Source of the DNA: Paramagnetospirillum kuznetsovii
Lineage (GTDB): Bacteria > Pseudomonadota > Alphaproteobacteria > Rhodospirillales > Magnetospirillaceae
Direction: 5' to 3'
NCBI RefSeq assembly: GCF_003284725.1
Contig: NZ_PGTO01000020.1
Coordinates: forward strand, 1 to 52,221
Length of the DNA: 52,221 nt
In this document: piece after piece, positions 1-52,221 of the stretch
How positions within the stretch are numbered: position 1 is the first letter of the stretch
Layout of the letters: every line of letters starts with the position of its first letter
Program-made: the position numbers and the translations under genes
The notes under the pieces: model-generated
What the model saw: only the letters and a program-made list of their open reading frames with translations
The model's database searches: none
What the model was told of the DNA's origin: nothing

Positions 1-240
1 CCTCACCACCGCATTTCCTTGCGAAAACGCCGCAGCGAGGCGCGGGTTGTAGTCCCTTCCATACATACCGTCAAGCCTATTGTGAAAGGCCGATGACAGC
101 AATTTTGCGGTCGGGACGAAGAACCATCTTATCCCCAGGGCATCTTTCCCGCAATCAGCTTCTGCTCCCCCCTTGTATCCAGCGCCTCTGGCAACCTTAT
201 ACACTGAACGGCGGAATGAACGGGGGCGGAAGCGAGCGAA

Positions 241-1707
241 ATGTTTGGCATAACCCATGCGCCCGACTTCGATCATCCCGGCCTGATCTGGTTCAACACC
301 CGAGGCCCTATTTCACTGGCCGACCTGCGCGGGCGTCTCGTCATATTGGATTTCTGGACCTTCTGCTGCGTCAACTGCCTGCATACTTTGCCGGTCCTCC
401 GCCTGATCGAGGACACCTTCGGCGAGAATGTGGCGGTGATCGGCGTCCACAGCCCAAAATTCACCCATGAGTGCCACGCGGAGTCCGTGGCCAAGGCCAT
501 CCAGCGCTACGACATCCGCCATCCCGTGGTGCACGATCCCCAGACCATTCTATGGGACGAGTATTGTGTCCGGGCCTGGCCGTCGCTGGTTTTCATCTCG
601 CCCGACGGCATGGTGATCGGCCAACTGACGGGAGAGCCCGACCCCGACATGCTGCTGAACGGGGTCGCCGCCATGCTGGAGCAATTCCGTCACGAGGGGC
701 AATTGTGCCACACGCCGCTCGGCCAGATCCTGGCCGCCTCGCTGCATCAAGGCGGAGCGCTGCGCTTTCCCGGCAAGATCAAGCCCTGCCCTGATCGGGA
801 CGGCACCAAGCGTTGGGCCATCGCCGACAGCGGCCATCACCAGATCGTATTCCTGGATGACGGCGGCCGGGAATTGCGGCGCTGGGGGTCTGGTCGTCCC
901 GGATTCGCCGATGGAAGCATCGACGCCTGTTTCAACGGCCCGGAAGGATTGATCTGCGACGAAGCCGCCATCTATGTCGCCGACACCCGCAATCATGCCA
1001 TCCGCCGGATCGACATCGCTAGCGGCTTCATCACCACCCTAGCCGGTGACGGACGGCGCGGTGGAGCGCTTTGCATGGAGGGCGCACCACCGGAAACGTC
1101 CCTGGCATCGCCCTGGGATCTTGCCTTGTGGCAGGGCTCGGTCTATTTCGCCAATGCGGGCAGCCATCAGATCGGCCGCCTGGACCTGGCCGACGGCATC
1201 ATTCATCTGGTGGCGGGAAGCGGGGCCGAGGACATCGTCGACGGCCCCGGCGAGCATGCCCTGCTGGCCCAGCCCAGCGGCCTCGCCCTGTGCCCCAGTG
1301 GCGACTGCCTTTATCTGACCGATGCCGAGACCTCTTCGGTGCGTCGGCTCAGCCTGGACGGCAGCGCCCGCATCAGCACCGTCACCGGCAGCGGATTGTA
1401 CGAATACGGCGATGCCGATGGGGATTGCGACCATGCCAGCTTCCAGCATCCGCTGGGCCTGACCATGGCGGGCGAGCGGCTGCTGGTGGCCGACAGCTAT
1501 AATTCGGCGCTGCGCATGGTGGATCTGGCCGCCGCCACCGTCACCAGCATAAAGCCCCGCTGCCGCGACGATGTCTGCATCCCCTGGGCGGAACCGGCGG
1601 GCATCGCCGCCGACGGCCCCGATCGGCTGCTGCTCAGCGACACCAACAATCACCGCATCGTCGAGATCAACCTCGCCGATCTGACCTCGCGGACCTGGTT
1701 CGGGTAA
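241..1707 (+). CDS. Thioredoxin-like / NHL-repeat protein (NHLRC2-like)
   Basis: 488 residues in two parts. Residues about 20-150 form a thioredoxin/TlpA-like fold with the redox motif WTFCCVNCLH, very like the CCINC motif of the NHLRC2 family. Residues about 170-488 are NHL beta-propeller repeats, seen as recurring 'VADTRNHAIRRID', 'YLTDAETSSVRRL', 'VADSYNSALRMVD' and 'LSDTNNHRIVEIN' blocks. No signal peptide is visible, so it is probably cytoplasmic. The ATG follows the purine-rich stretch gcggaagcgagcga. Domain order is that of the family; substrate and partners are unknown. It converges on the MetX-like gene, with a perfect hairpin between them. The family call is secure, the function is not. 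Confidence 0.85.
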   Translation: MFGITHAPDFDHPGLIWFNTRGPISLADLRGRLVILDFWTFCCVNCLHTLPVLRLIEDTFGENVAVIGVHSPKFTHECHAESVAKAIQRYDIRHPVVHDPQTILWDEYCVRAWPSLVFISPDGMVIGQLTGEPDPDMLLNGVAAMLEQFRHEGQLCHTPLGQILAASLHQGGALRFPGKIKPCPDRDGTKRWAIADSGHHQIVFLDDGGRELRRWGSGRPGFADGSIDACFNGPEGLICDEAAIYVADTRNHAIRRIDIASGFITTLAGDGRRGGALCMEGAPPETSLASPWDLALWQGSVYFANAGSHQIGRLDLADGIIHLVAGSGAEDIVDGPGEHALLAQPSGLALCPSGDCLYLTDAETSSVRRLSLDGSARISTVTGSGLYEYGDADGDCDHASFQHPLGLTMAGERLLVADSYNSALRMVDLAAATVTSIKPRCRDDVCIPWAEPAGIAADGPDRLLLSDTNNHRIVEINLADLTSRTWFG

Positions 1708-1724
1708 ATTCTATAAATTGCCCC

Positions 1725-1777
1725 TCAATCGCCGGGCGCTCACTCCGCTCGCTTGGCTCCCGCGCCACGAGGCGCGC
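1725..1777. repeat. Dispersed GC-rich repeat, copy A
   Basis: This 53-base stretch aligns without gaps to 20588-20640, with about four fifths of positions identical. Both share tcgccgggcg, then cttggct, then cgcgccacgaggcgcgc. The last block is itself a hairpin (gcgcc acga ggcgc). Both copies are intergenic, directly after the 3' or before the 5' end of a gene. A weaker inverted relative lies at about 28861-28920. This resembles REP-type intergenic repeats; the family name is not known to me. Confidence 0.6.
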
Positions 1778-1797
1778 GCGCTCAACGCGCCAACTCA

Positions 1798-1823
1798 GTG
1801 CCAGTGAGTGAACTCACTGGCAC
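1798..1823. terminator. Perfect 12-bp inverted repeat between convergent genes
   Basis: gtgccagtgagt and actcactggcac are perfect reverse complements separated by two bases. The palindrome lies 7 bases beyond the stop codon of the minus-strand hydrolase gene and about 90 bases after the NHL gene. There is no T-run on either side, so a Rho-independent terminator is plausible only as a bidirectional stem. A protein-binding palindrome is the alternative. Confidence 0.5.
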
Positions 1824-1830
1824 GTCGAGA

Positions 1831-3015
1831 CTACTGCGCCAGGAACCGGGCGATACGGTCATTGGCCTGAGCGATGCCGCCCACCCCATTGAGATGCCCC
1901 ATCGGCCCGTCCAATTCCTGATACGCCACCGGCGTGCCCTGGGCGGCCAGCAGATCGCGGACCTTACGGGTCGCCTCGGCATAGAGCAGTTGGTCATTGC
2001 GCGAGGGCAGCAGCAGGGTCTTGGCGCGGATGGCGCGCAAGCCCTCTTCCAGGCTGGACTTGCCGCCCACCTGGAACAGCTCGCAGGCCCGCGCCAGATA
2101 AATCAGGTGGTTGGCGTCGGACAGAGCGGCCCGCGCCCCGGCGGCCTTGTCGAACCAGCCCTGCACCGCGTAAGCGTTGCCCATGGCCTTCGCCGGATCC
2201 TTGTCCGCCTCGGCCCATTTGCGCCCTTGGGACTCGCCCCATTCGGGCGCCAGGGCATCCAGGGTGATCAGGCGAAGCGCCATGGTCAGCCCGTCCATCG
2301 GTTCCGGCCCGCCGTAATAGTCGCCGCCGTTCCATTTGGGATCGAGGGTGATCACCTGGCGCCAGTGGCGCAGCCGCTCGATGCCGTAGGCGTCCTGGGT
2401 GGCGCCGGGAATGACGGCGATGATGCGGTCCACCATCCCCGGATAGGCCGCCGCCCATTCATAGGCCTGCATGGCCCCCATGGAAGCCCCGATCACCGCG
2501 TGCAGCTTCCTGACCCCCAGCTTGTCCAGCAGGGCCTTTTGCACATTGACGAAATCGCGGATCTGAACCTGGGGAAAGCGCATGCCGTAAGGCTTGGCGG
2601 TGGCGGGATCGATGCTGGCCGGGCCGGTGGTGACGGTGATGCCGTCCTTGGTGTTGAGATTGGCCAGGGAATCGACGCCGATCAGGAAGTATTTGTCGGT
2701 ATCGAGCGCCTTGCCCGAGCCGACGATGGCGTCCCAATAGCCGCGCGCCTTGTCATCGTCCTTGTAGCGTCCCGCGAAATGGGAACTGCCCGAGAAGAAG
2801 TGCGGTACCAGGATGGCGTTGTCGCCCGCCGCATTGAGATTGCCGATGGTCTCGAAACCCACCCGGACCTTGGCGATGGTCTCGCCGCCCACGGTGGTGT
2901 AGGGGCCGTCCATCTCGAAGCTCTGCTTGGTGATAAGTCCCTCATAGGCCGAGGCCGGTGCCGCCAGCACAAGTCCCGCCACCACCGACAAAGCCGCCAT
3001 CAACGAACGCGCCAT
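1831..3015 (-). CDS. Secreted alpha/beta hydrolase of the MetX (homoserine O-acetyltransferase) family
   Basis: 394 residues. The ATG at 3015 follows a strong gggggaggggg Shine-Dalgarno, and the product begins with a Sec signal peptide (MARSLMAALSVVAGLVLAAP, cleavage near ASA-Y). The nucleophile elbow GASMGAMQAYEWA matches the MetX GGSMGGMQALEWA pattern. A late Asp in SRNDQLLYAE and His in GPMGHLNGVGG complete the likely triad. Known MetX enzymes are cytosolic acyltransferases; export to the periplasm makes methionine synthesis unlikely and suggests an esterase or acyltransferase on another substrate. The upstream start at 3144 would bury the signal peptide and was not used. Confidence 0.8.
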   Translation of the reverse strand: MARSLMAALSVVAGLVLAAPASAYEGLITKQSFEMDGPYTTVGGETIAKVRVGFETIGNLNAAGDNAILVPHFFSGSSHFAGRYKDDDKARGYWDAIVGSGKALDTDKYFLIGVDSLANLNTKDGITVTTGPASIDPATAKPYGMRFPQVQIRDFVNVQKALLDKLGVRKLHAVIGASMGAMQAYEWAAAYPGMVDRIIAVIPGATQDAYGIERLRHWRQVITLDPKWNGGDYYGGPEPMDGLTMALRLITLDALAPEWGESQGRKWAEADKDPAKAMGNAYAVQGWFDKAAGARAALSDANHLIYLARACELFQVGGKSSLEEGLRAIRAKTLLLPSRNDQLLYAEATRKVRDLLAAQGTPVAYQELDGPMGHLNGVGGIAQANDRIARFLAQ

Positions 3016-3174
3016 TGCCCCCTCCCCCGATAAACCAGATGCGGGAAAACTATGGCCGAAGAGTTCACCCGGGTCACTCATTCGAAAGCATAGGCCGCCC
3101 ATATGGGGCAAGTGCCCGATTGAAGACGGCGGAAATCCGCCCATACTGAATGGAATGGGTTCAGGGAGCAGACC

Positions 3175-3480
3175 ATGGCGGCGAAATCACGCACCGAGAT
3201 CATCGACGATATCGAAGACTGCATCGGCCGCAACGGCGGCAATTTCGGCGAATGGTATGTGGGCTTCACCGGCAGCCCCAAGGCCAAGCTGTTCAACCAG
3301 CACAAGCTGAAGGACAAGGGCGACGCCTGGATCTCGCGGCTGGCCAAGGACGAATACGAGGCCCACGAGGTCGCCGAGTTCTTCCGCACCAACCGCAAGA
3401 CCAAGGGCCCCGGCGGCCAGCCCGGCGACAACGATCTCTACGTCTATGCCTATAAGATGAAGTCGCACACCAAGCCGTAG
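3175..3480 (+). CDS. Small conserved-type protein, possibly GIY-YIG-like
   Basis: 101 residues, ATG after cagggagcagacc. The N-terminal half has WYVGFTGSPKAKLF followed by a His-Lys and later WISRLAKDEYEA, ending in GPGGQPGDNDLYVYAYKM. This layout (WYVGxTxxPxxRLF...W...A...GxGG...YVYAYK) resembles short GIY-YIG-type proteins seen in bacteria, but the catalytic Arg and Glu cannot be placed with confidence. No signal peptide or membrane segment. It is the last GC-rich gene before the AT-rich island at 3.5 kb. Real gene likely; function unassigned. Confidence 0.6.
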   Translation: MAAKSRTEIIDDIEDCIGRNGGNFGEWYVGFTGSPKAKLFNQHKLKDKGDAWISRLAKDEYEAHEVAEFFRTNRKTKGPGGQPGDNDLYVYAYKMKSHTKP

Positions 3481-3579
3481 AGGCCAATTAACTATAAAAA
3501 TACACAGAAAAAACACTCATATCATTAGAAGTTGACCTGCCATTGCAATGCCTCCACTCAGAGACGTGGAACTTTATGC

Positions 3580-4017
3580 TCAATCTCCCTCTTCAATAGC
3601 ATCATCAATCATATCTTTATATGTCTTTGGAGAGGGTTCCCCACCACCCATACTAATCGAGCGGGAAACCCGTAAAGCTAGACTATGATAAATGTGCTTT
3701 TTCTGCGCAAGACCGAGCTTCCCACGCTCAACTAACTCATCTATTACATCTAGATTTTCTCTTTTAAAATCAGCAATCCGCCTCCATCCTCTAAGAGATT
3801 GGATTAGCATCATAATACCAGTACCTAACATTGCCCATTCATAATGATCAAGCGAAGATGGGTTAATAACACCTATGAAATTTGTTCGTATCAGAGGGTC
3901 AAACAACTTAAAAATTCCATAAATTGACATTCCGAGAAATGCGCCAGAAATAACCGTATTGGTGAACTGGGCGACGCCGAATGAAAGACGGAGAAAAAGG
4001 CGAAGCTGCTCCATCAT
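3580..4017 (-). CDS. AT-rich island gene 2: small membrane protein of unknown function
   Basis: 145 residues. Two likely membrane segments: about residues 17-38 (VISGAFLGMSIYGIFKLFDP) and 58-75 (YEWAMLGTGIMMLIQSLRG). A charged C-terminal tail follows, with RKL/K-rich cytosolic character and the acidic end DDAIEEGD. Its ATG overlaps the stop of the upstream gene (ATGA at 4014-4017), so the two are translationally coupled. Base and codon use is strikingly AT-rich compared with all neighbours, pointing to recent acquisition. I recognise no family. Confidence 0.65.
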   Translation of the reverse strand: MMEQLRLFLRLSFGVAQFTNTVISGAFLGMSIYGIFKLFDPLIRTNFIGVINPSSLDHYEWAMLGTGIMMLIQSLRGWRRIADFKRENLDVIDELVERGKLGLAQKKHIYHSLALRVSRSISMGGGEPSPKTYKDMIDDAIEEGD

Positions 4018-4688
4018 GCCCCCCTTACACCAACACCATTTGAAACATTAATACTCTCCGCACTATGTGACAGATCGTCATACACCTCCTTGTAGCCACC
4101 ACTTGGACCGCCACCTGATCTTTTCTGACGCACTAGAAAATCGAACACCTCCATCATTTCGTAAGAATTAGATCCGAATTCCTGAGACTTCACCCCAAGA
4201 TAGACCAAACCAGCATCAGCTACCAATAAAGCTGAAATTCCAGCAAAAAACAAACACAATATATAGTCGTAAAAAAACACATCACTCCAAATAATAACAC
4301 AAATTGTCATGAACAATCCCGCTCGACGCAATCTGATTCTAATAATATCATGTGTAACAGCGCACATTAATCTCTTTGTCGCCTCATCGTCATTTCTTCC
4401 CATTTCATCACAACTCCACTCCACTACAGCGCCATCTATGACTTCTCCAATATACTTGAAAATATCACCTAAATAATGCCCAACAAAAACCACATACACG
4501 GGAAATATATATAAAAACACCGATACATACAGACCAACGCGTCCCCCTTCCGTGCCCAATGCCTTTATTACAACAATAACGAGCGAGACAACTCCAGCTA
4601 TTGCAAGCAATATTATCGCCAAGCCGCTTGCTTTTTTTAAGGACGACAACACGACCCTTATTAGCTTTATGATAAAGTCATCCATCAT
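4014..4688 (-). CDS. AT-rich island gene 1: membrane protein of unknown function
   Basis: 224 residues from the ATG at 4688, which has AAGAG six bases upstream; a GTG at 4718 would add ten residues and has no ribosome site. Four likely membrane segments: about 20-42, 51-75, 124-141 and 143-165, with a cytosolic loop (WSCDEMGRNDDEATKRLMC) between the second and third. The C-terminal tail is Ser/Gly-rich and soluble. It is coupled to the downstream small membrane protein by a four-base overlap. Composition is AT-rich like its partner. No recognised domain; a two-component membrane cassette of foreign origin is the best description. Confidence 0.65.
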   Translation of the reverse strand: MMDDFIIKLIRVVLSSLKKASGLAIILLAIAGVVSLVIVVIKALGTEGGRVGLYVSVFLYIFPVYVVFVGHYLGDIFKYIGEVIDGAVVEWSCDEMGRNDDEATKRLMCAVTHDIIRIRLRRAGLFMTICVIIWSDVFFYDYILCLFFAGISALLVADAGLVYLGVKSQEFGSNSYEMMEVFDFLVRQKRSGGGPSGGYKEVYDDLSHSAESINVSNGVGVRGA

Positions 4689-4907
4689 TAATCTCTTGTA
4701 TTTACAAAGCCGCAACACTTAGATGTGCCACAACTGCTTATGGCAGCCCATCATCTATGCATGATTAGCAAAAACACCACTAATTGGCAATATGTTTTGG
4801 GCACGCTATCAGGGTGTGGGAAATCTGGGTGCCTTAGCCACCTCCCCCTTGCCCTCCCCTCCCCCCGGCGGTCTATGCTGCGCTCCTTCGTCATTCCGGG
4901 AGGCCCC

Positions 4908-6284
4908 ATGGAGCCGCGCCACAGCAACCGCACCACCGCCGAACGCGACATCGATTCGGTGCTGCATCCCTATACCAACCTGATCCGCCACAAGGAGGTG
5001 GGGCCGTTGGTGATCACCCATGGCCAGGGTGTGCGGGTGTTCGACGAGGCGGGCAAGGATTACATCGAGGGGCTGGCGGGGCTGTGGTGCACCTCGCTGG
5101 GCTGGGGCGAGGAAAGGCTGGTCCAGGCCGCCAGCGCCCAGATGCGCAAGTTGCCCTTCTACCACCTGTTCAGCCACAAGACCCATGACCCGGCGGTGGC
5201 GCTGTGCGACCGCCTGCTGGGCATGGCGCCGGTTCCCATGTCCAAGGTCTTCCTGGCGGGATCGGGCTCGGAAGCCAACGACACCGCCATCAAGCTGATC
5301 CATTACCGCGCCAATGCCCTGGGCAAGCCCGCCAAGAAGAAGATCATCGCCCGTGAAAAGGCCTATCACGGCGTCACCGTGGCCACCGCCGCGCTGACCG
5401 GTCTGCCCTTCAATCACCGGGGCTTCGACCTGCCCTTCTCCGGCGTGTTGCGCGCCGGATGCCCTCATCATTACCGCTTCGCCCAGCCGGGCGAGAGCGA
5501 GGAGGCGTTCTCCACCCGGCTGGCGGCGGAGCTGGATGCCCTGATCGTGGCGGAAGGCCCCGACACGGTGGCCGCCTTCTTCGCCGAGCCGGTCATGGGA
5601 GCAGGCGGCGTCATCGTGCCGCCCGCCGGATACTTCCCCAAGATCCAGGCGGTGCTGGACAAATACGACGTGCTGCTGGTGGTCGACGAGGTCATCTGCG
5701 GCTTCGGCCGCACCGGGCGCATGTTCGGAACCGAGACCTTCGGCATCCGTCCCGACATGATGACCCTGGCCAAGGGCTTGTCCTCCGGTTACGCCCCCAT
5801 CTCGGCCTTGATGGTCAACGAGCGGGTCTATGGCCCGGTGGCCGAGGAATCGGGCCGCATCGGCGTGTTCGGCCATGGCTACACCTATGGCGGCCATCCG
5901 GTCTCGGCCGCCGTGGCGGTGGAGACCCTGAACATCTATGCCGAGCGCGACATCTTGGCCCATATCGCCAAGGTCGGCCCGGTGCTGCAGGACGGATTAG
6001 CGGCGTTCCGCGACCATCCCCTGGTGGGCGAGAAGCGCGGAATCGGCCTGATCGGCGCCCTGGAACTGGTGGCCGACAAAGCGGCCAAGACGCCGTTCGA
6101 TCCCAAGCTGGCGGCGGGTCCGCTGGTGGTCGCCAAGGCGCAAAACCACGGGGTCATCCTGCGCGCCATGGGCGATTCCGTCGCCTTCTCGCCGCCCTTG
6201 GTCATTTCGGAGGCGGAAATCGCCGAGTTGCTGCGCCGCTTCGGCAAAGCGCTTGACGAAGCTCATGGCGATTTGACCCGTTAG
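4908..6284 (+). CDS. Class III PLP-dependent aminotransferase (omega-transaminase family)
   Basis: 458 residues. The ATG at 4908 follows cgggaggcccc; longer upstream readings run into AT-rich island DNA and are unlikely. Family marks: GSGSEANDTAIKL for phosphate binding, EKAYHGVT, the Asp motif VVDEVICGFGRTGRMFG, the PLP lysine in TLAKGLSSGYAPISA, and YTYGGHPVSAAVAVE for the second phosphate contact. These match the beta-alanine/putrescine-pyruvate type of omega-aminotransferase; the exact amine donor cannot be read. It is co-directional with hemA, with a gap of about 95 bases. The N-terminal LIRHKEVGPLVITHGQGVRV is typical of the subgroup. Confidence 0.88.
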   Translation: MEPRHSNRTTAERDIDSVLHPYTNLIRHKEVGPLVITHGQGVRVFDEAGKDYIEGLAGLWCTSLGWGEERLVQAASAQMRKLPFYHLFSHKTHDPAVALCDRLLGMAPVPMSKVFLAGSGSEANDTAIKLIHYRANALGKPAKKKIIAREKAYHGVTVATAALTGLPFNHRGFDLPFSGVLRAGCPHHYRFAQPGESEEAFSTRLAAELDALIVAEGPDTVAAFFAEPVMGAGGVIVPPAGYFPKIQAVLDKYDVLLVVDEVICGFGRTGRMFGTETFGIRPDMMTLAKGLSSGYAPISALMVNERVYGPVAEESGRIGVFGHGYTYGGHPVSAAVAVETLNIYAERDILAHIAKVGPVLQDGLAAFRDHPLVGEKRGIGLIGALELVADKAAKTPFDPKLAAGPLVVAKAQNHGVILRAMGDSVAFSPPLVISEAEIAELLRRFGKALDEAHGDLTR

Positions 6285-6378
6285 AGCATTACACCGAGTA
6301 CACTTGCATGCGGCCTTTTGCATCCTCTAGGATCGCCAAGGCTCGCGCTGCCGTCAGCGGCGCGGTGGGAGGAGCGTC

Positions 6379-7617
6379 ATGGATTACGAGCATTACTTCG
6401 CCAAGCGGATCGCCGAGCTTAAGAGCGAAGGCCGATATCGGGTCTTCGCCGATCTGGAGCGCCAGCGCGGCCGCTTTCCGGTCGCCCTCAATTACCGCGA
6501 CGGCAAGACCTATGAAGTGGTGGTGTGGTGCTCCAACGATTATCTCGGCATGGGCCAGCACCCCGACGTGATCGCCGCCGCCCACGAGGCGCTGGAGCGC
6601 TGCGGCGCAGGCGCCGGTGGTACCCGCAACATCTCGGGCACCAATCATTACCATGTGATGCTGGAAGAAGAGCTGGCCGCCCATAACGGCAAGGAAGCCG
6701 CCTTGCTGTTCACCTCGGGCTATGTGGCCAACCAGACCACCCTGTCCACCCTGGGCGCCACCATGCCCGGCCTCGTGGTGTTCTCCGACGAGCTCAACCA
6801 CAATTCCATGATCGAGGGCATCCGCCACGGCCGCTCGGCCAAGCATGTCTTCCGCCACAACGACCCGGAAAACCTGGAACAGCTGCTGTCGGCCTATCCG
6901 AAGGAGACCCCAAAGCTGGTGGCCTTCGAATCGGTCTATTCCATGGACGGCGACATCGCGCCGCTGGCCGAGCTGTGCGACGTGGCCGAGGCCCATAACG
7001 CCATGACCTTCCTGGACGAGGTGCACGCCGTCGGCATGTACGGCGCCGAAGGCTCGGGCGTGGCCGAACGCGACGGCGTGCGCGACCGCATCACCATCAT
7101 CCAGGGCACCCTGGCCAAGGCGGTCGGCGTGGTGGGCGGCTATATCGCCGCCAGCAATTCCTGCGTCGACTATGTCCGCAGCTTCGGCCCCGGCTTCATC
7201 TTCTCATCGTCCATGCCGCCAGCGGTGGCCGCCGCCGCCCTGGCCTCCATCCGCCATCTCCGCGCCCATCCCGAACTGCGCGACAGGCATCAGGAACGCG
7301 CCGCCACCTGCAAGCATCTTCTGACCGCCCGAGGCATCCCGGTGATGCCCTCGGTCAGCCATATCGTGCCGGTGATGGTGGGCAACGCCGCCCTGTGCAA
7401 GCAGGCCAGCGACCTGCTGCTGAAGGATCACGGCATCTATGTCCAGCCCATCAATTTCCCCACCGTTCCCGTGGGCACCGAGCGCCTGCGCATCACGCCG
7501 ACGCCGCTGCACGACGATGCCATGATGGCCCATCTGGTGGATTCGTTCTGCGCGGTGTGGGACCAGTTGGACCTGCAGAAGATCCATCACCCCAAGGCGG
7601 TCAAGGCCGCCGAATAG
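6379..7617 (+). CDS. hemA: 5-aminolevulinate synthase (ALAS)
   Basis: 412 residues, close to the usual 400-410 of bacterial ALAS. It condenses glycine with succinyl-CoA to start tetrapyrrole synthesis in alphaproteobacteria. Seen: the N-terminal YRVFADLERQRGRFP, the glycine-rich GAGAGGTRNISGTNHYH, DEVHAVGMYG for PLP contact, and the Schiff-base lysine near residue 247 in IIQGTLAKAVG (usually GTLGKAFG). The C-terminal INFPTVPVGTERLRITPTP is diagnostic. Start ATG follows gggaggagcgtc. A strong terminator-like hairpin follows. Its heme product would serve the many c-type cytochromes further right, though there is no operon link. Confidence 0.95.
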   Translation: MDYEHYFAKRIAELKSEGRYRVFADLERQRGRFPVALNYRDGKTYEVVVWCSNDYLGMGQHPDVIAAAHEALERCGAGAGGTRNISGTNHYHVMLEEELAAHNGKEAALLFTSGYVANQTTLSTLGATMPGLVVFSDELNHNSMIEGIRHGRSAKHVFRHNDPENLEQLLSAYPKETPKLVAFESVYSMDGDIAPLAELCDVAEAHNAMTFLDEVHAVGMYGAEGSGVAERDGVRDRITIIQGTLAKAVGVVGGYIAASNSCVDYVRSFGPGFIFSSSMPPAVAAAALASIRHLRAHPELRDRHQERAATCKHLLTARGIPVMPSVSHIVPVMVGNAALCKQASDLLLKDHGIYVQPINFPTVPVGTERLRITPTPLHDDAMMAHLVDSFCAVWDQLDLQKIHHPKAVKAAE

Positions 7618-7634
7618 ACGCGAACGGTTATTCC

Positions 7635-7697
7635 GGCGGGCGAGACGCCCGCGCTCCTGACGCCATGGGAGCGCGGACGCCTCGCCCGCCTGTTTTT
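7635..7697 (+). terminator. Long hairpin with T-run after hemA
   Basis: The arms 7635-7657 and 7668-7690 are 23 bases each and pair with two mismatches (ggcgggcgag ... ctcgcccgcc), with about ten bases in the loop. The right arm is followed by tgttttt, as in a Rho-independent terminator. The inner acgcccgcgctcc block resembles the hairpin at 17669-17690, so the stem may be built from a dispersed repeat. Confidence 0.75.
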
Positions 7698-9178
7698 CAC
7701 GCCGCGATGAAACGGGATCGGGGCGCCGGAACCACCATGGCGGGCCGGGGAATGTCCTTCATCAGGCCGGGGCCGTTGACCATGCCGAAGCCGCCCTTGA
7801 CCACGCCGCCGACCACGCGGCGGCGCCTGGCGCTCCACAGATAGCAGCCGATACCGTCCCTGGCGGTGGATTCCTGGATGCGGTCCAGGGTCTCCAGCAA
7901 GTGTTCGTCGTCCATCTTTTCTTCCGGCAGCAATTCGGACAAATCCAGGCCGACCATGGACACGCCGATCTCGGCGGCAAGGGACGACCGCTTGGCCGAA
8001 AGATGGGTGCGCACCAGGACTTCGCGGCAAAGAGAGCGGACATAGGAGACGACGGCTTCCAGTTCCGGCGTGGCGGTGCCATCGGGAATGCCGAAGATTT
8101 CCACCACCAGCCTCGTGTTGCGGATCTGTTGGGTGAGGTCGGAAAACGGCACCACGATGCTGCCGCGCTGGTCCGAGGCCAGGGACGACCAACTGATGGG
8201 AACGATGACACTGGCCTGATTGGCGGCCTCGTCACCGCTGCGGGCACCGGCCTTGATGTCGCGCACCGCATTGGCCACCACGAAACGATCCAGGGTCAGC
8301 GCCGTCTTTTCATCGCCCGGAGGATAGGCGCGAACACCCTCGATGGGCTCGGCGCCGTCGCGGTCGATACGGATGATGCGGGCGCCATAGGCCGATATGG
8401 CCTCGCCCGAGGCAACCCAAGTGGGCCGCCACAGCAGCGACAGCTTGGCGGTGGGCGGCAAAGGCCCGATCATGTCGGGATCAAAGGCGATGGATTTCCT
8501 GGCGGAAGTCGCATCCATGGACTCCCAGCCCATGTCGTCGGCCTTGATCGCCTGATCGCCACGTCCCATGGATGTCCAGCGATTAGCACTTTCGGAAACG
8601 GTTTCCGGCCCGGAGCGGGCTCGGCGTTCGTCAACCGCGGCGCGGATGCGATGGGCGTGCAGATCGCCGTCATCGGCGACGGCATCGGCCACGAACACCT
8701 CGGCGGCGACCGCCATGGGCTTCTGATTCAGCGGCGTCTCGCCGCCGAACAAATGACGGCCCAGATCATCGATGATGCCCAAGGTGCACTGCCGCGCCTG
8801 ATCGGGCGACAGCCTGGGGAAAGCGAGAATCCAGGAATCCTCGCCGTCGCGGCAGAACGGATTGTCGCGGCCGACATGGCGGCGGATGACCTGTTCGACG
8901 ATCATGGCGACCTTATCGGCCAGCCGCGCCCACTTGTCGCCGACGGATTCGCGAAATTCGGCCAGGGAGATGATGTGCAGCCTAGCCTGCAGGGTGGGAT
9001 CATTCAGCAGTTGATCACGCAGGGTATTGGCGGCCAATTCGGTGGCCTCTGTTCTCGACCGATTGGCCTGAACCTTCGCCTTGCCCACCGGGGCTTGGCT
9101 GTCCGGCGCGTCGTCATCCCAGATGGTTCGAAGCGACTGGGCCAGACGAAGCCAAATGCTCGTTGGTTTCGCAGACAT
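7697..9178 (-). CDS. Large regulatory-type protein with degenerate GGDEF/EAL-like features
   Basis: 493 residues. ATG at 9178 follows GGAGGCGGAT; the upstream extension is AT-rich promoter DNA. Residues about 120-165 (GRDNPFCRDGEDSWILAFP) resemble a worn GGDEF-type half. The C-terminal 200 residues (TLDRFVVANAVRD, SIVVPFSDLTQQ, LVVEIFGIP, VGLDLSELLPEE, and a final GGFGMVNGPGL) follow the strand/helix layout of EAL phosphodiesterase domains, but the EAL signature and metal ligands are missing. If homology is right, it is a non-catalytic c-di-GMP-type sensor. No membrane segments. It is monocistronic with its own promoter. The domain call is inference and should be tested by profile search. Confidence 0.55.
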   Translation of the reverse strand: MSAKPTSIWLRLAQSLRTIWDDDAPDSQAPVGKAKVQANRSRTEATELAANTLRDQLLNDPTLQARLHIISLAEFRESVGDKWARLADKVAMIVEQVIRRHVGRDNPFCRDGEDSWILAFPRLSPDQARQCTLGIIDDLGRHLFGGETPLNQKPMAVAAEVFVADAVADDGDLHAHRIRAAVDERRARSGPETVSESANRWTSMGRGDQAIKADDMGWESMDATSARKSIAFDPDMIGPLPPTAKLSLLWRPTWVASGEAISAYGARIIRIDRDGAEPIEGVRAYPPGDEKTALTLDRFVVANAVRDIKAGARSGDEAANQASVIVPISWSSLASDQRGSIVVPFSDLTQQIRNTRLVVEIFGIPDGTATPELEAVVSYVRSLCREVLVRTHLSAKRSSLAAEIGVSMVGLDLSELLPEEKMDDEHLLETLDRIQESTARDGIGCYLWSARRRRVVGGVVKGGFGMVNGPGLMKDIPRPAMVVPAPRSRFIAA

Positions 9179-9211
9179 ATCCGCCTCCACCCACTTGCCG
9201 TCCCATGCGGA

Positions 9212-9241
9212 ATTATAATACAAGACGCGCCAGTTAACCAA
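9212..9241 (-). promoter_or_regulatory. Sigma-70-type promoter for the EAL-like gene
   Basis: Read on the minus strand: TTGGTT (9241-9236), an 18-base spacer, then TATAAT (9217-9212). The start codon lies about 34 bases further on, with a good ribosome site. The AT content of the whole 9180-9330 interval contrasts with the genes on both sides. Confidence 0.65.
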
Positions 9242-9263
9242 GACAAAAGACAGGGCATTTCGC

Positions 9264-9285
9264 TTGGTTATTAAGCAATAACCAA
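9264..9285. repeat. Perfect 9-bp inverted repeat upstream of the EAL-like promoter
   Basis: ttggttatt and aataaccaa are perfect reverse complements around aagc. The palindrome lies about 23 bases upstream of the -35 hexamer of the EAL-like gene and 119 bases past the stop of the epimerase gene. It could be an activator site or a terminator stem for the epimerase transcript; no clear T-run follows on that strand. Confidence 0.5.
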
Positions 9286-9403
9286 AACACATAACCACAA
9301 TATTATTGTTACTTTAGAATTCGACTGGTCAATTGCGGAATCGCAGCGTCAGCAATGCGACGCGCTCATGGCCGCGCAAAATCCTGGGGCGCGGTCCGAA
9401 CGG

Positions 9404-10384
9404 TCACAGACCGTGATAGGACTTGAACCAGTCGATGAAGGCGGGCACGCCGACGCTGATGGGGGTGGTGGGGGCGAAGCCCACGTCGCGCTGGATGGCG
9501 GTGATATCGGCGGCGGTTTCCTTGACGTCGCCCGGCTGCATGGGCTCGAACTGATACTGCGCCTTGCGCCCCAGCGCGGTCTCCACCAGGCCAATGAAAT
9601 CCATCAACTGCTCGGACCGGTTATTGCCGATATTGTAAAGGTGGTAGGGCGGCTTGACACCGTCGTCCTTGGGGGGATTGTCCAGCACGCCGACCACGCC
9701 GGACACGATGTCGTCGATGAAGGTGAAGTCGCGCCGCATGTCGCCGTTGTTGAAGATCTTGATGGGATCACCGGCAATAATGGCCTTGGCGAACAGATAG
9801 GCCGCCATGTCGGGCCGCCCCCACGGACCATAGACGGTGAAGAATCGCAGCCCGGTGGTGGGAATGCGGAACAGATGGCTGTAGGAATGGCTCATCAGCT
9901 CGCCCGCCCGCTTGGTGGCGGCGTAAAGCGAGATGGGCGTATCGACCCGGTCATCCACCGAGAACGGCAGCTTGGTATTGGCGCCATAGACCGAGGACGA
10001 GCTGGCATAGACGAAGTGGCGGCACTTGCCCGAATTGCGGGCCAGTTCCAGCATCACCAGATGGCCTTCGATATTGGAATGGGTGTAGTCGTGCGGCGCC
10101 GTCAGCGAGTGACGCACCCCCGCCTGGGCAGCAAGGTTGATGTAGCCGGTGATGTCGGGATTGGCCTTCGCCACCTGCCCCATGGCGTCCCGGTCGGCGA
10201 TATCGGCCCTGACGAAGCGAAAGCCCGGCAACCCCATCAACGTGCGCAGCCGCAATTCCTTCAGCGCCACATCGTAATAGGGATTGAGATTGTCAACGCC
10301 GACCACCGTCTCGCCCCGCGCCAGAAGGCGCTGGCAGGTATGGAACCCGATAAATCCGGCGGCGCCGGTGACAAGAACGGTCAT
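9404..10384 (-). CDS. NAD-dependent sugar epimerase, UDP-glucuronate 4-epimerase type
   Basis: 326 residues from the ATG at 10384 (GAGG ten bases upstream). Extended short-chain dehydrogenase fold: the NAD-binding motif VTGAAGFIGFHTCQRLL at the N-terminus, the substrate loop GVDNLNPYYDVALKELRL typical of UDP-glucuronate epimerases, NLAAQAGVRHSL, the catalytic Ser region YASSSSVYG and YAATK, then RFFTVYGPWGRPDMA. It would convert UDP-glucuronate to UDP-galacturonate for surface polysaccharide. It is divergent from the indolepyruvate oxidoreductase gene across about 190 bases. There is no neighbouring glycosyltransferase cluster, but the large TPR/GT protein lies 4 kb away. Confidence 0.88.
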   Translation of the reverse strand: MTVLVTGAAGFIGFHTCQRLLARGETVVGVDNLNPYYDVALKELRLRTLMGLPGFRFVRADIADRDAMGQVAKANPDITGYINLAAQAGVRHSLTAPHDYTHSNIEGHLVMLELARNSGKCRHFVYASSSSVYGANTKLPFSVDDRVDTPISLYAATKRAGELMSHSYSHLFRIPTTGLRFFTVYGPWGRPDMAAYLFAKAIIAGDPIKIFNNGDMRRDFTFIDDIVSGVVGVLDNPPKDDGVKPPYHLYNIGNNRSEQLMDFIGLVETALGRKAQYQFEPMQPGDVKETAADITAIQRDVGFAPTTPISVGVPAFIDWFKSYHGL

Positions 10385-10577
10385 GGGCAGAAGGCCTCTT
10401 CCATAAGCTCGGTTCCATATAGCTTGAACGCCTCGGGAAATCATCCCCCGTATTTTGTCATCCGGCGGTAATATCCTTGCATCCGACCGGTCTGGGGCGC
10501 CCGATCATTGCTATTTTCAGGCGGCGTCTTCCCGACGCGGTCCTTCGCACCACTTGTTAAAGGGTGGGGAGAGGAGA

Positions 10578-13500
10578 ATGGCCGCCATGACCATCGCAGC
10601 CAGCGTCACGCTCGACGATAAATATGTTCAGGATCAGGGCCGGGTTTATCTTTCCGGCATTCAGGCCCTGGTACGGCTGCCCATGATCCAGCATTTGCGG
10701 GACAAGGCCGCCGGACTGAATACCGGCGGCTTCATCTCGGGCTATCGTGGCTCGCCGCTGGGCGGTCTCGACAAGGAGTTGTGGCACGCGGAAAAGTTCC
10801 TGTCGGGCCACGACATCAAATTCCAGCCCGGGCTGAACGAGGATCTCGCCGCCACCGCCGTGTGGGGCACCCAGCAGATCGGCCTGTTCCCTCACCCCGC
10901 CAAGGATGGCGTCTTCGCCATGTGGTACGGCAAGGGTCCGGGGGTGGACCGCAGCGTCGATGTGTTCAAGCACGGCAATTCCACCGGCACCGCGCCCCAT
11001 GGCGGCGTTCTGGTGCTGGCCGGTGACGATCACGGCGCCAAGTCCTCCACCCTGGCCCATCAGAGCGAGCAGGTCTTCATGGCCGCCCAGATGCCGGTGC
11101 TGAACCCGGCCGGGGTGCAGGAGCTGATCGATTACGGCCTGTTCGCCTGGGCGCTGTCGCGCTATTGCGGCCTGTGGGTGGGGATGAAGGCTATTTCCGA
11201 GACGGTGGAAAGCTCCGCCTCGGTGATCATCGACCCCTGGCGGCAATCCTTCGTCATCCCCGAGGATTTCCCCATGCCGGAGGGCGGGTTGTCCATCCGC
11301 TGGCCACACAAATTCCTCGAGCAGGAAATGCTGCTGATGCGCCACCGCATTCCGGCGGCGCTGGCCTTCGCCAAGGCCAATCGCATCGACCGGGTGGTGG
11401 TGGATTCTCCCAATGCCCGCTTCGGCATCGCAACCACCGGCAAATCCTATCTGGACGTCCTGCAGGCCCTGGCCGATCTCGGCATCGACGAGGGCCACGC
11501 CGCCGAGATCGGCATCCGCCTCTACAAGGTGGGCATGAGCTGGCCGCTGGAGCAGGACGGCATCCACGCCTTCGCCGAGGGGCTGGACGAAATCCTGGTG
11601 GTGGAGGAAAAACGCCCGGTCATCGAGGAGCAGCTCAAGGCCCAACTTTACAACTGGCGGGAAAATGTGCGGCCCCGCGTCATTGGCAAGTTCGACGAGA
11701 CCGGCGCCTGGATCCTGCCCTCGGCGGGTGAACTGACCCCGGCGGGGATCGCCCGCGTCATCGCGGCCCGCATCGGCCGCTTTTACACCTCGCTTCGAGT
11801 CAAGGAACGCCTCGACTGGCTGGACGCCAAGGAGCGCCAGTTGGCCGCCATCCCCCAGGGCTTTTCCCGCATCCCCTATTTCTGCGCTGGCTGTCCCCAC
11901 AACACCTCGACCAATGTGCCCGAGGGCAGCCAGGCCATGGCGGGGATCGGCTGCCATTTCATGGCCACCTGGATGGACCGCGAGACCCTGACCTACACCC
12001 ATATGGGCGGCGAGGGCGCCACCTGGATCGGCCAGGCCCCCTTCACCACCCGCAAGCACATGTTCCAGAATCTGGGCGACGGCACCTATACCCATTCCGG
12101 CTCGCTGGCCATCCGCGCCGCCTTGGCCGCCAAGGTCGACATCACCTACAAGATCCTGTTCAACGACGCCGTCGCCATGACCGGCGGCCAACCGGCGGAA
12201 GGGGCGCTGAGCGTGCCCATGATCGCCTCCCAGGTGCGCGCCGAGGGGGTCAAGCGCATTGCCGTGGTCAGCGATCAGCCCGACAAATACCCGCCCGACG
12301 CCGGTTTCCCGGCCGGGGTCAGCTTCCATCACCGCGACCAGCTCGACCTGTTGCAGCGTGAGCTGCGCGACGTAACCGGCGTCTCGGTGCTGATCTACGA
12401 CCAGACCTGCGCCGCCGAGAAGCGCCGCCGCCGCAAGCGCGGCCTGATGCCCGACCCGCCGGAACGCATCTTCATCAACGAGAAGGTCTGCGAGGGCTGC
12501 GGCGATTGCGGCGTCCAGTCCAATTGCGTGGCGGTGGTGCCGATAGAGACCGAATGGGGTCGGAAGCGCGCCATCGACCAGTCGTCGTGCAACAAGGATT
12601 TCAGCTGCGTCAAAGGCTTTTGCCCCAGCTTCGTCTCGGTCAAGGGCGCCCAGTTGCGCCGCCACGCCTCCATTGCCGATCAACCCTTCCCGCCCCTGCC
12701 CGATCCGGTGCTTCCCGGCGCCGACAAGCCGTTCGGCATCATCGTCACCGGCATCGGCGGCACCGGCGTCGTCACGGTGGCCGAGGTGCTGGGCATGGCC
12801 GCCCATCTGGAAGGCAAGGGCGTCACCTCGCTGGACCAGACCGGGCTGGCCCAGAAGAACGGCGCCGTCATGAGTCATGTGCGCATCTGCGACGATCCCG
12901 CCAAGCTGCACGCGGTGCGCATCGCCGCCGGTCAAGCCCGGCTGCTGCTGGCCTGCGACATGGTGGTGGCGGCGGGCTACGATACCCTGGCCAAGCTGAA
13001 GCCCGGCCAGTCCATGGCGGTGGTCAACCAGCACGAATCCATGCCTGCCACCTTCACCCATGCCCCCGACATGGATTTTCCCGGCCGCACCATGCAAGAC
13101 ACCATTGGCGAGCAAGTGGGCGGCGGCGGCGTGGACTTCCTCGATGCCACGAGGCTCGCCACCACCCTGCTGGGCGATGCCCTGGCCGCCAACATGTTCC
13201 TGGTGGGCTATGCTTGGCAGAAGGGCGGATTGCCCCTGTCCGAGGAAGCCATCCTGCGGGCCATCGCGCTCAATGGCGCCATGGTGGAGTTCAATACCCA
13301 AGCGTTCTTGTGGGGCCGCCGCGCCGCCGTGGGTCTGGCGGCGGTGGAACGCAGCGCCGCCCCTCCGGCAGGCAGTGGCGATCATCGCCGCATGTCGCAA
13401 AGCATCGACGAACTCATCGAACGCCGGGTCGCGCATCTGACCGCCTATCAGGACAGCGCCCTGGCGCGCCGTTTCCTGGCCCGGATCGAGCAGGTCCGCG

Positions 13501-14018
13501 CGATGGAACGGCGCATGGCGCCGCACTCCCAGTCCCTGACCGAGGCGGCGGCCCGCTCGCTATCGAAGCTCATGAGCTACAAGGATGAATACGAGGTCGC
13601 CCGCCTGTATTCCGACGTCTCCTTCCTGACATCGCTGAGCGAGCAATTCGAGACCTGGGACCGTCTCGAGGTCCACCTCGCCCCGCCGGTGATGGGGGCG
13701 GGCAAGCGCCGCTTCGGCCCCTGGATTCTGAAGGCCATGCCGATGCTGGCCAAGCTGAAAGCCTTGCGCGGAACCTGGGCCGATCCCTTCGGCCACACCG
13801 CCGAACGCCGCACCGAGCGTGCCCTGATCACCGAATTCGAAGGAGTGCTCGACCAGTTGATCACCGGACTGAATGCCGCCAACCATTCCCTGGCGGTGGA
13901 CATCGCCTCGGCCCCCCGGCAGATCCGGGGCTTCGGGCCGATCAAGGCCAAGGCGGTGGCGGAGTATCATGGGCAGTTGACCGTTTTGCTGGGCCGCTTT
14001 CACACCATCGGACAATAA
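10578..14018 (+). CDS. Fused indolepyruvate ferredoxin oxidoreductase (alpha-beta fusion)
   Basis: 1146 residues; the ATG at 10578 follows gtggggagaggaga. It decarboxylates aryl 2-oxo acids such as indolepyruvate to acyl-CoA with reduction of ferredoxin. Order: pyrimidine-binding and transketolase-like region (GYRGSPLGGLDKE, GPGVDRS), a TPP/Fe-S segment (CAGCPHNTSTNVPEGSQ, GIGCHFMATWMD, ILFNDAVAMTGGQ), a Cys-rich ferredoxin-like stretch (VCEGCGDCGVQSNC, later SCVKGFCPSF), then the gamma-type domain (VTGIGGTGVVTVAEVLGMAA) and a C-terminal extension rich in Arg and Glu. This is the long one-chain form common in proteobacteria. A separate two-gene form lies at 26965-29563, so the organism carries both. 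Confidence 0.92.
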   Translation: MAAMTIAASVTLDDKYVQDQGRVYLSGIQALVRLPMIQHLRDKAAGLNTGGFISGYRGSPLGGLDKELWHAEKFLSGHDIKFQPGLNEDLAATAVWGTQQIGLFPHPAKDGVFAMWYGKGPGVDRSVDVFKHGNSTGTAPHGGVLVLAGDDHGAKSSTLAHQSEQVFMAAQMPVLNPAGVQELIDYGLFAWALSRYCGLWVGMKAISETVESSASVIIDPWRQSFVIPEDFPMPEGGLSIRWPHKFLEQEMLLMRHRIPAALAFAKANRIDRVVVDSPNARFGIATTGKSYLDVLQALADLGIDEGHAAEIGIRLYKVGMSWPLEQDGIHAFAEGLDEILVVEEKRPVIEEQLKAQLYNWRENVRPRVIGKFDETGAWILPSAGELTPAGIARVIAARIGRFYTSLRVKERLDWLDAKERQLAAIPQGFSRIPYFCAGCPHNTSTNVPEGSQAMAGIGCHFMATWMDRETLTYTHMGGEGATWIGQAPFTTRKHMFQNLGDGTYTHSGSLAIRAALAAKVDITYKILFNDAVAMTGGQPAEGALSVPMIASQVRAEGVKRIAVVSDQPDKYPPDAGFPAGVSFHHRDQLDLLQRELRDVTGVSVLIYDQTCAAEKRRRRKRGLMPDPPERIFINEKVCEGCGDCGVQSNCVAVVPIETEWGRKRAIDQSSCNKDFSCVKGFCPSFVSVKGAQLRRHASIADQPFPPLPDPVLPGADKPFGIIVTGIGGTGVVTVAEVLGMAAHLEGKGVTSLDQTGLAQKNGAVMSHVRICDDPAKLHAVRIAAGQARLLLACDMVVAAGYDTLAKLKPGQSMAVVNQHESMPATFTHAPDMDFPGRTMQDTIGEQVGGGGVDFLDATRLATTLLGDALAANMFLVGYAWQKGGLPLSEEAILRAIALNGAMVEFNTQAFLWGRRAAVGLAAVERSAAPPAGSGDHRRMSQSIDELIERRVAHLTAYQDSALARRFLARIEQVRAMERRMAPHSQSLTEAAARSLSKLMSYKDEYEVARLYSDVSFLTSLSEQFETWDRLEVHLAPPVMGAGKRRFGPWILKAMPMLAKLKALRGTWADPFGHTAERRTERALITEFEGVLDQLITGLNAANHSLAVDIASAPRQIRGFGPIKAKAVAEYHGQLTVLLGRFHTIGQ

Positions 14019-14067
14019 TCCGCCGATTGCGCTTGATTAACGGTCCTGCTCGCGTTTGACTTTCCCC

Positions 14068-17000
14068 ATGATGGACGTCGAGGATCTGGAACTGGGCGAC
14101 GAGGATACGGAAGCGGCGGGAGACGCCGCCGCCGCCATCATCGATGCCATGATGGAAGAAGCCCAACTGGCGCGGCGTGACGGCGACCTGGTCGGCGCCA
14201 TCGCCTCTTACGGCAGCATCATCGACTCCGATCCGGGGCATACCGAGGCCCGCCTGGCCATGGCCGAATGCCATCGCCTGCTGCGCCAGCCCCGCGAGGC
14301 CCTGCAATGCTGCGTCAAGCTTCTTGCGGTCGATCCCGGCCATATGGGCGCGCGGGTGGAGATGGCCGAGGCGCTGCATCAGATGGGGCGCAACGAGGAA
14401 GCCCGCGCCATCCATGACCTGCTGCTGCACGAACGCCCCGATTCGCCGCTGACCTGGTGCGGACTGGCCCGGCTGCTGGCCGACGAGGATCATGCCCCGG
14501 CGGCGGAGGCCTGCCTTCGTCGCGCCCTGGCGCTCGCTCCCGGTCATGGGCCGTCCCTTGCCGCGCTGGCCCGCCATCTCGCCCGGTTCGGCCGCCATGC
14601 CGAGGCGGTGGATGGCTTTCACGACGCCATCGCCCTGGCCCCCGACCAAGCGATGCATCACGCCGGGCTGGCCGCCTCGCTGCTGGCGCTTGGCCGCATG
14701 GACGAAGCCGCCCAGCGGGTGGAGCGCGCCTTGCTGCTGGACGAGGGTTGCGTCGAGGCGCATCTCGTGCGCGCCGATCTGAAATTGATGACCGGGCGGC
14801 TGGATGAATTCTGGGAAGACGCTCAGTGGCGTTGGCTGCAACCCGGCGTAAACCGTCCGTTCCTGCCCGGAAATCACTGGGATGGCCGGTCTATCGGCGG
14901 CAAGACGCTGCTGCTCCATGCCGGTCTCAGCCTGTCCAACTCCATCCGCATGGCGCGCTTCGTCTCCCTGCTGGCCGAGATGGGGGCTCGTGTCGTCTTG
15001 TGGATTCAGCCCGGTCTGGCGCCGCTGCTGGAAAGTCTTGACGGGGTCGACCGCGTTCTGCGCAACGACCGACCGGTGCCCCTGGACCTCGACATCGACC
15101 TGTTCGCCGCCCTGACCGATCTGCCGCGACTGCTGGGCTTCACCTTGGCCGATATTCCCGATACGCCTTGGCTGGAGGCACCGCGCCGTAAGCGCCGCCC
15201 CATCGTGGCGCCGCCCGGCGCAGCCCTCAAGGTCGGGCTCGCCTGGGCCGGCCGCGATCTCGACGCCGCCATTCCGTTTCCCCAATTGCTGCGACTGGCC
15301 GAAATCCCCGGCCTCGTGCTGTTCGCCCTGGAATTCAGCCTGGATGCACCGGTGGCGGCCCTCTCGGCCGACCCCTCGCTGGTCACCGATCTTGGCCCCA
15401 CCGTGGCCGATTACGCCGATCTGGCCGGACGTATCGCCGAGTTGGACGTGGTGGTCGCCGCCGATTGCGTCACCGCCCATCTTGCGGGCTCCATGGGCAA
15501 GCCGGTGCTGCTGATGCTGCCCAGCAATGCCCATCCCCGCTGGATGCGCGATACCGACCGCTCGCCGTGGTATCCGACCATCACCCTGTTCCGCAAAGAC
15601 AGCCCCGGAGATTGGCGCGCGGTGATCGAACGGGTCGGCACCGCCCTTGGCCATATGGTGGCGGAGAACCGCCGAATTCGTGACGAGCAAAGACATCGGG
15701 CAGCCAGCGCCGCCGCCATTCAACAGGCCTTTCTCGCCGCCCATCTCCGCCCCGGCGACCTGCTGGTGGACTGCCTGTCCGGCGACGGGGAATTCATTCC
15801 CGCGCGCGGCGACGTGGAAACCCTGGCGGTCGAGCCCAACGCCAAGATGACCGAGACGCTGCGCGACCGCTTCGGAATGGTGTCCACGGTGGAGATCATC
15901 CCGGCGGCTCTGGGCACCGAGGGAACCACGTTCCTCGCCTCGCCTGCTCCCAAGGGGGGGCGTCGGGTTTTCGCCGTGCCCCCCGGCATTCCCGGTCATG
16001 GCGAAACCATAAGCCTCGACCATGTCCTGGCCCAACGCCCAGGCCTCGCGGCACGACGGATCGTGCTCCGGTTGGGCCAGACCGGCTGGGAAGCCGATAT
16101 CTTGGCCGGACTCAAGGACCGCCAAGCCGCCGTGATGGTGTTCGAGCACCGGCAGGGCGCCACGGCCGCCGCCCAGGCCAAGGAGGCCGGTTTCAGCCTG
16201 TGGCGCCTTGCCTCGGGCATCGCCCACGGACCGGTCGCCGCCTTCGCCGACGAGCCGGGCATGGTATTGGCGCTGGCGCCCGGCATCAACCCGGTGGAGC
16301 ATTACGGCCCCCCGGACGTTCCGCCCTCGCCGCAAGACATCGCGGATGCGGCGGAAGAGGCCGAACGCCTGACCCGCGACGGCATCGCATTGCAGGCGAC
16401 GCGACGGCTGGGCGACGCAGCCGCCGCCTATGCCCAGGCTCTCATGCGCGACCCATTCTGCGCCGGTGCCAACGCCAACAAGGGCGTGATGATGCATATG
16501 GCGGGCCGCCGCGACGCCGCCATATCGTGCTACCGCCGGGCGCTCGGCCAGGGCCTCACCGCCGGAGTGGCGGCCAATCTGGGCACCGCGCTGCGTGAGT
16601 TACGTCGGTTCGACGAGGCCGAGATCGCCACCCGCCAGGCCCTGGACTCAAGCCCCGACAATCCGGATTTTCTCTATGACCTTGCCTTGCTGCGGCGCGA
16701 TCAAGGCCGGTTGGCCGAAGCCGCCGCGTTGCTGCGACGGCTGACGGAAAAGCGGCCGGGGGCCGACTGGACCCTGGTGCAGATCCTGCTGGCCTCCGGT
16801 CACATGGACGAAGGACTCGCCAAATTCGGCACCCGGCCGGGAATCCCATCGCCCAGGCCGGAATTGCCCGCCTGGAAGGGCGAGCACCTGGCGGCCGCCA
16901 CCGTCCTGGTCCATCAGGATTGCGATCTGGCCGACGCCGTCATGATGGCCCGCTTCATTCCCCAGATCGCCGCTCGGGGCGGCTTGGTGGTGCTGCATTG

Positions 17001-17664
17001 CCATGCCGAACTGGCGGCGTTACTCGATGATGTGAGCGGTGTCGAACAGGTCGTCGTCGGCGACGACCTGCTGCCGACTTGCGAGCGCCGCGCCGCCCTC
17101 AGCCAGTTGGGGCGTTTGCTGCGGGGGGCTCCCACCGGAAGGCCCTCGTCCCTGTCCTATTTGAACCTTCCCGATCACGTTCGGCCAAGACGGTTCGCCA
17201 AGGATGACCGGCTGCGCGTGGGGCTGTGCTGGGGTGGCCGCCCCGCCGGGCGCGCCTGCCGCCTGACCGACCTTCTCAATCTGGCCGCCGATCCGGAACT
17301 GGCGCTGACGGCACTGGGCGGCGAGGAGCTGCTGGAGGACATCCTGACCGCGGGAACCCACACATTGGTGGAAGCAGCGACTCCGCCACCCGTGGATCTG
17401 GCCGAGACCGCGGGCATCATCGCCGCCATGGATGTGGTGGTGGGCGGCGACACGCCGGAACTGCATCTGGCCGCCGCCATGGGAAAGCCCGCCTGGGTGC
17501 TGCTGCCCGACGCCTTCAACTGGCGCTGGCCGCAAGGGCGCGAGGATAGTCCCTGGTATCCCACCGCCCGCGTCTTCCGCCAATCCGCCGACGGGTCATG
17601 GGGCCACGCGCTCTCCCGCGTCGCGGCGGGCTTGCGGGTGCTGGCGGCCAAGAAGCGGGGATAG
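14068..17664 (+). CDS. Giant duplicated TPR / glycosyltransferase-like protein with central FkbM-like domain
   Basis: 1198 residues. Approximate order: TPR repeats 30-230, a GT9/heptosyltransferase-like half (KVGLAWAGR, VVAADCVTAHLAGSMGKPV, SPWYPTITLFR) 250-530, a degenerate FkbM methyltransferase-like segment (LRPGDLLVDCLSGDGEF, AVEPNAKMTETL) 560-740, a second TPR block 760-900, and a second GT-like half (RVGLCWGGR, VVGGDTPELHLAAAMGKPAW, SPWYPTARVFR) 920-1190. The protein is thus an internal tandem duplication around a methyltransferase. Start: ATG at 14068; a TTG twelve bases upstream is possible and no good Shine-Dalgarno is seen for either. It likely acts on surface glycans or flagellar proteins, an inference from the domains alone. 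Confidence 0.75.
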   Translation: MMDVEDLELGDEDTEAAGDAAAAIIDAMMEEAQLARRDGDLVGAIASYGSIIDSDPGHTEARLAMAECHRLLRQPREALQCCVKLLAVDPGHMGARVEMAEALHQMGRNEEARAIHDLLLHERPDSPLTWCGLARLLADEDHAPAAEACLRRALALAPGHGPSLAALARHLARFGRHAEAVDGFHDAIALAPDQAMHHAGLAASLLALGRMDEAAQRVERALLLDEGCVEAHLVRADLKLMTGRLDEFWEDAQWRWLQPGVNRPFLPGNHWDGRSIGGKTLLLHAGLSLSNSIRMARFVSLLAEMGARVVLWIQPGLAPLLESLDGVDRVLRNDRPVPLDLDIDLFAALTDLPRLLGFTLADIPDTPWLEAPRRKRRPIVAPPGAALKVGLAWAGRDLDAAIPFPQLLRLAEIPGLVLFALEFSLDAPVAALSADPSLVTDLGPTVADYADLAGRIAELDVVVAADCVTAHLAGSMGKPVLLMLPSNAHPRWMRDTDRSPWYPTITLFRKDSPGDWRAVIERVGTALGHMVAENRRIRDEQRHRAASAAAIQQAFLAAHLRPGDLLVDCLSGDGEFIPARGDVETLAVEPNAKMTETLRDRFGMVSTVEIIPAALGTEGTTFLASPAPKGGRRVFAVPPGIPGHGETISLDHVLAQRPGLAARRIVLRLGQTGWEADILAGLKDRQAAVMVFEHRQGATAAAQAKEAGFSLWRLASGIAHGPVAAFADEPGMVLALAPGINPVEHYGPPDVPPSPQDIADAAEEAERLTRDGIALQATRRLGDAAAAYAQALMRDPFCAGANANKGVMMHMAGRRDAAISCYRRALGQGLTAGVAANLGTALRELRRFDEAEIATRQALDSSPDNPDFLYDLALLRRDQGRLAEAAALLRRLTEKRPGADWTLVQILLASGHMDEGLAKFGTRPGIPSPRPELPAWKGEHLAAATVLVHQDCDLADAVMMARFIPQIAARGGLVVLHCHAELAALLDDVSGVEQVVVGDDLLPTCERRAALSQLGRLLRGAPTGRPSSLSYLNLPDHVRPRRFAKDDRLRVGLCWGGRPAGRACRLTDLLNLAADPELALTALGGEELLEDILTAGTHTLVEAATPPPVDLAETAGIIAAMDVVVGGDTPELHLAAAMGKPAWVLLPDAFNWRWPQGREDSPWYPTARVFRQSADGSWGHALSRVAAGLRVLAAKKRG

Positions 17665-17668
17665 AAGT

Positions 17669-17690
17669 GCGGCCGGGACGGCCGCGCTCC
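17669..17690. repeat. Short GC hairpin between convergent genes
   Basis: gcggcc gggac ggccgc forms a 6-bp stem five bases after the TPR/GT gene stop, followed by gctcc. It shares the gacg-[g/c]-ccgcgctcc core with the stem after hemA at 7645-7657. It may serve as a terminator between the two convergent genes, but there is no T-run. Confidence 0.4.
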
Positions 17691-17712
17691 GCGGCGTGGC
17701 CTCCTGCCCGCC

Positions 17713-19263
17713 CTACATCTCGGTTATGGGCGCGACGTCGTCATAGACCTTGACCACCTGTTCGGTGGCGGGGTCGATTTCCATCAGCCGGACCTCGTAG
17801 CCCCACAGATTGGCGATGTGACGCAATACCCTGACCGCCTCGGACCCGTCCAGCAGCATGCCGCTTTCGGCGAAGTGATGCACGATGAGGCGGCGATCGC
17901 CCGCCAGATCCACGTCGACGATCTGGATGTCGGGTTCCAGATGGGCGATGTCGTAGCTGCGCGCCAGCGCCTTGCGCACTTCGCGGTAGCCGCGCTCGTT
18001 ATGGATGGCGGCCACCTCCATCTCGGGGTTCTCGGCGACGTCGTGAATCTTGAACAGCTTCATCTTGCGGATCAGCGCGGGCGACAGATATTGCAGCAGA
18101 AAGCTTTCGTCGCGGTAATCGGCCCAGGCCTGGCGAAGGGTGCCGTAGGGGTCGTTATTGCCGGCGAAGTCCGGGAACCACTGGCGGTCTTCCTCGGTGG
18201 GTTCGATGCACATGCGCTTGATGTCGTTCATCATGTTGAAGCCCAGCGCATAGGGATTAAGGCCGGAATAGCGGCGGTCGTCGAAATCGGGCTGGAACAC
18301 CACCGAGGTATGGGAATGCAGGATTTCCAGCATGGCCCCGTCGGACAGCAGCCCCATTTCATGCATGCGGTTGACGATGGTGTAATGGGTGAAGGTGGCG
18401 CAGCCCTCGTTCATCATCTTGGTCTGCTTCTGGGGATAGAAGTACTGGGAGATCTTGCGCACGATGCGGATCAGCTCGCGCTGCCAGGGCGCCAGCTTGG
18501 GCGCCATCTTCTCCAGGAAATACAGCAGGTTTTCCTCGGGCAGGCCCAGTTGGCGCTTGCGCTCGGCCAGTTCCTGGGAACCCTTCTTTCCCGCCGGGCC
18601 CTTGGGCACGGTCCGCCACAGGTCGTTGTACATCTTCTCCTGATAGGCCAGACGGTCGGCCACCCGCTTTTCCTCCTCGGCCAGATCGGGCGTGCGCTTG
18701 CGGGGATATTTGTGGACGCCGTGGCTCATCAGGGCGTGGGCGGCGTCCATCACCTTTTCCACCGCCTTGTTTCCGTAGCGCTCCTCGCACTGGGCCACAT
18801 AGCCCTTGGCGAATTCCATGTAGTCCAGAATGCCCTTGGCGTCGGTCCACTGCTTGAACAGGCCGTTGTTCTTGAAGAAGTGGTTGTGGCCGAAAGCGGC
18901 ATGGGCGATCACCAGCGTCTGCATGGCCATGGAATTCTCTTCCATGATGTAGCTGATGCAGGGGCTGGAATTGATAACGATCTCGTAGGCCAGACCGCGC
19001 ATGCCCTTGCGGTACATGGTCTCGTCGCGGGCGAAATGCTTGCCGAACGACCAGTGCTTGTACATCAGCGGCATGCCGATGGAGGAATAGGCGTCCAGCA
19101 TCTGCTCCGAGGTGATGACCTCGATCTGATTGGGATAGGTGGCGAGGCCCATCTCGCCCTTGGCGATCTCCTCGACGGCGTCATAGACCCGCTGGATCTT
19201 CTCGAAGTCCCAGTCGGCGCCGGTGAACAGCAGTTCGCGCTTGGCGGGGGGCTGCTTCTTCAT
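17713..19263 (-). CDS. SpoVR family protein (YcgB-like)
   Basis: 516 residues, about the size of E. coli YcgB. Family landmarks: WDFEKIQRVYDAVEEIA, the central MYKHWSFGKHFARDE and HAAFGHNHFFKNN, and NEGCATFTHYTIVNRMHE, all strongly conserved in SpoVR/YcgB proteins. The role is unknown in proteobacteria; in Bacillus it is a sporulation-cortex factor. It is the last gene of a three-gene operon with the PrkA kinase and the YeaH protein; its ATG overlaps the YeaH stop by four bases and has GGAGG upstream, so it is coupled. No signal peptide. Confidence 0.93.
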   Translation of the reverse strand: MKKQPPAKRELLFTGADWDFEKIQRVYDAVEEIAKGEMGLATYPNQIEVITSEQMLDAYSSIGMPLMYKHWSFGKHFARDETMYRKGMRGLAYEIVINSSPCISYIMEENSMAMQTLVIAHAAFGHNHFFKNNGLFKQWTDAKGILDYMEFAKGYVAQCEERYGNKAVEKVMDAAHALMSHGVHKYPRKRTPDLAEEEKRVADRLAYQEKMYNDLWRTVPKGPAGKKGSQELAERKRQLGLPEENLLYFLEKMAPKLAPWQRELIRIVRKISQYFYPQKQTKMMNEGCATFTHYTIVNRMHEMGLLSDGAMLEILHSHTSVVFQPDFDDRRYSGLNPYALGFNMMNDIKRMCIEPTEEDRQWFPDFAGNNDPYGTLRQAWADYRDESFLLQYLSPALIRKMKLFKIHDVAENPEMEVAAIHNERGYREVRKALARSYDIAHLEPDIQIVDVDLAGDRRLIVHHFAESGMLLDGSEAVRVLRHIANLWGYEVRLMEIDPATEQVVKVYDDVAPITEM

Positions 19264-20576
19264 GCCTCGCCTCCCCCACCGGCCCAGGCGGCATTGTCAT
19301 GGCGCTCCTTGGCGAACAGGTCGCGGAAGACAGGGAATATCTGGCTGCGCACCCGCACGCGGCGCATGGCGAAATTGCCGCCCGGCTTGGCGAATTCCTT
19401 ATAGGTCCGCCACAGGTCGGAATCGCGCCCTAGCCAATCCTTGTATTCGGCCCCCACCTCGATATAGGCGAAATACTGGCATAGCGGCAGGATGGCGGTT
19501 TCCAGCAGTCCGGCGGTCTTGGCATTGTCCGACGAGGTGTTGTCGCCGTCCGAGGCCTGGGCGCAATAGATGTTCCAGTCCGCGACGGGATAGCGGTCCT
19601 TGATCACCTTTTCCATTTCCACCAGGGCGGTCGACACCACGGTGCCGCCGGTCTCGGTGGAATAGAAGAAGGTCTCCTCGTCCACCTCCTCGGCCTCGTG
19701 GGTATGGCGGATGAACACCACTTCCACATGGCGGTAGCGCCGGTTGAGGAACAAGAACAGCAGCATGAAGAAGCGCTTGGCCAGATCCTTCATGTGCTCG
19801 GTCATGGAGCCCGACACGTCCATCAGGCAGAACATCACCGCCTGGGTCACCGGCCGGGGTACATGCTCGAAGCGGGAATAGCGCACGTCCAGCGGGTCGA
19901 TATAGGGCACCCGCTTGCTCTTGGCGATCAGGCGGTCGAATTCCAGGCGCAGCGCCGACAGCCGTTCGGGGTCGTCGCCGGATTCCTCCAATGCCCTGAT
20001 CTCGTCTTCCAGTTCCCGCAGTTCGGCGGGCTTGGGGCGTTTCAGGGCGATGCGCCGCGACAGCGAATTGCGCATGGTGCGCACGATGTTGAGATTGGCC
20101 GGAGACCCGGTGACCGAATAGCCCGCCCGCATGGGCGTGGTGGATTCGGTCTGCTTCATCTTCTTCTTGACCAGATCGGGCAGTTCCAGATCGTCGAGGA
20201 AGATGTCGAGGAATTCGTCGCGGCTGAGCACGAAGGCGAAATCATCCTGGCCCTCGCCGTCGGGGCTGCCCTCGTTGCCGCCGCCGTCGGCGTCCTCGTC
20301 CTCGGGTTTCTTGATGCGGTCGCCTTCGACGAAGTCCTTATTGCCCGGCACCACATAGTCGCGGATGCCGCCCTTGGCGGCGCGGTGGAAGGTGGGTTCG
20401 CGCAATCCGTCGGCGGGAATGGAAATCTTCTCGCCGTTGTCGATGTCCTGGATGGAGCGCGCCCCCGACGCCTCGCGCACCGCCTTGACGATCTGGGCGC
20501 GGGCGCGGCGCAGGAACCTCTGCCGGTTGGCGAGGCTCTTGCCCTTGGGGTTCAGACGACGGTCGATAATATTCAT
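19260..20576 (-). CDS. YeaH/YhbH family protein (DUF444)
   Basis: 438 residues. Begins with the typical IIDRRLNPKGKSLANRQRFLRRAR, has the acidic linker KKPEDEDADGGGNEGS, and a von Willebrand A-like core with a MIDAS-type DVSGSMTEH motif (residues about 250-258) and FIRHTHEAEEVDEETFF. Proteins of this family pair with the PrkA kinase; the genes form a conserved yeaG-yeaH set in proteobacteria, linked to starvation and stress in E. coli. It lies 146 bases after the kinase gene, with a dispersed repeat in the gap, and overlaps the SpoVR gene by four bases. Confidence 0.93.
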   Translation of the reverse strand: MNIIDRRLNPKGKSLANRQRFLRRARAQIVKAVREASGARSIQDIDNGEKISIPADGLREPTFHRAAKGGIRDYVVPGNKDFVEGDRIKKPEDEDADGGGNEGSPDGEGQDDFAFVLSRDEFLDIFLDDLELPDLVKKKMKQTESTTPMRAGYSVTGSPANLNIVRTMRNSLSRRIALKRPKPAELRELEDEIRALEESGDDPERLSALRLEFDRLIAKSKRVPYIDPLDVRYSRFEHVPRPVTQAVMFCLMDVSGSMTEHMKDLAKRFFMLLFLFLNRRYRHVEVVFIRHTHEAEEVDEETFFYSTETGGTVVSTALVEMEKVIKDRYPVADWNIYCAQASDGDNTSSDNAKTAGLLETAILPLCQYFAYIEVGAEYKDWLGRDSDLWRTYKEFAKPGGNFAMRRVRVRSQIFPVFRDLFAKERHDNAAWAGGGGEA

Positions 20577-20587
20577 CTGTTCTGCCC

Positions 20588-20640
20588 TCAGTCGCCGGGC
20601 GGTGCCTCCGGCCCCTTGGCTTTCGCGCCACGAGGCGCGC
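20588..20640. repeat. Dispersed GC-rich repeat, copy B
   Basis: Direct copy of 1725-1777, ungapped, with most positions identical. It sits in the gap between the PrkA and YeaH genes, 11 bases upstream of the YeaH start codon, hence inside the operon's transcript. The cgcgccacgaggcgcg end can form a stem and may affect messenger processing or relative expression. Confidence 0.6.
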
Positions 20641-20722
20641 CGGGCCTTGCCCGCAACTCCGAGCGATCAATCGCTCGTCGATCCCCCCTTGTGGGGGAGG
20701 GTTGGGGTGGGGGGCCTCGGCC

Positions 20723-22669
20723 TCACCCCGCCTGCTTGACCCGCATGTACCATTCCACCAAACGGCGGACCTGGCGTTCGGTATAGCCCCGGCTCATCAT
20801 GCGTTCGACGAATTCCGAGTGCTTCTTCTCGGAGTCGGAGTCCTTCTTCGAGCCGAAGCTGATCACCGGCAGCAATTCCTCCACCTGGCTGAACATGCGC
20901 CGCTCGATCACTTCCCTGATCTTCTCGTAGGAGGTCCAGGACGGCGACTTGCCGCCCTGCGACGCCCGCGAGCGCAGGGCGAACTTCACCACCTCGTTGC
21001 GGAAATCCTTCGGGTTGGCGATGCCGGCCGGCTTCTCGATCTTGGAGAGTTCCTGGTTCAGCAAGTCGCGGTTGAGCATCTGGCCGGTGTCGGGATCCTT
21101 GAAGTCCTGATCCTCGATCCAGGCGTCGGCATAGTCCACATAGCGGTCGAACAGGTTCTGGCCGTAGTCGTGATAGCTTTCCAGATAGGCCTTCTGGATC
21201 TCGTTGCCGATGAACTCGGCGTAACGGGGCGCCAGTTCACCCTTGATGAATTCCATGTATTTCTTCTCGGTGTCCTCGGGGAACTGCTCGCGCTTGATGG
21301 CTTGCTCCAGCACATACATCAGGTGCACCGGGTCGGCGGAGACCTCGAAGGTGTCGTAGTTGTAGGTGGACGACAGAACCTTGAAGGCGAAGCGGGTGGA
21401 GATGCCGTCCATGCCCTCGTCGACGCCTGCCGCGTCCTTGTATTCCTGCATGGGCTTGGCCTTGGGGTCGGTCTCCTTGACGTTCTCGCCGTCATAGACC
21501 CGCATCTTGGAATAGAGGTTGGAGTTCTCGTGCTCGCGCAGGCGCGACAGCACGGCGAAGCGCGACAGCATTTCCAGCGTACCCGGCGCGCACGGCGCCT
21601 TTTCCAGTTCCGAGGTGTCGATCAGCTTGTCGTAGATCTTCAGTTCCTCGGTGACGCGCAGGCAATAGGGCACCTTGATGACGCAGATGCGGTCGATGAA
21701 GGCTTCGTTGTTGCGGTTGTTCTTGAAGGTCTGCCACTCCGCCTCGTTGGAATGGGCCAGCACGGTGCCGAGGAACGGCATGGCGCCGATATTCTCCGAG
21801 CCGATATAGTTGCTTTCCTGGGTCGCGGTCAGCAGCGGATGCAGCATCTTGATGGGGGCCTTGAACATCTCGACGAATTCCAGCAGGCCCTGGGTGCAGC
21901 GGTTGAGCCCACCTGAATAGGAATAGGCGTCGGGATCGTTCTGGCTGAACATCTCCAGCTTGCGGATATCGACCTTGCCCACCAGGGTCGAGATATCCTG
22001 GTTGTTCTCGTCGCCCGGTTCGGCCTTGGAAACCGCGATCTGCTTAAGGCGCGACGGATAGAGCTTCACCACCTTGAACTTGGAGATATCGCCGCCCAGC
22101 TCGTCCAGGCGCTTGACCGCCCAGGGGCTCATCAGGCCGGGAAGACGGCGGCGCGGAATGCCGTATTTATCTTCCAGCACCGGCCCCATGGTTTCGGGGT
22201 CGAACAGGCCCAGCGGACTTTCGAACAGCGGGCTGATCTCCTTGCCGGCCTTCAGCACATAGATGGGATGGACCTCCATCAGCGCCTTCAGCTTCTCGGC
22301 CAGGGACGACTTGCCACCGCCCACCGGGCCTAGCAGGTAGAGGATCTGCTTACGCTCCTCCAGCCCCTGGGCGGCATGGCGGAAATAGCCGACGATGCGC
22401 TCGATGGTCTCTTCCATGCCGTAGAATTCGGAAAAGGCGGGATAGACCTTGATGGTGCGGTTCATGAAGACCCGCGACAGCCGCGCATCCTTGGCGGTGT
22501 CGATGATCTCGGGCTCGCCGATGGCGGCGATCATGCGTTCCGCCGCCGAGGCGAACATCATGGGGTCGTCGCGGCAGCCTTCCAGATAGTCCAGCAAGAA
22601 GAGGTCCACTTCCTTGCGACCCTCATAGGCTCGCGAGTATCGGGCAAAGATATCGTCGGAGTTTGCCAT
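20723..22669 (-). CDS. PrkA-type serine protein kinase / AAA+ protein (YeaG)
   Basis: 648 residues, the usual size. Walker A in LLGPVGGGKSSLAEKL near residue 113, the AAA-PrkA core after it (GLLEFVEMFKAPIKMLHPLL, NEAEWQTFKNNRNNEAFIDR), then the C-terminal PrkA kinase-like domain (FVERMMSRGYTERQVRRLVEWYM). ATG follows GGAGTGGTGAT. Known members are stress-linked AAA+ proteins described as Ser kinases. It is the first gene of the operon with YeaH and SpoVR proteins. The long upstream gap (22670-23486) probably holds the operon promoter, which I could not identify. Confidence 0.94.
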   Translation of the reverse strand: MANSDDIFARYSRAYEGRKEVDLFLLDYLEGCRDDPMMFASAAERMIAAIGEPEIIDTAKDARLSRVFMNRTIKVYPAFSEFYGMEETIERIVGYFRHAAQGLEERKQILYLLGPVGGGKSSLAEKLKALMEVHPIYVLKAGKEISPLFESPLGLFDPETMGPVLEDKYGIPRRRLPGLMSPWAVKRLDELGGDISKFKVVKLYPSRLKQIAVSKAEPGDENNQDISTLVGKVDIRKLEMFSQNDPDAYSYSGGLNRCTQGLLEFVEMFKAPIKMLHPLLTATQESNYIGSENIGAMPFLGTVLAHSNEAEWQTFKNNRNNEAFIDRICVIKVPYCLRVTEELKIYDKLIDTSELEKAPCAPGTLEMLSRFAVLSRLREHENSNLYSKMRVYDGENVKETDPKAKPMQEYKDAAGVDEGMDGISTRFAFKVLSSTYNYDTFEVSADPVHLMYVLEQAIKREQFPEDTEKKYMEFIKGELAPRYAEFIGNEIQKAYLESYHDYGQNLFDRYVDYADAWIEDQDFKDPDTGQMLNRDLLNQELSKIEKPAGIANPKDFRNEVVKFALRSRASQGGKSPSWTSYEKIREVIERRMFSQVEELLPVISFGSKKDSDSEKKHSEFVERMMSRGYTERQVRRLVEWYMRVKQAG

Positions 22670-23486
22670 ATCACCACTCCATTCCCAGGGTCTATTCAGC
22701 CACCGCCCAAGGCGCCGAGATGCCGACCGCCGTCGGGCGGGGCCTCACATATATGTTTGGACTGGGCGTCGCAAAGTCACGGGGGGGGCGCAAAGATTTC
22801 CGCCGACGGTTCGTTGCATAGGCGGCAACGTTGGTCAGGGAACCGCCGGGGCGGTTCGAGACGGCGGTATGGAAAGCGAAAGACCACATGGCGTCGTCCT
22901 TCTCATAAGCGTCCACTCAATGCCATCCTAGGCGCTCGGTCCTTAACAAAGTCCTTTGACGCAAAAGAAACGGCCATCCTGAAGGCTGACTCCAGGATGG
23001 CCGATCATTGTGGCGGAATTGGGGGCGGGGTGTGAACGTGTCATCCCGAGCGCCCGCGCCCGCCTGCGTTTGAGGCCATCACCTTCGGTATAGGACACGA
23101 AAATCGATTCACCACCAAGGCACCAAGGACACCAAGAGGCCGACACGGTTTTTTACCTTCCGTCATGCCCGTGCTTGTCACGGGCACCCACGCCCATCCG
23201 TCCGGATTATTGCTTCATGGGGATTTCGTGCGGAACCGCGTGGATGGCCGGGACAAGCCTGGCCATGACGAAAGAGTGAGGCTTGGCCGTTTGCTCCGCC
23301 TTCTTGGTGCTCTTGGTGTCTTGGTGGTCAATACCCTCGGCAGCCAACGGATCGTGTCGCCGAATTTAAACCGGACAGCCGTGGCAGCGGCGAGGGATCT
23401 CTGTCTGGCAAGACGGTTCCATGCCGGAAAAGCCGCGCCAGAACGAGATTCCTCCTCCCGATGGTCGTCGGAATGACGGAATAGCC
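22670..23486. other. 817-base gene-free interval upstream of the kinase operon
   Basis: No convincing gene. A 74-codon minus-strand reading (22692-22916, GTG start) shows no family features. At 22972-22999 lies an 8-bp inverted repeat (ccatcctg/caggatgg). From 23111 a nested inverted repeat of about 220 bases occupies the middle (see separate entry). The end, about 23440-23480, carries cgtcggaatgacgg, a phrase common in dispersed proteobacterial repeats. The promoter of the PrkA operon should lie in 22670-22950. Confidence 0.5.
23111..23329. repeat. Nested inverted-repeat element (MITE-like)
   Basis: Outer arms: 23111-23139 (accaccaaggcaccaagg...) and 23301-23329 are reverse complements over 29 bases with four mismatches. 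Each arm is itself made of the unit CACCAAG repeated three times. Inner arms: 23161-23186 (cgtcatgcccgtgcttgtc) and 23245-23270 pair over 26 bases with about six mismatches. The whole folds into one long imperfect hairpin and encodes nothing. CACCAAG arrays of this kind recur in many bacterial genomes; no transposase is nearby. Confidence 0.65.
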
Positions 23487-24194
23487 TCAGATATACTGCC
23501 CCGAATCCACCTTGATGACCTCGCCGGTGATGCAGCGTGCCGCGTCCGACAGCAGGAACAGCACCGCGTTGGCGATGTCGGAAGTGTCGGGCAGGATGGT
23601 CAGCGCCGCCTCGGCCAGGGCCTTGTCGCGAAACTGCTGGTCCAGCGCCAGGGTCATCTCGGTCAGCACCATGCCGGGCGCCACCGCGTTGCAGGTCACG
23701 CCCTTGGGGCCCAGCTCCTTGGCCGCCGTCTTGGTCAGCCCCACCATGCCCGCCTTGGAGGCGGCGTAGTTGCCCTGGCCCATCTTGCCGCGCAACCCGT
23801 TGATGGAGATCATGTTGACGATGCGCCCGACGCCCGCCTGTACCATGCCCGGCCCGGCGGCCCGGATGGTGTTGAAGGCGCTGGTCAGGTTGACGGTGAG
23901 CACCGAGGCCCATTCGTCGTCGCTCATCTTGAGGAGCGTGCGGTCCCGCGTGATCCCGGCATTATTGACCAGCAGGTGCACCGGCTTGCCGATCCGGGCG
24001 AAGGCTTCGTTGACGCTGGCCGAGTTTGACACGTCCACCGCGTGGGCGGTCATGCCCTGGGGCAACTCTCCGGATTCGCGATCGAAGACGTGAACCTCGG
24101 CGCCGGCGGCCGCCAGCCCGTCGGCCACAGTCCGGCCAATGCCGCGCATTCCGCCGGTTACAACCGCAACCCGACCCGAAAATTCCCACTTCAT
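23487..24194 (-). CDS. Short-chain dehydrogenase, acetoacetyl-CoA / 3-oxoacyl-ACP reductase type
   Basis: 235 residues from the ATG at 24194 (AGAGGTGG upstream); a GTG nine bases further out lacks that spacing. NAD(P) motif TGGMRGIG near the N-terminus, NNAGITRD, catalytic Ser in SINGLRGKMGQGNY and YAASK, and the C-terminal GEVIKVDSGQYI. The GKMGQGNYAASKAG stretch matches PhaB/FabG reductases that make 3-hydroxyacyl-CoA or -ACP; which of the two cannot be decided. It is divergent from the GNAT gene, with a promoter and an overlapping palindrome between them. Next to it lies the repeat-filled interval. Confidence 0.88.
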   Translation of the reverse strand: MKWEFSGRVAVVTGGMRGIGRTVADGLAAAGAEVHVFDRESGELPQGMTAHAVDVSNSASVNEAFARIGKPVHLLVNNAGITRDRTLLKMSDDEWASVLTVNLTSAFNTIRAAGPGMVQAGVGRIVNMISINGLRGKMGQGNYAASKAGMVGLTKTAAKELGPKGVTCNAVAPGMVLTEMTLALDQQFRDKALAEAALTILPDTSDIANAVLFLLSDAARCITGEVIKVDSGQYI

Positions 24195-24223
24195 ATCAAC
24201 CACCTCTTGACCTGCGGATCTAT

Positions 24224-24258
24224 TTCGGTATTATCGTACCGAATTATTCATTTAACAA
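24224..24258 (-). promoter_or_regulatory. Promoter of the reductase gene with overlapping palindrome
   Basis: On the minus strand: TTGTTA (24258-24253), 17 bases, GATAAT (24235-24230). An inverted repeat ttcggta-N6-taccgaa (24224-24243) covers the -10 box, a classic place for a repressor operator. It lies 30 bases upstream of the reductase start codon and about 100 bases from the divergent GNAT gene. Confidence 0.6.
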
Positions 24259-24347
24259 GGTACCGCCCACCTGGGAAGCCGTCAAGTGTCGGCGCTGAAC
24301 AACCCCAGGGCACGGCACCGAGAGAGATCGGGAGGTTCGCCAGTTCC

Positions 24348-25328
24348 ATGAGCACCACTATCCGCGACATCACGAGCGCCGACATCGAACGGGTGATCGA
24401 ACTTGATCGCCGCCTCACCGGCACGCCGCGCCGCAATTATCACGAAAAGCGCATGGCCGCCGCCGCGGCCGAGCCCAACAGCTTCGTGACCATTGCCGCC
24501 GCTGACGGTCCGGTCCTGAAGGGTTTTGTGTTTGCTCATATCCTGGACGGCGAATTCGGCGGCACCGGTCCGGTCGGCGTGGTCGAGACCATCGGCATCG
24601 ATCCCGATCAGCGCGGCAACGGCTTGGGGCGCAAGCTCATGGCCGCCGTCGAGGAGGCCATGCGCAAGCGCGGCATCCGTGAACTGGTGACCCAGGCCGA
24701 TTGGACCGAGCACGCCATCACCCGCTTCTTCCAGTCCGCCGGATTTGAGCTGGCTCCCCGCATCGTTCTCGAGCGCGGCACCGGCGATGTCTCCGATTTC
24801 GAGGCTCCCCTGGCCCAGCAGGTGCGCGACAGCGACGAAGTCGATCTGTCCGATCCCTCCGGCGACGATTATGCCGCCCTGTCGCGCGACCGCGTCCCGG
24901 TGCGTTCGCTGACCGAAGCCGATTATCCCTTCATCGTCTCCATCGACCGCAAGGTCACCCGCCGCGACCGTTCCACCTATTACAAGCGCAAGATTTCGGA
25001 AGTGACCAAGGAATCCGGCGTGCGCGTCTCGCTGGTGGCCGAGGTCGACGGCCTGTTCGCGGGCTTCGTCATGGCGCGGACCGAATACGGTGAGTTCGGC
25101 CGGGCCCAGGCCACCGCCATTCTCGACACGATCGGCGTCGATCCCGCCAATGCCGGACACAATGTCGGCCGCGCCCTGATGAGCCAGTTGCTGACCAACC
25201 TGTCGTCGCTGGGCGTCGAGAAGGTCCAGACCCAGGTCGCCTGGAACAGCTTCGACCTGCTGCGCTTCATGGCCCGTTGCGGCTTTACGCCGTCGCAGCG
25301 CCTCTGCTTCTGGCGCAAGCTGAATTAG
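24348..25328 (+). CDS. Tandem GNAT acetyltransferase
   Basis: 326 residues; ATG at 24348 with ggagg upstream. Two GNAT domains in a row. The first (about 1-150) has the acetyl-CoA loop PDQRGNGLGRKLM and TQADWTEHAITRFFQSAGF. The second (about 180-326) has the parallel PANAGHNVGRALM and TQVAWNSFDLLRFMARCGF, where the R-x-x-G-x-G signature is degraded to A-G-H-N-V-G, so its cofactor binding may be weak. Typical role: N-acetylation of an amine or protein; substrate unknown. A strong terminator follows. Divergent from the reductase. Confidence 0.8.
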   Translation: MSTTIRDITSADIERVIELDRRLTGTPRRNYHEKRMAAAAAEPNSFVTIAAADGPVLKGFVFAHILDGEFGGTGPVGVVETIGIDPDQRGNGLGRKLMAAVEEAMRKRGIRELVTQADWTEHAITRFFQSAGFELAPRIVLERGTGDVSDFEAPLAQQVRDSDEVDLSDPSGDDYAALSRDRVPVRSLTEADYPFIVSIDRKVTRRDRSTYYKRKISEVTKESGVRVSLVAEVDGLFAGFVMARTEYGEFGRAQATAILDTIGVDPANAGHNVGRALMSQLLTNLSSLGVEKVQTQVAWNSFDLLRFMARCGFTPSQRLCFWRKLN

Positions 25329-25354
25329 CCTCCCACCTGTCCGACCCGCGCCGC

Positions 25355-25396
25355 GAAGCCGGAGATCCCACGATCTCCGGCTTCTTCGGTTTTTAC
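25355..25396 (+). terminator. Rho-independent terminator after the GNAT gene
   Basis: Perfect 13-bp stem gaagccggagatc / gatctccggcttc (25355-25367, 25372-25384), loop ccac, followed by ttcggttttt and more T-rich sequence. It lies 26 bases after the stop codon. Confidence 0.9.
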
Positions 25397-25506
25397 TTAT
25401 TTTTTTGAACGCTTCAAGCCCTCTTCCCCAAGCCCAAGACCCGGTTTAGAGTTTCCTTGCAGGATATCCCGACAATGACGTCGGCATCCGAAAAGGAGAA
25501 TGCGCC

Positions 25507-25770
25507 ATGAAGTTTTTTGCCGCCGCGCTGCTGATCGGCATGACCGCCCTGGGCTCGACCGCCGCTTTTGCCGGTGCGGATGACACCAAGTGGGTGGCCA
25601 AGTGCGTCAGCGACAACTCCGATGCCAAGGTTTCCGTGGAGATCGTCGCCAAGTACTGCACTTGCATGAACAACAAGATGGACGACAACGAGACCAAGAC
25701 CATCACCCAGTGGGAAAAGACCCACCCGACCGAGATGAAGGCCTGCGAAAAGGAAGCTGGCTGGAAGTAA
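25507..25770 (+). CDS. Small secreted Cys-containing protein
   Basis: 87 residues with a clean Sec signal peptide (MKFFAAALLIGMTALGSTAA, cleavage after AFA about residue 22). The mature part has four Cys: one in VAKC, two in YCTC and one in KACEK, spaced to allow two disulfides, and is rich in Lys/Asp/Glu. Start ATG follows aaaaggagaatgcgcc. Flanked by terminators on both sides, so it is a single-gene unit. I recognise no family; periplasmic location is inferred from the signal peptide. Confidence 0.75.
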   Translation: MKFFAAALLIGMTALGSTAAFAGADDTKWVAKCVSDNSDAKVSVEIVAKYCTCMNNKMDDNETKTITQWEKTHPTEMKACEKEAGWK

Positions 25771-25799
25771 GCGGCGGCGTCTCCAATGGTGTCAGTCAT

Positions 25800-25836
25800 G
25801 GGGGTCGACCGAAGGGTCGGCCCCCAATAATTTATA
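25800..25836 (+). terminator. Terminator-like hairpin after the small secreted protein
   Basis: gggggtcgacc gaag ggtcggccccc: 11-bp stem with one G-T pair, followed by aataatttata rather than a pure T-run. It lies 30 bases past the stop codon. Confidence 0.6.
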
Positions 25837-25874
25837 CCCTCCCGGCAGCCCATAATTTTTTGTTATGGTGAGCC

Positions 25875-26789
25875 ATGGATATCCGCCAGCTCCGATATTT
25901 TCTCGGCATCGTCGAACACGGCTCGCTCACCAAGGCCGCCGAGGCGCTACGCGTGGCCCAACCGGCCCTCAGCCTGCATTTGAAGCGGCTGGAAGAAGAA
26001 ATCGGCTGCCCCTTGGTTCATCGCACCGCCCGCGGCGTGGTGCCGACCCAAAGCGGCCAGCGCCTCGCGATCCGGGCCGCCATGCTGGTGGAGCAGATGG
26101 CGGGCCTGCGGGACGAGATCCGAGGCCTGGAAGCGGCGCCCTCGGGCCCGGCCGTCATCGGCATTCCCACCTCGCTGGGCTCCATGCTGACGGTTCCGCT
26201 GGTTCTCGACGTGCGCCGCCGCTATCCGGCCATCCGGCTGCGCGTGGTTGAAGGCTTGTCCGGCCATATGCTGGAATGGGTATCTTCGGGCGAGGTGGAC
26301 ATGGCGCTGGTGTTCGGGTCCGAACCACCGCCGGGACTCGCCACCCGTTTCGTCGCCCGTGAACGCCTGGGACTGGTGGCGGCCGAAGGCGCCGAGGTGG
26401 TCGTCGGCCGTCACAGCATCGACCTGGCCAGCGTATTGAATCTGCCGCTGATCCTACCCGGCCAGCCCCACGGGGTGCGCGCCGAGGTGGACCGGGCCGC
26501 CGCCGCCGCCGGGATTGACCTGAACGTGGTCATGGAGATCGACGCCCTGGAACAGATCAAGGCGCTGGTGGCCGAGGGCGCGGGCTTCACCGTTCTGTCC
26601 GAGCGATACGCCCGCGCGGGGCAAGAGGCCAAGGGCTTGGTCTGCATCCCCATCGTGTCTCCGGAAATCGAGCGCACCATATCCCTGGCCCATGCCTCGG
26701 ACCGGCCCTTGTCCATCGCGGCAAAGGCGGTGCATGCCATCGCGCTGGATCAGTTGGGCCGCCTGACCAAGGATGGCCGCTGGATGTGA
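25875..26789 (+). CDS. LysR-family transcription regulator
   Basis: 304 residues. N-terminal winged helix-turn-helix: MDIRQLRYFLGIVEHGSLTK and AAEALRVAQPALSLHLKRLE. Effector domain about 90-295, with IGIPTSLGSMLTVPLVLDVR typical of the Nac/Cbl-like LysR branch. ATG is preceded by ggtgagcc. It lies co-directional and 175 bases upstream of iorA, with a palindrome in between, so regulation of the indolepyruvate oxidoreductase genes is likely. LysR genes usually diverge from their targets, so this order is a weak point. Effector unknown. Confidence 0.88.
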   Translation: MDIRQLRYFLGIVEHGSLTKAAEALRVAQPALSLHLKRLEEEIGCPLVHRTARGVVPTQSGQRLAIRAAMLVEQMAGLRDEIRGLEAAPSGPAVIGIPTSLGSMLTVPLVLDVRRRYPAIRLRVVEGLSGHMLEWVSSGEVDMALVFGSEPPPGLATRFVARERLGLVAAEGAEVVVGRHSIDLASVLNLPLILPGQPHGVRAEVDRAAAAAGIDLNVVMEIDALEQIKALVAEGAGFTVLSERYARAGQEAKGLVCIPIVSPEIERTISLAHASDRPLSIAAKAVHAIALDQLGRLTKDGRWM

Positions 26790-26802
26790 TACTGCCCAAC
26801 CA

Positions 26803-26827
26803 TGTTTCCGTATCATTCGGAAACATA
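26803..26827. promoter_or_regulatory. 9-bp palindrome between LysR and iorA
   Basis: atgtttccg-N7-cggaaacat, perfect 9-bp arms. It could be a LysR operator for iorA or a weak terminator of the lysR transcript. It lies 14 bases past the lysR stop and about 140 bases before the iorA start. Confidence 0.5.
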
Positions 26828-26964
26828 ATGGTGGCGATCACATGCGCATTCCGCTTCCGATTCCCCCTGGGACAGTGGTAGTTTCGTCGCCTTCCGCCGC
26901 GCCACAAGGGCGAAACAGGCCCGGCCGCGGAAGCGTTCCAAGGATGCGAGGTGAGGAGCTTTCC

Positions 26965-28821
26965 ATGTCCGCTGCCGTAAAGGCGATGCCGCAGTCACGT
27001 CTTCTGTTGTCCGGTAACGACGCCATCGCGCGTGGCGTTTGGGAGGCAGGCGTCAAGGTCGCCGCCGCCTATCCCGGCACGCCATCCACCGAGATCCTGG
27101 AAAGCCTGTCGCAATACCCCGATCTCTACGCCGAATGGTCGGTGAACGAGAAGGTCGCCCTGGAAGTCGCCATCGGCGGCTCCATGTCCGGCGCCCGCTC
27201 GTTCTGCGCCATGAAGCATGTGGGCCTCAACGTCGCTTCCGACGCCTTCATGACGGTGACCGTGGCGGGCGTGGTCGGCGGATTGGTGATCGCCGTGGCC
27301 GACGACGTGGGCATGAGTTCGTCGCAGAACGAGCAGGACTCCCGCTTCTGGGGCCGCTTCGCCCATGTGCCGATCCTGGAACCGGCGGATTCCCAGGAAG
27401 CCTACGAGATGGCCAAATACGCCTTCGAACTGTCCGAGGCCTATAACACCCCGGTGCTGCTGCGCCTGACCACCCGTGTCTGCCACGTCAAGGCGGTGGT
27501 CCAGGTGGGCGAGCGCAATCCCATCCAGATCAGCGGCTTCAAGTCCGATGCGCGGCGCTGGGTCATGACCCCCGCCAACGCCAAGGGCCGCCTGCCCGAG
27601 CAGATCGCCCGCGAAGGCAAGTTGCAGGAACTGGCCGAGGCCTCGCCGCTCAACGTGCTGGAACCCGGCTCCGACCGCCGGATCGGCTTCGTCACCTCCG
27701 GCCCCGCCTATATGCATGTGCGCGAAAGCTTCCCCGACGCGCCGGTCCTGAAGCTGGGCTTCTCCTACCCGGTGCCCATGGCGTTGATCGAAAAGCTGGC
27801 GGCCCAGGTCGACCATCTGGTGGTGGTCGAGGAAACCGAGCCGCTGATGGAACACGACATCAAGGCGGCGGGCCTGCTGACCATCCACGGCAAGGATCTG
27901 CTGCCCCGGCTGGGCGAGCTGACCCCCAACATCCTGATCCCGGCCATCAAGACCTTCCTGGGCGAGCCCATTCCGCCCGCGACCACTTACCCGAAATTCG
28001 AGCCCTTCCCCCGCCCGCCGACCATGTGCGCCGCCTGTCCCCATATGGGCGTCTACTACTCGCTGGCCCGCATGCGCAAGAAGGTGCAGATTTCCGGCGA
28101 TATCGGCTGCTACACCCTGGGTGCCGGTCATCCGTGGAACGCCCTGGACACCACCATCTCCATGGGCGCCTCCATGGGCATCGCGCTCGGCATGGACAAG
28201 GCCCGCTCGGAAGAGACCAAGGACAAGGCCGTCGTTGCCGTCATCGGCGATTCCACCTTCCTGCACATGGGCATGCAGGGCATGCTGGACATCGTCTATA
28301 ATCGCGGCAACGTCACCACCCTGATCCTGGACAACCGCACCACCGGCATGACCGGCGGCCAGAACCATGCCGGAACCGGCAAGGGACTGAAGGGCGACGA
28401 CGCGCCCCGCGTGGACTTCGTCAAGCTGGTGGAAGCCCTGGGCGTTGCGCCCGAGCGTATCCGCAAGATCGATCCCTATATGCTGCCGGTGGTGTTCAAG
28501 ACCATCAAGCAGGAGATCGAAACCCCCGGCCCGTCGGTGATCATCACCGACCGCCCCTGCGTGCTGTCCGAGTTCTACGAGAAGATCAAGCCGTACCGCG
28601 TGGTCGACGAGGACTGCACCGGCTGCGGCAACTGCATCAATGTCGGCTGTCCGGCCATCACCGTCAGGAAGTCGGAATCCAAGACCCGCGCCGACGGCAA
28701 GGTCAATGAGCTGAAATTCACCACCATCGACACCGCCATGTGCACCGGTTGCCATATGTGCGTGGAATCGTGCGGCCCCAAGGCCATCGTCCCGGCCCAG
28801 CCGGTCGCGGTCGCCGAGTGA
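26965..28821 (+). CDS. iorA: Indolepyruvate ferredoxin oxidoreductase, alpha subunit
   Basis: 618 residues; ATG at 26965 after gtgaggagctttcc. Converts aryl pyruvates (from aromatic amino acid transamination) to aryl-acetyl-CoA, CO2 and reduced ferredoxin. Seen: pyrimidine-binding domain AAYPGTPSTEILESL, SSSQNEQDSRFWGRFA, TPP-binding GDIGCYTLGAGHPWNA and GDSTFLHMGMQG with NRTTGMTGGQNH, then two C-terminal 4Fe-4S motifs, CTGCGNCINVGCPA and CTGCHMCVESCGPK. Followed 109 bases later by its beta subunit, with a dispersed repeat between. It duplicates the function of the fused enzyme at 10.6 kb. Confidence 0.94.
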   Translation: MSAAVKAMPQSRLLLSGNDAIARGVWEAGVKVAAAYPGTPSTEILESLSQYPDLYAEWSVNEKVALEVAIGGSMSGARSFCAMKHVGLNVASDAFMTVTVAGVVGGLVIAVADDVGMSSSQNEQDSRFWGRFAHVPILEPADSQEAYEMAKYAFELSEAYNTPVLLRLTTRVCHVKAVVQVGERNPIQISGFKSDARRWVMTPANAKGRLPEQIAREGKLQELAEASPLNVLEPGSDRRIGFVTSGPAYMHVRESFPDAPVLKLGFSYPVPMALIEKLAAQVDHLVVVEETEPLMEHDIKAAGLLTIHGKDLLPRLGELTPNILIPAIKTFLGEPIPPATTYPKFEPFPRPPTMCAACPHMGVYYSLARMRKKVQISGDIGCYTLGAGHPWNALDTTISMGASMGIALGMDKARSEETKDKAVVAVIGDSTFLHMGMQGMLDIVYNRGNVTTLILDNRTTGMTGGQNHAGTGKGLKGDDAPRVDFVKLVEALGVAPERIRKIDPYMLPVVFKTIKQEIETPGPSVIITDRPCVLSEFYEKIKPYRVVDEDCTGCGNCINVGCPAITVRKSESKTRADGKVNELKFTTIDTAMCTGCHMCVESCGPKAIVPAQPVAVAE

Positions 28822-28860
28822 GGGACGAACGAGCGAACCAATGTGAGCGCGGCGCCATCG

Positions 28861-28920
28861 AGGCGCCCGGAGCGAAGCGGAGGAGCCAAGGGTGCGCGAG
28901 CACCCGCCCGGCGCCTGAGG
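28861..28920. repeat. Dispersed GC-rich repeat, inverted diverged copy
   Basis: Read in reverse, this holds gcgccgggcg, then cttggctcc, in the same order and similar spacing as copies A and B, but the rest differs. It contains the hairpin gggtgcgcgagcaccc. It fills the gap between iorA and iorB and ends 10 bases before iorB. Relation to A and B is suggestive only. Confidence 0.4.
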
Positions 28921-28930
28921 GACAAAAAAT

Positions 28931-29563
28931 ATGACTGACATCATCACCAATATCCTGGTGTGCGGCACCGGCGGCCAAGGCGTCATGACGGCGGCCGAGA
29001 TCCTGGCCCAAGCCGCCATCACCAAGGGATTCGACTGCAAGAAATCCGAGGTCGCGGGCATGGCCCAGCGAGGCGGCGTGGTCACCAGCCATGTCCGCTT
29101 CGGCAAGCGCGTGTGGTCGCCCGTCATCACGCCGGGCACCGCCGACATCCTGGTCGCCTTCGAGGTGGCCGAGGGCTCGCGCTGGGCCGACATGCTGCGC
29201 CCCGGCGGCATCGCCATGGTCAATACCATCCGGCTGGTGCCCCCCGTGGTCTCCATGGGCCTGTTCAAGTATCCCGACGACCCGGTGGCTCAGATGCGCG
29301 CCGCCGGAGTCACCGTCTATGACTTCGATGCCGGTGCCATCGCCCGCGACCTGGGCGATTTGAAGCTGGTCAACACCATCATGCTGGGCGCCATCGCCGA
29401 CTTCCTCCCCTTCCCCGCCTCCGAGCTGGAAGAGCAGATCGTTGGCCGCTTCCGCGAGCGCAAGCCCGCCATGGTGGAGGTCAACAAGCGGGCCTTCGAT
29501 GCCGGACGCGAAGCCGCCCGTCAACGCGCCGCTGGCAATAGCCCCATGGCGGCAAACTCATAA
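28931..29563 (+). CDS. iorB: Indolepyruvate ferredoxin oxidoreductase, beta subunit
   Basis: 210 residues, usual size. Gamma-type domain of 2-oxoacid oxidoreductases: VCGTGGQGVMTAAEILAQAA at the N-terminus, then KKSEVAGMAQRGGVVTSHVRFG, which is diagnostic. Start ATG follows gagggacaaaaaat. Partner of iorA just upstream. The C-terminal tail (REAARQRAAGNS) is variable. Expression ratio of the two subunits may be affected by the repeat in the gap. Confidence 0.93.
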   Translation: MTDIITNILVCGTGGQGVMTAAEILAQAAITKGFDCKKSEVAGMAQRGGVVTSHVRFGKRVWSPVITPGTADILVAFEVAEGSRWADMLRPGGIAMVNTIRLVPPVVSMGLFKYPDDPVAQMRAAGVTVYDFDAGAIARDLGDLKLVNTIMLGAIADFLPFPASELEEQIVGRFRERKPAMVEVNKRAFDAGREAARQRAAGNSPMAANS

Positions 29564-29651
29564 ATAGACCTTTGGCCACAGTGGCTTTCCCGCCCGGTTC
29601 TGGTAAATTCGGGGACTGGGCGAGAAAGCGAAGGCCTTGGGAGAGAATGGT

Positions 29652-30059
29652 ATGCCGACCCCCGCCGTGGATTTGACCGCATTGAAGGTTCTGATCATCG
29701 ATGACCAGGAGTTCGTGCGCGCCATCGTCAAGAAGATGCTTCAGCAGGTGGGTATCGGCACCGTGGTCGAGGCCCATGACGGCAATTCCGGTCTCGAGGT
29801 CGCCGAACGTGAACTGCCGGATGTGGTGGTCTGCGATGTTCAAATGCGTCCGGTGGACGGCTTCGGCTTCGTCAAATCGCTGCGCGCCCAGCCCTTCGGC
29901 CGCGCCATGCCGGTCATCATGCTGACCGCCCATACCGATTCCACCACGGTCGCCCGCGCCAAGGAATTGGACGTGGACGCCTTCCTGGCCAAGCCGGTCC
30001 TGCCGCCTGCTCTCAAGGATAAGATCATCACGGTGATCACGAACGCTCGGACGGGCTGA
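29652..30059 (+). CDS. Single-domain response regulator (CheY-like)
   Basis: 135 residues; ATG at 29652 after gggagagaatggt. Receiver domain only: acidic pair in LIIDDQEFV, phospho-acceptor Asp in VVVCDVQMRPVDGFGF, Thr in VIMLTAHTDSTT, and Lys in FLAKPVLPP. No output domain, so it acts by protein contact, as CheY proteins do. It abuts the convergent COQ9 gene with no spare base. No kinase gene is adjacent; the partner is unknown. Related receivers in this group are often linked to flagellar or chemotaxis control. Confidence 0.88.
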   Translation: MPTPAVDLTALKVLIIDDQEFVRAIVKKMLQQVGIGTVVEAHDGNSGLEVAERELPDVVVCDVQMRPVDGFGFVKSLRAQPFGRAMPVIMLTAHTDSTTVARAKELDVDAFLAKPVLPPALKDKIITVITNARTG

Positions 30060-30692
30060 TCAGCGTCCCGGCATTCCCCAACGGCGTGCCGGAGGCTTCA
30101 GGCCGGTCACCCAGCCTTCCACCCTTTCCCGAATCTTTGGAATATTGCGGATATCGGCCAGACGGCGGCGCAGGAAGGCCCAGGTCTCCTCGGCATCCTC
30201 GGAGCTATCCTCAAGCCAGTACAGCAGGGTCGCGGAATAGACCGCGCTCAGCGTGGCGCGCTTGGTATACCACGCGAAATCGTGGGACTGATCGCCCACC
30301 ACCCGCCAGATGGCATCGGCGGTATTCCAGGTCAGCCGGGCCGCCAAGGGCAGATTGGACGGCAGAGACAACAGCGAGGTCGCCCGCCGGATGGACTCCC
30401 GGTGCTCGCCCCACGGCTGCAATCGCAGCCGCACCGCCTGAAACACCCTCTCCCCCACCTTATCGCTGTCGAACCCCGCCTCCGCCAGGGACGCCGCCAT
30501 GGCGCGGTCGGCCTTTTCGACGAAATGGGCGACGGCGTCGATGGGACCGCGCGGGAACAGCCGGGCCGACAGGGTGGGGTCCAAGTCCAAGTCGCGGGCG
30601 GCGGCGGCCATGGAGGATTTGGACCAGCCGTCGAAGGCGGCGTGGAGCAACATGGCGTCGACCATGGCGTCCATCAGTCGCTGCGCTTCCAT
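30060..30692 (-). CDS. COQ9 family protein (ubiquinone biosynthesis)
   Basis: 210 residues. Matches the bacterial COQ9/TetR-like fold: DAMLLHAAFDGWSKSSMAAAARDLDLD, FPRGPIDAVAHFVEKAD, then the C-terminal conserved TWNTADAIWRVVGDQSHDFAWYTKRATLSAVY, followed by TLLYWLEDSSEDAEETW. The family binds lipids and supports ubiquinone synthesis through Coq7. It is divergent from rpsU, an arrangement common in alphaproteobacteria, and abuts the response regulator gene at its 3' end. Quinone is the electron acceptor for the NapC-type protein further on. Confidence 0.9.
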   Translation of the reverse strand: MEAQRLMDAMVDAMLLHAAFDGWSKSSMAAAARDLDLDPTLSARLFPRGPIDAVAHFVEKADRAMAASLAEAGFDSDKVGERVFQAVRLRLQPWGEHRESIRRATSLLSLPSNLPLAARLTWNTADAIWRVVGDQSHDFAWYTKRATLSAVYSATLLYWLEDSSEDAEETWAFLRRRLADIRNIPKIRERVEGWVTGLKPPARRWGMPGR

Positions 30693-30732
30693 GTCAGGCC
30701 CTCCCGTTCAGTGCTCGACATTCTCTATCCGG

Positions 30733-30738
30733 TATAAT
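30733..30738 (+). promoter_or_regulatory. Candidate -10 box for rpsU
   Basis: A perfect TATAAT in the coq9-rpsU gap. No good -35 box is found at the usual distance (ctcgac lies only 13 bases upstream), so this is a weak call. The start codon is about 130 bases downstream. Confidence 0.35.
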
Positions 30739-30869
30739 CGCACCCGTCGAGCATTTCCCCGTCGATAGCGCTTCACATCCACCGGGGCCTGTGGTATCAA
30801 CCCTCCTCCCGAACGGTAGGAATGCCGTGCGAAGGGGGTCTTTTCAGCGTAGAGGAGCGGTGGCGCAAC

Positions 30870-31073
30870 GTGCAAGTTCTCGTTCGTGACAACAATGTCG
30901 ATCAGGCCCTGAAGGCGCTCAAGAAGAAGATGCAGCGCGAAGGGGTTTTCCGCGAGATGAAGCTTCGCCGTAATTACGAGAAGCCGTCTGAACGCCGCGC
31001 CCGTGAGAAGGCCGAGGCGGTTCGTCGCGCTCGCAAATTGGAGCGTAAGCGCCTGGAGCGCGAAGGCTTCTAA
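30870..31073 (+). CDS. rpsU: 30S ribosomal protein S21
   Basis: 67 residues: [20 protein letters not shown], then [20 protein letters not shown] and a basic [13 protein letters not shown] end, all typical for S21. The start is GTG at 30870; the conserved S21 N-terminus begins exactly there, with gaggag twelve bases upstream. An upstream ATG at 30822 would add 16 residues not found in the family. S21 takes part in translation initiation on the small subunit. Divergent from the COQ9 gene. A hairpin follows. Confidence 0.96.
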
Positions 31074-31133
31074 GCAGAAGCTTTTCGGTCGGCTTCATCC
31101 GGCCGTTCCAGCACCCGCTGATCCAAGACGCTT

Positions 31134-31163
31134 GGCGTCACGACTCTGGTCGTGGCGCCTTTA
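31134..31163 (+). terminator. Hairpin after rpsU
   Basis: ggcgtcacgac tctg gtcgtggcgcc, 11-bp stem with one wobble pair, followed by tttagcgtttc. It lies 60 bases after the rpsU stop. Confidence 0.6.
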
Positions 31164-31262
31164 GCGTTTCCATCCCCCCTATTCCACTGTTGCCCCGAAA
31201 CCGTCATGACGCTACCGTGAAAGTTGGGGAATGAAACACCTTTGGTTTCGGGGGCGGGGGCG

Positions 31263-33311
31263 ATGCGGTTTCTCGACAATCTTCGATTTGGGCGGCGGAT
31301 CGGCTTGGCATTGCTGCTGCCGGTTTTCGGGTTGCTGGCCTTTTCGGGCTATGTGATCGCCCTGCGCTGGATGGTGGTGTCCGACACCAGCGGCTTGATC
31401 CGCATGGCCTCGCTGGCCGTCAATATCAGCGCCACCGTCCATGAATTGCAGAAAGAGCGAGGCGCGTCCTCCCTCTTCGTGGCCAGCGGCCGCACTCAGT
31501 TCGCCGACAAGGTCGCCGCCCAGCGCAAGCTGTCGGACGAGGCGGCCGAACGTCTGGAACGCGATGCCGCCGACAGCGGAACCGCCGCGCTAGGCCCGAT
31601 CTTCATGGAGGCCATGACCAAGGCGCGGACCGCCATGGCCTCTCGCCAGAAGCTGCGCGCCGACATCGATTCGGGTGGCATCGACCGCAACGGCCTATTC
31701 CAGGCCTATACCGCCATGATCAAGGTTCAGCTGGATCTGGTCGGACTGATGAGCCAGGTCACCCCGGACAAGGACGCCGCCGAGGCGGTCAGCGCCTATC
31801 TGGCCTTCATGGAAGCCAAGGAACGCGCCGGCCAGGAACGCGCCACCGGCGCCGGAGGCTTCGCGGGCAATTTCGACGGCGCCACCTATCGCCGGTTCGT
31901 TTCGCTGATCGCCGATCAGGAAATGCTGTTCACCCATTTCATCCGCACCGCCGCCCCTGAGCTGGTCAGCTCTTTCCGCGACACCATGAAGGATCCGGTG
32001 GTCGCCGAGATCACCGCCATGCGCGAGGCCGCCTACGCAAAGGCCCTGGGCGGCGGCGAAGGGATTCCCGCTTCCAAGTGGTTCGAGGCGTCCACCAAGC
32101 GCATCGACCTGATGAAGGGGGTCGAGGATCGTATCGCCAACGGCTTGATCGCCACCGCCCAACACAACAGCGAGTCCGCCCGCCTGCTGTTGTGGTTTCA
32201 GATCTTCGCCGTCCTGTTCGGCCTGGGCTTCACCTTCGCCGTCGCCGCCGTCCTGGCCAGGGGCATTACCCGCCCCATCAACGACCTGACCTCGGCCATG
32301 AACCGCTTGGCCCGGGGCGACACCGCCATCCACCTGGACGGGCTCGACCTTGACAGCGAACAAGGTGAAATGGCCCGCGCCGTCGAGGTCTTCCGCAACA
32401 ACCGGCTGGAAGCGGAGCGCCTTGCCGCCGCCCAGGCCGAGGCCCAGCAGGCCAAGGAACGTCGGCAACAGAATGTGGATCGCCTGACAGCCGAATTCCG
32501 CGGAGAGATTTCCGGCGTGCTGGCCGCCATGGAAACGGCATCGGGCCAAATGAGCCATAGCGCGCATGCGCTGGAGAATACCGCCCGGACCATGACATCC
32601 AACACGGCCGCCGTCTCGGCCGCCGCCGATCAGGCCAGCGCCAATGTGCAGACGGTGGCCGGGGCGGCCGAGGAACTGGCGGCCTCCATCAACGAGATCA
32701 GCCGACAGGTGGCGACCTCGGCGGACGTCTCCCAAGAGGCGGTGAGCGAGGCGGAGCGGACCAACGCCCTGGTGGCCGGCCTGTCGGACGCGGCGCGCAG
32801 CATCGGCGAGGTGGTCACCATGATCGGCGACATCGCGGGTCAGACCAATCTGCTGGCACTCAACGCCACTATTGAAGCCGCCAGGGCGGGCGAAGCAGGC
32901 AAGGGCTTCGCCGTGGTGGCCAATGAGGTCAAGCACCTCGCCACCCAGACCGCCAAGGCCACCAACCAGATCACCGAGCAGGTCGGCGCCGTCCAGGCCG
33001 CCACCGATCAGGCCGTCGCCGCCATCCAATCCATCGGCCACATCATCGCGCGCATCAACCAGGTCTCGTCGGCCATCGCCGCCGCGGTGGAGGAGCAAGA
33101 CGCCACCACCCGCGACATCGCCCGCAATGTGCAGGAAGCCGCCCACGGCACCCAGGAAGTATCGGCGCATGTGTCCGAGGTCACCGCCGAGGCCGCCGAC
33201 ACCGGCAACACCGCCGAAGACGTACTGACCGCGGTGCGCGGCCTGAGCGCGCAATCCGAAGCGCTGAATCAGGCGGTCCAGCGCTTCCTGGCCGGAGTGG
33301 AAGCGGCCTGA
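31263..33311 (+). CDS. Methyl-accepting chemotaxis protein with NIT sensor domain
   Basis: 682 residues from the ATG at 31263. Membrane segment about 12-34, then a periplasmic all-helical NIT-type domain: [16 protein letters not shown] near residue 60, [19 protein letters not shown] later. A second membrane segment lies about 310-332 ([20 protein letters not shown]), then HAMP about 335-385 and the MCP signalling domain, with tip sequence [20 protein letters not shown]. The NIT domain is known from nitrate/nitrite-responsive receptors, so nitrate or a related anion is a likely signal. Single gene; it converges on the lipoprotein gene with a three-base gap. Confidence 0.9.
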
Positions 33312-33314
33312 GGG

Positions 33315-33836
33315 CTACAGATTGCTCTTGGCATAGTCGCAGGCCTTGTCGGCGATGCGATCGAGCATCATGTCGTCGGTGATGCCGAAGGTCGCCGCGC
33401 CGGACATGGCGAAGCCCCGCGCATAGAACACCGGCTCGGCGATGACCCGCCGATTGGCGGTATCGGTGAACCTTACCTTCATCAGGACGGCGGAACTTCC
33501 CGGCATGAAGCCGAACAGCACCCGCTCATAGGCGGTCACCTTCTTGATATCGGTGATGACGGGTTCCATCAGCAGGCCCTTGGGCATGTCGCCATTGGCG
33601 CGAAGACCGGGAAACACCGTCTTCATGCAGGCGAGAAGCTCGGCCTCGACATCCGCGACGGCGCCGATATCACCCGGCCCGGTGCCCAGTTGCTCCACCC
33701 GCAGCGGCGCCAGGAACACCTTGGAATAGGCCCCCAAAGACTCCCCCGTCGGCTGGACCTCGCCTTCGGGCGCATGAATTTGGGTCATGCAGCCGCCAAG
33801 CAAGCTCAACACGGCGATGATGGAAAGCGTCTTCAT
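33315..33836 (-). CDS. Predicted lipoprotein of unknown function
   Basis: 173 residues. Signal peptide with lipobox LGGC (Cys 16). The rest is a single soluble domain: YSKVFLAPLRVEQLGTG, then LLMEPVITDIKKVTAYERVLFGFMP and VRFTDTANRRVIAEPVF, a layout of beta strands like outer-membrane lipoproteins of the DUF4410 kind, a comparison from memory and unverified. ATG follows gggggatcc. The next gene upstream is also a lipoprotein on the same strand, about 110 bases away. Confidence 0.7.
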   Translation of the reverse strand: MKTLSIIAVLSLLGGCMTQIHAPEGEVQPTGESLGAYSKVFLAPLRVEQLGTGPGDIGAVADVEAELLACMKTVFPGLRANGDMPKGLLMEPVITDIKKVTAYERVLFGFMPGSSAVLMKVRFTDTANRRVIAEPVFYARGFAMSGAATFGITDDMMLDRIADKACDYAKSNL

Positions 33837-33944
33837 GGATCCCCCGTTTCCGTCGGTTCACCCCCGATTCGGCGCAGTGTCGAGAGCGATTGTCAAGATT
33901 GTCGCGGCACCGCAACAGCGCAAGAACACGCCCTCCCCCCGCTC

Positions 33945-34526
33945 CTAACGCAGCAGGGCGAGAAACTGCGGATCGTTCAGGGTTTCATCGATGGCATCCT
34001 GCATGACCGAATTCGCCACCTTGCGCAGATCCTCCACCTCGGCGAACAAGCCGTTGCCGAGCAATTGGAAGTCGCCTTCCCGGCGTCCCGTCGTCTCCCG
34101 GTGATAAACCAGTCGGCCAGAAAATTTCTGTACCACCGAAATGCTGAACCGGGCATTGGCCTCCCGCTTGAAGAACTGGTTGCAGTCAAACCGCTCGATG
34201 CTGACCCGCAGGGCGAACTGGCTATGCCCCCCCACGAGCCCCCGCGCCTTCAGGCCGTCGGCAAACCCGGCCTTGACCACGTCCTTGACCGGCATCTCGG
34301 TGGTGATGGTCTTGAGCGGCTCTCCAAAGCCGCCACGAATGGCGCCCAGCCAATTGGGATCCTTGTTCCGGTCATCCGTGACCGCATCGATCTCCACCGT
34401 GAAGCGAGCGGCCTGCCTTGGCGCGACAACCTTGCCGGCATCATAGGTCAAGCTGGTGGGCGTGGTGCTGCATCCCGCCACAATCAGGCCAAACATCACC
34501 GCCAAGCAACGTGTCCAACCCGTCAT
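33945..34526 (-). CDS. Predicted lipoprotein, YajG-like
   Basis: 193 residues, signal peptide with lipobox VAGC (Cys 19). After it, RFTVEIDAVTDDRNKDPNWLGAI and a repeated strand/helix layout with VVKAGFADGLKARGLV resemble YajG-type lipoproteins. The C-terminal half is helical and acidic (EVEDLRKVANSVMQDAIDE). Start ATG at 34526 is followed by basic and then hydrophobic residues. Same strand and about 110 bases upstream of the other lipoprotein gene, so possibly one transcript. Divergent from the sulfur operon across 400 bases. Confidence 0.65.
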   Translation of the reverse strand: MTGWTRCLAVMFGLIVAGCSTTPTSLTYDAGKVVAPRQAARFTVEIDAVTDDRNKDPNWLGAIRGGFGEPLKTITTEMPVKDVVKAGFADGLKARGLVGGHSQFALRVSIERFDCNQFFKREANARFSISVVQKFSGRLVYHRETTGRREGDFQLLGNGLFAEVEDLRKVANSVMQDAIDETLNDPQFLALLR

Positions 34527-34925
34527 GCTGCCCCCCTATCGCGACGGCGCATCATAGCATCACCTCCGCCGCCATGCCGAGCCGTGATAATCCCAATTGC
34601 CATCATTACCGTTTGCCCCACGGCATCGGTCGAGCCGCGCGTTCCCAGGGGGGGCGTCGGCCAAACATGCACTTTAGATGTCTTGCATATGAGACTTGAT
34701 AAATTTAGTGCGGATGAAATATGCTCGGAGGGGTCGAGATGCGAATGCAGGTCGGCGCTTCCGAGCAGGTCGCTAGAACCCGCCGGGATGGGAGGACGCG
34801 AAAGGGGATCGGCCGCGGGAGGGACGCGGTCTCTCTCGGACGCATGCGTGAATGGTGGCTGCGGCGGCCTCGGCATCCGCGCTAGGGTTACGCCCATTGC
34901 GAAAATTGCGCGGGGAGGGGAAAAC
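34527..34925. other. 399-base divergent upstream region of the sulfur operon
   Basis: No independent gene found. An AT-rich patch at about 34670-34720 (agatgtcttgcatatgagacttgataaattt) contrasts with its GC-rich surroundings and is the likely promoter/operator zone for the sulfur genes. An ATG at 34689 is in frame with the transporter gene but would add 79 residues with no membrane or family character and has no ribosome site, so it was not used. Confidence 0.45.
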
Positions 34926-36026
34926 GTGTCCGAATTGCCAGTGACCACGATCGTCGGCGCGGGGGCTTTTGTCGCCGGGACACTCTTCGGCTGGACGGCC
35001 CAGAAGACCAATTTCTGCACCATGGGCGCCATCTCGGACATCGTCTTCATGGGTGATTGGCGGCGGTTTCGCGCCTGGATGCTGGCCGTCGCCGTGGCGC
35101 TGGCGGGAACCCAGATCCTGCACCTTACCGGCACCATTAATATCGGCAAGTCCATCTATCTGACGCCCAATTTCGGCTGGGCCGGAGCCATCCTGGGCGG
35201 GCTGATGTTCGGCTTCGGCATGACCATGGGCGGTGGCTGCGGCAACAAGACCCTGGTGCGCATCGGTGGCGGCAATCTGAAGTCGGTGGTGGTTTTCCTG
35301 GTGCTCGGCTTCTTCTCCTACATGACGCTGCGCGGGTTGATCGCCCTGGGGCGTATCCAGTTGGAAGCCTCCAACATCAATCTGGCCGATCTCGGCTTCG
35401 CCACCCAGGGCCTGCCCGACATCGTCGCCAAGCTGACCGGTCTGTCGGCCCAGACGGCGCGAGTCGCGCTGACGGCGGTGATCGGCGGCGGCCTGGCGGC
35501 GTGGTGCTTCAAGGATTCCGAATTCCGGGGATCAAGCCACGACGTGGTCGGCGGGCTGGTGATCGGGTTGATGGTGGTGGCGGGATGGGCGGTTTCCGGC
35601 GTGCTGGGCGCCGATGAATTCGACCCGGCGCCCCTGTCGTCCTTCACCTTCGTCGCCCCCATCGGCGGCGCGCTGCAATATCTGATGAGCTTCACCGGCG
35701 CCACCATCGATTTCGGCGTGGCGGCGGTGGGCGGCGTCATCTTCGGCGCCTTCCTGGCGGCCAAGGCCTCGGGCAAGTTCCAGTGGGAGAGCTTCGCCGG
35801 AACCGACGACATGCTGCGCCATCTGGTCGGCGCCGCCCTGATGGGGACCGGCGGCGTGCTGGCCTTGGGCTGCACCGTGGGCCAGGGCATCACCGGCATG
35901 TCCACCCTGGCCCTGTCGGCCCCTATCGCGCTGGCCGCCATCGTGTTCGGCGGCGTGGTCGGCATGAAGTATTTGGAAGAGGGAACCCTGTCCGGCGCCG
36001 TCAAGGCGGCGTTGGGGCGCGGTTGA
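34926..36026 (+). CDS. YeeE/YedE family sulfur-compound transporter
   Basis: 366 residues, GTG start at 34926 after ggggaggggaaaac. About nine hydrophobic segments. Three conserved Cys motifs mark the family: NFCTMGAISDIV, MGGGCGNKTLVRIGGG and LALGCTVGQGITGMS. In known TsuA/YeeE proteins these cysteines relay thiosulfate through the membrane. It is the first gene of the sulfur-oxidation unit, 16 bases from SoxY, so import or export of a sulfur substrate for the Sox proteins is likely. Which compound and direction cannot be read from sequence. Confidence 0.88.
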   Translation: MSELPVTTIVGAGAFVAGTLFGWTAQKTNFCTMGAISDIVFMGDWRRFRAWMLAVAVALAGTQILHLTGTINIGKSIYLTPNFGWAGAILGGLMFGFGMTMGGGCGNKTLVRIGGGNLKSVVVFLVLGFFSYMTLRGLIALGRIQLEASNINLADLGFATQGLPDIVAKLTGLSAQTARVALTAVIGGGLAAWCFKDSEFRGSSHDVVGGLVIGLMVVAGWAVSGVLGADEFDPAPLSSFTFVAPIGGALQYLMSFTGATIDFGVAAVGGVIFGAFLAAKASGKFQWESFAGTDDMLRHLVGAALMGTGGVLALGCTVGQGITGMSTLALSAPIALAAIVFGGVVGMKYLEEGTLSGAVKAALGRG

Positions 36027-36042
36027 CGTGGTCGAGGGGGGA

Positions 36043-36498
36043 ATGGTGAAGCCAGAATCCGGTCTGAATCGGCGCCAAGCAATGGTCGCCATGGGGGGCG
36101 CCGCCTGCGTCGGCGTTCTGCCCAATCTTGCCTGGGCCACTCCGGCCGAGGCCGAAGCCGCCGTCAAGGCGCTGATCGGCAGCACGGCGACCACCGAGGG
36201 ACGAGTGCAGCTGAAGCTGCCCCAGATCGCCGAGAACGGCGCCACCGTGCAGCTTCGGGTGCTGGTGGACAGCCCCATGACCGCGGCCGATCACGTCAAG
36301 GCGATCCATATCCTGGCCGAGGGCAATCCCCTGCCGGGTGTCGCCTCGTTCCACTTCACGGCCCGTAGCGGCAAGGCCGACGTCTCCACCCGTATTCGCC
36401 TGGGCAAGACCCAGAACGTGCACGCCGTGGCGGTCATGAGCAACGGATCGGTGTGGCGGGCCAAGGAAGAAGTCAAGGTCACGGTCGGCGGCTGTTGA
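36043..36498 (+). CDS. soxY: SoxY sulfur carrier protein
   Basis: 151 residues from the ATG at 36043; GTG at 36046 fits the gagggggga ribosome site equally well. Tat signal NRRQAMVAMGGAACVGVLPN with cleavage after AWA. The body matches SoxY (VKAIHILAEGNPLPGVASFHF, VHAVAVMSNGSVWRAKEEV). It ends VTVGGC, so the sulfur-binding Cys is the last residue; most SoxY proteins have GGCGG at the end. With SoxZ it carries sulfur intermediates on that Cys in the periplasm. SoxZ follows by 21 bases. Confidence 0.9.
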   Translation: MVKPESGLNRRQAMVAMGGAACVGVLPNLAWATPAEAEAAVKALIGSTATTEGRVQLKLPQIAENGATVQLRVLVDSPMTAADHVKAIHILAEGNPLPGVASFHFTARSGKADVSTRIRLGKTQNVHAVAVMSNGSVWRAKEEVKVTVGGC

Positions 36499-36519
36499 CG
36501 CGGAAAGGGAGAAGCGGGA

Positions 36520-36840
36520 ATGGCCAGCGCCAAGATCAAGGTGCCTGAGACCGCCAAGAAAGGCGAAGTGATCGAGATCAAGACCTCGATCACTCATGAC
36601 ATGGAATCGGGTCAGCGCAAGGACGCGAACGACAAGCCGATCCCGCGCCGGATCATCAACACGTTTACCTGCAAGTACAATGGCACAGAAGTATTCCGTA
36701 TGGACCTGCATCCTGCGGTTTCGGCTAATCCATATATCTCGTTTTTCGTTGTCGCGACCGAAACCGGAAAGATTGAAATGTTCTGGAACGACGACAATGG
36801 GGAAATCTACACCGCGGCGTCGTCCATAACCGTCTCGTGA
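36520..36840 (+). CDS. soxZ: SoxZ sulfur-oxidation protein
   Basis: 106 residues, no signal peptide, as usual: SoxZ is exported with SoxY. Landmarks: IKVPETAKKGEVIEIKTSIT, HDMESGQRKD, INTFTCKYNGTEVFRMDLHP, ANPYISFFVVATETGKIEM. ATG after aagggagaagcggga. It forms the SoxYZ heterodimer that presents the sulfur-bearing Cys to Sox enzymes. The codon use shifts to more AT in its middle (about 36650-36800). Next gene is a cytochrome, 40 bases on. Confidence 0.95.
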   Translation: MASAKIKVPETAKKGEVIEIKTSITHDMESGQRKDANDKPIPRRIINTFTCKYNGTEVFRMDLHPAVSANPYISFFVVATETGKIEMFWNDDNGEIYTAASSITVS

Positions 36841-36880
36841 AGACGGCAACGACGCATATGTTCCTGGGGAGGAGATCAGC

Positions 36881-37174
36881 ATGAAGTCTTACCTTGTAGC
36901 GATCCCGGTCTGCCTGGGCCTTGCCCTGGTGGCGGCACCCGCCGCCCGGGCCGGCTCGGCCAATGTCATGGCCGATTCCTGCGCGGGTTGCCATGGCACC
37001 GGCGGCCAAAGCCTGGGCGCCATGCCCGCCTTCAACACCAAGTCGGCCGACGAGCTGAAGAAGATGCTGCGCGACTACCGCAGCGGCGCCCGCGAGGCCA
37101 CCATCATGGATCGCATCACCAAGGGCTATTCCGAAGCGCAGCTCGACGCCATCGTCGACTACTACAAGAAGTGA
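36881..37174 (+). CDS. Monoheme c-type cytochrome (FccA-like)
   Basis: 97 residues: signal peptide MKSYLVAIPVCLGLALVAAP with cleavage after ARA, then one heme site CAGCH (34-38), GAMPAFNTKSADELKKML, with Met as probable sixth ligand, and a C-terminal YSEAQLDAIVDYY helix. Directly upstream of the flavoprotein gene, it is best read as the cytochrome subunit of flavocytochrome c sulfide dehydrogenase. Start after ctggggaggagatcagc. A role as the cytochrome partner of FccB is inferred from order. Confidence 0.85.
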   Translation: MKSYLVAIPVCLGLALVAAPAARAGSANVMADSCAGCHGTGGQSLGAMPAFNTKSADELKKMLRDYRSGAREATIMDRITKGYSEAQLDAIVDYYKK

Positions 37175-37184
37175 GGGCTAGGCC

Positions 37185-38456
37185 ATGATGAAACTCTCTC
37201 GCAGAACCTTCACCGGTCTGGTCGGATTCGCCGGTGCGGCCTCGGCCTTCGGTCTGTCCGCTTGCGCCACCGGCCCCAAGGTGGTGGTGGTGGGCGGCGG
37301 CTTCGGCGGCGCCACCGCCGCCAAATACGTCAAGCGCTACCTGCCCGGCGCCAATGTGGTCTTGATCGACGCCGCCAAGACGCACTTCACCTGCCCGTTC
37401 TCCAACACGGTGATCGGCGGCATGAATTCCATGGCCTTCATCGAACGCAGCTTCGATGCGCTGGCCAACAAATACGGCATCACCGTGGTGACCGACATGG
37501 TCACCGCCATCGACCCCGTCACCAAGGTGGTCAAGACCAAGGGCGGCATCAGCTTCGGCTATGACAAGCTGGTGGTCTCACCCGGCGTCGATCTCAAATG
37601 GGGCGCGCTGGAAGGCTATGACGAGGCGGCGGCCGAACTGATGCCGCACGCCTGGAAAGCCGGGCCGCAGACCGCCCTGCTGCGCAAGCAACTGGAAGCC
37701 ATGCCCAATGGCGGCACCGTGATGATCAGCGCGCCGGGCAATCCCTTTCGCTGCCCGCCCGGCCCCTACGAGCGGGCCAGCCTGATCGCCTATTACCTCA
37801 AGACCCAGAAGCCCAAGTCCAAGCTCATCATCCTCGATGCCAAGGACGCCTTCGCCAAGGACAAGCTGTTCAAGGAAGGCTGGGAGAAGATGTACGACAA
37901 CATCATCGAATGGGTTCCCGCCGCCAAGAACGGCAAGGTCGTGAAGGTGGACGCCAAGGCGGGCGTGCTGGAAACCGATTTCGACAAGTTCAAGCCGGCG
38001 GTGGCCAATGTCATTCCGCCGCAGTCGGCGGGCGCCATCGCGCTGTCCACCGGTCTGGCGGACAAAAGCGGCTTTTGCCCGGTGGACCCCAATACCTTCG
38101 AATCCACCCTGCACAAGGACATCTTCGTCATCGGCGATGCCTGCACGGCGGGCGAGATGCCCAAGTCCGGCTATTCGGCCAGCTCGCAAGCCAAGGTCGC
38201 GGCGGGCGCCATCGCCGCCATGGTAATGGGCGACAAACCCGCCGCCATGTCGGCCATCAACACCTGCTACTCGTTGCTGGCACCCGATTACGGCATTTCC
38301 GTCTCCGGCGTCTATTCGGTCCAGGACGGCAAGATCGCCAATATCAAGGGGGCGGGTGGCGTCAGCCCTTCGGGGGCCAACTACCAGTTCCGCAAGAAGG
38401 AAGCCGACTTCGCGGGCGGCTGGTATGCCAGCATTTGCCAGGATACCTGGGGCTAA
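37185..38456 (+). CDS. fccB: Flavocytochrome c sulfide dehydrogenase flavoprotein subunit (FccB/SoxF)
   Basis: 423 residues. Signal has a Tat motif SRRTF and a lipobox-like LSAC near residue 27, so export as a Tat substrate, possibly lipidated. FAD-binding [20 protein letters not shown], then Cys in [14 protein letters not shown] (about 70), the position of the covalent FAD in known FccB. Two more Cys, in [15 protein letters not shown] (about 180) and INTCYSLL, match the redox disulfide. FccB oxidises sulfide and passes electrons to its cytochrome. The C-terminal [10 protein letters not shown] is typical. Ten bases after the cytochrome gene. Confidence 0.93.
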
Positions 38457-38471
38457 TAAGAAAATGAGACT

Positions 38472-38497
38472 GGCCGCGCTCGACCCTGGGCGCGGCC
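38472..38497 (+). promoter_or_regulatory. Hairpin in the fccB-diheme cytochrome gap
   Basis: ggccgcgc and gcgcggcc, 8-bp perfect arms around a 10-base loop, just after the fccB stop and before the next gene's gga-rich ribosome site. No T-run. It may stabilise or process the messenger or attenuate transcription. Confidence 0.4.
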
Positions 38498-38515
38498 GGA
38501 GGGAGGGAGACTCGG

Positions 38516-39211
38516 ATGTTTGCTCGCTGTCTTGCGGCCTTTGCCGCCGTGATGATGCTGTTGACCGGGGCGGCCGCCTCGGCCGCCGAATTGGAATCGT
38601 CCATCGCCCGTGGCGGACGGCTCTACGACAACTGGTACAAGGAAAAGAAGCTGGACCGGCCGGAGGCCGCCCACGCGGCCTATCCGGCGGGGGGCAAGTA
38701 TCCCAAGCAGTCGTGGCGCTGCAAGGAGTGCCACGGCTGGGACTACAAGGGCAAGGACGGCGCCGCCGCCAAGACCGACCATCTGGTCCCCATCAAGGGC
38801 ATCACCGGCATGGCGGGCAAGGATCCGGCCACCATCGCGCCCCTCTTCCGCGACAAGAACCACGGCTTCGCGCCCGAGCAATTGAACGACAAGGATGTCC
38901 AGGATCTCGCCCTGTTCGTCTCCAAGGGGCAGATGGATACCGCCAAGTTCATCGATCCCGCCTCGGGCAAGCCCAAGGGCAACGCCGCCAAGGGCGAGGT
39001 CTATTTCAATACGCTCTGCGCCGGTTGCCATGGCCTGGACGGTAAGAAGGTCAGCACCGGCGTGCCGCTGGGCCAGGCCTCGGACAATCCGTGGGACATG
39101 CTGCACAAGGCGTTCAACGGCCTGCCCGCCGAAGCCATGCCGGCGCTACGCTCGCTTGACCCGAGCATCGCCTCCGATACCGTCGCCTATACCCAGTCTT
39201 TACCCAAATGA
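38516..39211 (+). CDS. Diheme c-type cytochrome, periplasmic
   Basis: 231 residues: signal peptide ending about ASA-AE (residue 23), heme sites CKECH (69-73) and CAGCH (168-172). Domain layout ([37 protein letters not shown], then [34 protein letters not shown]) is that of a diheme cytochrome family that recurs in Sox and related clusters; it also recalls thiosulfate dehydrogenase in size and heme number, not verified. The next gene overlaps its stop (ATGA), so the two are coupled; it probably hands electrons to or takes them from the membrane cytochrome. Confidence 0.85.
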
Positions 39212-39771
39212 GTGGGCCGGAAATGACCGGGAATGGCGAAAAGTGCCACGGGCGCGGGCGCAAGCTCGCCCTGCTGGCCGGGGGGATCGTGGCGGGCATG
39301 GTGCTCATGCTCGGGCTGATCGCCGGATTCGAATACACCAACCGCACCGAGTTCTGCATCAACTGCCACTCAATGCAGACCAATTACAACGAACTGAAAC
39401 AGTCGGTTCACTACTCCAACCGCTCGGGCGCCCATGCCCAATGCGCCGACTGCCACATCCCCAAGGAATGGGGCGCCAAGCTGACGCGCAAGCTGTTCGC
39501 CGCCAACGACATCATCGCCGAAATGAAGGGCACTCTGGATACTCCGGAGAAATACAACGCCAAGCGCGGAGAACTGGCGGAACGGGTGTGGAAATACATG
39601 GCGGCCAGCGGCTCGCGGGAATGCGTCAGCTGCCATTCCTACGAGTCCATGAATGCCGCCAAGCAGACCACCGCCGCCCGGCAAAAGCATCAGGACGCGT
39701 CCAAGGAAGGCCGCACCTGCATCGCCTGTCACAAGGGCGTCGCCCACAAGATGCCGCCCAGGGAAGAGTAG
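39208..39771 (+). CDS. NapC/NirT-type tetraheme membrane cytochrome
   Basis: 187 residues: one N-terminal membrane anchor (about 19-42, [20 protein letters not shown]), then four heme sites CINCH, CADCH, CVSCH and CIACH at about 50, 79, 139 and 171. FCINCHSMQ and the spacing are those of NapC/NirT. Known members move electrons between quinol and periplasmic partners. In this operon, at the end of a sulfur-oxidising gene set, it would link the diheme cytochrome to the quinone pool. Direction is inference. Start overlaps the previous stop; an inner ATG at 39223 is possible. Confidence 0.92.
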
Positions 39772-39839
39772 ATTTCTGTTGCGGTGACGCCCCCCCCCTT
39801 TATCCTGTCGCATATGTAGATTCGAAGAAGGGAACGGCC

Positions 39840-41162
39840 GTGACTGAACAGGTGGATCTGGACGCGCTGGAGGCAATGATCGACCGTTTGCTGGACGGCG
39901 GCTATTGCTCCTTGCCCGGAGCCGAAGGGCGGGTCGCCGACAAGCTGAGACGGCTGGCCGATACCCTGGAGGAGCGGTCCCGCGGCATCCTGACCCAATC
40001 GGTCGGCATGTCGATCCATCTTAACAGCACGGTCACCCAGGCGCTTCACACCTTGCGCAGCATTCGGGAAATGAGCCAGCGCATGACCACCATCTCGGCT
40101 TCCACCGAGGAACTGGTGTCGACGGTCCAAGCCATCAGCCGCACCTCCGAACTGGCCGCCAGCAATGCCCATGGGGTTCAGAGCATCTCTGATGAGGGGG
40201 CTCGCAGCACCGAAACGGTGGTCGAGACCATGCGCGGCATCGTCAATACGGTGACCGAGACGGCAGAGCGCGTCACCCATCTGGCCGAGGCGTCCACCAG
40301 CATCGGCGCCATCGTCAAGCAGATCGAGCAGATCGCCCGCCAGACCAATATCCTGGCCATGAACGCGACCATCGAAGCGGCACGGGCCGGCGAGGCGGGC
40401 AAGGGCTTCAATGTGGTCGCCACCGAGGTCAAGAACCTCGCCAACCAGACCGCGCGGGCCACCCAGGATATCCGCAAGCGCATCGATCAACTCCGTGAGG
40501 AAACCGACGCCATTCTGCTGGGAATGACCAAGGGAGCCGAGACGGTGCGCCATGGCGAGATGGTGGTCATGGACTCGGTCGGCAAGATGCGGACCGTCAG
40601 TCAGGAAATCCGTGACGTCACCACCTTGATGCAGGAAATCTCGGACCATCTGGGGCAGCAACGGCAATCGGCCCAGGTGATCGCGGAAAATCTGGAAGAA
40701 GCCGCGACGCGCTCGGTCACCGATACCGACGCCATCAACGCCATGATCGATACATCGGCATTGGCCAGCGGTTCACTGGTCGATCTGCTGACGGATATCA
40801 ATAAGGTGGAGATGCGCAACGCCGTCATACATCTCGCCAAGTCCGACCACATGATCTGGCGCCGCCGTCTGGCCGAGATGCTGGCCGGTCGGACCACGCT
40901 GAACCCCAACGAGTTGGCCGATCACCGGTCCTGTCGGCTGGGAAAGTGGTATTACGGCGTCCAGGATCCCGCCATTACCGGCCATGCCGCGTTCCGCGCC
41001 ATGGAGAGCGCGCACGAGAAGGTTCACCACTTGGGCATCGAGGCGGCCAAGCTGTATCAGGCCGGGGATTTCGACGCCGCCATCGCGGCGGTGAGCGCCA
41101 TCGAGGGGCCGTCCCAGGAGGTTCAGCGCAGGCTGGATGAACTGGCCGTCGCCTTTTCGTGA
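39840..41162 (+). CDS. Soluble chemoreceptor with C-terminal CZB zinc-binding domain
   Basis: 440 residues from GTG 39840 (gaagggaac upstream). No membrane segment; the first 60 residues hold no known sensor. MCP signalling core with tip [20 protein letters not shown] in the middle, then a C-terminal CZB domain, with [34 protein letters not shown] and [12 protein letters not shown] giving His-Cys-His-His zinc ligands. CZB receptors respond to zinc or hypochlorous acid in known cases. It may sense the redox chemistry of the sulfur operon just upstream, an inference from position. Ends four bases before the convergent phosphatase gene. Confidence 0.88.
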
Positions 41163-41166
41163 CGGA

Positions 41167-42312
41167 TTATCGGCGCTGCATGGCGACGATGGTCAGATCG
41201 TCGGGCGGTTGCCCCGGCAGCCGGTCATGAAAGCGGGAAAGAACCCCCTTGACCAGATCGCCGCCAGGGCCGATCTCGGCGCTCCAGGCCAGTAGCTCGT
41301 CCTCGGTCACGGCGACCTTGTCGTCGACCATGCTTTCCAGCAGGGCATCGCTATAGGCCAGCAAGGCGGCGCCGGGCTCCATCGAAAGAGTGATTTCGCC
41401 ATAACTGGCATCGATGAAGGCGCCAAGCGGCGGCCCCGAGACAGGCAGAAAACGAGCGGCTCCATTGGCTTCGATCAGCACCGGCTGCGGCGTCAGTCCA
41501 CCGGCGCAGGTCAGCGTGCCGCTCGCCGCATTCAGCTCGCAGGCCAGGGCGGCGGCGAACTGGCCGGGCGGCAACAACTGCTTCAATTCGTGATTAAGGA
41601 ACTCCAGGAGCTCTCCGGGGCCGCGCAAGGCCCACGGCCGACGGGCCATCAGGGCATGCAGACGGACGGTGTTGAAGGCGGCGGCGACGCCATGGCCGGT
41701 GAAATCGGCCACAAGAAGGCCGAGATTGTTGTCATGGGTCTCGAACACGGTCCAGAAGTCGCCACCCAACTCGGACGAGGTCTCGATGATCCCGGTGACC
41801 CGGATCGCGCGACGCGCCTCGATGTCGGTCAGTTGGGACGGATGCGGATGGAGGGTCTCCTGGGTGTCGCGGGCCAGTTCCAATTCCTCGGTCATCCGGG
41901 ACTGGTAGGCCTTCAGCCCGGTCACCAGGATACGGTTTTCCAGGTGAACGTTCAGGCGCGCCATGACCTCGGCCGCATTGATGGGCTTGGTGACCATGTC
42001 GGTGCCGCCCGCGGCAAAGCAATTGGTCCGGCTGTCTGGATTGTCGAAAGCGGTCACGAAGAGCACCGGCAATTCGTCGCGGCTGTACTCCATGCGCAGA
42101 CGGCGGCACATCTCATAGCCGTCCATGACGGGCATCAGGACGTCCAGCAGCACGATATCCGGCTTGTCGCGGCGCACGGCTTCAAGCCCTTCGACACCGT
42201 TGAGCGCCGTCTCGATCCGCGTCACCCCGATGGATTGGACGATCGCGGACAGGACTTCTTGATTGCCGATATTGTCGTCGACAATAAGGACTCGCGCCTC
42301 GTCCAAGGTCAT
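41167..42312 (-). CDS. Response regulator with PP2C/SpoIIE phosphatase output (RsbU-like)
   Basis: 381 residues. Receiver domain 1-125: acidic pair in LIVDDNIGN, phospho-Asp in VLLDVLMPVMDGY, Lys in MVTKPINA. A short linker (ELELARDTQETLHP) is followed by the PP2C domain: SSELGGDFWTVFETHDN, LLVADFTGHGVAAAFN, AYSDALLESM and PDDLTIVAMQR, carrying the metal-binding Asp residues. It would dephosphorylate the STAS protein when its receiver is phosphorylated. Coupled by overlap to the HATPase gene upstream (ATGA at 42309-42312). Confidence 0.92.
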   Translation of the reverse strand: MTLDEARVLIVDDNIGNQEVLSAIVQSIGVTRIETALNGVEGLEAVRRDKPDIVLLDVLMPVMDGYEMCRRLRMEYSRDELPVLFVTAFDNPDSRTNCFAAGGTDMVTKPINAAEVMARLNVHLENRILVTGLKAYQSRMTEELELARDTQETLHPHPSQLTDIEARRAIRVTGIIETSSELGGDFWTVFETHDNNLGLLVADFTGHGVAAAFNTVRLHALMARRPWALRGPGELLEFLNHELKQLLPPGQFAAALACELNAASGTLTCAGGLTPQPVLIEANGAARFLPVSGPPLGAFIDASYGEITLSMEPGAALLAYSDALLESMVDDKVAVTEDELLAWSAEIGPGGDLVKGVLSRFHDRLPGQPPDDLTIVAMQRR

Positions 42313-43007
42313 GGCGCGGCACCGGGAAAGCGAATCAAGCTACAGCGGCCACTTTCCTCCACGATCAGCTCCGCCGCCTCGGCGATGATGGCAAGGCCGT
42401 GCTGGCGCGGCTGGGCATCTTCGCTGGGGTCGATGAAGCGGCAGAATTCGTAACCGGCGCCCTGATCGCGGACCGAGATTTCCAAGTCGGCATCCGATCG
42501 CGCCGCTGAAATTTCCAGGCGGCGTCCCTGCCGTATCGGGTCGGCCAGCGCCTGATCAAGCATCCGGCAATAGTCGTCGAATCCCTCCATCCCCATCTTG
42601 GGACTTGGAACCGCGAGGTTGCCGTGAACCAGGGCATTGGCGACCAGTTCATGAATTGCCCGCTCCAATCCGGGGGCGTGATCGTCCAGGCTTGAAAAGC
42701 GTCTCCGCACGGCCTTGGAAAAGATCAACGCCACCTCGCATTGATAGGCGGTGGCGGTGCTCAGGACGAGGCCAAAACCGCCCAAGCTCAAATGCCGGAG
42801 AAAATGCCGTCCCGGCGCAACGGGGGCGATGTCGTCGAGTTCAATGCCGCCCGCCGCCGGTTCTTCCAGACAGGCGGCCAGGGAATCCGGTCCGAAGTGA
42901 CGGGCCGCCGTCATAGTCCTGGCGCCGCCAGAAAGGCTCCAACCGCAACATCGTGCGAGTTGTTCCAGTTCTAGAGGTGGGATTTTGTCGGAGACGACCT
43001 GAATCAT
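42309..43007 (-). CDS. Anti-sigma-type serine kinase (RsbW-like HATPase)
   Basis: 232 residues from the ATG at 43007; other possible starts are 43058 (ATG) and 42914 (ATG), none with a strong ribosome site. HATPase motifs: N box HELVANALVHGN, G1 RDQGAGYEF and G2 RQHGLAIIAEAAEL. The N-terminal part has unfamiliar sequence and one Cys pair (ARCCGW). Kinases of this type phosphorylate a STAS antagonist and release or bind a sigma factor. Divergent from the STAS gene, and coupled to the phosphatase. Confidence 0.78.
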   Translation of the reverse strand: MIQVVSDKIPPLELEQLARCCGWSLSGGARTMTAARHFGPDSLAACLEEPAAGGIELDDIAPVAPGRHFLRHLSLGGFGLVLSTATAYQCEVALIFSKAVRRRFSSLDDHAPGLERAIHELVANALVHGNLAVPSPKMGMEGFDDYCRMLDQALADPIRQGRRLEISAARSDADLEISVRDQGAGYEFCRFIDPSEDAQPRQHGLAIIAEAAELIVEESGRCSLIRFPGAAP

Positions 43008-43103
43008 TATTGCCACATGACTTATGTCTCGGTCGATTTTGACGCAAAGCTGTGACATATGAAATGGGTAAGTCCGGGGCAGCGAGACGAAAAGGGTATT
43101 GGT

Positions 43104-43406
43104 ATGGATTATGCGTTCAATTCCGAGGGCAACGGCCTTGTGGTTCTGGTCGAAGGTCGGATGACCCATGCCGATTACAAGGGATTTCGCGACATTCTGG
43201 CGCGCATCAACCAAGACAAACCCGCCACTGTCAAATTCGATCTGAGCAAGGTGTCCTTCGTCGATTCATCGGCACTCGGCATGCTGCTGATCGTGCGTGA
43301 TGCCGCGGTCGAGGCCCAGCGCCAAGTCATCCTGAAAGGCGCGGCGGGACAGGTGGAAACCTTGATTCAAGTCGGCAAACTTCATAAATATTTTGCCATT
43401 GAATAG
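43104..43406 (+). CDS. STAS-domain anti-anti-sigma factor (RsbV/SpoIIAA-like)
   Basis: 100 residues; ATG at 43104 after aaaagggtattggt. Single STAS domain: GNGLVVLVEGRMTHADYKGF, then FDLSKVSFVDSSALGMLLIV, with the phosphorylatable Ser of the DSSALG motif. It is the switch element between the RsbW-like kinase and the RsbU-like phosphatase encoded divergently to its left. A PilZ gene follows 49 bases later on the same strand, suggesting that the switch also meets c-di-GMP signals. Confidence 0.9.
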   Translation: MDYAFNSEGNGLVVLVEGRMTHADYKGFRDILARINQDKPATVKFDLSKVSFVDSSALGMLLIVRDAAVEAQRQVILKGAAGQVETLIQVGKLHKYFAIE

Positions 43407-43455
43407 TTGTTCGCCATGGGTTTGGATAATTTTTCACTGTCGCAGTAGGTAGGAT

Positions 43456-43791
43456 ATGCCCGAACAGGCCGAGACGTCCGGCAAGGACCGCCGCCGCTAT
43501 CCGCGCTTTCACGGTAGCGGGCTGATGGTCAATATCGGCGGCAAGCTGGTGAAGGTCGCAGGCATATCCGCTGGCGGCATGAAGCTGGAATCTGGCTTCA
43601 AGGTGGCCGATGGCCCCATGCGCTTCACCCTTTACCCATCCAAGGACGGGAAGGTCGATATTAATCATGGCGTCGGTGGACTCTGCGTCCTTGTCCGATA
43701 CGAGGGCGAGTTCATCGCCATGCGCTTTGACCCCGCCACCTATCCCCTGATCAAGTTTGCCGCCGAGTGCACCATCCCTGATTCCGATTAG
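43456..43791 (+). CDS. PilZ-domain protein, probable c-di-GMP receptor
   Basis: 111 residues; ATG after gtaggtaggat. RRRYPRFHGSG gives the RxxxR c-di-GMP-contact motif, and KVAGISAGGMKLES the D/NxSxxG motif in altered form (GISAGG, with Gly where Asp/Asn is usual). The rest is the PilZ beta barrel. No fused domain. Located between the STAS gene and flgE, consistent with c-di-GMP control of motility. Altered motif: binding may be weaker. Confidence 0.8.
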   Translation: MPEQAETSGKDRRRYPRFHGSGLMVNIGGKLVKVAGISAGGMKLESGFKVADGPMRFTLYPSKDGKVDINHGVGGLCVLVRYEGEFIAMRFDPATYPLIKFAAECTIPDSD

Positions 43792-43898
43792 GCCGCCCCG
43801 GCAAAGTCTGCCGCCTCGGGCAGGCAGCAAGGGGCAAAGCGGCAGTTGCTGCCCAGCCGAGGCGCGAACATCTCATTGAAAAACAACACGTTTTAATC

Positions 43899-43914
43899 TG
43901 GCCTGACGCTTGCA
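43899..43914 (+). promoter_or_regulatory. Sigma-54 promoter of flgE
   Basis: TGGCCTGACGCTTGCA fits the -24/-12 pattern TGGC-N7-TTGC exactly. It lies 44 bases upstream of the flgE start codon, with the expected transcript start near 43925 and ribosome site tggaggcgacg just before the ATG. Hook genes are often sigma-54-driven in proteobacteria. Confidence 0.88.
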
Positions 43915-43957
43915 TCGTGTCTTGGCGGATCAGTGTCCGTCGTGGATGGAGGCGACG

Positions 43958-46018
43958 ATGTTATTTGGTGCTTTCGGCAATGCAAGTCTGGCGATGCAGA
44001 CCATGGACCATGCGATGGGAACCATTTCCCAGAACATTGCCAACATCAACACGACCGGCTACAAGCGCAAGGACACCGAATTCAAGACGGTGATGTCCGA
44101 ATCCCACTCGTCGCCCGGAACAACCCAGAACAGCCCCACCGCGTCGACCGCGACCACCGGCCTCGACATCTTCGGCGTGCGCGCGGTCGACCGCTATATG
44201 ATCACTCAGCAAGGCACCATCGCGTCGACCAACAACTGGACGGATCTTGGCATCAACGGACGCGGCTTCTTCGTGGTAACCGCGCCGGATACGTCCGGAC
44301 AGCCGCAAGCCACTCTGTCGGAAAGCGACGCCCGCGGCACCCTGTATACCCGCGAAGGCAACTTCGTTCAGCAGGCGATCGGAACCAAGAGCTACTTCAC
44401 CACGGCCGGGGGACAATTCCTGATGGGCTGGATGGCCGACGCGCAGGGAAATATTCCAGGCGTGGCGACCACCGCGTCGTCGCCGGTAACCAGTTCAAGC
44501 GGCACGACGTCCAGTGCATCCACCGGCAAGCCCTCCATGACGCCCATCTACACCCTGCCGGGACAGACCATCCCCGGCGTCGCCACCACCGCCATTCAGA
44601 CGGTGATGAATCTTCCGGCCGACGCCGCCATGACCGCCAGTCCGCAAAGCTTCGTCAATACCAGCATCATCACCGACGGCACCGGCGCCGCCCAGGACTT
44701 GACCATGACCTGGACAAGGGTGGACGGCGACAATTGGACGGTGGACTTCTCGCTGCCGACCGGGCCAGCCTCGGGCAGCGTCGGAACCATCACATCCCCA
44801 TCGACCACGGTCGGCGCGACCACCTTGCCGCGCATGAATGTGACCATGGATCGCTTCGGCAATATCACCTCGCCCAGCACCTCGGCCTCGGGGACCGGCT
44901 TTGCCGATTTGTCCATCGCGTGGTCGGCGGGCGCCACCCCCACGACCACGGCCGCCGTCGATCTCAATACCCAGAAGCCGAGCCTCCATGAAGTTCCCAT
45001 CACCTTGACCGTCTACGACAACGCCTTTAATCCGGAAAACCTCATGGTCGGATTCGAGCGGACTTCCAGCGGCCAGTGGTATATGCGCATCAAGAATCCC
45101 ACCGCCAACGGTTCGGTGACCGCGCTCAGCGAGACCGGTGGAACGACCACCACGACAACCACGACGACCAGTTCCACCATTCCCGGGTCGGTGCCGATCA
45201 CCTTCGACGGCTCGGGCAAGATCATCACGCCAAGCACCATCAATTTAGGCTTCGCCTGGACTCCCAGCGTCGCGGCGACCACGCCCGCCACGGTGGCGGT
45301 GCCGACCGTGCTTCAGCCCTATACCTCGGCATTGCAGGCGGCAGCCCAGGGCGTGACGGCGCCCGGCATGCCCGCGACGGCGGCGCAGTTGACCACCTAT
45401 CAGACCTCGCTCGATACCGCCATCGGCGCGGTTGCCATCGCCGCCCCCGCCACGGCGGCCGATCTGACCGCCTATTCAGCATCGATCTACACTGCCTTCG
45501 CCACCGCCAACACCACCACCGCGACGGCCGCGTCCACCGCGGCCAGCAAGGCGGGCACCAACACCATCGCCCTCGACGTCTCCAAGCTGACCCAGTATGT
45601 GGGCAGCAAGGCCACCGCCATCGACATCAAGAGCAACGATCAGGACGGCTATGCCTCCGGCGTCATGGACGGCACCGAATTCATCAAGACCGGCGAACTG
45701 ATCGGCCATTTCAGCAATGGCCGCACCCGGACCCTGGCCATGGTTCCGGTGGCGACCTTTGTCGCCGCCGACAATCTCGACGCCATCTCGGGGACTTTGT
45801 TTCGTCGTACTCAGCAGGCGGGCGACATGACCATCGACTCCATTGGAGCGCAGGGCAGCGGGGCGCAGATCGTCGCCTCGGCGGTGGAGACCTCCAACGT
45901 GGATCTCGCCGACGAGTTTACCCGCATGATCATTACCCAGAAGGCCTATTCCATGAACGCCACGGTGTTCAAGACCGCCGACGAGATGTCGACCACCGCC
46001 CGCGATCTGATGAAATAG
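43958..46018 (+). CDS. flgE: Flagellar hook protein FlgE
   Basis: 686 residues; ATG at 43958 after tggaggcgacg. The N-terminus MLFGAFGNASLAMQTMDHAM with NIANINTTGYKRKDTEF and the C-terminus SNVDLADEFTRMIITQKAYS plus MNATVFKTADEM are the D0/D1 hallmarks of hook/rod proteins. DLGINGRGFFVV is typical of FlgE. The middle is long and low in complexity, Thr/Ser-rich, with a run of Thr near residue 400 and Ala/Thr-rich stretches at 470-560, larger than usual hooks (about 400-450 residues in enterics). No other flagellar gene is in the window. Sigma-54 promoter upstream. Confidence 0.93.
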   Translation: MLFGAFGNASLAMQTMDHAMGTISQNIANINTTGYKRKDTEFKTVMSESHSSPGTTQNSPTASTATTGLDIFGVRAVDRYMITQQGTIASTNNWTDLGINGRGFFVVTAPDTSGQPQATLSESDARGTLYTREGNFVQQAIGTKSYFTTAGGQFLMGWMADAQGNIPGVATTASSPVTSSSGTTSSASTGKPSMTPIYTLPGQTIPGVATTAIQTVMNLPADAAMTASPQSFVNTSIITDGTGAAQDLTMTWTRVDGDNWTVDFSLPTGPASGSVGTITSPSTTVGATTLPRMNVTMDRFGNITSPSTSASGTGFADLSIAWSAGATPTTTAAVDLNTQKPSLHEVPITLTVYDNAFNPENLMVGFERTSSGQWYMRIKNPTANGSVTALSETGGTTTTTTTTTSSTIPGSVPITFDGSGKIITPSTINLGFAWTPSVAATTPATVAVPTVLQPYTSALQAAAQGVTAPGMPATAAQLTTYQTSLDTAIGAVAIAAPATAADLTAYSASIYTAFATANTTTATAASTAASKAGTNTIALDVSKLTQYVGSKATAIDIKSNDQDGYASGVMDGTEFIKTGELIGHFSNGRTRTLAMVPVATFVAADNLDAISGTLFRRTQQAGDMTIDSIGAQGSGAQIVASAVETSNVDLADEFTRMIITQKAYSMNATVFKTADEMSTTARDLMK

Positions 46019-46025
46019 CGCTTCG

Positions 46026-47228
46026 CTACCGCGTCCAGGCTTTCAGCCTTTTGGCCGCCTCGGCCATGTCGGCGGCCGAGCCCGCATAGGAAAAGCGCAG
46101 GCTGCGCCCCCCCTCGAAAGGATCGAAGTCGATTCCCGGCGTCGCCGCCACGCCGGTTTCCGCCAGCATGCGGCGGCAGAAGTCGCGGCTGTCATTGGTC
46201 AGCTCGGAGACATCGGCATACAGATAAAAAGCCCCGTCCGACGGCGCCATGCGGGAAAATCCCGCCCCCGGCAATTCATTGAGCAGAATATCGCGATTGG
46301 CCCGATAGGCCGCGACGCGGGCATCCAGCTCCTCGCCGCAATCGAACACCACCTCGGCCGCCAATTGCGACAGGGTCGGCGGCGAGATGAACAGATTCTG
46401 CTGGAGGCATTCCACCGACCGGGCAAGGTCGTCGGGCAGCACCATCCAGCCCAAACGCCAGCCGGTCATGGCGTAGTATTTGGAGAAGCTGTTGACGACC
46501 ACGGCATGGGGCGCAGCCCCCGCCCCTGCCCCTGCCCCTGCCCCTGCCCCCGCCCCTGCCCCCGCCCCCGCCCCTGCCAGCGTCGCCGCCCGGGCGCCGA
46601 AGGTGATGCCGTGATAGATCTCGTCGGAGATCAGGCGGATGCCGCGTCCCTCGCACCATGCCCCCAGTGCCGCAACCTCGCGGGCGTCCAACATGCTGCC
46701 GGTCGGGTTGGAAGGACTTGCCACCACCGCCCCGTCAAGCCGCCCTTCCACCTTGGACAGGGCGTCGGCCGACAATTGCCAGCGGCTGGTTGGACCCACC
46801 GGAATATTGACGCACTCGATGTTCAGGGCCTTCAGGATATTACGATAGGCGGGATAGCCGGGCGCGGCCACCGCCACCCGGTCGCCGGGTTCGAAGGCGG
46901 CCAGGAAGGACAACAAAAACCCCGCCGACGACCCGGTGGTGACGCAAATGCGCTCGGGCGGCACTTGGGCGCCGTAGGTTTCGGCGTAGTGGCGGCTGAT
47001 ACGGGCGCGCAGCGCCTCGGTTCCCATGGCCAGGGTATAGCCCAGCGGCTGGTCGGCCAAGGCGCAGGCGGCGGCTTCGCGCACCCGTGCCGGTGCCTGA
47101 CCGGACGGCTGGCCCACTTCCAGATGGATGACGTCGCCGCCCTCGGCTTGACGCCTGGCGGCGTCGCGCATGACATCCATGACGATGAAGGGGGAAATGG
47201 CCCCCCGCTCGGCGGCCTTGAACGCCAT
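46026..47228 (-). CDS. Class I/II PLP aminotransferase (aspartate/tyrosine type)
   Basis: 400 residues, start overlapping the GGT-like stop (TAATG), hence coupled. Landmarks: HLEVGQPSGQAPARVREAA, ITTGSSAGF-type VTTGSSAGFLLSF, VASPSNPTGSMLD, SDEIYHGITFG, PLP lysine in NSFSKYYAMTGWRLGW, and the C-terminal Arg in GGRSLRFSYAG. Just before the lysine motif lies an unusual (Gly-Ala)n run of about eleven pairs, encoded by a hexanucleotide array (46516-46578). Such a run is not in typical relatives and probably makes an extended surface loop. Substrate unknown. Confidence 0.88.
   Translation of the reverse strand: MAFKAAERGAISPFIVMDVMRDAARRQAEGGDVIHLEVGQPSGQAPARVREAAACALADQPLGYTLAMGTEALRARISRHYAETYGAQVPPERICVTTGSSAGFLLSFLAAFEPGDRVAVAAPGYPAYRNILKALNIECVNIPVGPTSRWQLSADALSKVEGRLDGAVVASPSNPTGSMLDAREVAALGAWCEGRGIRLISDEIYHGITFGARAATLAGAGAGAGAGAGAGAGAGAGAAPHAVVVNSFSKYYAMTGWRLGWMVLPDDLARSVECLQQNLFISPPTLSQLAAEVVFDCGEELDARVAAYRANRDILLNELPGAGFSRMAPSDGAFYLYADVSELTNDSRDFCRRMLAETGVAATPGIDFDPFEGGRSLRFSYAGSAADMAEAAKRLKAWTR
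46516..46578. repeat. Hexanucleotide array (GCCCCY)10 inside the aminotransferase gene
   Basis: Ten consecutive copies of gcccct/gccccc plus a partial gcc. On the coding strand it reads as GlyAla pairs in frame, so changes of whole units keep the frame. Copies vary only at the last base (c or t). Confidence 0.9.
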
Positions 47229-48856
47229 TACCTCAGGCCCACCGCCGTCGCCATGCCGAAGCCGCGCGGATCGGTGGCCGCCTCGCAGCTTTCGGAATTC
47301 TTATAGCCGCCAGGGCAGTACAAGGCCTCTACCCGGCTTGGCATGGTCACCGGGCTGATCTGATGCCCGCGCTGTTGCAGCGAGGTGGGGTCCAGGGCAT
47401 GGGGCGCGCCTTCCACGAACACCGCGTCGGGCGCGCCGGGATGGACCAGGCGGGGCGCCGAGATGGCCTCGCCCAACGGTTTGTCGTCGGCAGCCGCGCC
47501 CAGGAAGGTCAAGGCCAGCGCCGCCGGAGCGGTGCCGCCCCCCGATGCCGCCCCGACGAAATGAACTTCGTTGGCGTTGTGGTTGACGGTCACCATGGTG
47601 GTGATGGCGGGCGGCCCGTTGGGGCCTGGGGTTCCGGCCAGGACGATGCCGGTGCCCGGCGCCACCCGCCCCACGCCGAACAAGCCGTAGGTCGTGACGC
47701 CGCATGCCACCGCCGAGCCCTGGCCATCCATGGCCACGAAGCCGGTCGCCAGCGGATAGTCGGAAGGCGGCCCGCTGATGCCGGGCGCCGGGACGTGACG
47801 CTCCGGATTGTAATCGGCCAGCAGGGCCTTCAGATGGGCCTCGGAGATCAGCGCCGAGCCCTCTTCGTTGCTCCAGCCGCTGGGTCGCATCCAGCGGGCG
47901 CGGTCGGCGAAGACCCGCGCCGAGAGCTCGGCCAGCAGATGGCTTCGCTCCACCGGGGCGGTATCGGACCAGCGAGGCCACAAGGCCCCCACCAACTGGG
48001 CGGCAACCGTGCTGCCCACCGAGGGCGGCGGCGCGAAATAGGCGGTCTCGTTGCCGAGCTTCAGCGTCAGGGCGTCGCGCCAGGTGGGCCGGATGTCGCG
48101 CAGGTCTTCCAGCGTCAGGGTGCCGCCGACGCTCTGGACCGACTTGATCAGCTCGCGGGCTCCGATTCCCACGTAGAAGTCACCGGTGTTGCGCCGTAGG
48201 TTGGCGATGATCGATGCCAGATGGGGCTGAGTGATGACGTCGCCTTCGCGCAGCACACTGCCGTCGGGGCGAAAGAAGATGGCGCGGGCGGCCATATCGC
48301 GGCCCAGAATGGGAACCGCCCTGGCCAGATCATTGGCCAGGGCGCGGGTCACCGGAACGCCGGTGCGCGCCAAGCGCTCGGGCTCGACCAAAAGGCTTTC
48401 AAAGCGCAGCTTGCCGTATTTGGCGTGCAAAGCGAAGAAGCCGCGCGGATTGGCGGGGACCGCCGTGGCCACGGCGCCGCCCGAGACAGAGCCGATGGCG
48501 GGAAATTCCATCACTTCCGTCTTTTTTCTGACAGGATCGTGTACTATGCAGGAACCGCCGCCGCCCAGGCTGGCGGCGGACGGATAGGTGACGGCCAGGG
48601 TGAAGTACATGGCGGTGGCCGCGTCGGCGGCGGTTCCTCCGGCGGAGAGCACGTCGCGCCCCACCACCATGGCGCGGGGCTCATCGGCCGCCACCATGCC
48701 TGCGAAGCCCTTGACGTAGCCGACGGTTCCGACCGCCCGCTTGTCGACGGCGTCGCAGGCGCCCAGGGCGAGCAGCGCCGCCAGTACCGCGACAGGTCGG
48801 CCGAGGCCAAGGCTTGCGCGCAACGTTTTGACCGACGGGGATTGATCCTTGTTCAC
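47228..48856 (-). CDS. Gamma-glutamyltransferase-family lipoprotein, probably without the nucleophile
   Basis: 542 residues from GTG 48856 (AGAAGGA eight bases upstream). A lipobox LGAC at residues 31-34 makes it a lipoprotein. The fold is that of GGT: MVAADEPRAMVVGRDVLSAGG and SLGGGGSCIVHDP in the large part, and FVAMDGQGSAVACGVTTYGLFGVGRVAPGTGI after the cleavage-site region. At that site, known GGT enzymes have TTHFxVxD; here the aligned residues are ATGFVAMD, so the first Thr, the nucleophile and self-cleavage residue, seems replaced by Ala. The SSM motif is likewise TTM (PPAITTM). An inactive or altered paralogue is the likely reading. Coupled to the aminotransferase. Confidence 0.75.
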   Translation of the reverse strand: MNKDQSPSVKTLRASLGLGRPVAVLAALLALGACDAVDKRAVGTVGYVKGFAGMVAADEPRAMVVGRDVLSAGGTAADAATAMYFTLAVTYPSAASLGGGGSCIVHDPVRKKTEVMEFPAIGSVSGGAVATAVPANPRGFFALHAKYGKLRFESLLVEPERLARTGVPVTRALANDLARAVPILGRDMAARAIFFRPDGSVLREGDVITQPHLASIIANLRRNTGDFYVGIGARELIKSVQSVGGTLTLEDLRDIRPTWRDALTLKLGNETAYFAPPPSVGSTVAAQLVGALWPRWSDTAPVERSHLLAELSARVFADRARWMRPSGWSNEEGSALISEAHLKALLADYNPERHVPAPGISGPPSDYPLATGFVAMDGQGSAVACGVTTYGLFGVGRVAPGTGIVLAGTPGPNGPPAITTMVTVNHNANEVHFVGAASGGGTAPAALALTFLGAAADDKPLGEAISAPRLVHPGAPDAVFVEGAPHALDPTSLQQRGHQISPVTMPSRVEALYCPGGYKNSESCEAATDPRGFGMATAVGLR

Positions 48857-50219
48857 GCGTATCTTCCTTCTGGTGACCATCGTGCTTGCCCTGTCGGGCG
48901 TTCCCGCCCTTGCGCAGCAGCAGCAAAAGCTCCGCTTCATTCGCGACGCGGAAGTGGAAAATACCATCCGCGTCTTCGGCGCGCCAATCTTTCAGGCGGC
49001 GGGTCTTGATCCCGCCGGAATTCGCATTCTGCTGCTCAACGATTCCACTCTCAACGCCTTCGTGGCGGGCGGCCAGAACATCTTCTTCCATACCGGACTG
49101 ATCATCCGCTCGGAAAATCCCGGCCAGCTGATCGGCGTCATGGCCCACGAAACCGGCCATATCGCGGGCGGCCACCTGATTCGCAATTCCGACGCCATGA
49201 GCAACGCGTCCACCGAGGCGATCCTGGCCATGCTGCTAGGCGCGGCGGCGGGCGCGGTGACCAAGAAGGGCGAAGCGGCCGGCGGCATCATGATGGGCGG
49301 TCAGGAAATGGCCATGCGCAGCCTGCTGGCCTTTTCCCGCAGCCAGGAACAACAGGCCGACCAGATGGCCATGCGCTTCCTGGAGGACAGCCGCGAATCG
49401 CCCAAGGGTCTGCTGGAATTCTTCGAGATTCTTGGCGATCAGGAGATCCTGGTCTCGGCCCGCCAGGATCCCTATGTGCGCACCCACCCGCTGACCCGCG
49501 ACCGCGTGTCCTTCGTGCGGGAACATGTGGCCAAATCCCCCTATGCCAATACCCCGTGGCCACCGGAATGGGTGGAGATGCATCGGCGCATCAAGGCCAA
49601 GCTGTTCGCCTTCATCGAACCGCCCGTCAAGACCTTCCAGCGCTACAAGGAGACCGACCAGAGCATCGAGGCCCGTTATGCCCGCGCCATCGCCAATTAC
49701 CGCAAGCCCGATATCGAGACGGCGCTGACCCAGATCGACGCCCTGATCAAGGAACGCCCCAAGGATCCCTATTTCTGGGAACTCAAGGGCCAGATGCTGT
49801 TCGAGAACGCCCGTGTCGCCGAATCCGTCGCGCCCTACAAGAAGGCGGTGCAATTGCTGCCCGACAGCGCCTTGCTGCGGATCGGCCTGGGATTGTCGCA
49901 GATCGAAAGCGAAGATCCCGCCCTGCTCAAGGACGCCGCCAACAACCTCGCCTATGCCGTCCGCCTGGAACCCGATGACCGTTTCGCTTGGCAACAACTG
50001 GCCATCGCCTATGGCCGCGACGACAACGAGGGCATGGCATCCTATGCCATGGCCGAATACCTGCTGCTCTCGGGCAAGCTGCCCGAAGCCAATTACCACG
50101 CCAACAAGGCGGAACAATTGCTGGGCAAGGGCGGCGCCATCTGGCTGCGCATTCAAGACATCAAGGAGCAGGCCTCCCAGGTCAAGGCCGCCAAGGAGCG
50201 GGACCGTAAATGGTGGTAA
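48849..50219 (+). CDS. BepA-like M48 metallopeptidase with TPR repeats
   Basis: 456 residues, start TTG at 48849 with gggga upstream; a later GTG (48873) has none. Signal peptide MFTRIFLLVTIVLALSGVPA, cleavage after LAQ. Metalloprotease motif HETGHIAGGH gives HExxH; the second Glu/His region is QEQQADQMAMRFL (zinc-ligand Glu/Asp). From about 260 on, TPR-like helices (ALTQIDALIKERPKDPYFWEL, AVQLLPDSALLRIGLGLSQI). This matches BepA (YfgC), a periplasmic protease for outer-membrane protein assembly. Its start codon overlaps the divergent lipoprotein's start by eight bases. Confidence 0.9.
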   Translation: MFTRIFLLVTIVLALSGVPALAQQQQKLRFIRDAEVENTIRVFGAPIFQAAGLDPAGIRILLLNDSTLNAFVAGGQNIFFHTGLIIRSENPGQLIGVMAHETGHIAGGHLIRNSDAMSNASTEAILAMLLGAAAGAVTKKGEAAGGIMMGGQEMAMRSLLAFSRSQEQQADQMAMRFLEDSRESPKGLLEFFEILGDQEILVSARQDPYVRTHPLTRDRVSFVREHVAKSPYANTPWPPEWVEMHRRIKAKLFAFIEPPVKTFQRYKETDQSIEARYARAIANYRKPDIETALTQIDALIKERPKDPYFWELKGQMLFENARVAESVAPYKKAVQLLPDSALLRIGLGLSQIESEDPALLKDAANNLAYAVRLEPDDRFAWQQLAIAYGRDDNEGMASYAMAEYLLLSGKLPEANYHANKAEQLLGKGGAIWLRIQDIKEQASQVKAAKERDRKWW

Positions 50220-50253
50220 GGCGCCCGTCCGACGTTTTTCCGTCCAGGGGGGG

Positions 50254-50283
50254 TTGACCAAGACAGCGATATTCCTCTATAAG
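50254..50283 (+). promoter_or_regulatory. Promoter of tRNA-Phe
   Basis: TTGACC (50254-50259), 18 bases, TATAAG (50278-50283). The tRNA starts 27 bases further on. Strong hexamers and the right spacing. Confidence 0.75.
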
Positions 50284-50310
50284 CGCCTCCTCTTGACCAA
50301 GAGACGCCGT

Positions 50311-50386
50311 GCCCAGGTAGCTCAGTTGGTAGAGCATGCGACTGAAAATCGCAGTGTCGGTGGTTCGATTCCGCCCCTGGGCACCA
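50311..50386 (+). tRNA. tRNA-Phe (anticodon GAA)
   Basis: 76 bases with encoded CCA. Acceptor arms gcccagg and cctgggc pair fully; D arm with agctcagttggtagagc; anticodon arm tgcga-ctGAAaa-tcgca gives GAA; T arm with ggttcgattcc. The following base-pairing terminator at 50398 ends the transcript. The integrase gene starts its reading toward this tRNA from the other side, so its 3' end is the likely attachment site of the inserted element. Confidence 0.97.
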
Positions 50387-50397
50387 TCTAATTCCGA

Positions 50398-50432
50398 ACG
50401 GCCTGAAACTATTATGGTTTCAGGCCGTTTTT
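50398..50432. terminator. Terminator shared by tRNA-Phe and the integrase
   Basis: acggcctgaaac and gtttcaggccgt, perfect 12-bp stem with a 7-base loop (50398-50409, 50417-50428), followed by ttttt for the tRNA direction. The integrase stop codon (50420-50422) lies in the right arm, so the stem also ends that gene. Confidence 0.88.
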
Positions 50433-51553
50433 GTCCCACCGGCGGAATCGGAGGATGAAAGTGGGACACTTTCGTCCGTGTTCCGTTCCGGGACTAGCAG
50501 GTGCATCGCTGACGCGGCCAAGCGCTTCCGGTTCGCTTTCCGGGTATAGAGCGCCGCCTGTTTAGGGCTCTCCCAGCCATAGATCGCCATCAACTGATGT
50601 TCGGTTGCGCCGTTCTCGGCTGCGGCTGTCGCCCCCGCTTTACGCAATCCGTGTGCCGAGCAATGGGGCAGTCCTGCCTCGTTACAGCGCTTGCGGAACC
50701 AATTGCCGAATCCGTTTGCGGTGAAGGGCTTTCCGAACTCGGTGACGAGGTAGGCAAGATGTCCGGATGGCGAGGAGTCGAGGATGGCTCTGAGCTGCGG
50801 CAGGATCGGCAACTCGCGCTGCTTCGCCAAGTGCTTTAGCCCCTTCGCTTCGGTCCAAATGATCTTACTGCCACGCTCCATCTGGGGCCCCAGACGAACT
50901 ACGTCCGAGCGGCGCACACCTGTATACAGCAGCAGCGCCAGTGCCAGACGGGCCTTGCCGCCAACCGGGTGGTGTTGTTCGAATTGGATGACCTCATCCA
51001 GGCTCCAGGTATGAAAGCCTTCACTCCCGCTTTTTATATAAGGGACGTCCCTGGCTGGATTGGACTGGATATGACCGATCTGAGCTTCAAGGGCCCAACC
51101 AAACACCTGGCGCAGAGCCTTCACGATGGCATTAGCTGCCTCGGGCCTATCGGCACGCTCGTCGCGTAATGCGCGGACGTGGCGAGCCTCCATGCGGGCC
51201 ACTGGCTTTTGACCGTGCGGAATGCCGCCGGGCTTACTTGTGTCTCTGCATAGGCGATCAAGAATGCCGCGCCGGACATGGCGAGTCTTTTCATCCAGCC
51301 GTTTGAACTCGGCACAGGTGTAATATTTCTCGATGAGCCAACGGAGCGAACCCTGGGCAGACGGTCCCGGTCCCAGCTCTTCCTTTTTTGGCTCGCCCTC
51401 AAGTTCAGCGATGGCTGCGCGGTATTCGACCAAAAATTCCGGCGAGCCAATTTCGGTTTTCAGGCGCTTCTTGCGGCCATGCCGACGGACATAGATACGG
51501 ACATTACCGTGCCTATCAGTGTCCTCGACGATGTATTTCAGCCGCAGCCTCAT
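50420..51553 (-). CDS. Tyrosine recombinase / site-specific integrase
   Basis: 377 residues from the ATG at 51553 (GGGAG upstream); an ATG at 51574 would add seven residues. Catalytic residues: Arg in LLYTGVRRSDVVRLG, His-x-x-Arg in AHGLRKAGATAAAENG, and Tyr in AALYTRKANRKRLA. N-terminal arm-binding region with RHGRKKRLKTEIGSP. It faces and abuts the tRNA-Phe gene, the usual layout for a genomic island, ICE or prophage integrated in a tRNA. No excisionase seen. Confidence 0.93.
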   Translation of the reverse strand: MRLRLKYIVEDTDRHGNVRIYVRRHGRKKRLKTEIGSPEFLVEYRAAIAELEGEPKKEELGPGPSAQGSLRWLIEKYYTCAEFKRLDEKTRHVRRGILDRLCRDTSKPGGIPHGQKPVARMEARHVRALRDERADRPEAANAIVKALRQVFGWALEAQIGHIQSNPARDVPYIKSGSEGFHTWSLDEVIQFEQHHPVGGKARLALALLLYTGVRRSDVVRLGPQMERGSKIIWTEAKGLKHLAKQRELPILPQLRAILDSSPSGHLAYLVTEFGKPFTANGFGNWFRKRCNEAGLPHCSAHGLRKAGATAAAENGATEHQLMAIYGWESPKQAALYTRKANRKRLAASAMHLLVPERNTDESVPLSSSDSAGGTKTA

Positions 51554-51826
51554 GGTCTCCCTAACACATGTCATCGTCCCAGGGGTTCTGGTCGTCGCCG
51601 GACAAATCTAACGATTGGTGCTTCCAGCGTCCGAGCCATTTCGAGGCGCTCGCTTCGGGCCATAAGGAGACGTTGGAGCCTTACATGGCAGGGCTCTTTC
51701 TGCTAAAAGTAATGCTGCACGGGCCGATTGCTGGAGCAGACCCGCCCCATTTTCCGCACTGCGGGAAATGTATGTTGTTCGCTGAAACTGCGTTCCTCCC
51801 ACCGGAAATATTTGATCGGAGCTAAG
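51554..51826. other. 273-base interval in the island between integrase and DUF262 gene
   Basis: No convincing gene. An 85-codon plus-strand reading (51568-51825) ends just before the DUF262 start, but it shows no family features and has no clear ribosome site. The integrase promoter should lie here. Composition drifts from GC-rich to AT-rich across it. Confidence 0.4.
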
Positions 51827-52105
51827 ATGGCCACAACATTTGACGACCTAGAAGTCGAAGTTGAACCGGAGGACGACACCGTAACCGTCACATATGATAT
51901 TGCTACATATCCATCTGATTTCACATTATCTGGAATTGCCCAAATGTGGAAAGATGGAGATATTGAAATTCCAGATTTTCAGCGTGAGTTTGTCTGGACA
52001 ATTCGCCAGTCGTCTTTATTGATTGATTCTTTTCTCTGCGGATTGCCAGTTCCTCCAGTGTTCTTCTATGTTGACGAGGAAAACAAGAATCTTGTCATAG
52101 ATGGT
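51827..52105 (+). pseudogene. DUF262-family gene, cut after Ile-Asp-Gly
   Basis: ATG at 51827 after cggagctaag. The intact part (93 residues) is the DUF262 N-terminus: YPSDFTLSGIAQMWKDGDI, EIPDFQREFVWTIRQSSLLIDS, LPVPPVFFYVDEENKNLVIDG. The family then continues with the signature (I)DGQQRL, but here reading changes at once to unrelated GC-rich sequence (DLPWNFHPAMGRV) ending at a stop at 52175-52177. DUF262 proteins (GmrSD and others) are often nuclease/restriction parts on mobile islands. Gene is most likely interrupted by an inserted element. Confidence 0.75.
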
Positions 52106-52221
52106 GACCTGCCGTGGAACTTTCATCCAGCCATGGGTAGAGTCCCGACTAAAGTTACGCCGTCTGGCGCGGGTTGAGCAATGGGGCCGGGCTCGGAGCC
52201 CCGGAGGGGCTTCGATTTCGG
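52105..52221 (+). mobile_element. Probable left end of an insertion sequence (runs off the window)
   Basis: Starting with tgacctgccgtggaac at about 52105, the sequence turns abruptly GC-rich and non-coding, with tandem short palindromes (ggctcggagccccggaggggc) as in leader regions of IS elements. The DUF262 signature is broken exactly here. No transposase is inside the window, and terminal repeats and target duplication cannot be checked, so the IS family is not assigned. Confidence 0.5.

Follow-up and report, generated by a model that had tools for sequence, protein, structure and literature searches.

The locus lies on contig C12 of Paramagnetospirillum kuznetsovii, which makes up the entire window analysed (52,221 nucleotides) and belongs to a draft genome of 4.4 Mb in 69 contigs (G000). 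Seven forward-strand open reading frames at 34926–39771, each with a family match, confirmed the seven-gene set proposed by the sequence-only reading. They encode, in order, a YeeE/TsuA-like transporter, SoxY, SoxZ, a monoheme FccA, FccB, a diheme cytochrome (Cyt2) and a NapC-type tetraheme cytochrome, and the intergenic gaps are 1, 21, 40, 10, 59 and −4 bases. The set sits 12 kb inside the contig. Scans of the locus gave 2 promoter-like sites against 1.5 expected and 6 terminator-like sites against 5.4 expected; both figures are at chance level, so the genes are called an operon because of their spacing and conserved order. Rfam gave no match. The earlier reading had proposed looking for the same order in other magnetospirilla, and tblastn detected all seven genes, in the same order and orientation and at 69–90% identity, in three congeners (G003, G007 and G012), so that with G000 the order is present in four of the 17 searched genomes of the genus. 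This recurrence indicates that the gene order is not due to chance.

The first gene (34926–36026, forward strand, GTG start) encodes a TsuA/SoxT-like transporter of 366 amino acids. It matches PF04143 Sulf_transp at 234.5 bits (Pfam) and the S. thermophila chain 6leo by phmmer (7.7e-11), and its Cys31, Cys105 and Cys316 align with cysteines of that chain. PF04143 together with the three pore cysteines places it in the YeeE/YedE (Sulf_transp) family, and against NCBIfam TsuA its scores of 78.4 and 77.3 bits fall short of the cut-offs (645 and 400, respectively). SoxY (36028–36498, forward strand, 156 amino acids) has a twin-arginine-like leader recognized by eye (NRRQAM) and ends in VTVGGC, its carrier Cys156 being the final residue. 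It matches PF13501 (130.8 bits, Pfam) and 2ox5_Y (4.8e-20) and lies above the cut-off of TIGR04488, the model for true SoxY (138.4 vs 125). The top-scoring model was TIGR04487, albeit under its cut-off (141.2 vs 172), and the arm carries GGC and not AAC, indicating that this SoxY is not of the AACIE arm type. SoxZ (36520–36840, forward strand, 106 amino acids) matches PF08770 at 108.3 bits and TIGR04490 at 101, above the cut-off of 76. The SoxY and SoxZ domains and the C-terminal carrier cysteine assign the pair to the SoxYZ carrier family.

The next gene (36881–37174, forward strand) encodes an FccA-type cytochrome c of 97 amino acids with a signal peptide identified by eye, one CXXCH and a Cytochrom_C match of 30.2 bits (Pfam). 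Its best relative of solved structure is 5n1t_B (3.9e-14), followed by the cytochrome subunits of 3vrd and 1fcd, and a search for phage families found nothing. FccB, the flavoprotein of flavocytochrome c sulfide dehydrogenase (37185–38456, forward strand, 423 amino acids), matches PF21706 FCSD_central (167.8 bits) and PF09242 FCSD-flav_bind (88.3 bits) in Pfam, and its solved relatives are 5n1t_A (3.9e-137), 3vrd_B and 1fcd_A. Cys70 (TCPFSN), Cys190 (FRCPPG) and Cys361 (TCYS), which we take to be the FAD-link and redox cysteines, are matched by cysteines in the 5n1t and 3vrd chains. The FCSD domains, the conserved cysteines and the adjoining c-type cytochrome gene assign the two products to the FccAB family. 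Cyt2 (38516–39211, forward strand, 231 amino acids) carries two CXXCH motifs, both heme sites being invariant in a 28-row alignment, and matches Cytochrome_CBB3 (45.1 bits, Pfam) in its C-terminal half only. Its AlphaFold2 model (pLDDT 81.5) had no whole-chain match in the PDB, the best TM to query being about 0.3. The NapC/NirT-family gene (39208–39771, forward strand) overlaps the Cyt2 gene by 4 bases and encodes 187 amino acids with four CXXCH motifs and, judged by eye, one N-terminal transmembrane stretch. PF03264 Cytochrom_NNT (215.7 bits) and the four hemes define its family; it scored below the cut-off of the napC_nirT subfamily (TIGR02161, 203.3 of 310.6 bits), and its sole solved relative was NrfH 2j7a (1.1e-7). 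Membership of a nap operon seems doubtful, the listed neighbours of this gene being FccB and Cyt2.

The earlier statement that NapC ends the operon has to be amended, as a CZB chemoreceptor gene follows NapC here and in G003 and G012. This possible eighth gene (39840–41162, forward strand) starts 68 bases downstream of NapC and encodes 440 amino acids with MCPsignal (123.6 bits) and CZB (58.4 bits) domains; its counterparts directly after NapC in G003 and G012 are 84–85% identical. NIT-type chemoreceptors are encoded beside TsuA-SoxYZ in two other loci (L209 and L211) and at 31224–33311 of the window. The locus could accordingly be read as a chemosensory or signalling unit, in which SoxYZ and the transporter would signal the presence of sulfane sulfur to chemoreceptors and FccAB would provide the sensory input, and a signalling role is proposed for Hyphomicrobium SoxT1B in the accessible text of PMC11582611. 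We regard this reading as highly improbable: although the CZB gene stands after NapC in three of the four operons, the G007 locus showed no such gene, and a chemoreceptor lies within 3 kb in only nine of 64 SoxY rows, two of the nine being the same place and 19 of the 64 rows sitting in loci shorter than 3.5 kb.

The SoxXA and SoxB enzymes had been described as absent nearby, and this was borne out: in G000, contig C7 was the only place where SoxB and SoxA were detected, so that soxB and soxXA within the same operon are ruled out and, as far as the contigs show, soxXAB does not stand just outside the window either. Contig C7 holds SoxXYZAB with its own SoxYZ; its SoxX-like cytochrome adjoins SoxA/SoxB and is named by position, and SoxCD was not detected among the C7 neighbours scanned. 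A second, weak SoxB match on C33 fell below the cut-off. SoxB and SoxA gave no match in G003, G007 and G012, which are listed as 99–100% complete. That these three congeners conserve the gene order and give no SoxB match makes it unlikely that the operon is what is left of a decayed sox cluster. G000 also has an SQR-like gene, and DsrA was above its cut-off in all 22 genomes chosen for the DsrA test, the G000 copy lying on C22. Given SoxXYZAB on C7 and a SoxY that passes the cut-off for true thiosulfate carriers, SoxYZ of the operon might be a spare carrier that works with the C7 SoxXAB, or in sulfite oxidation, and shares only regulation with FccAB. We consider this unlikely, as C7 already has its own SoxYZ and the operon is kept in three congeners without a SoxB or SoxA match. 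In favour of the sulfite variant, a link between A. vinosum SoxYZ by itself and sulfite oxidation has been described (Dahl et al. 2013, as cited in the accessible part of PMC6783814).

A general sulfite role leaves unexplained how SoxY is distributed across genomes. In a class-level set of 389 genomes (minimum completeness 95), 347 were SoxB-negative, and 54 of these had both FccB and SoxY, seven FccB only, one SoxY only and 285 neither; thus 54/55 SoxB-negative genomes with SoxY also have FccB, these being raw genome tallies that ignore kinship. FccB and SoxY are less than 3.5 kb apart in 32 of the 54, representing 21 genera, and not within 3.5 kb in the other 22. An order-level set of 199 genomes, where only matches of at least 200 bits were scored as FccB, contained 116 SoxB-negative genomes: 31 with FccB and SoxY, five with FccB only, nine with SoxY only and 71 with neither. 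Among the 34 class-level FccB-SoxY loci examined, SoxA was a neighbour in 26, SoxX in 21 and YeeE in only six, indicating that much of the class-wide link reflects a different cluster, SoxXYZA-FccAB. Outside the order, locus L219 (TsuA-SoxY-SoxZ-FccA-FccB, from a genome listed with 7% contamination) has the first five genes of the present operon. Other arrangements are cytochrome c-FccB-YeeE-FAD protein-SoxY-SoxZ on a plasmid of Paracoccus alcaliphilus and SoxY-SoxZ-cytochrome c-FccB on pSymA of Sinorhizobium meliloti. Together with the retention of the operon in congeners without a SoxB or SoxA match, the co-occurrence gives good support to the earlier suggestion that SoxYZ acts for FccB or the transporter and not for SoxXAB.

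The end of the SoxY arm follows the same division. A GGCGG end was found in 15/15 SoxY rows near SoxB and in 1/51 rows near FccB without SoxB; five of the 51 have no arm motif and are SoxYZ fusions, judging by their ends. The GGC end of the present SoxY thus has no terminal GG of the kind seen in every SoxB-linked row, a further point against a spare thiosulfate carrier. Locus L202 was counted as linked to neither, its SoxB-like neighbour being a 27% identical paralogue. The SoxY tree was built with a single row for each combination of locus and label, and 19 locus identifiers were omitted as repeats or near relatives (L094, L095, L096, L098, L099, L174–L179, L181, L183–L187, L227 and L251); four of the omitted ones (L183, L184, L186 and L187) lie close to SoxB and likewise end in GGCGG. 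The arm rule is not strict, since G003, G007 and G012 have a second SoxY, located away from FccB, that keeps GGCGG even though no SoxB was detected in these genomes. Independent loss of the terminal GG in two clades was considered and not upheld, as one clade of eight was not rejected.

Of 80 order-level loci (L014–L093, which are among the better FccB matches and not all of them), 34 have NapC near FccB, as against none of the 34 class-level FccB-SoxY loci. SoxY of L016, NapC of L014 and FccA of L015 are masked by overlapping open reading frames, yet present. NapC adjoins Cyt2 in 58 of the 80 named Cyt2 loci, the best 80 of at least 508 relatives, with the unparsed L098 counted as a miss; 50 of the 58 have no FccB. 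In L124, for instance, the pair stands next to genes for a cytochrome c1 and a two-component system, and in L118 next to one for a sensor kinase. In the analysis of NapC rows with at least four CXXCH, the 34 FccB-linked rows were not rejected as one clade (AU p 0.595); two separate recruitments were therefore not supported, and the FccB-linked NapCs could, from their sequences, form one separate lineage. They occur with Cyt2, or with a four-heme form of Cyt2, in two different gene orders, which together with the possible single lineage suggests a role dedicated to FccAB. Oxidation of quinol is the usual reaction of NapC relatives. The NapC-family protein ImoA, from an iron oxidiser, had at one time been put forward as a quinone reductase and was then shown to oxidise quinol, according to the accessible text of PMC9600427. 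NapC-Cyt2 might likewise run from quinol to cytochrome c and feed a periplasmic oxidant, or FccAB acting as a sulfur or polysulfide reductase, a direction we hold to be a serious possibility at somewhat less than even chances. While such precedents and the many Cyt2-NapC pairs without FccB speak for it, the possible FccB-linked lineage points to FccAB, and a reductive FccAB is hard to reconcile with a carrier and an importer feeding reverse Dsr. The idea that electrons are led into quinone is thus only plausible: membership of a quinone-linked family and the possible single lineage favour it, and the quinol oxidation by relatives, ImoA and the 50 loci without FccB weigh against it.

On balance, we think that the operon probably encodes a SoxXAB-independent sulfide oxidation route from FccAB through SoxYZ and the transporter to reverse Dsr, with Cyt2-NapC leading to quinone. 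By family, periplasmic FccAB would oxidise sulfide, and the gene linkage suggests that the resulting sulfane sulfur, as persulfide or polysulfide, would be placed on the cysteine-ended arm of the dedicated SoxYZ. SoxYZ would then present the sulfur to the YeeE-type transporter for passage into the cytoplasm, where a putative reverse Dsr system, represented by DsrA, could receive and oxidise it. Electrons would pass from FccB to monoheme FccA and diheme Cyt2, and the NapC-type cytochrome, anchored in the membrane, would link this pool to quinone. Flow from sulfide to ubiquinone, and then to the bc1 complex or into reverse electron flow, is in our view the more likely direction and also the weakest step of the scheme. 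More broadly, and tentatively enough that we would not expect it to hold in full, SoxYZ of Alphaproteobacteria may partner FccAB as much as SoxXAB, with FccB loading sulfane sulfur on SoxY for import independently of SoxB and, in the variant found here, Cyt2-NapC making FccAB a multi-part sulfide:quinone reductase. The gene patterns suggest that SoxYZ, thought to belong to thiosulfate oxidation, may also have a regular partnership with the sulfide enzyme. To our knowledge, there is no clear answer to how sulfide-derived sulfur is passed on after FccAB; the co-occurrence (54/55), the operons common to both and the relaxed SoxY arm offer a testable one, that SoxYZ receives sulfur from FccAB. If so, soxYZ in metagenomes would not by itself be a sign of thiosulfate oxidation. 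Electrons from FccAB usually enter at the level of cytochrome, and if NapC carries them into quinone, the energy yield of FccAB would exceed that of this usual entry.

In the accessible open-access literature on fccAB with NapC or with SoxYZ and YeeE, and on sulfur oxidation in Magnetospirillum, we found no description of this module. A parallel is found in freshwater magnetotactic cocci, which keep soxYZ without other sox genes and are predicted to have FccAB and DsrAB; the authors of that study raise the question of SoxYZ function and suggest sulfite oxidation, whereas the SoxYZ-FccAB linkage raised here is not discussed in the accessible part of that account (PMC6783814). As in the Sox thiosulfate pathway, the SoxY and SoxZ families are present with a carrier cysteine on the C-terminal arm, but the locus is without SoxB or SoxXA and the arm ends in GGC instead of GGCGG. 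SoxT1A feeds cytoplasmic oxidation with sulfur once SoxYZ-bound sulfane sulfur is made (accessible text of PMC11582611). The present transporter shares with SoxT1A and TsuA importers the Sulf_transp family and three aligned cysteines; unlike them, it adjoins FccAB genes and falls under the TsuA cut-offs, and reverse Dsr, not sHdr, would carry out the cytoplasmic step. FccAB resembles 5n1t, 3vrd and 1fcd in its FCSD flavoprotein, matching cysteines and adjoining monoheme subunit like 5n1t_B. A comparison including four named sulfur oxidisers reported no conserved neighbours of fccAB (accessible text of PMC6382920), whereas the present fccAB genes form an operon together with those for SoxYZ, a YeeE transporter, Cyt2 and NapC. 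Finally, the NapC-type protein is like NapC, NrfH, CymA and ImoA in its four hemes, PF03264 domain and, by eye, single membrane anchor, and differs in being partnered with FccAB and Cyt2.

The seven co-directional genes that the sequence-only reading had placed at 34926-39771, encoding a YeeE/TsuA-like transporter, SoxY, SoxZ, FccA, FccB, a diheme cytochrome (Cyt2) and NapC, were confirmed as real and placed as described by open reading frames and domain profiles. The intergenic gaps are only -4 to 59 bases, suggesting that the genes form a single transcript; a promoter and terminator scan of the operon gave no signal standing out. The first cytochrome is the monoheme subunit of flavocytochrome c, with 5n1t chain B as its best solved relative, and FccB is closest to the partner chain, 5n1t chain A. 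Three FccB cysteines, which presumably serve FAD binding and a redox disulfide, are matched by cysteines in 5n1t and 3vrd in the alignment, and three transporter cysteines align with the Spirochaeta thermophila YeeE chain. The operon SoxY scored above the cut-off of the model for true thiosulfate carriers; the 'AACIE arm' model gave it a slightly higher score, yet one below that model's own cut-off. Cyt2 has two heme sites, of which the second alone falls in a Pfam family, and no whole-chain structural match was found for its predicted fold. The last gene encodes a NapC/NirT tetraheme protein. Upstream of the operon, on the minus strand, lie two lipoprotein-like genes, one DUF4410-like (33315-33836) and one Lipoprotein_16-like (33945-34526), both below the Pfam cut-off. 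A CZB-domain chemoreceptor (39840-41162) stands immediately 3' of NapC; a counterpart 84-85% identical occupies the same position in the congeneric genomes G003 (locus L014) and G012 (L015), and none was found at the locus of a third congener, G007. Chemoreceptors with a nitrate/nitrite-sensing NIT domain occur near TsuA-SoxYZ in three genomes (31224-33311 in the window, 6908-9049 in L209 and 2646-4784 in L211).

The same reading had proposed that SoxYZ may carry sulfur for FccB or for the transporter, and genome comparison strengthened this proposal well past its original evidence. A SoxB match was obtained for 83 of 199 relatives. The remaining 116 genomes of this order set, which are SoxB-negative, split into 31 with both FccB and SoxY, 5 with FccB only, 9 with SoxY only and 71 with neither. 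In a class set of 389 alphaproteobacterial genomes, drawn class-wide at a minimum completeness of 95, the 347 SoxB-negative genomes comprised 54 with both, 7 with FccB only, 1 with SoxY only and 285 with neither, and the 42 SoxB-positive genomes 32 with both and 10 with SoxY only. With relatedness ignored, the FccB-SoxY association in SoxB-negative genomes gave Fisher p values of 4e-15 (order) and 3e-54 (class). FccB and SoxY lay less than 3.5 kb apart in 32 of the 54 SoxB-negative class genomes (21 genera).

These 32 loci and two slightly above the distance limit were fetched. SoxB and NapC were found in none of the 34; SoxA was present in 26, SoxX in 21 and a YeeE gene in 6. The most frequent class-level form was FccAB-SoxX-SoxY-SoxZ-SoxA, whose SoxY arms include AACIE, and a SoxY copy on a Neorhizobium plasmid is annotated 'SoxY-related AACIE arm protein'. 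All or most of this set, with an AAC or GAC arm on SoxY, recurs in many genera of the class, no SoxB being found at the loci (for example L220, L222, L223, L226-L229, L231-L233, L237-L241, L247-L250 and the plasmid locus L216). L219 reads TsuA-SoxY-SoxZ-FccA-FccB, matching the first five operon genes. L242-L246 combine SoxYZ (SoxZ alone is listed in L244) with FccB and, on the opposite strand, a YeeE gene; four of them have a diheme cytochrome in between. Such parts also occur on plasmids of Paracoccus alcaliphilus, Sinorhizobium meliloti and Roseomonas marmotae. Thus, SoxYZ with FccAB is common, and SoxYZ-YeeE-FccAB is a recurrent subset of it.

The complete seven-gene order was found in G003, G007 and G012, and is limited to the genus among the loci examined. 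FccB matched in 110 of the 199 relatives at 1e-20, and the surroundings of the better matches were fetched as 80 loci; 13 of the 17 genomes of the genus were FccB-positive, and all 13 were examined. FccA-FccB-Cyt2-NapC stands without adjoining TsuA-SoxYZ in L017-L026, L028 and L032; a different family contributes four genomes (L027, L029-L031) in which TsuA-SoxY-SoxZ adjoins this core on the opposite strand. The genes are arranged differently, as FccA(diheme)-FccB-NapC-(four-heme Cyt2), in L043, L060-L064, L066, L067, L069 and L070, and parts of this arrangement occur in L052, L053, L057, L065 and L068. In 34 of the 80 loci, NapC and FccB were no more than 6 kb apart. In a NapC tree of 87 rows, a single clade for the 34 FccB-linked rows was not rejected (AU p 0.595); the unconstrained quick tree required two changes for them. 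Every observed case of Cyt2-NapC adjoining FccB came from the order set or was a named copy of one of its loci.

The source genome holds three SoxY copies. Apart from that in the operon, one lies on contig C7 together with a SoxX-like cytochrome, soxZ, soxA and soxB, and one on contig C62 in a soxYZ pair (L005, 8662-9466, by open reading frame scan) with no further sulfur family among ten open reading frames scanned. The C62 SoxY has close relatives (76-78%) in G003, G007 and G012, where neither SoxB, in the search of 199 relatives, nor SoxA, in that of 22 chosen genomes, was found. SoxA matched in 10 of these 22, five of them below 80 bits, and DsrA was above cut-off in all 22; the source genome has its DsrA on contig C22. 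FccB gave a single strong match in the source genome, and an SQR-like gene, resembling sulfide:quinone oxidoreductase, on contig C43 (L206, 5568-6881) is a second candidate sulfide oxidase. Reportedly (Geelhoed et al. 2010), a different organism, M. sulfuroxidans strain J10, grows on reduced sulfur.

SoxB grips the SoxY arm in a tunnel. The C7 and C62 copies end in the canonical GGCGG and the operon copy in GGC. Among mutually related rows, GGCGG ended 15 of 15 SoxY near SoxB and 1 of 51 near FccB without SoxB; 5 of the 51, apparently SoxYZ fusions, lack an arm motif. Owing to the relatedness of the rows, the Fisher value for this contrast does not count as a probability. A simple arm rule is weakened, because 11 of 15 rows near neither gene also end in GGCGG, including the second SoxY of G003, G007 and G012, which retains it in genomes where no SoxB was found. 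The eight GGC-ended SoxY adjoining FccAB-Cyt2-NapC are compatible with one clade (p 0.598).

Among the best 80 of at least 508 Cyt2 relatives in named records, NapC adjoined in 58, FccB in 8 and SoxY in 3. Since NapC adjoins in 58 of these 80 and stands without FccB in 50, Cyt2-NapC looks, from gene neighbourhoods, like a general cytochrome-quinone module joined by FccAB, not this operon's invention. Records with Cyt2 and NapC and no FccB (L102-L173) are named as Beta-, Gamma- and Alphaproteobacteria, at times with adjoining two-component regulators. Electron flow from sulfide to ubiquinone is energetically downhill by redox potentials and is for that reason weakly favoured. NapC relatives usually oxidise quinol. 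ImoA oxidises quinol, although quinone reduction had been proposed (PMC9600427). The idea that electrons are led into quinone remains hypothetical, and the ImoA and NapC precedents point to the opposite direction of flow.

In the open-access literature, we found no description of an FccAB-SoxYZ-YeeE module or of FccAB with NapC, and the comparison in PMC6382920, as excerpted, gives fccAB no conserved neighbours. Parts of other papers describe related systems: expansion of the SoxY family, with YeeE near one divergent form (PMC11237559); freshwater magnetotactic cocci in which soxYZ are the only sox genes, the role of SoxYZ being posed as a question and sulfite oxidation suggested (PMC6783814); and SoxT1A of Hyphomicrobium denitrificans, a YeeE-type importer of sulfur for cytoplasmic oxidation (PMC11582611).
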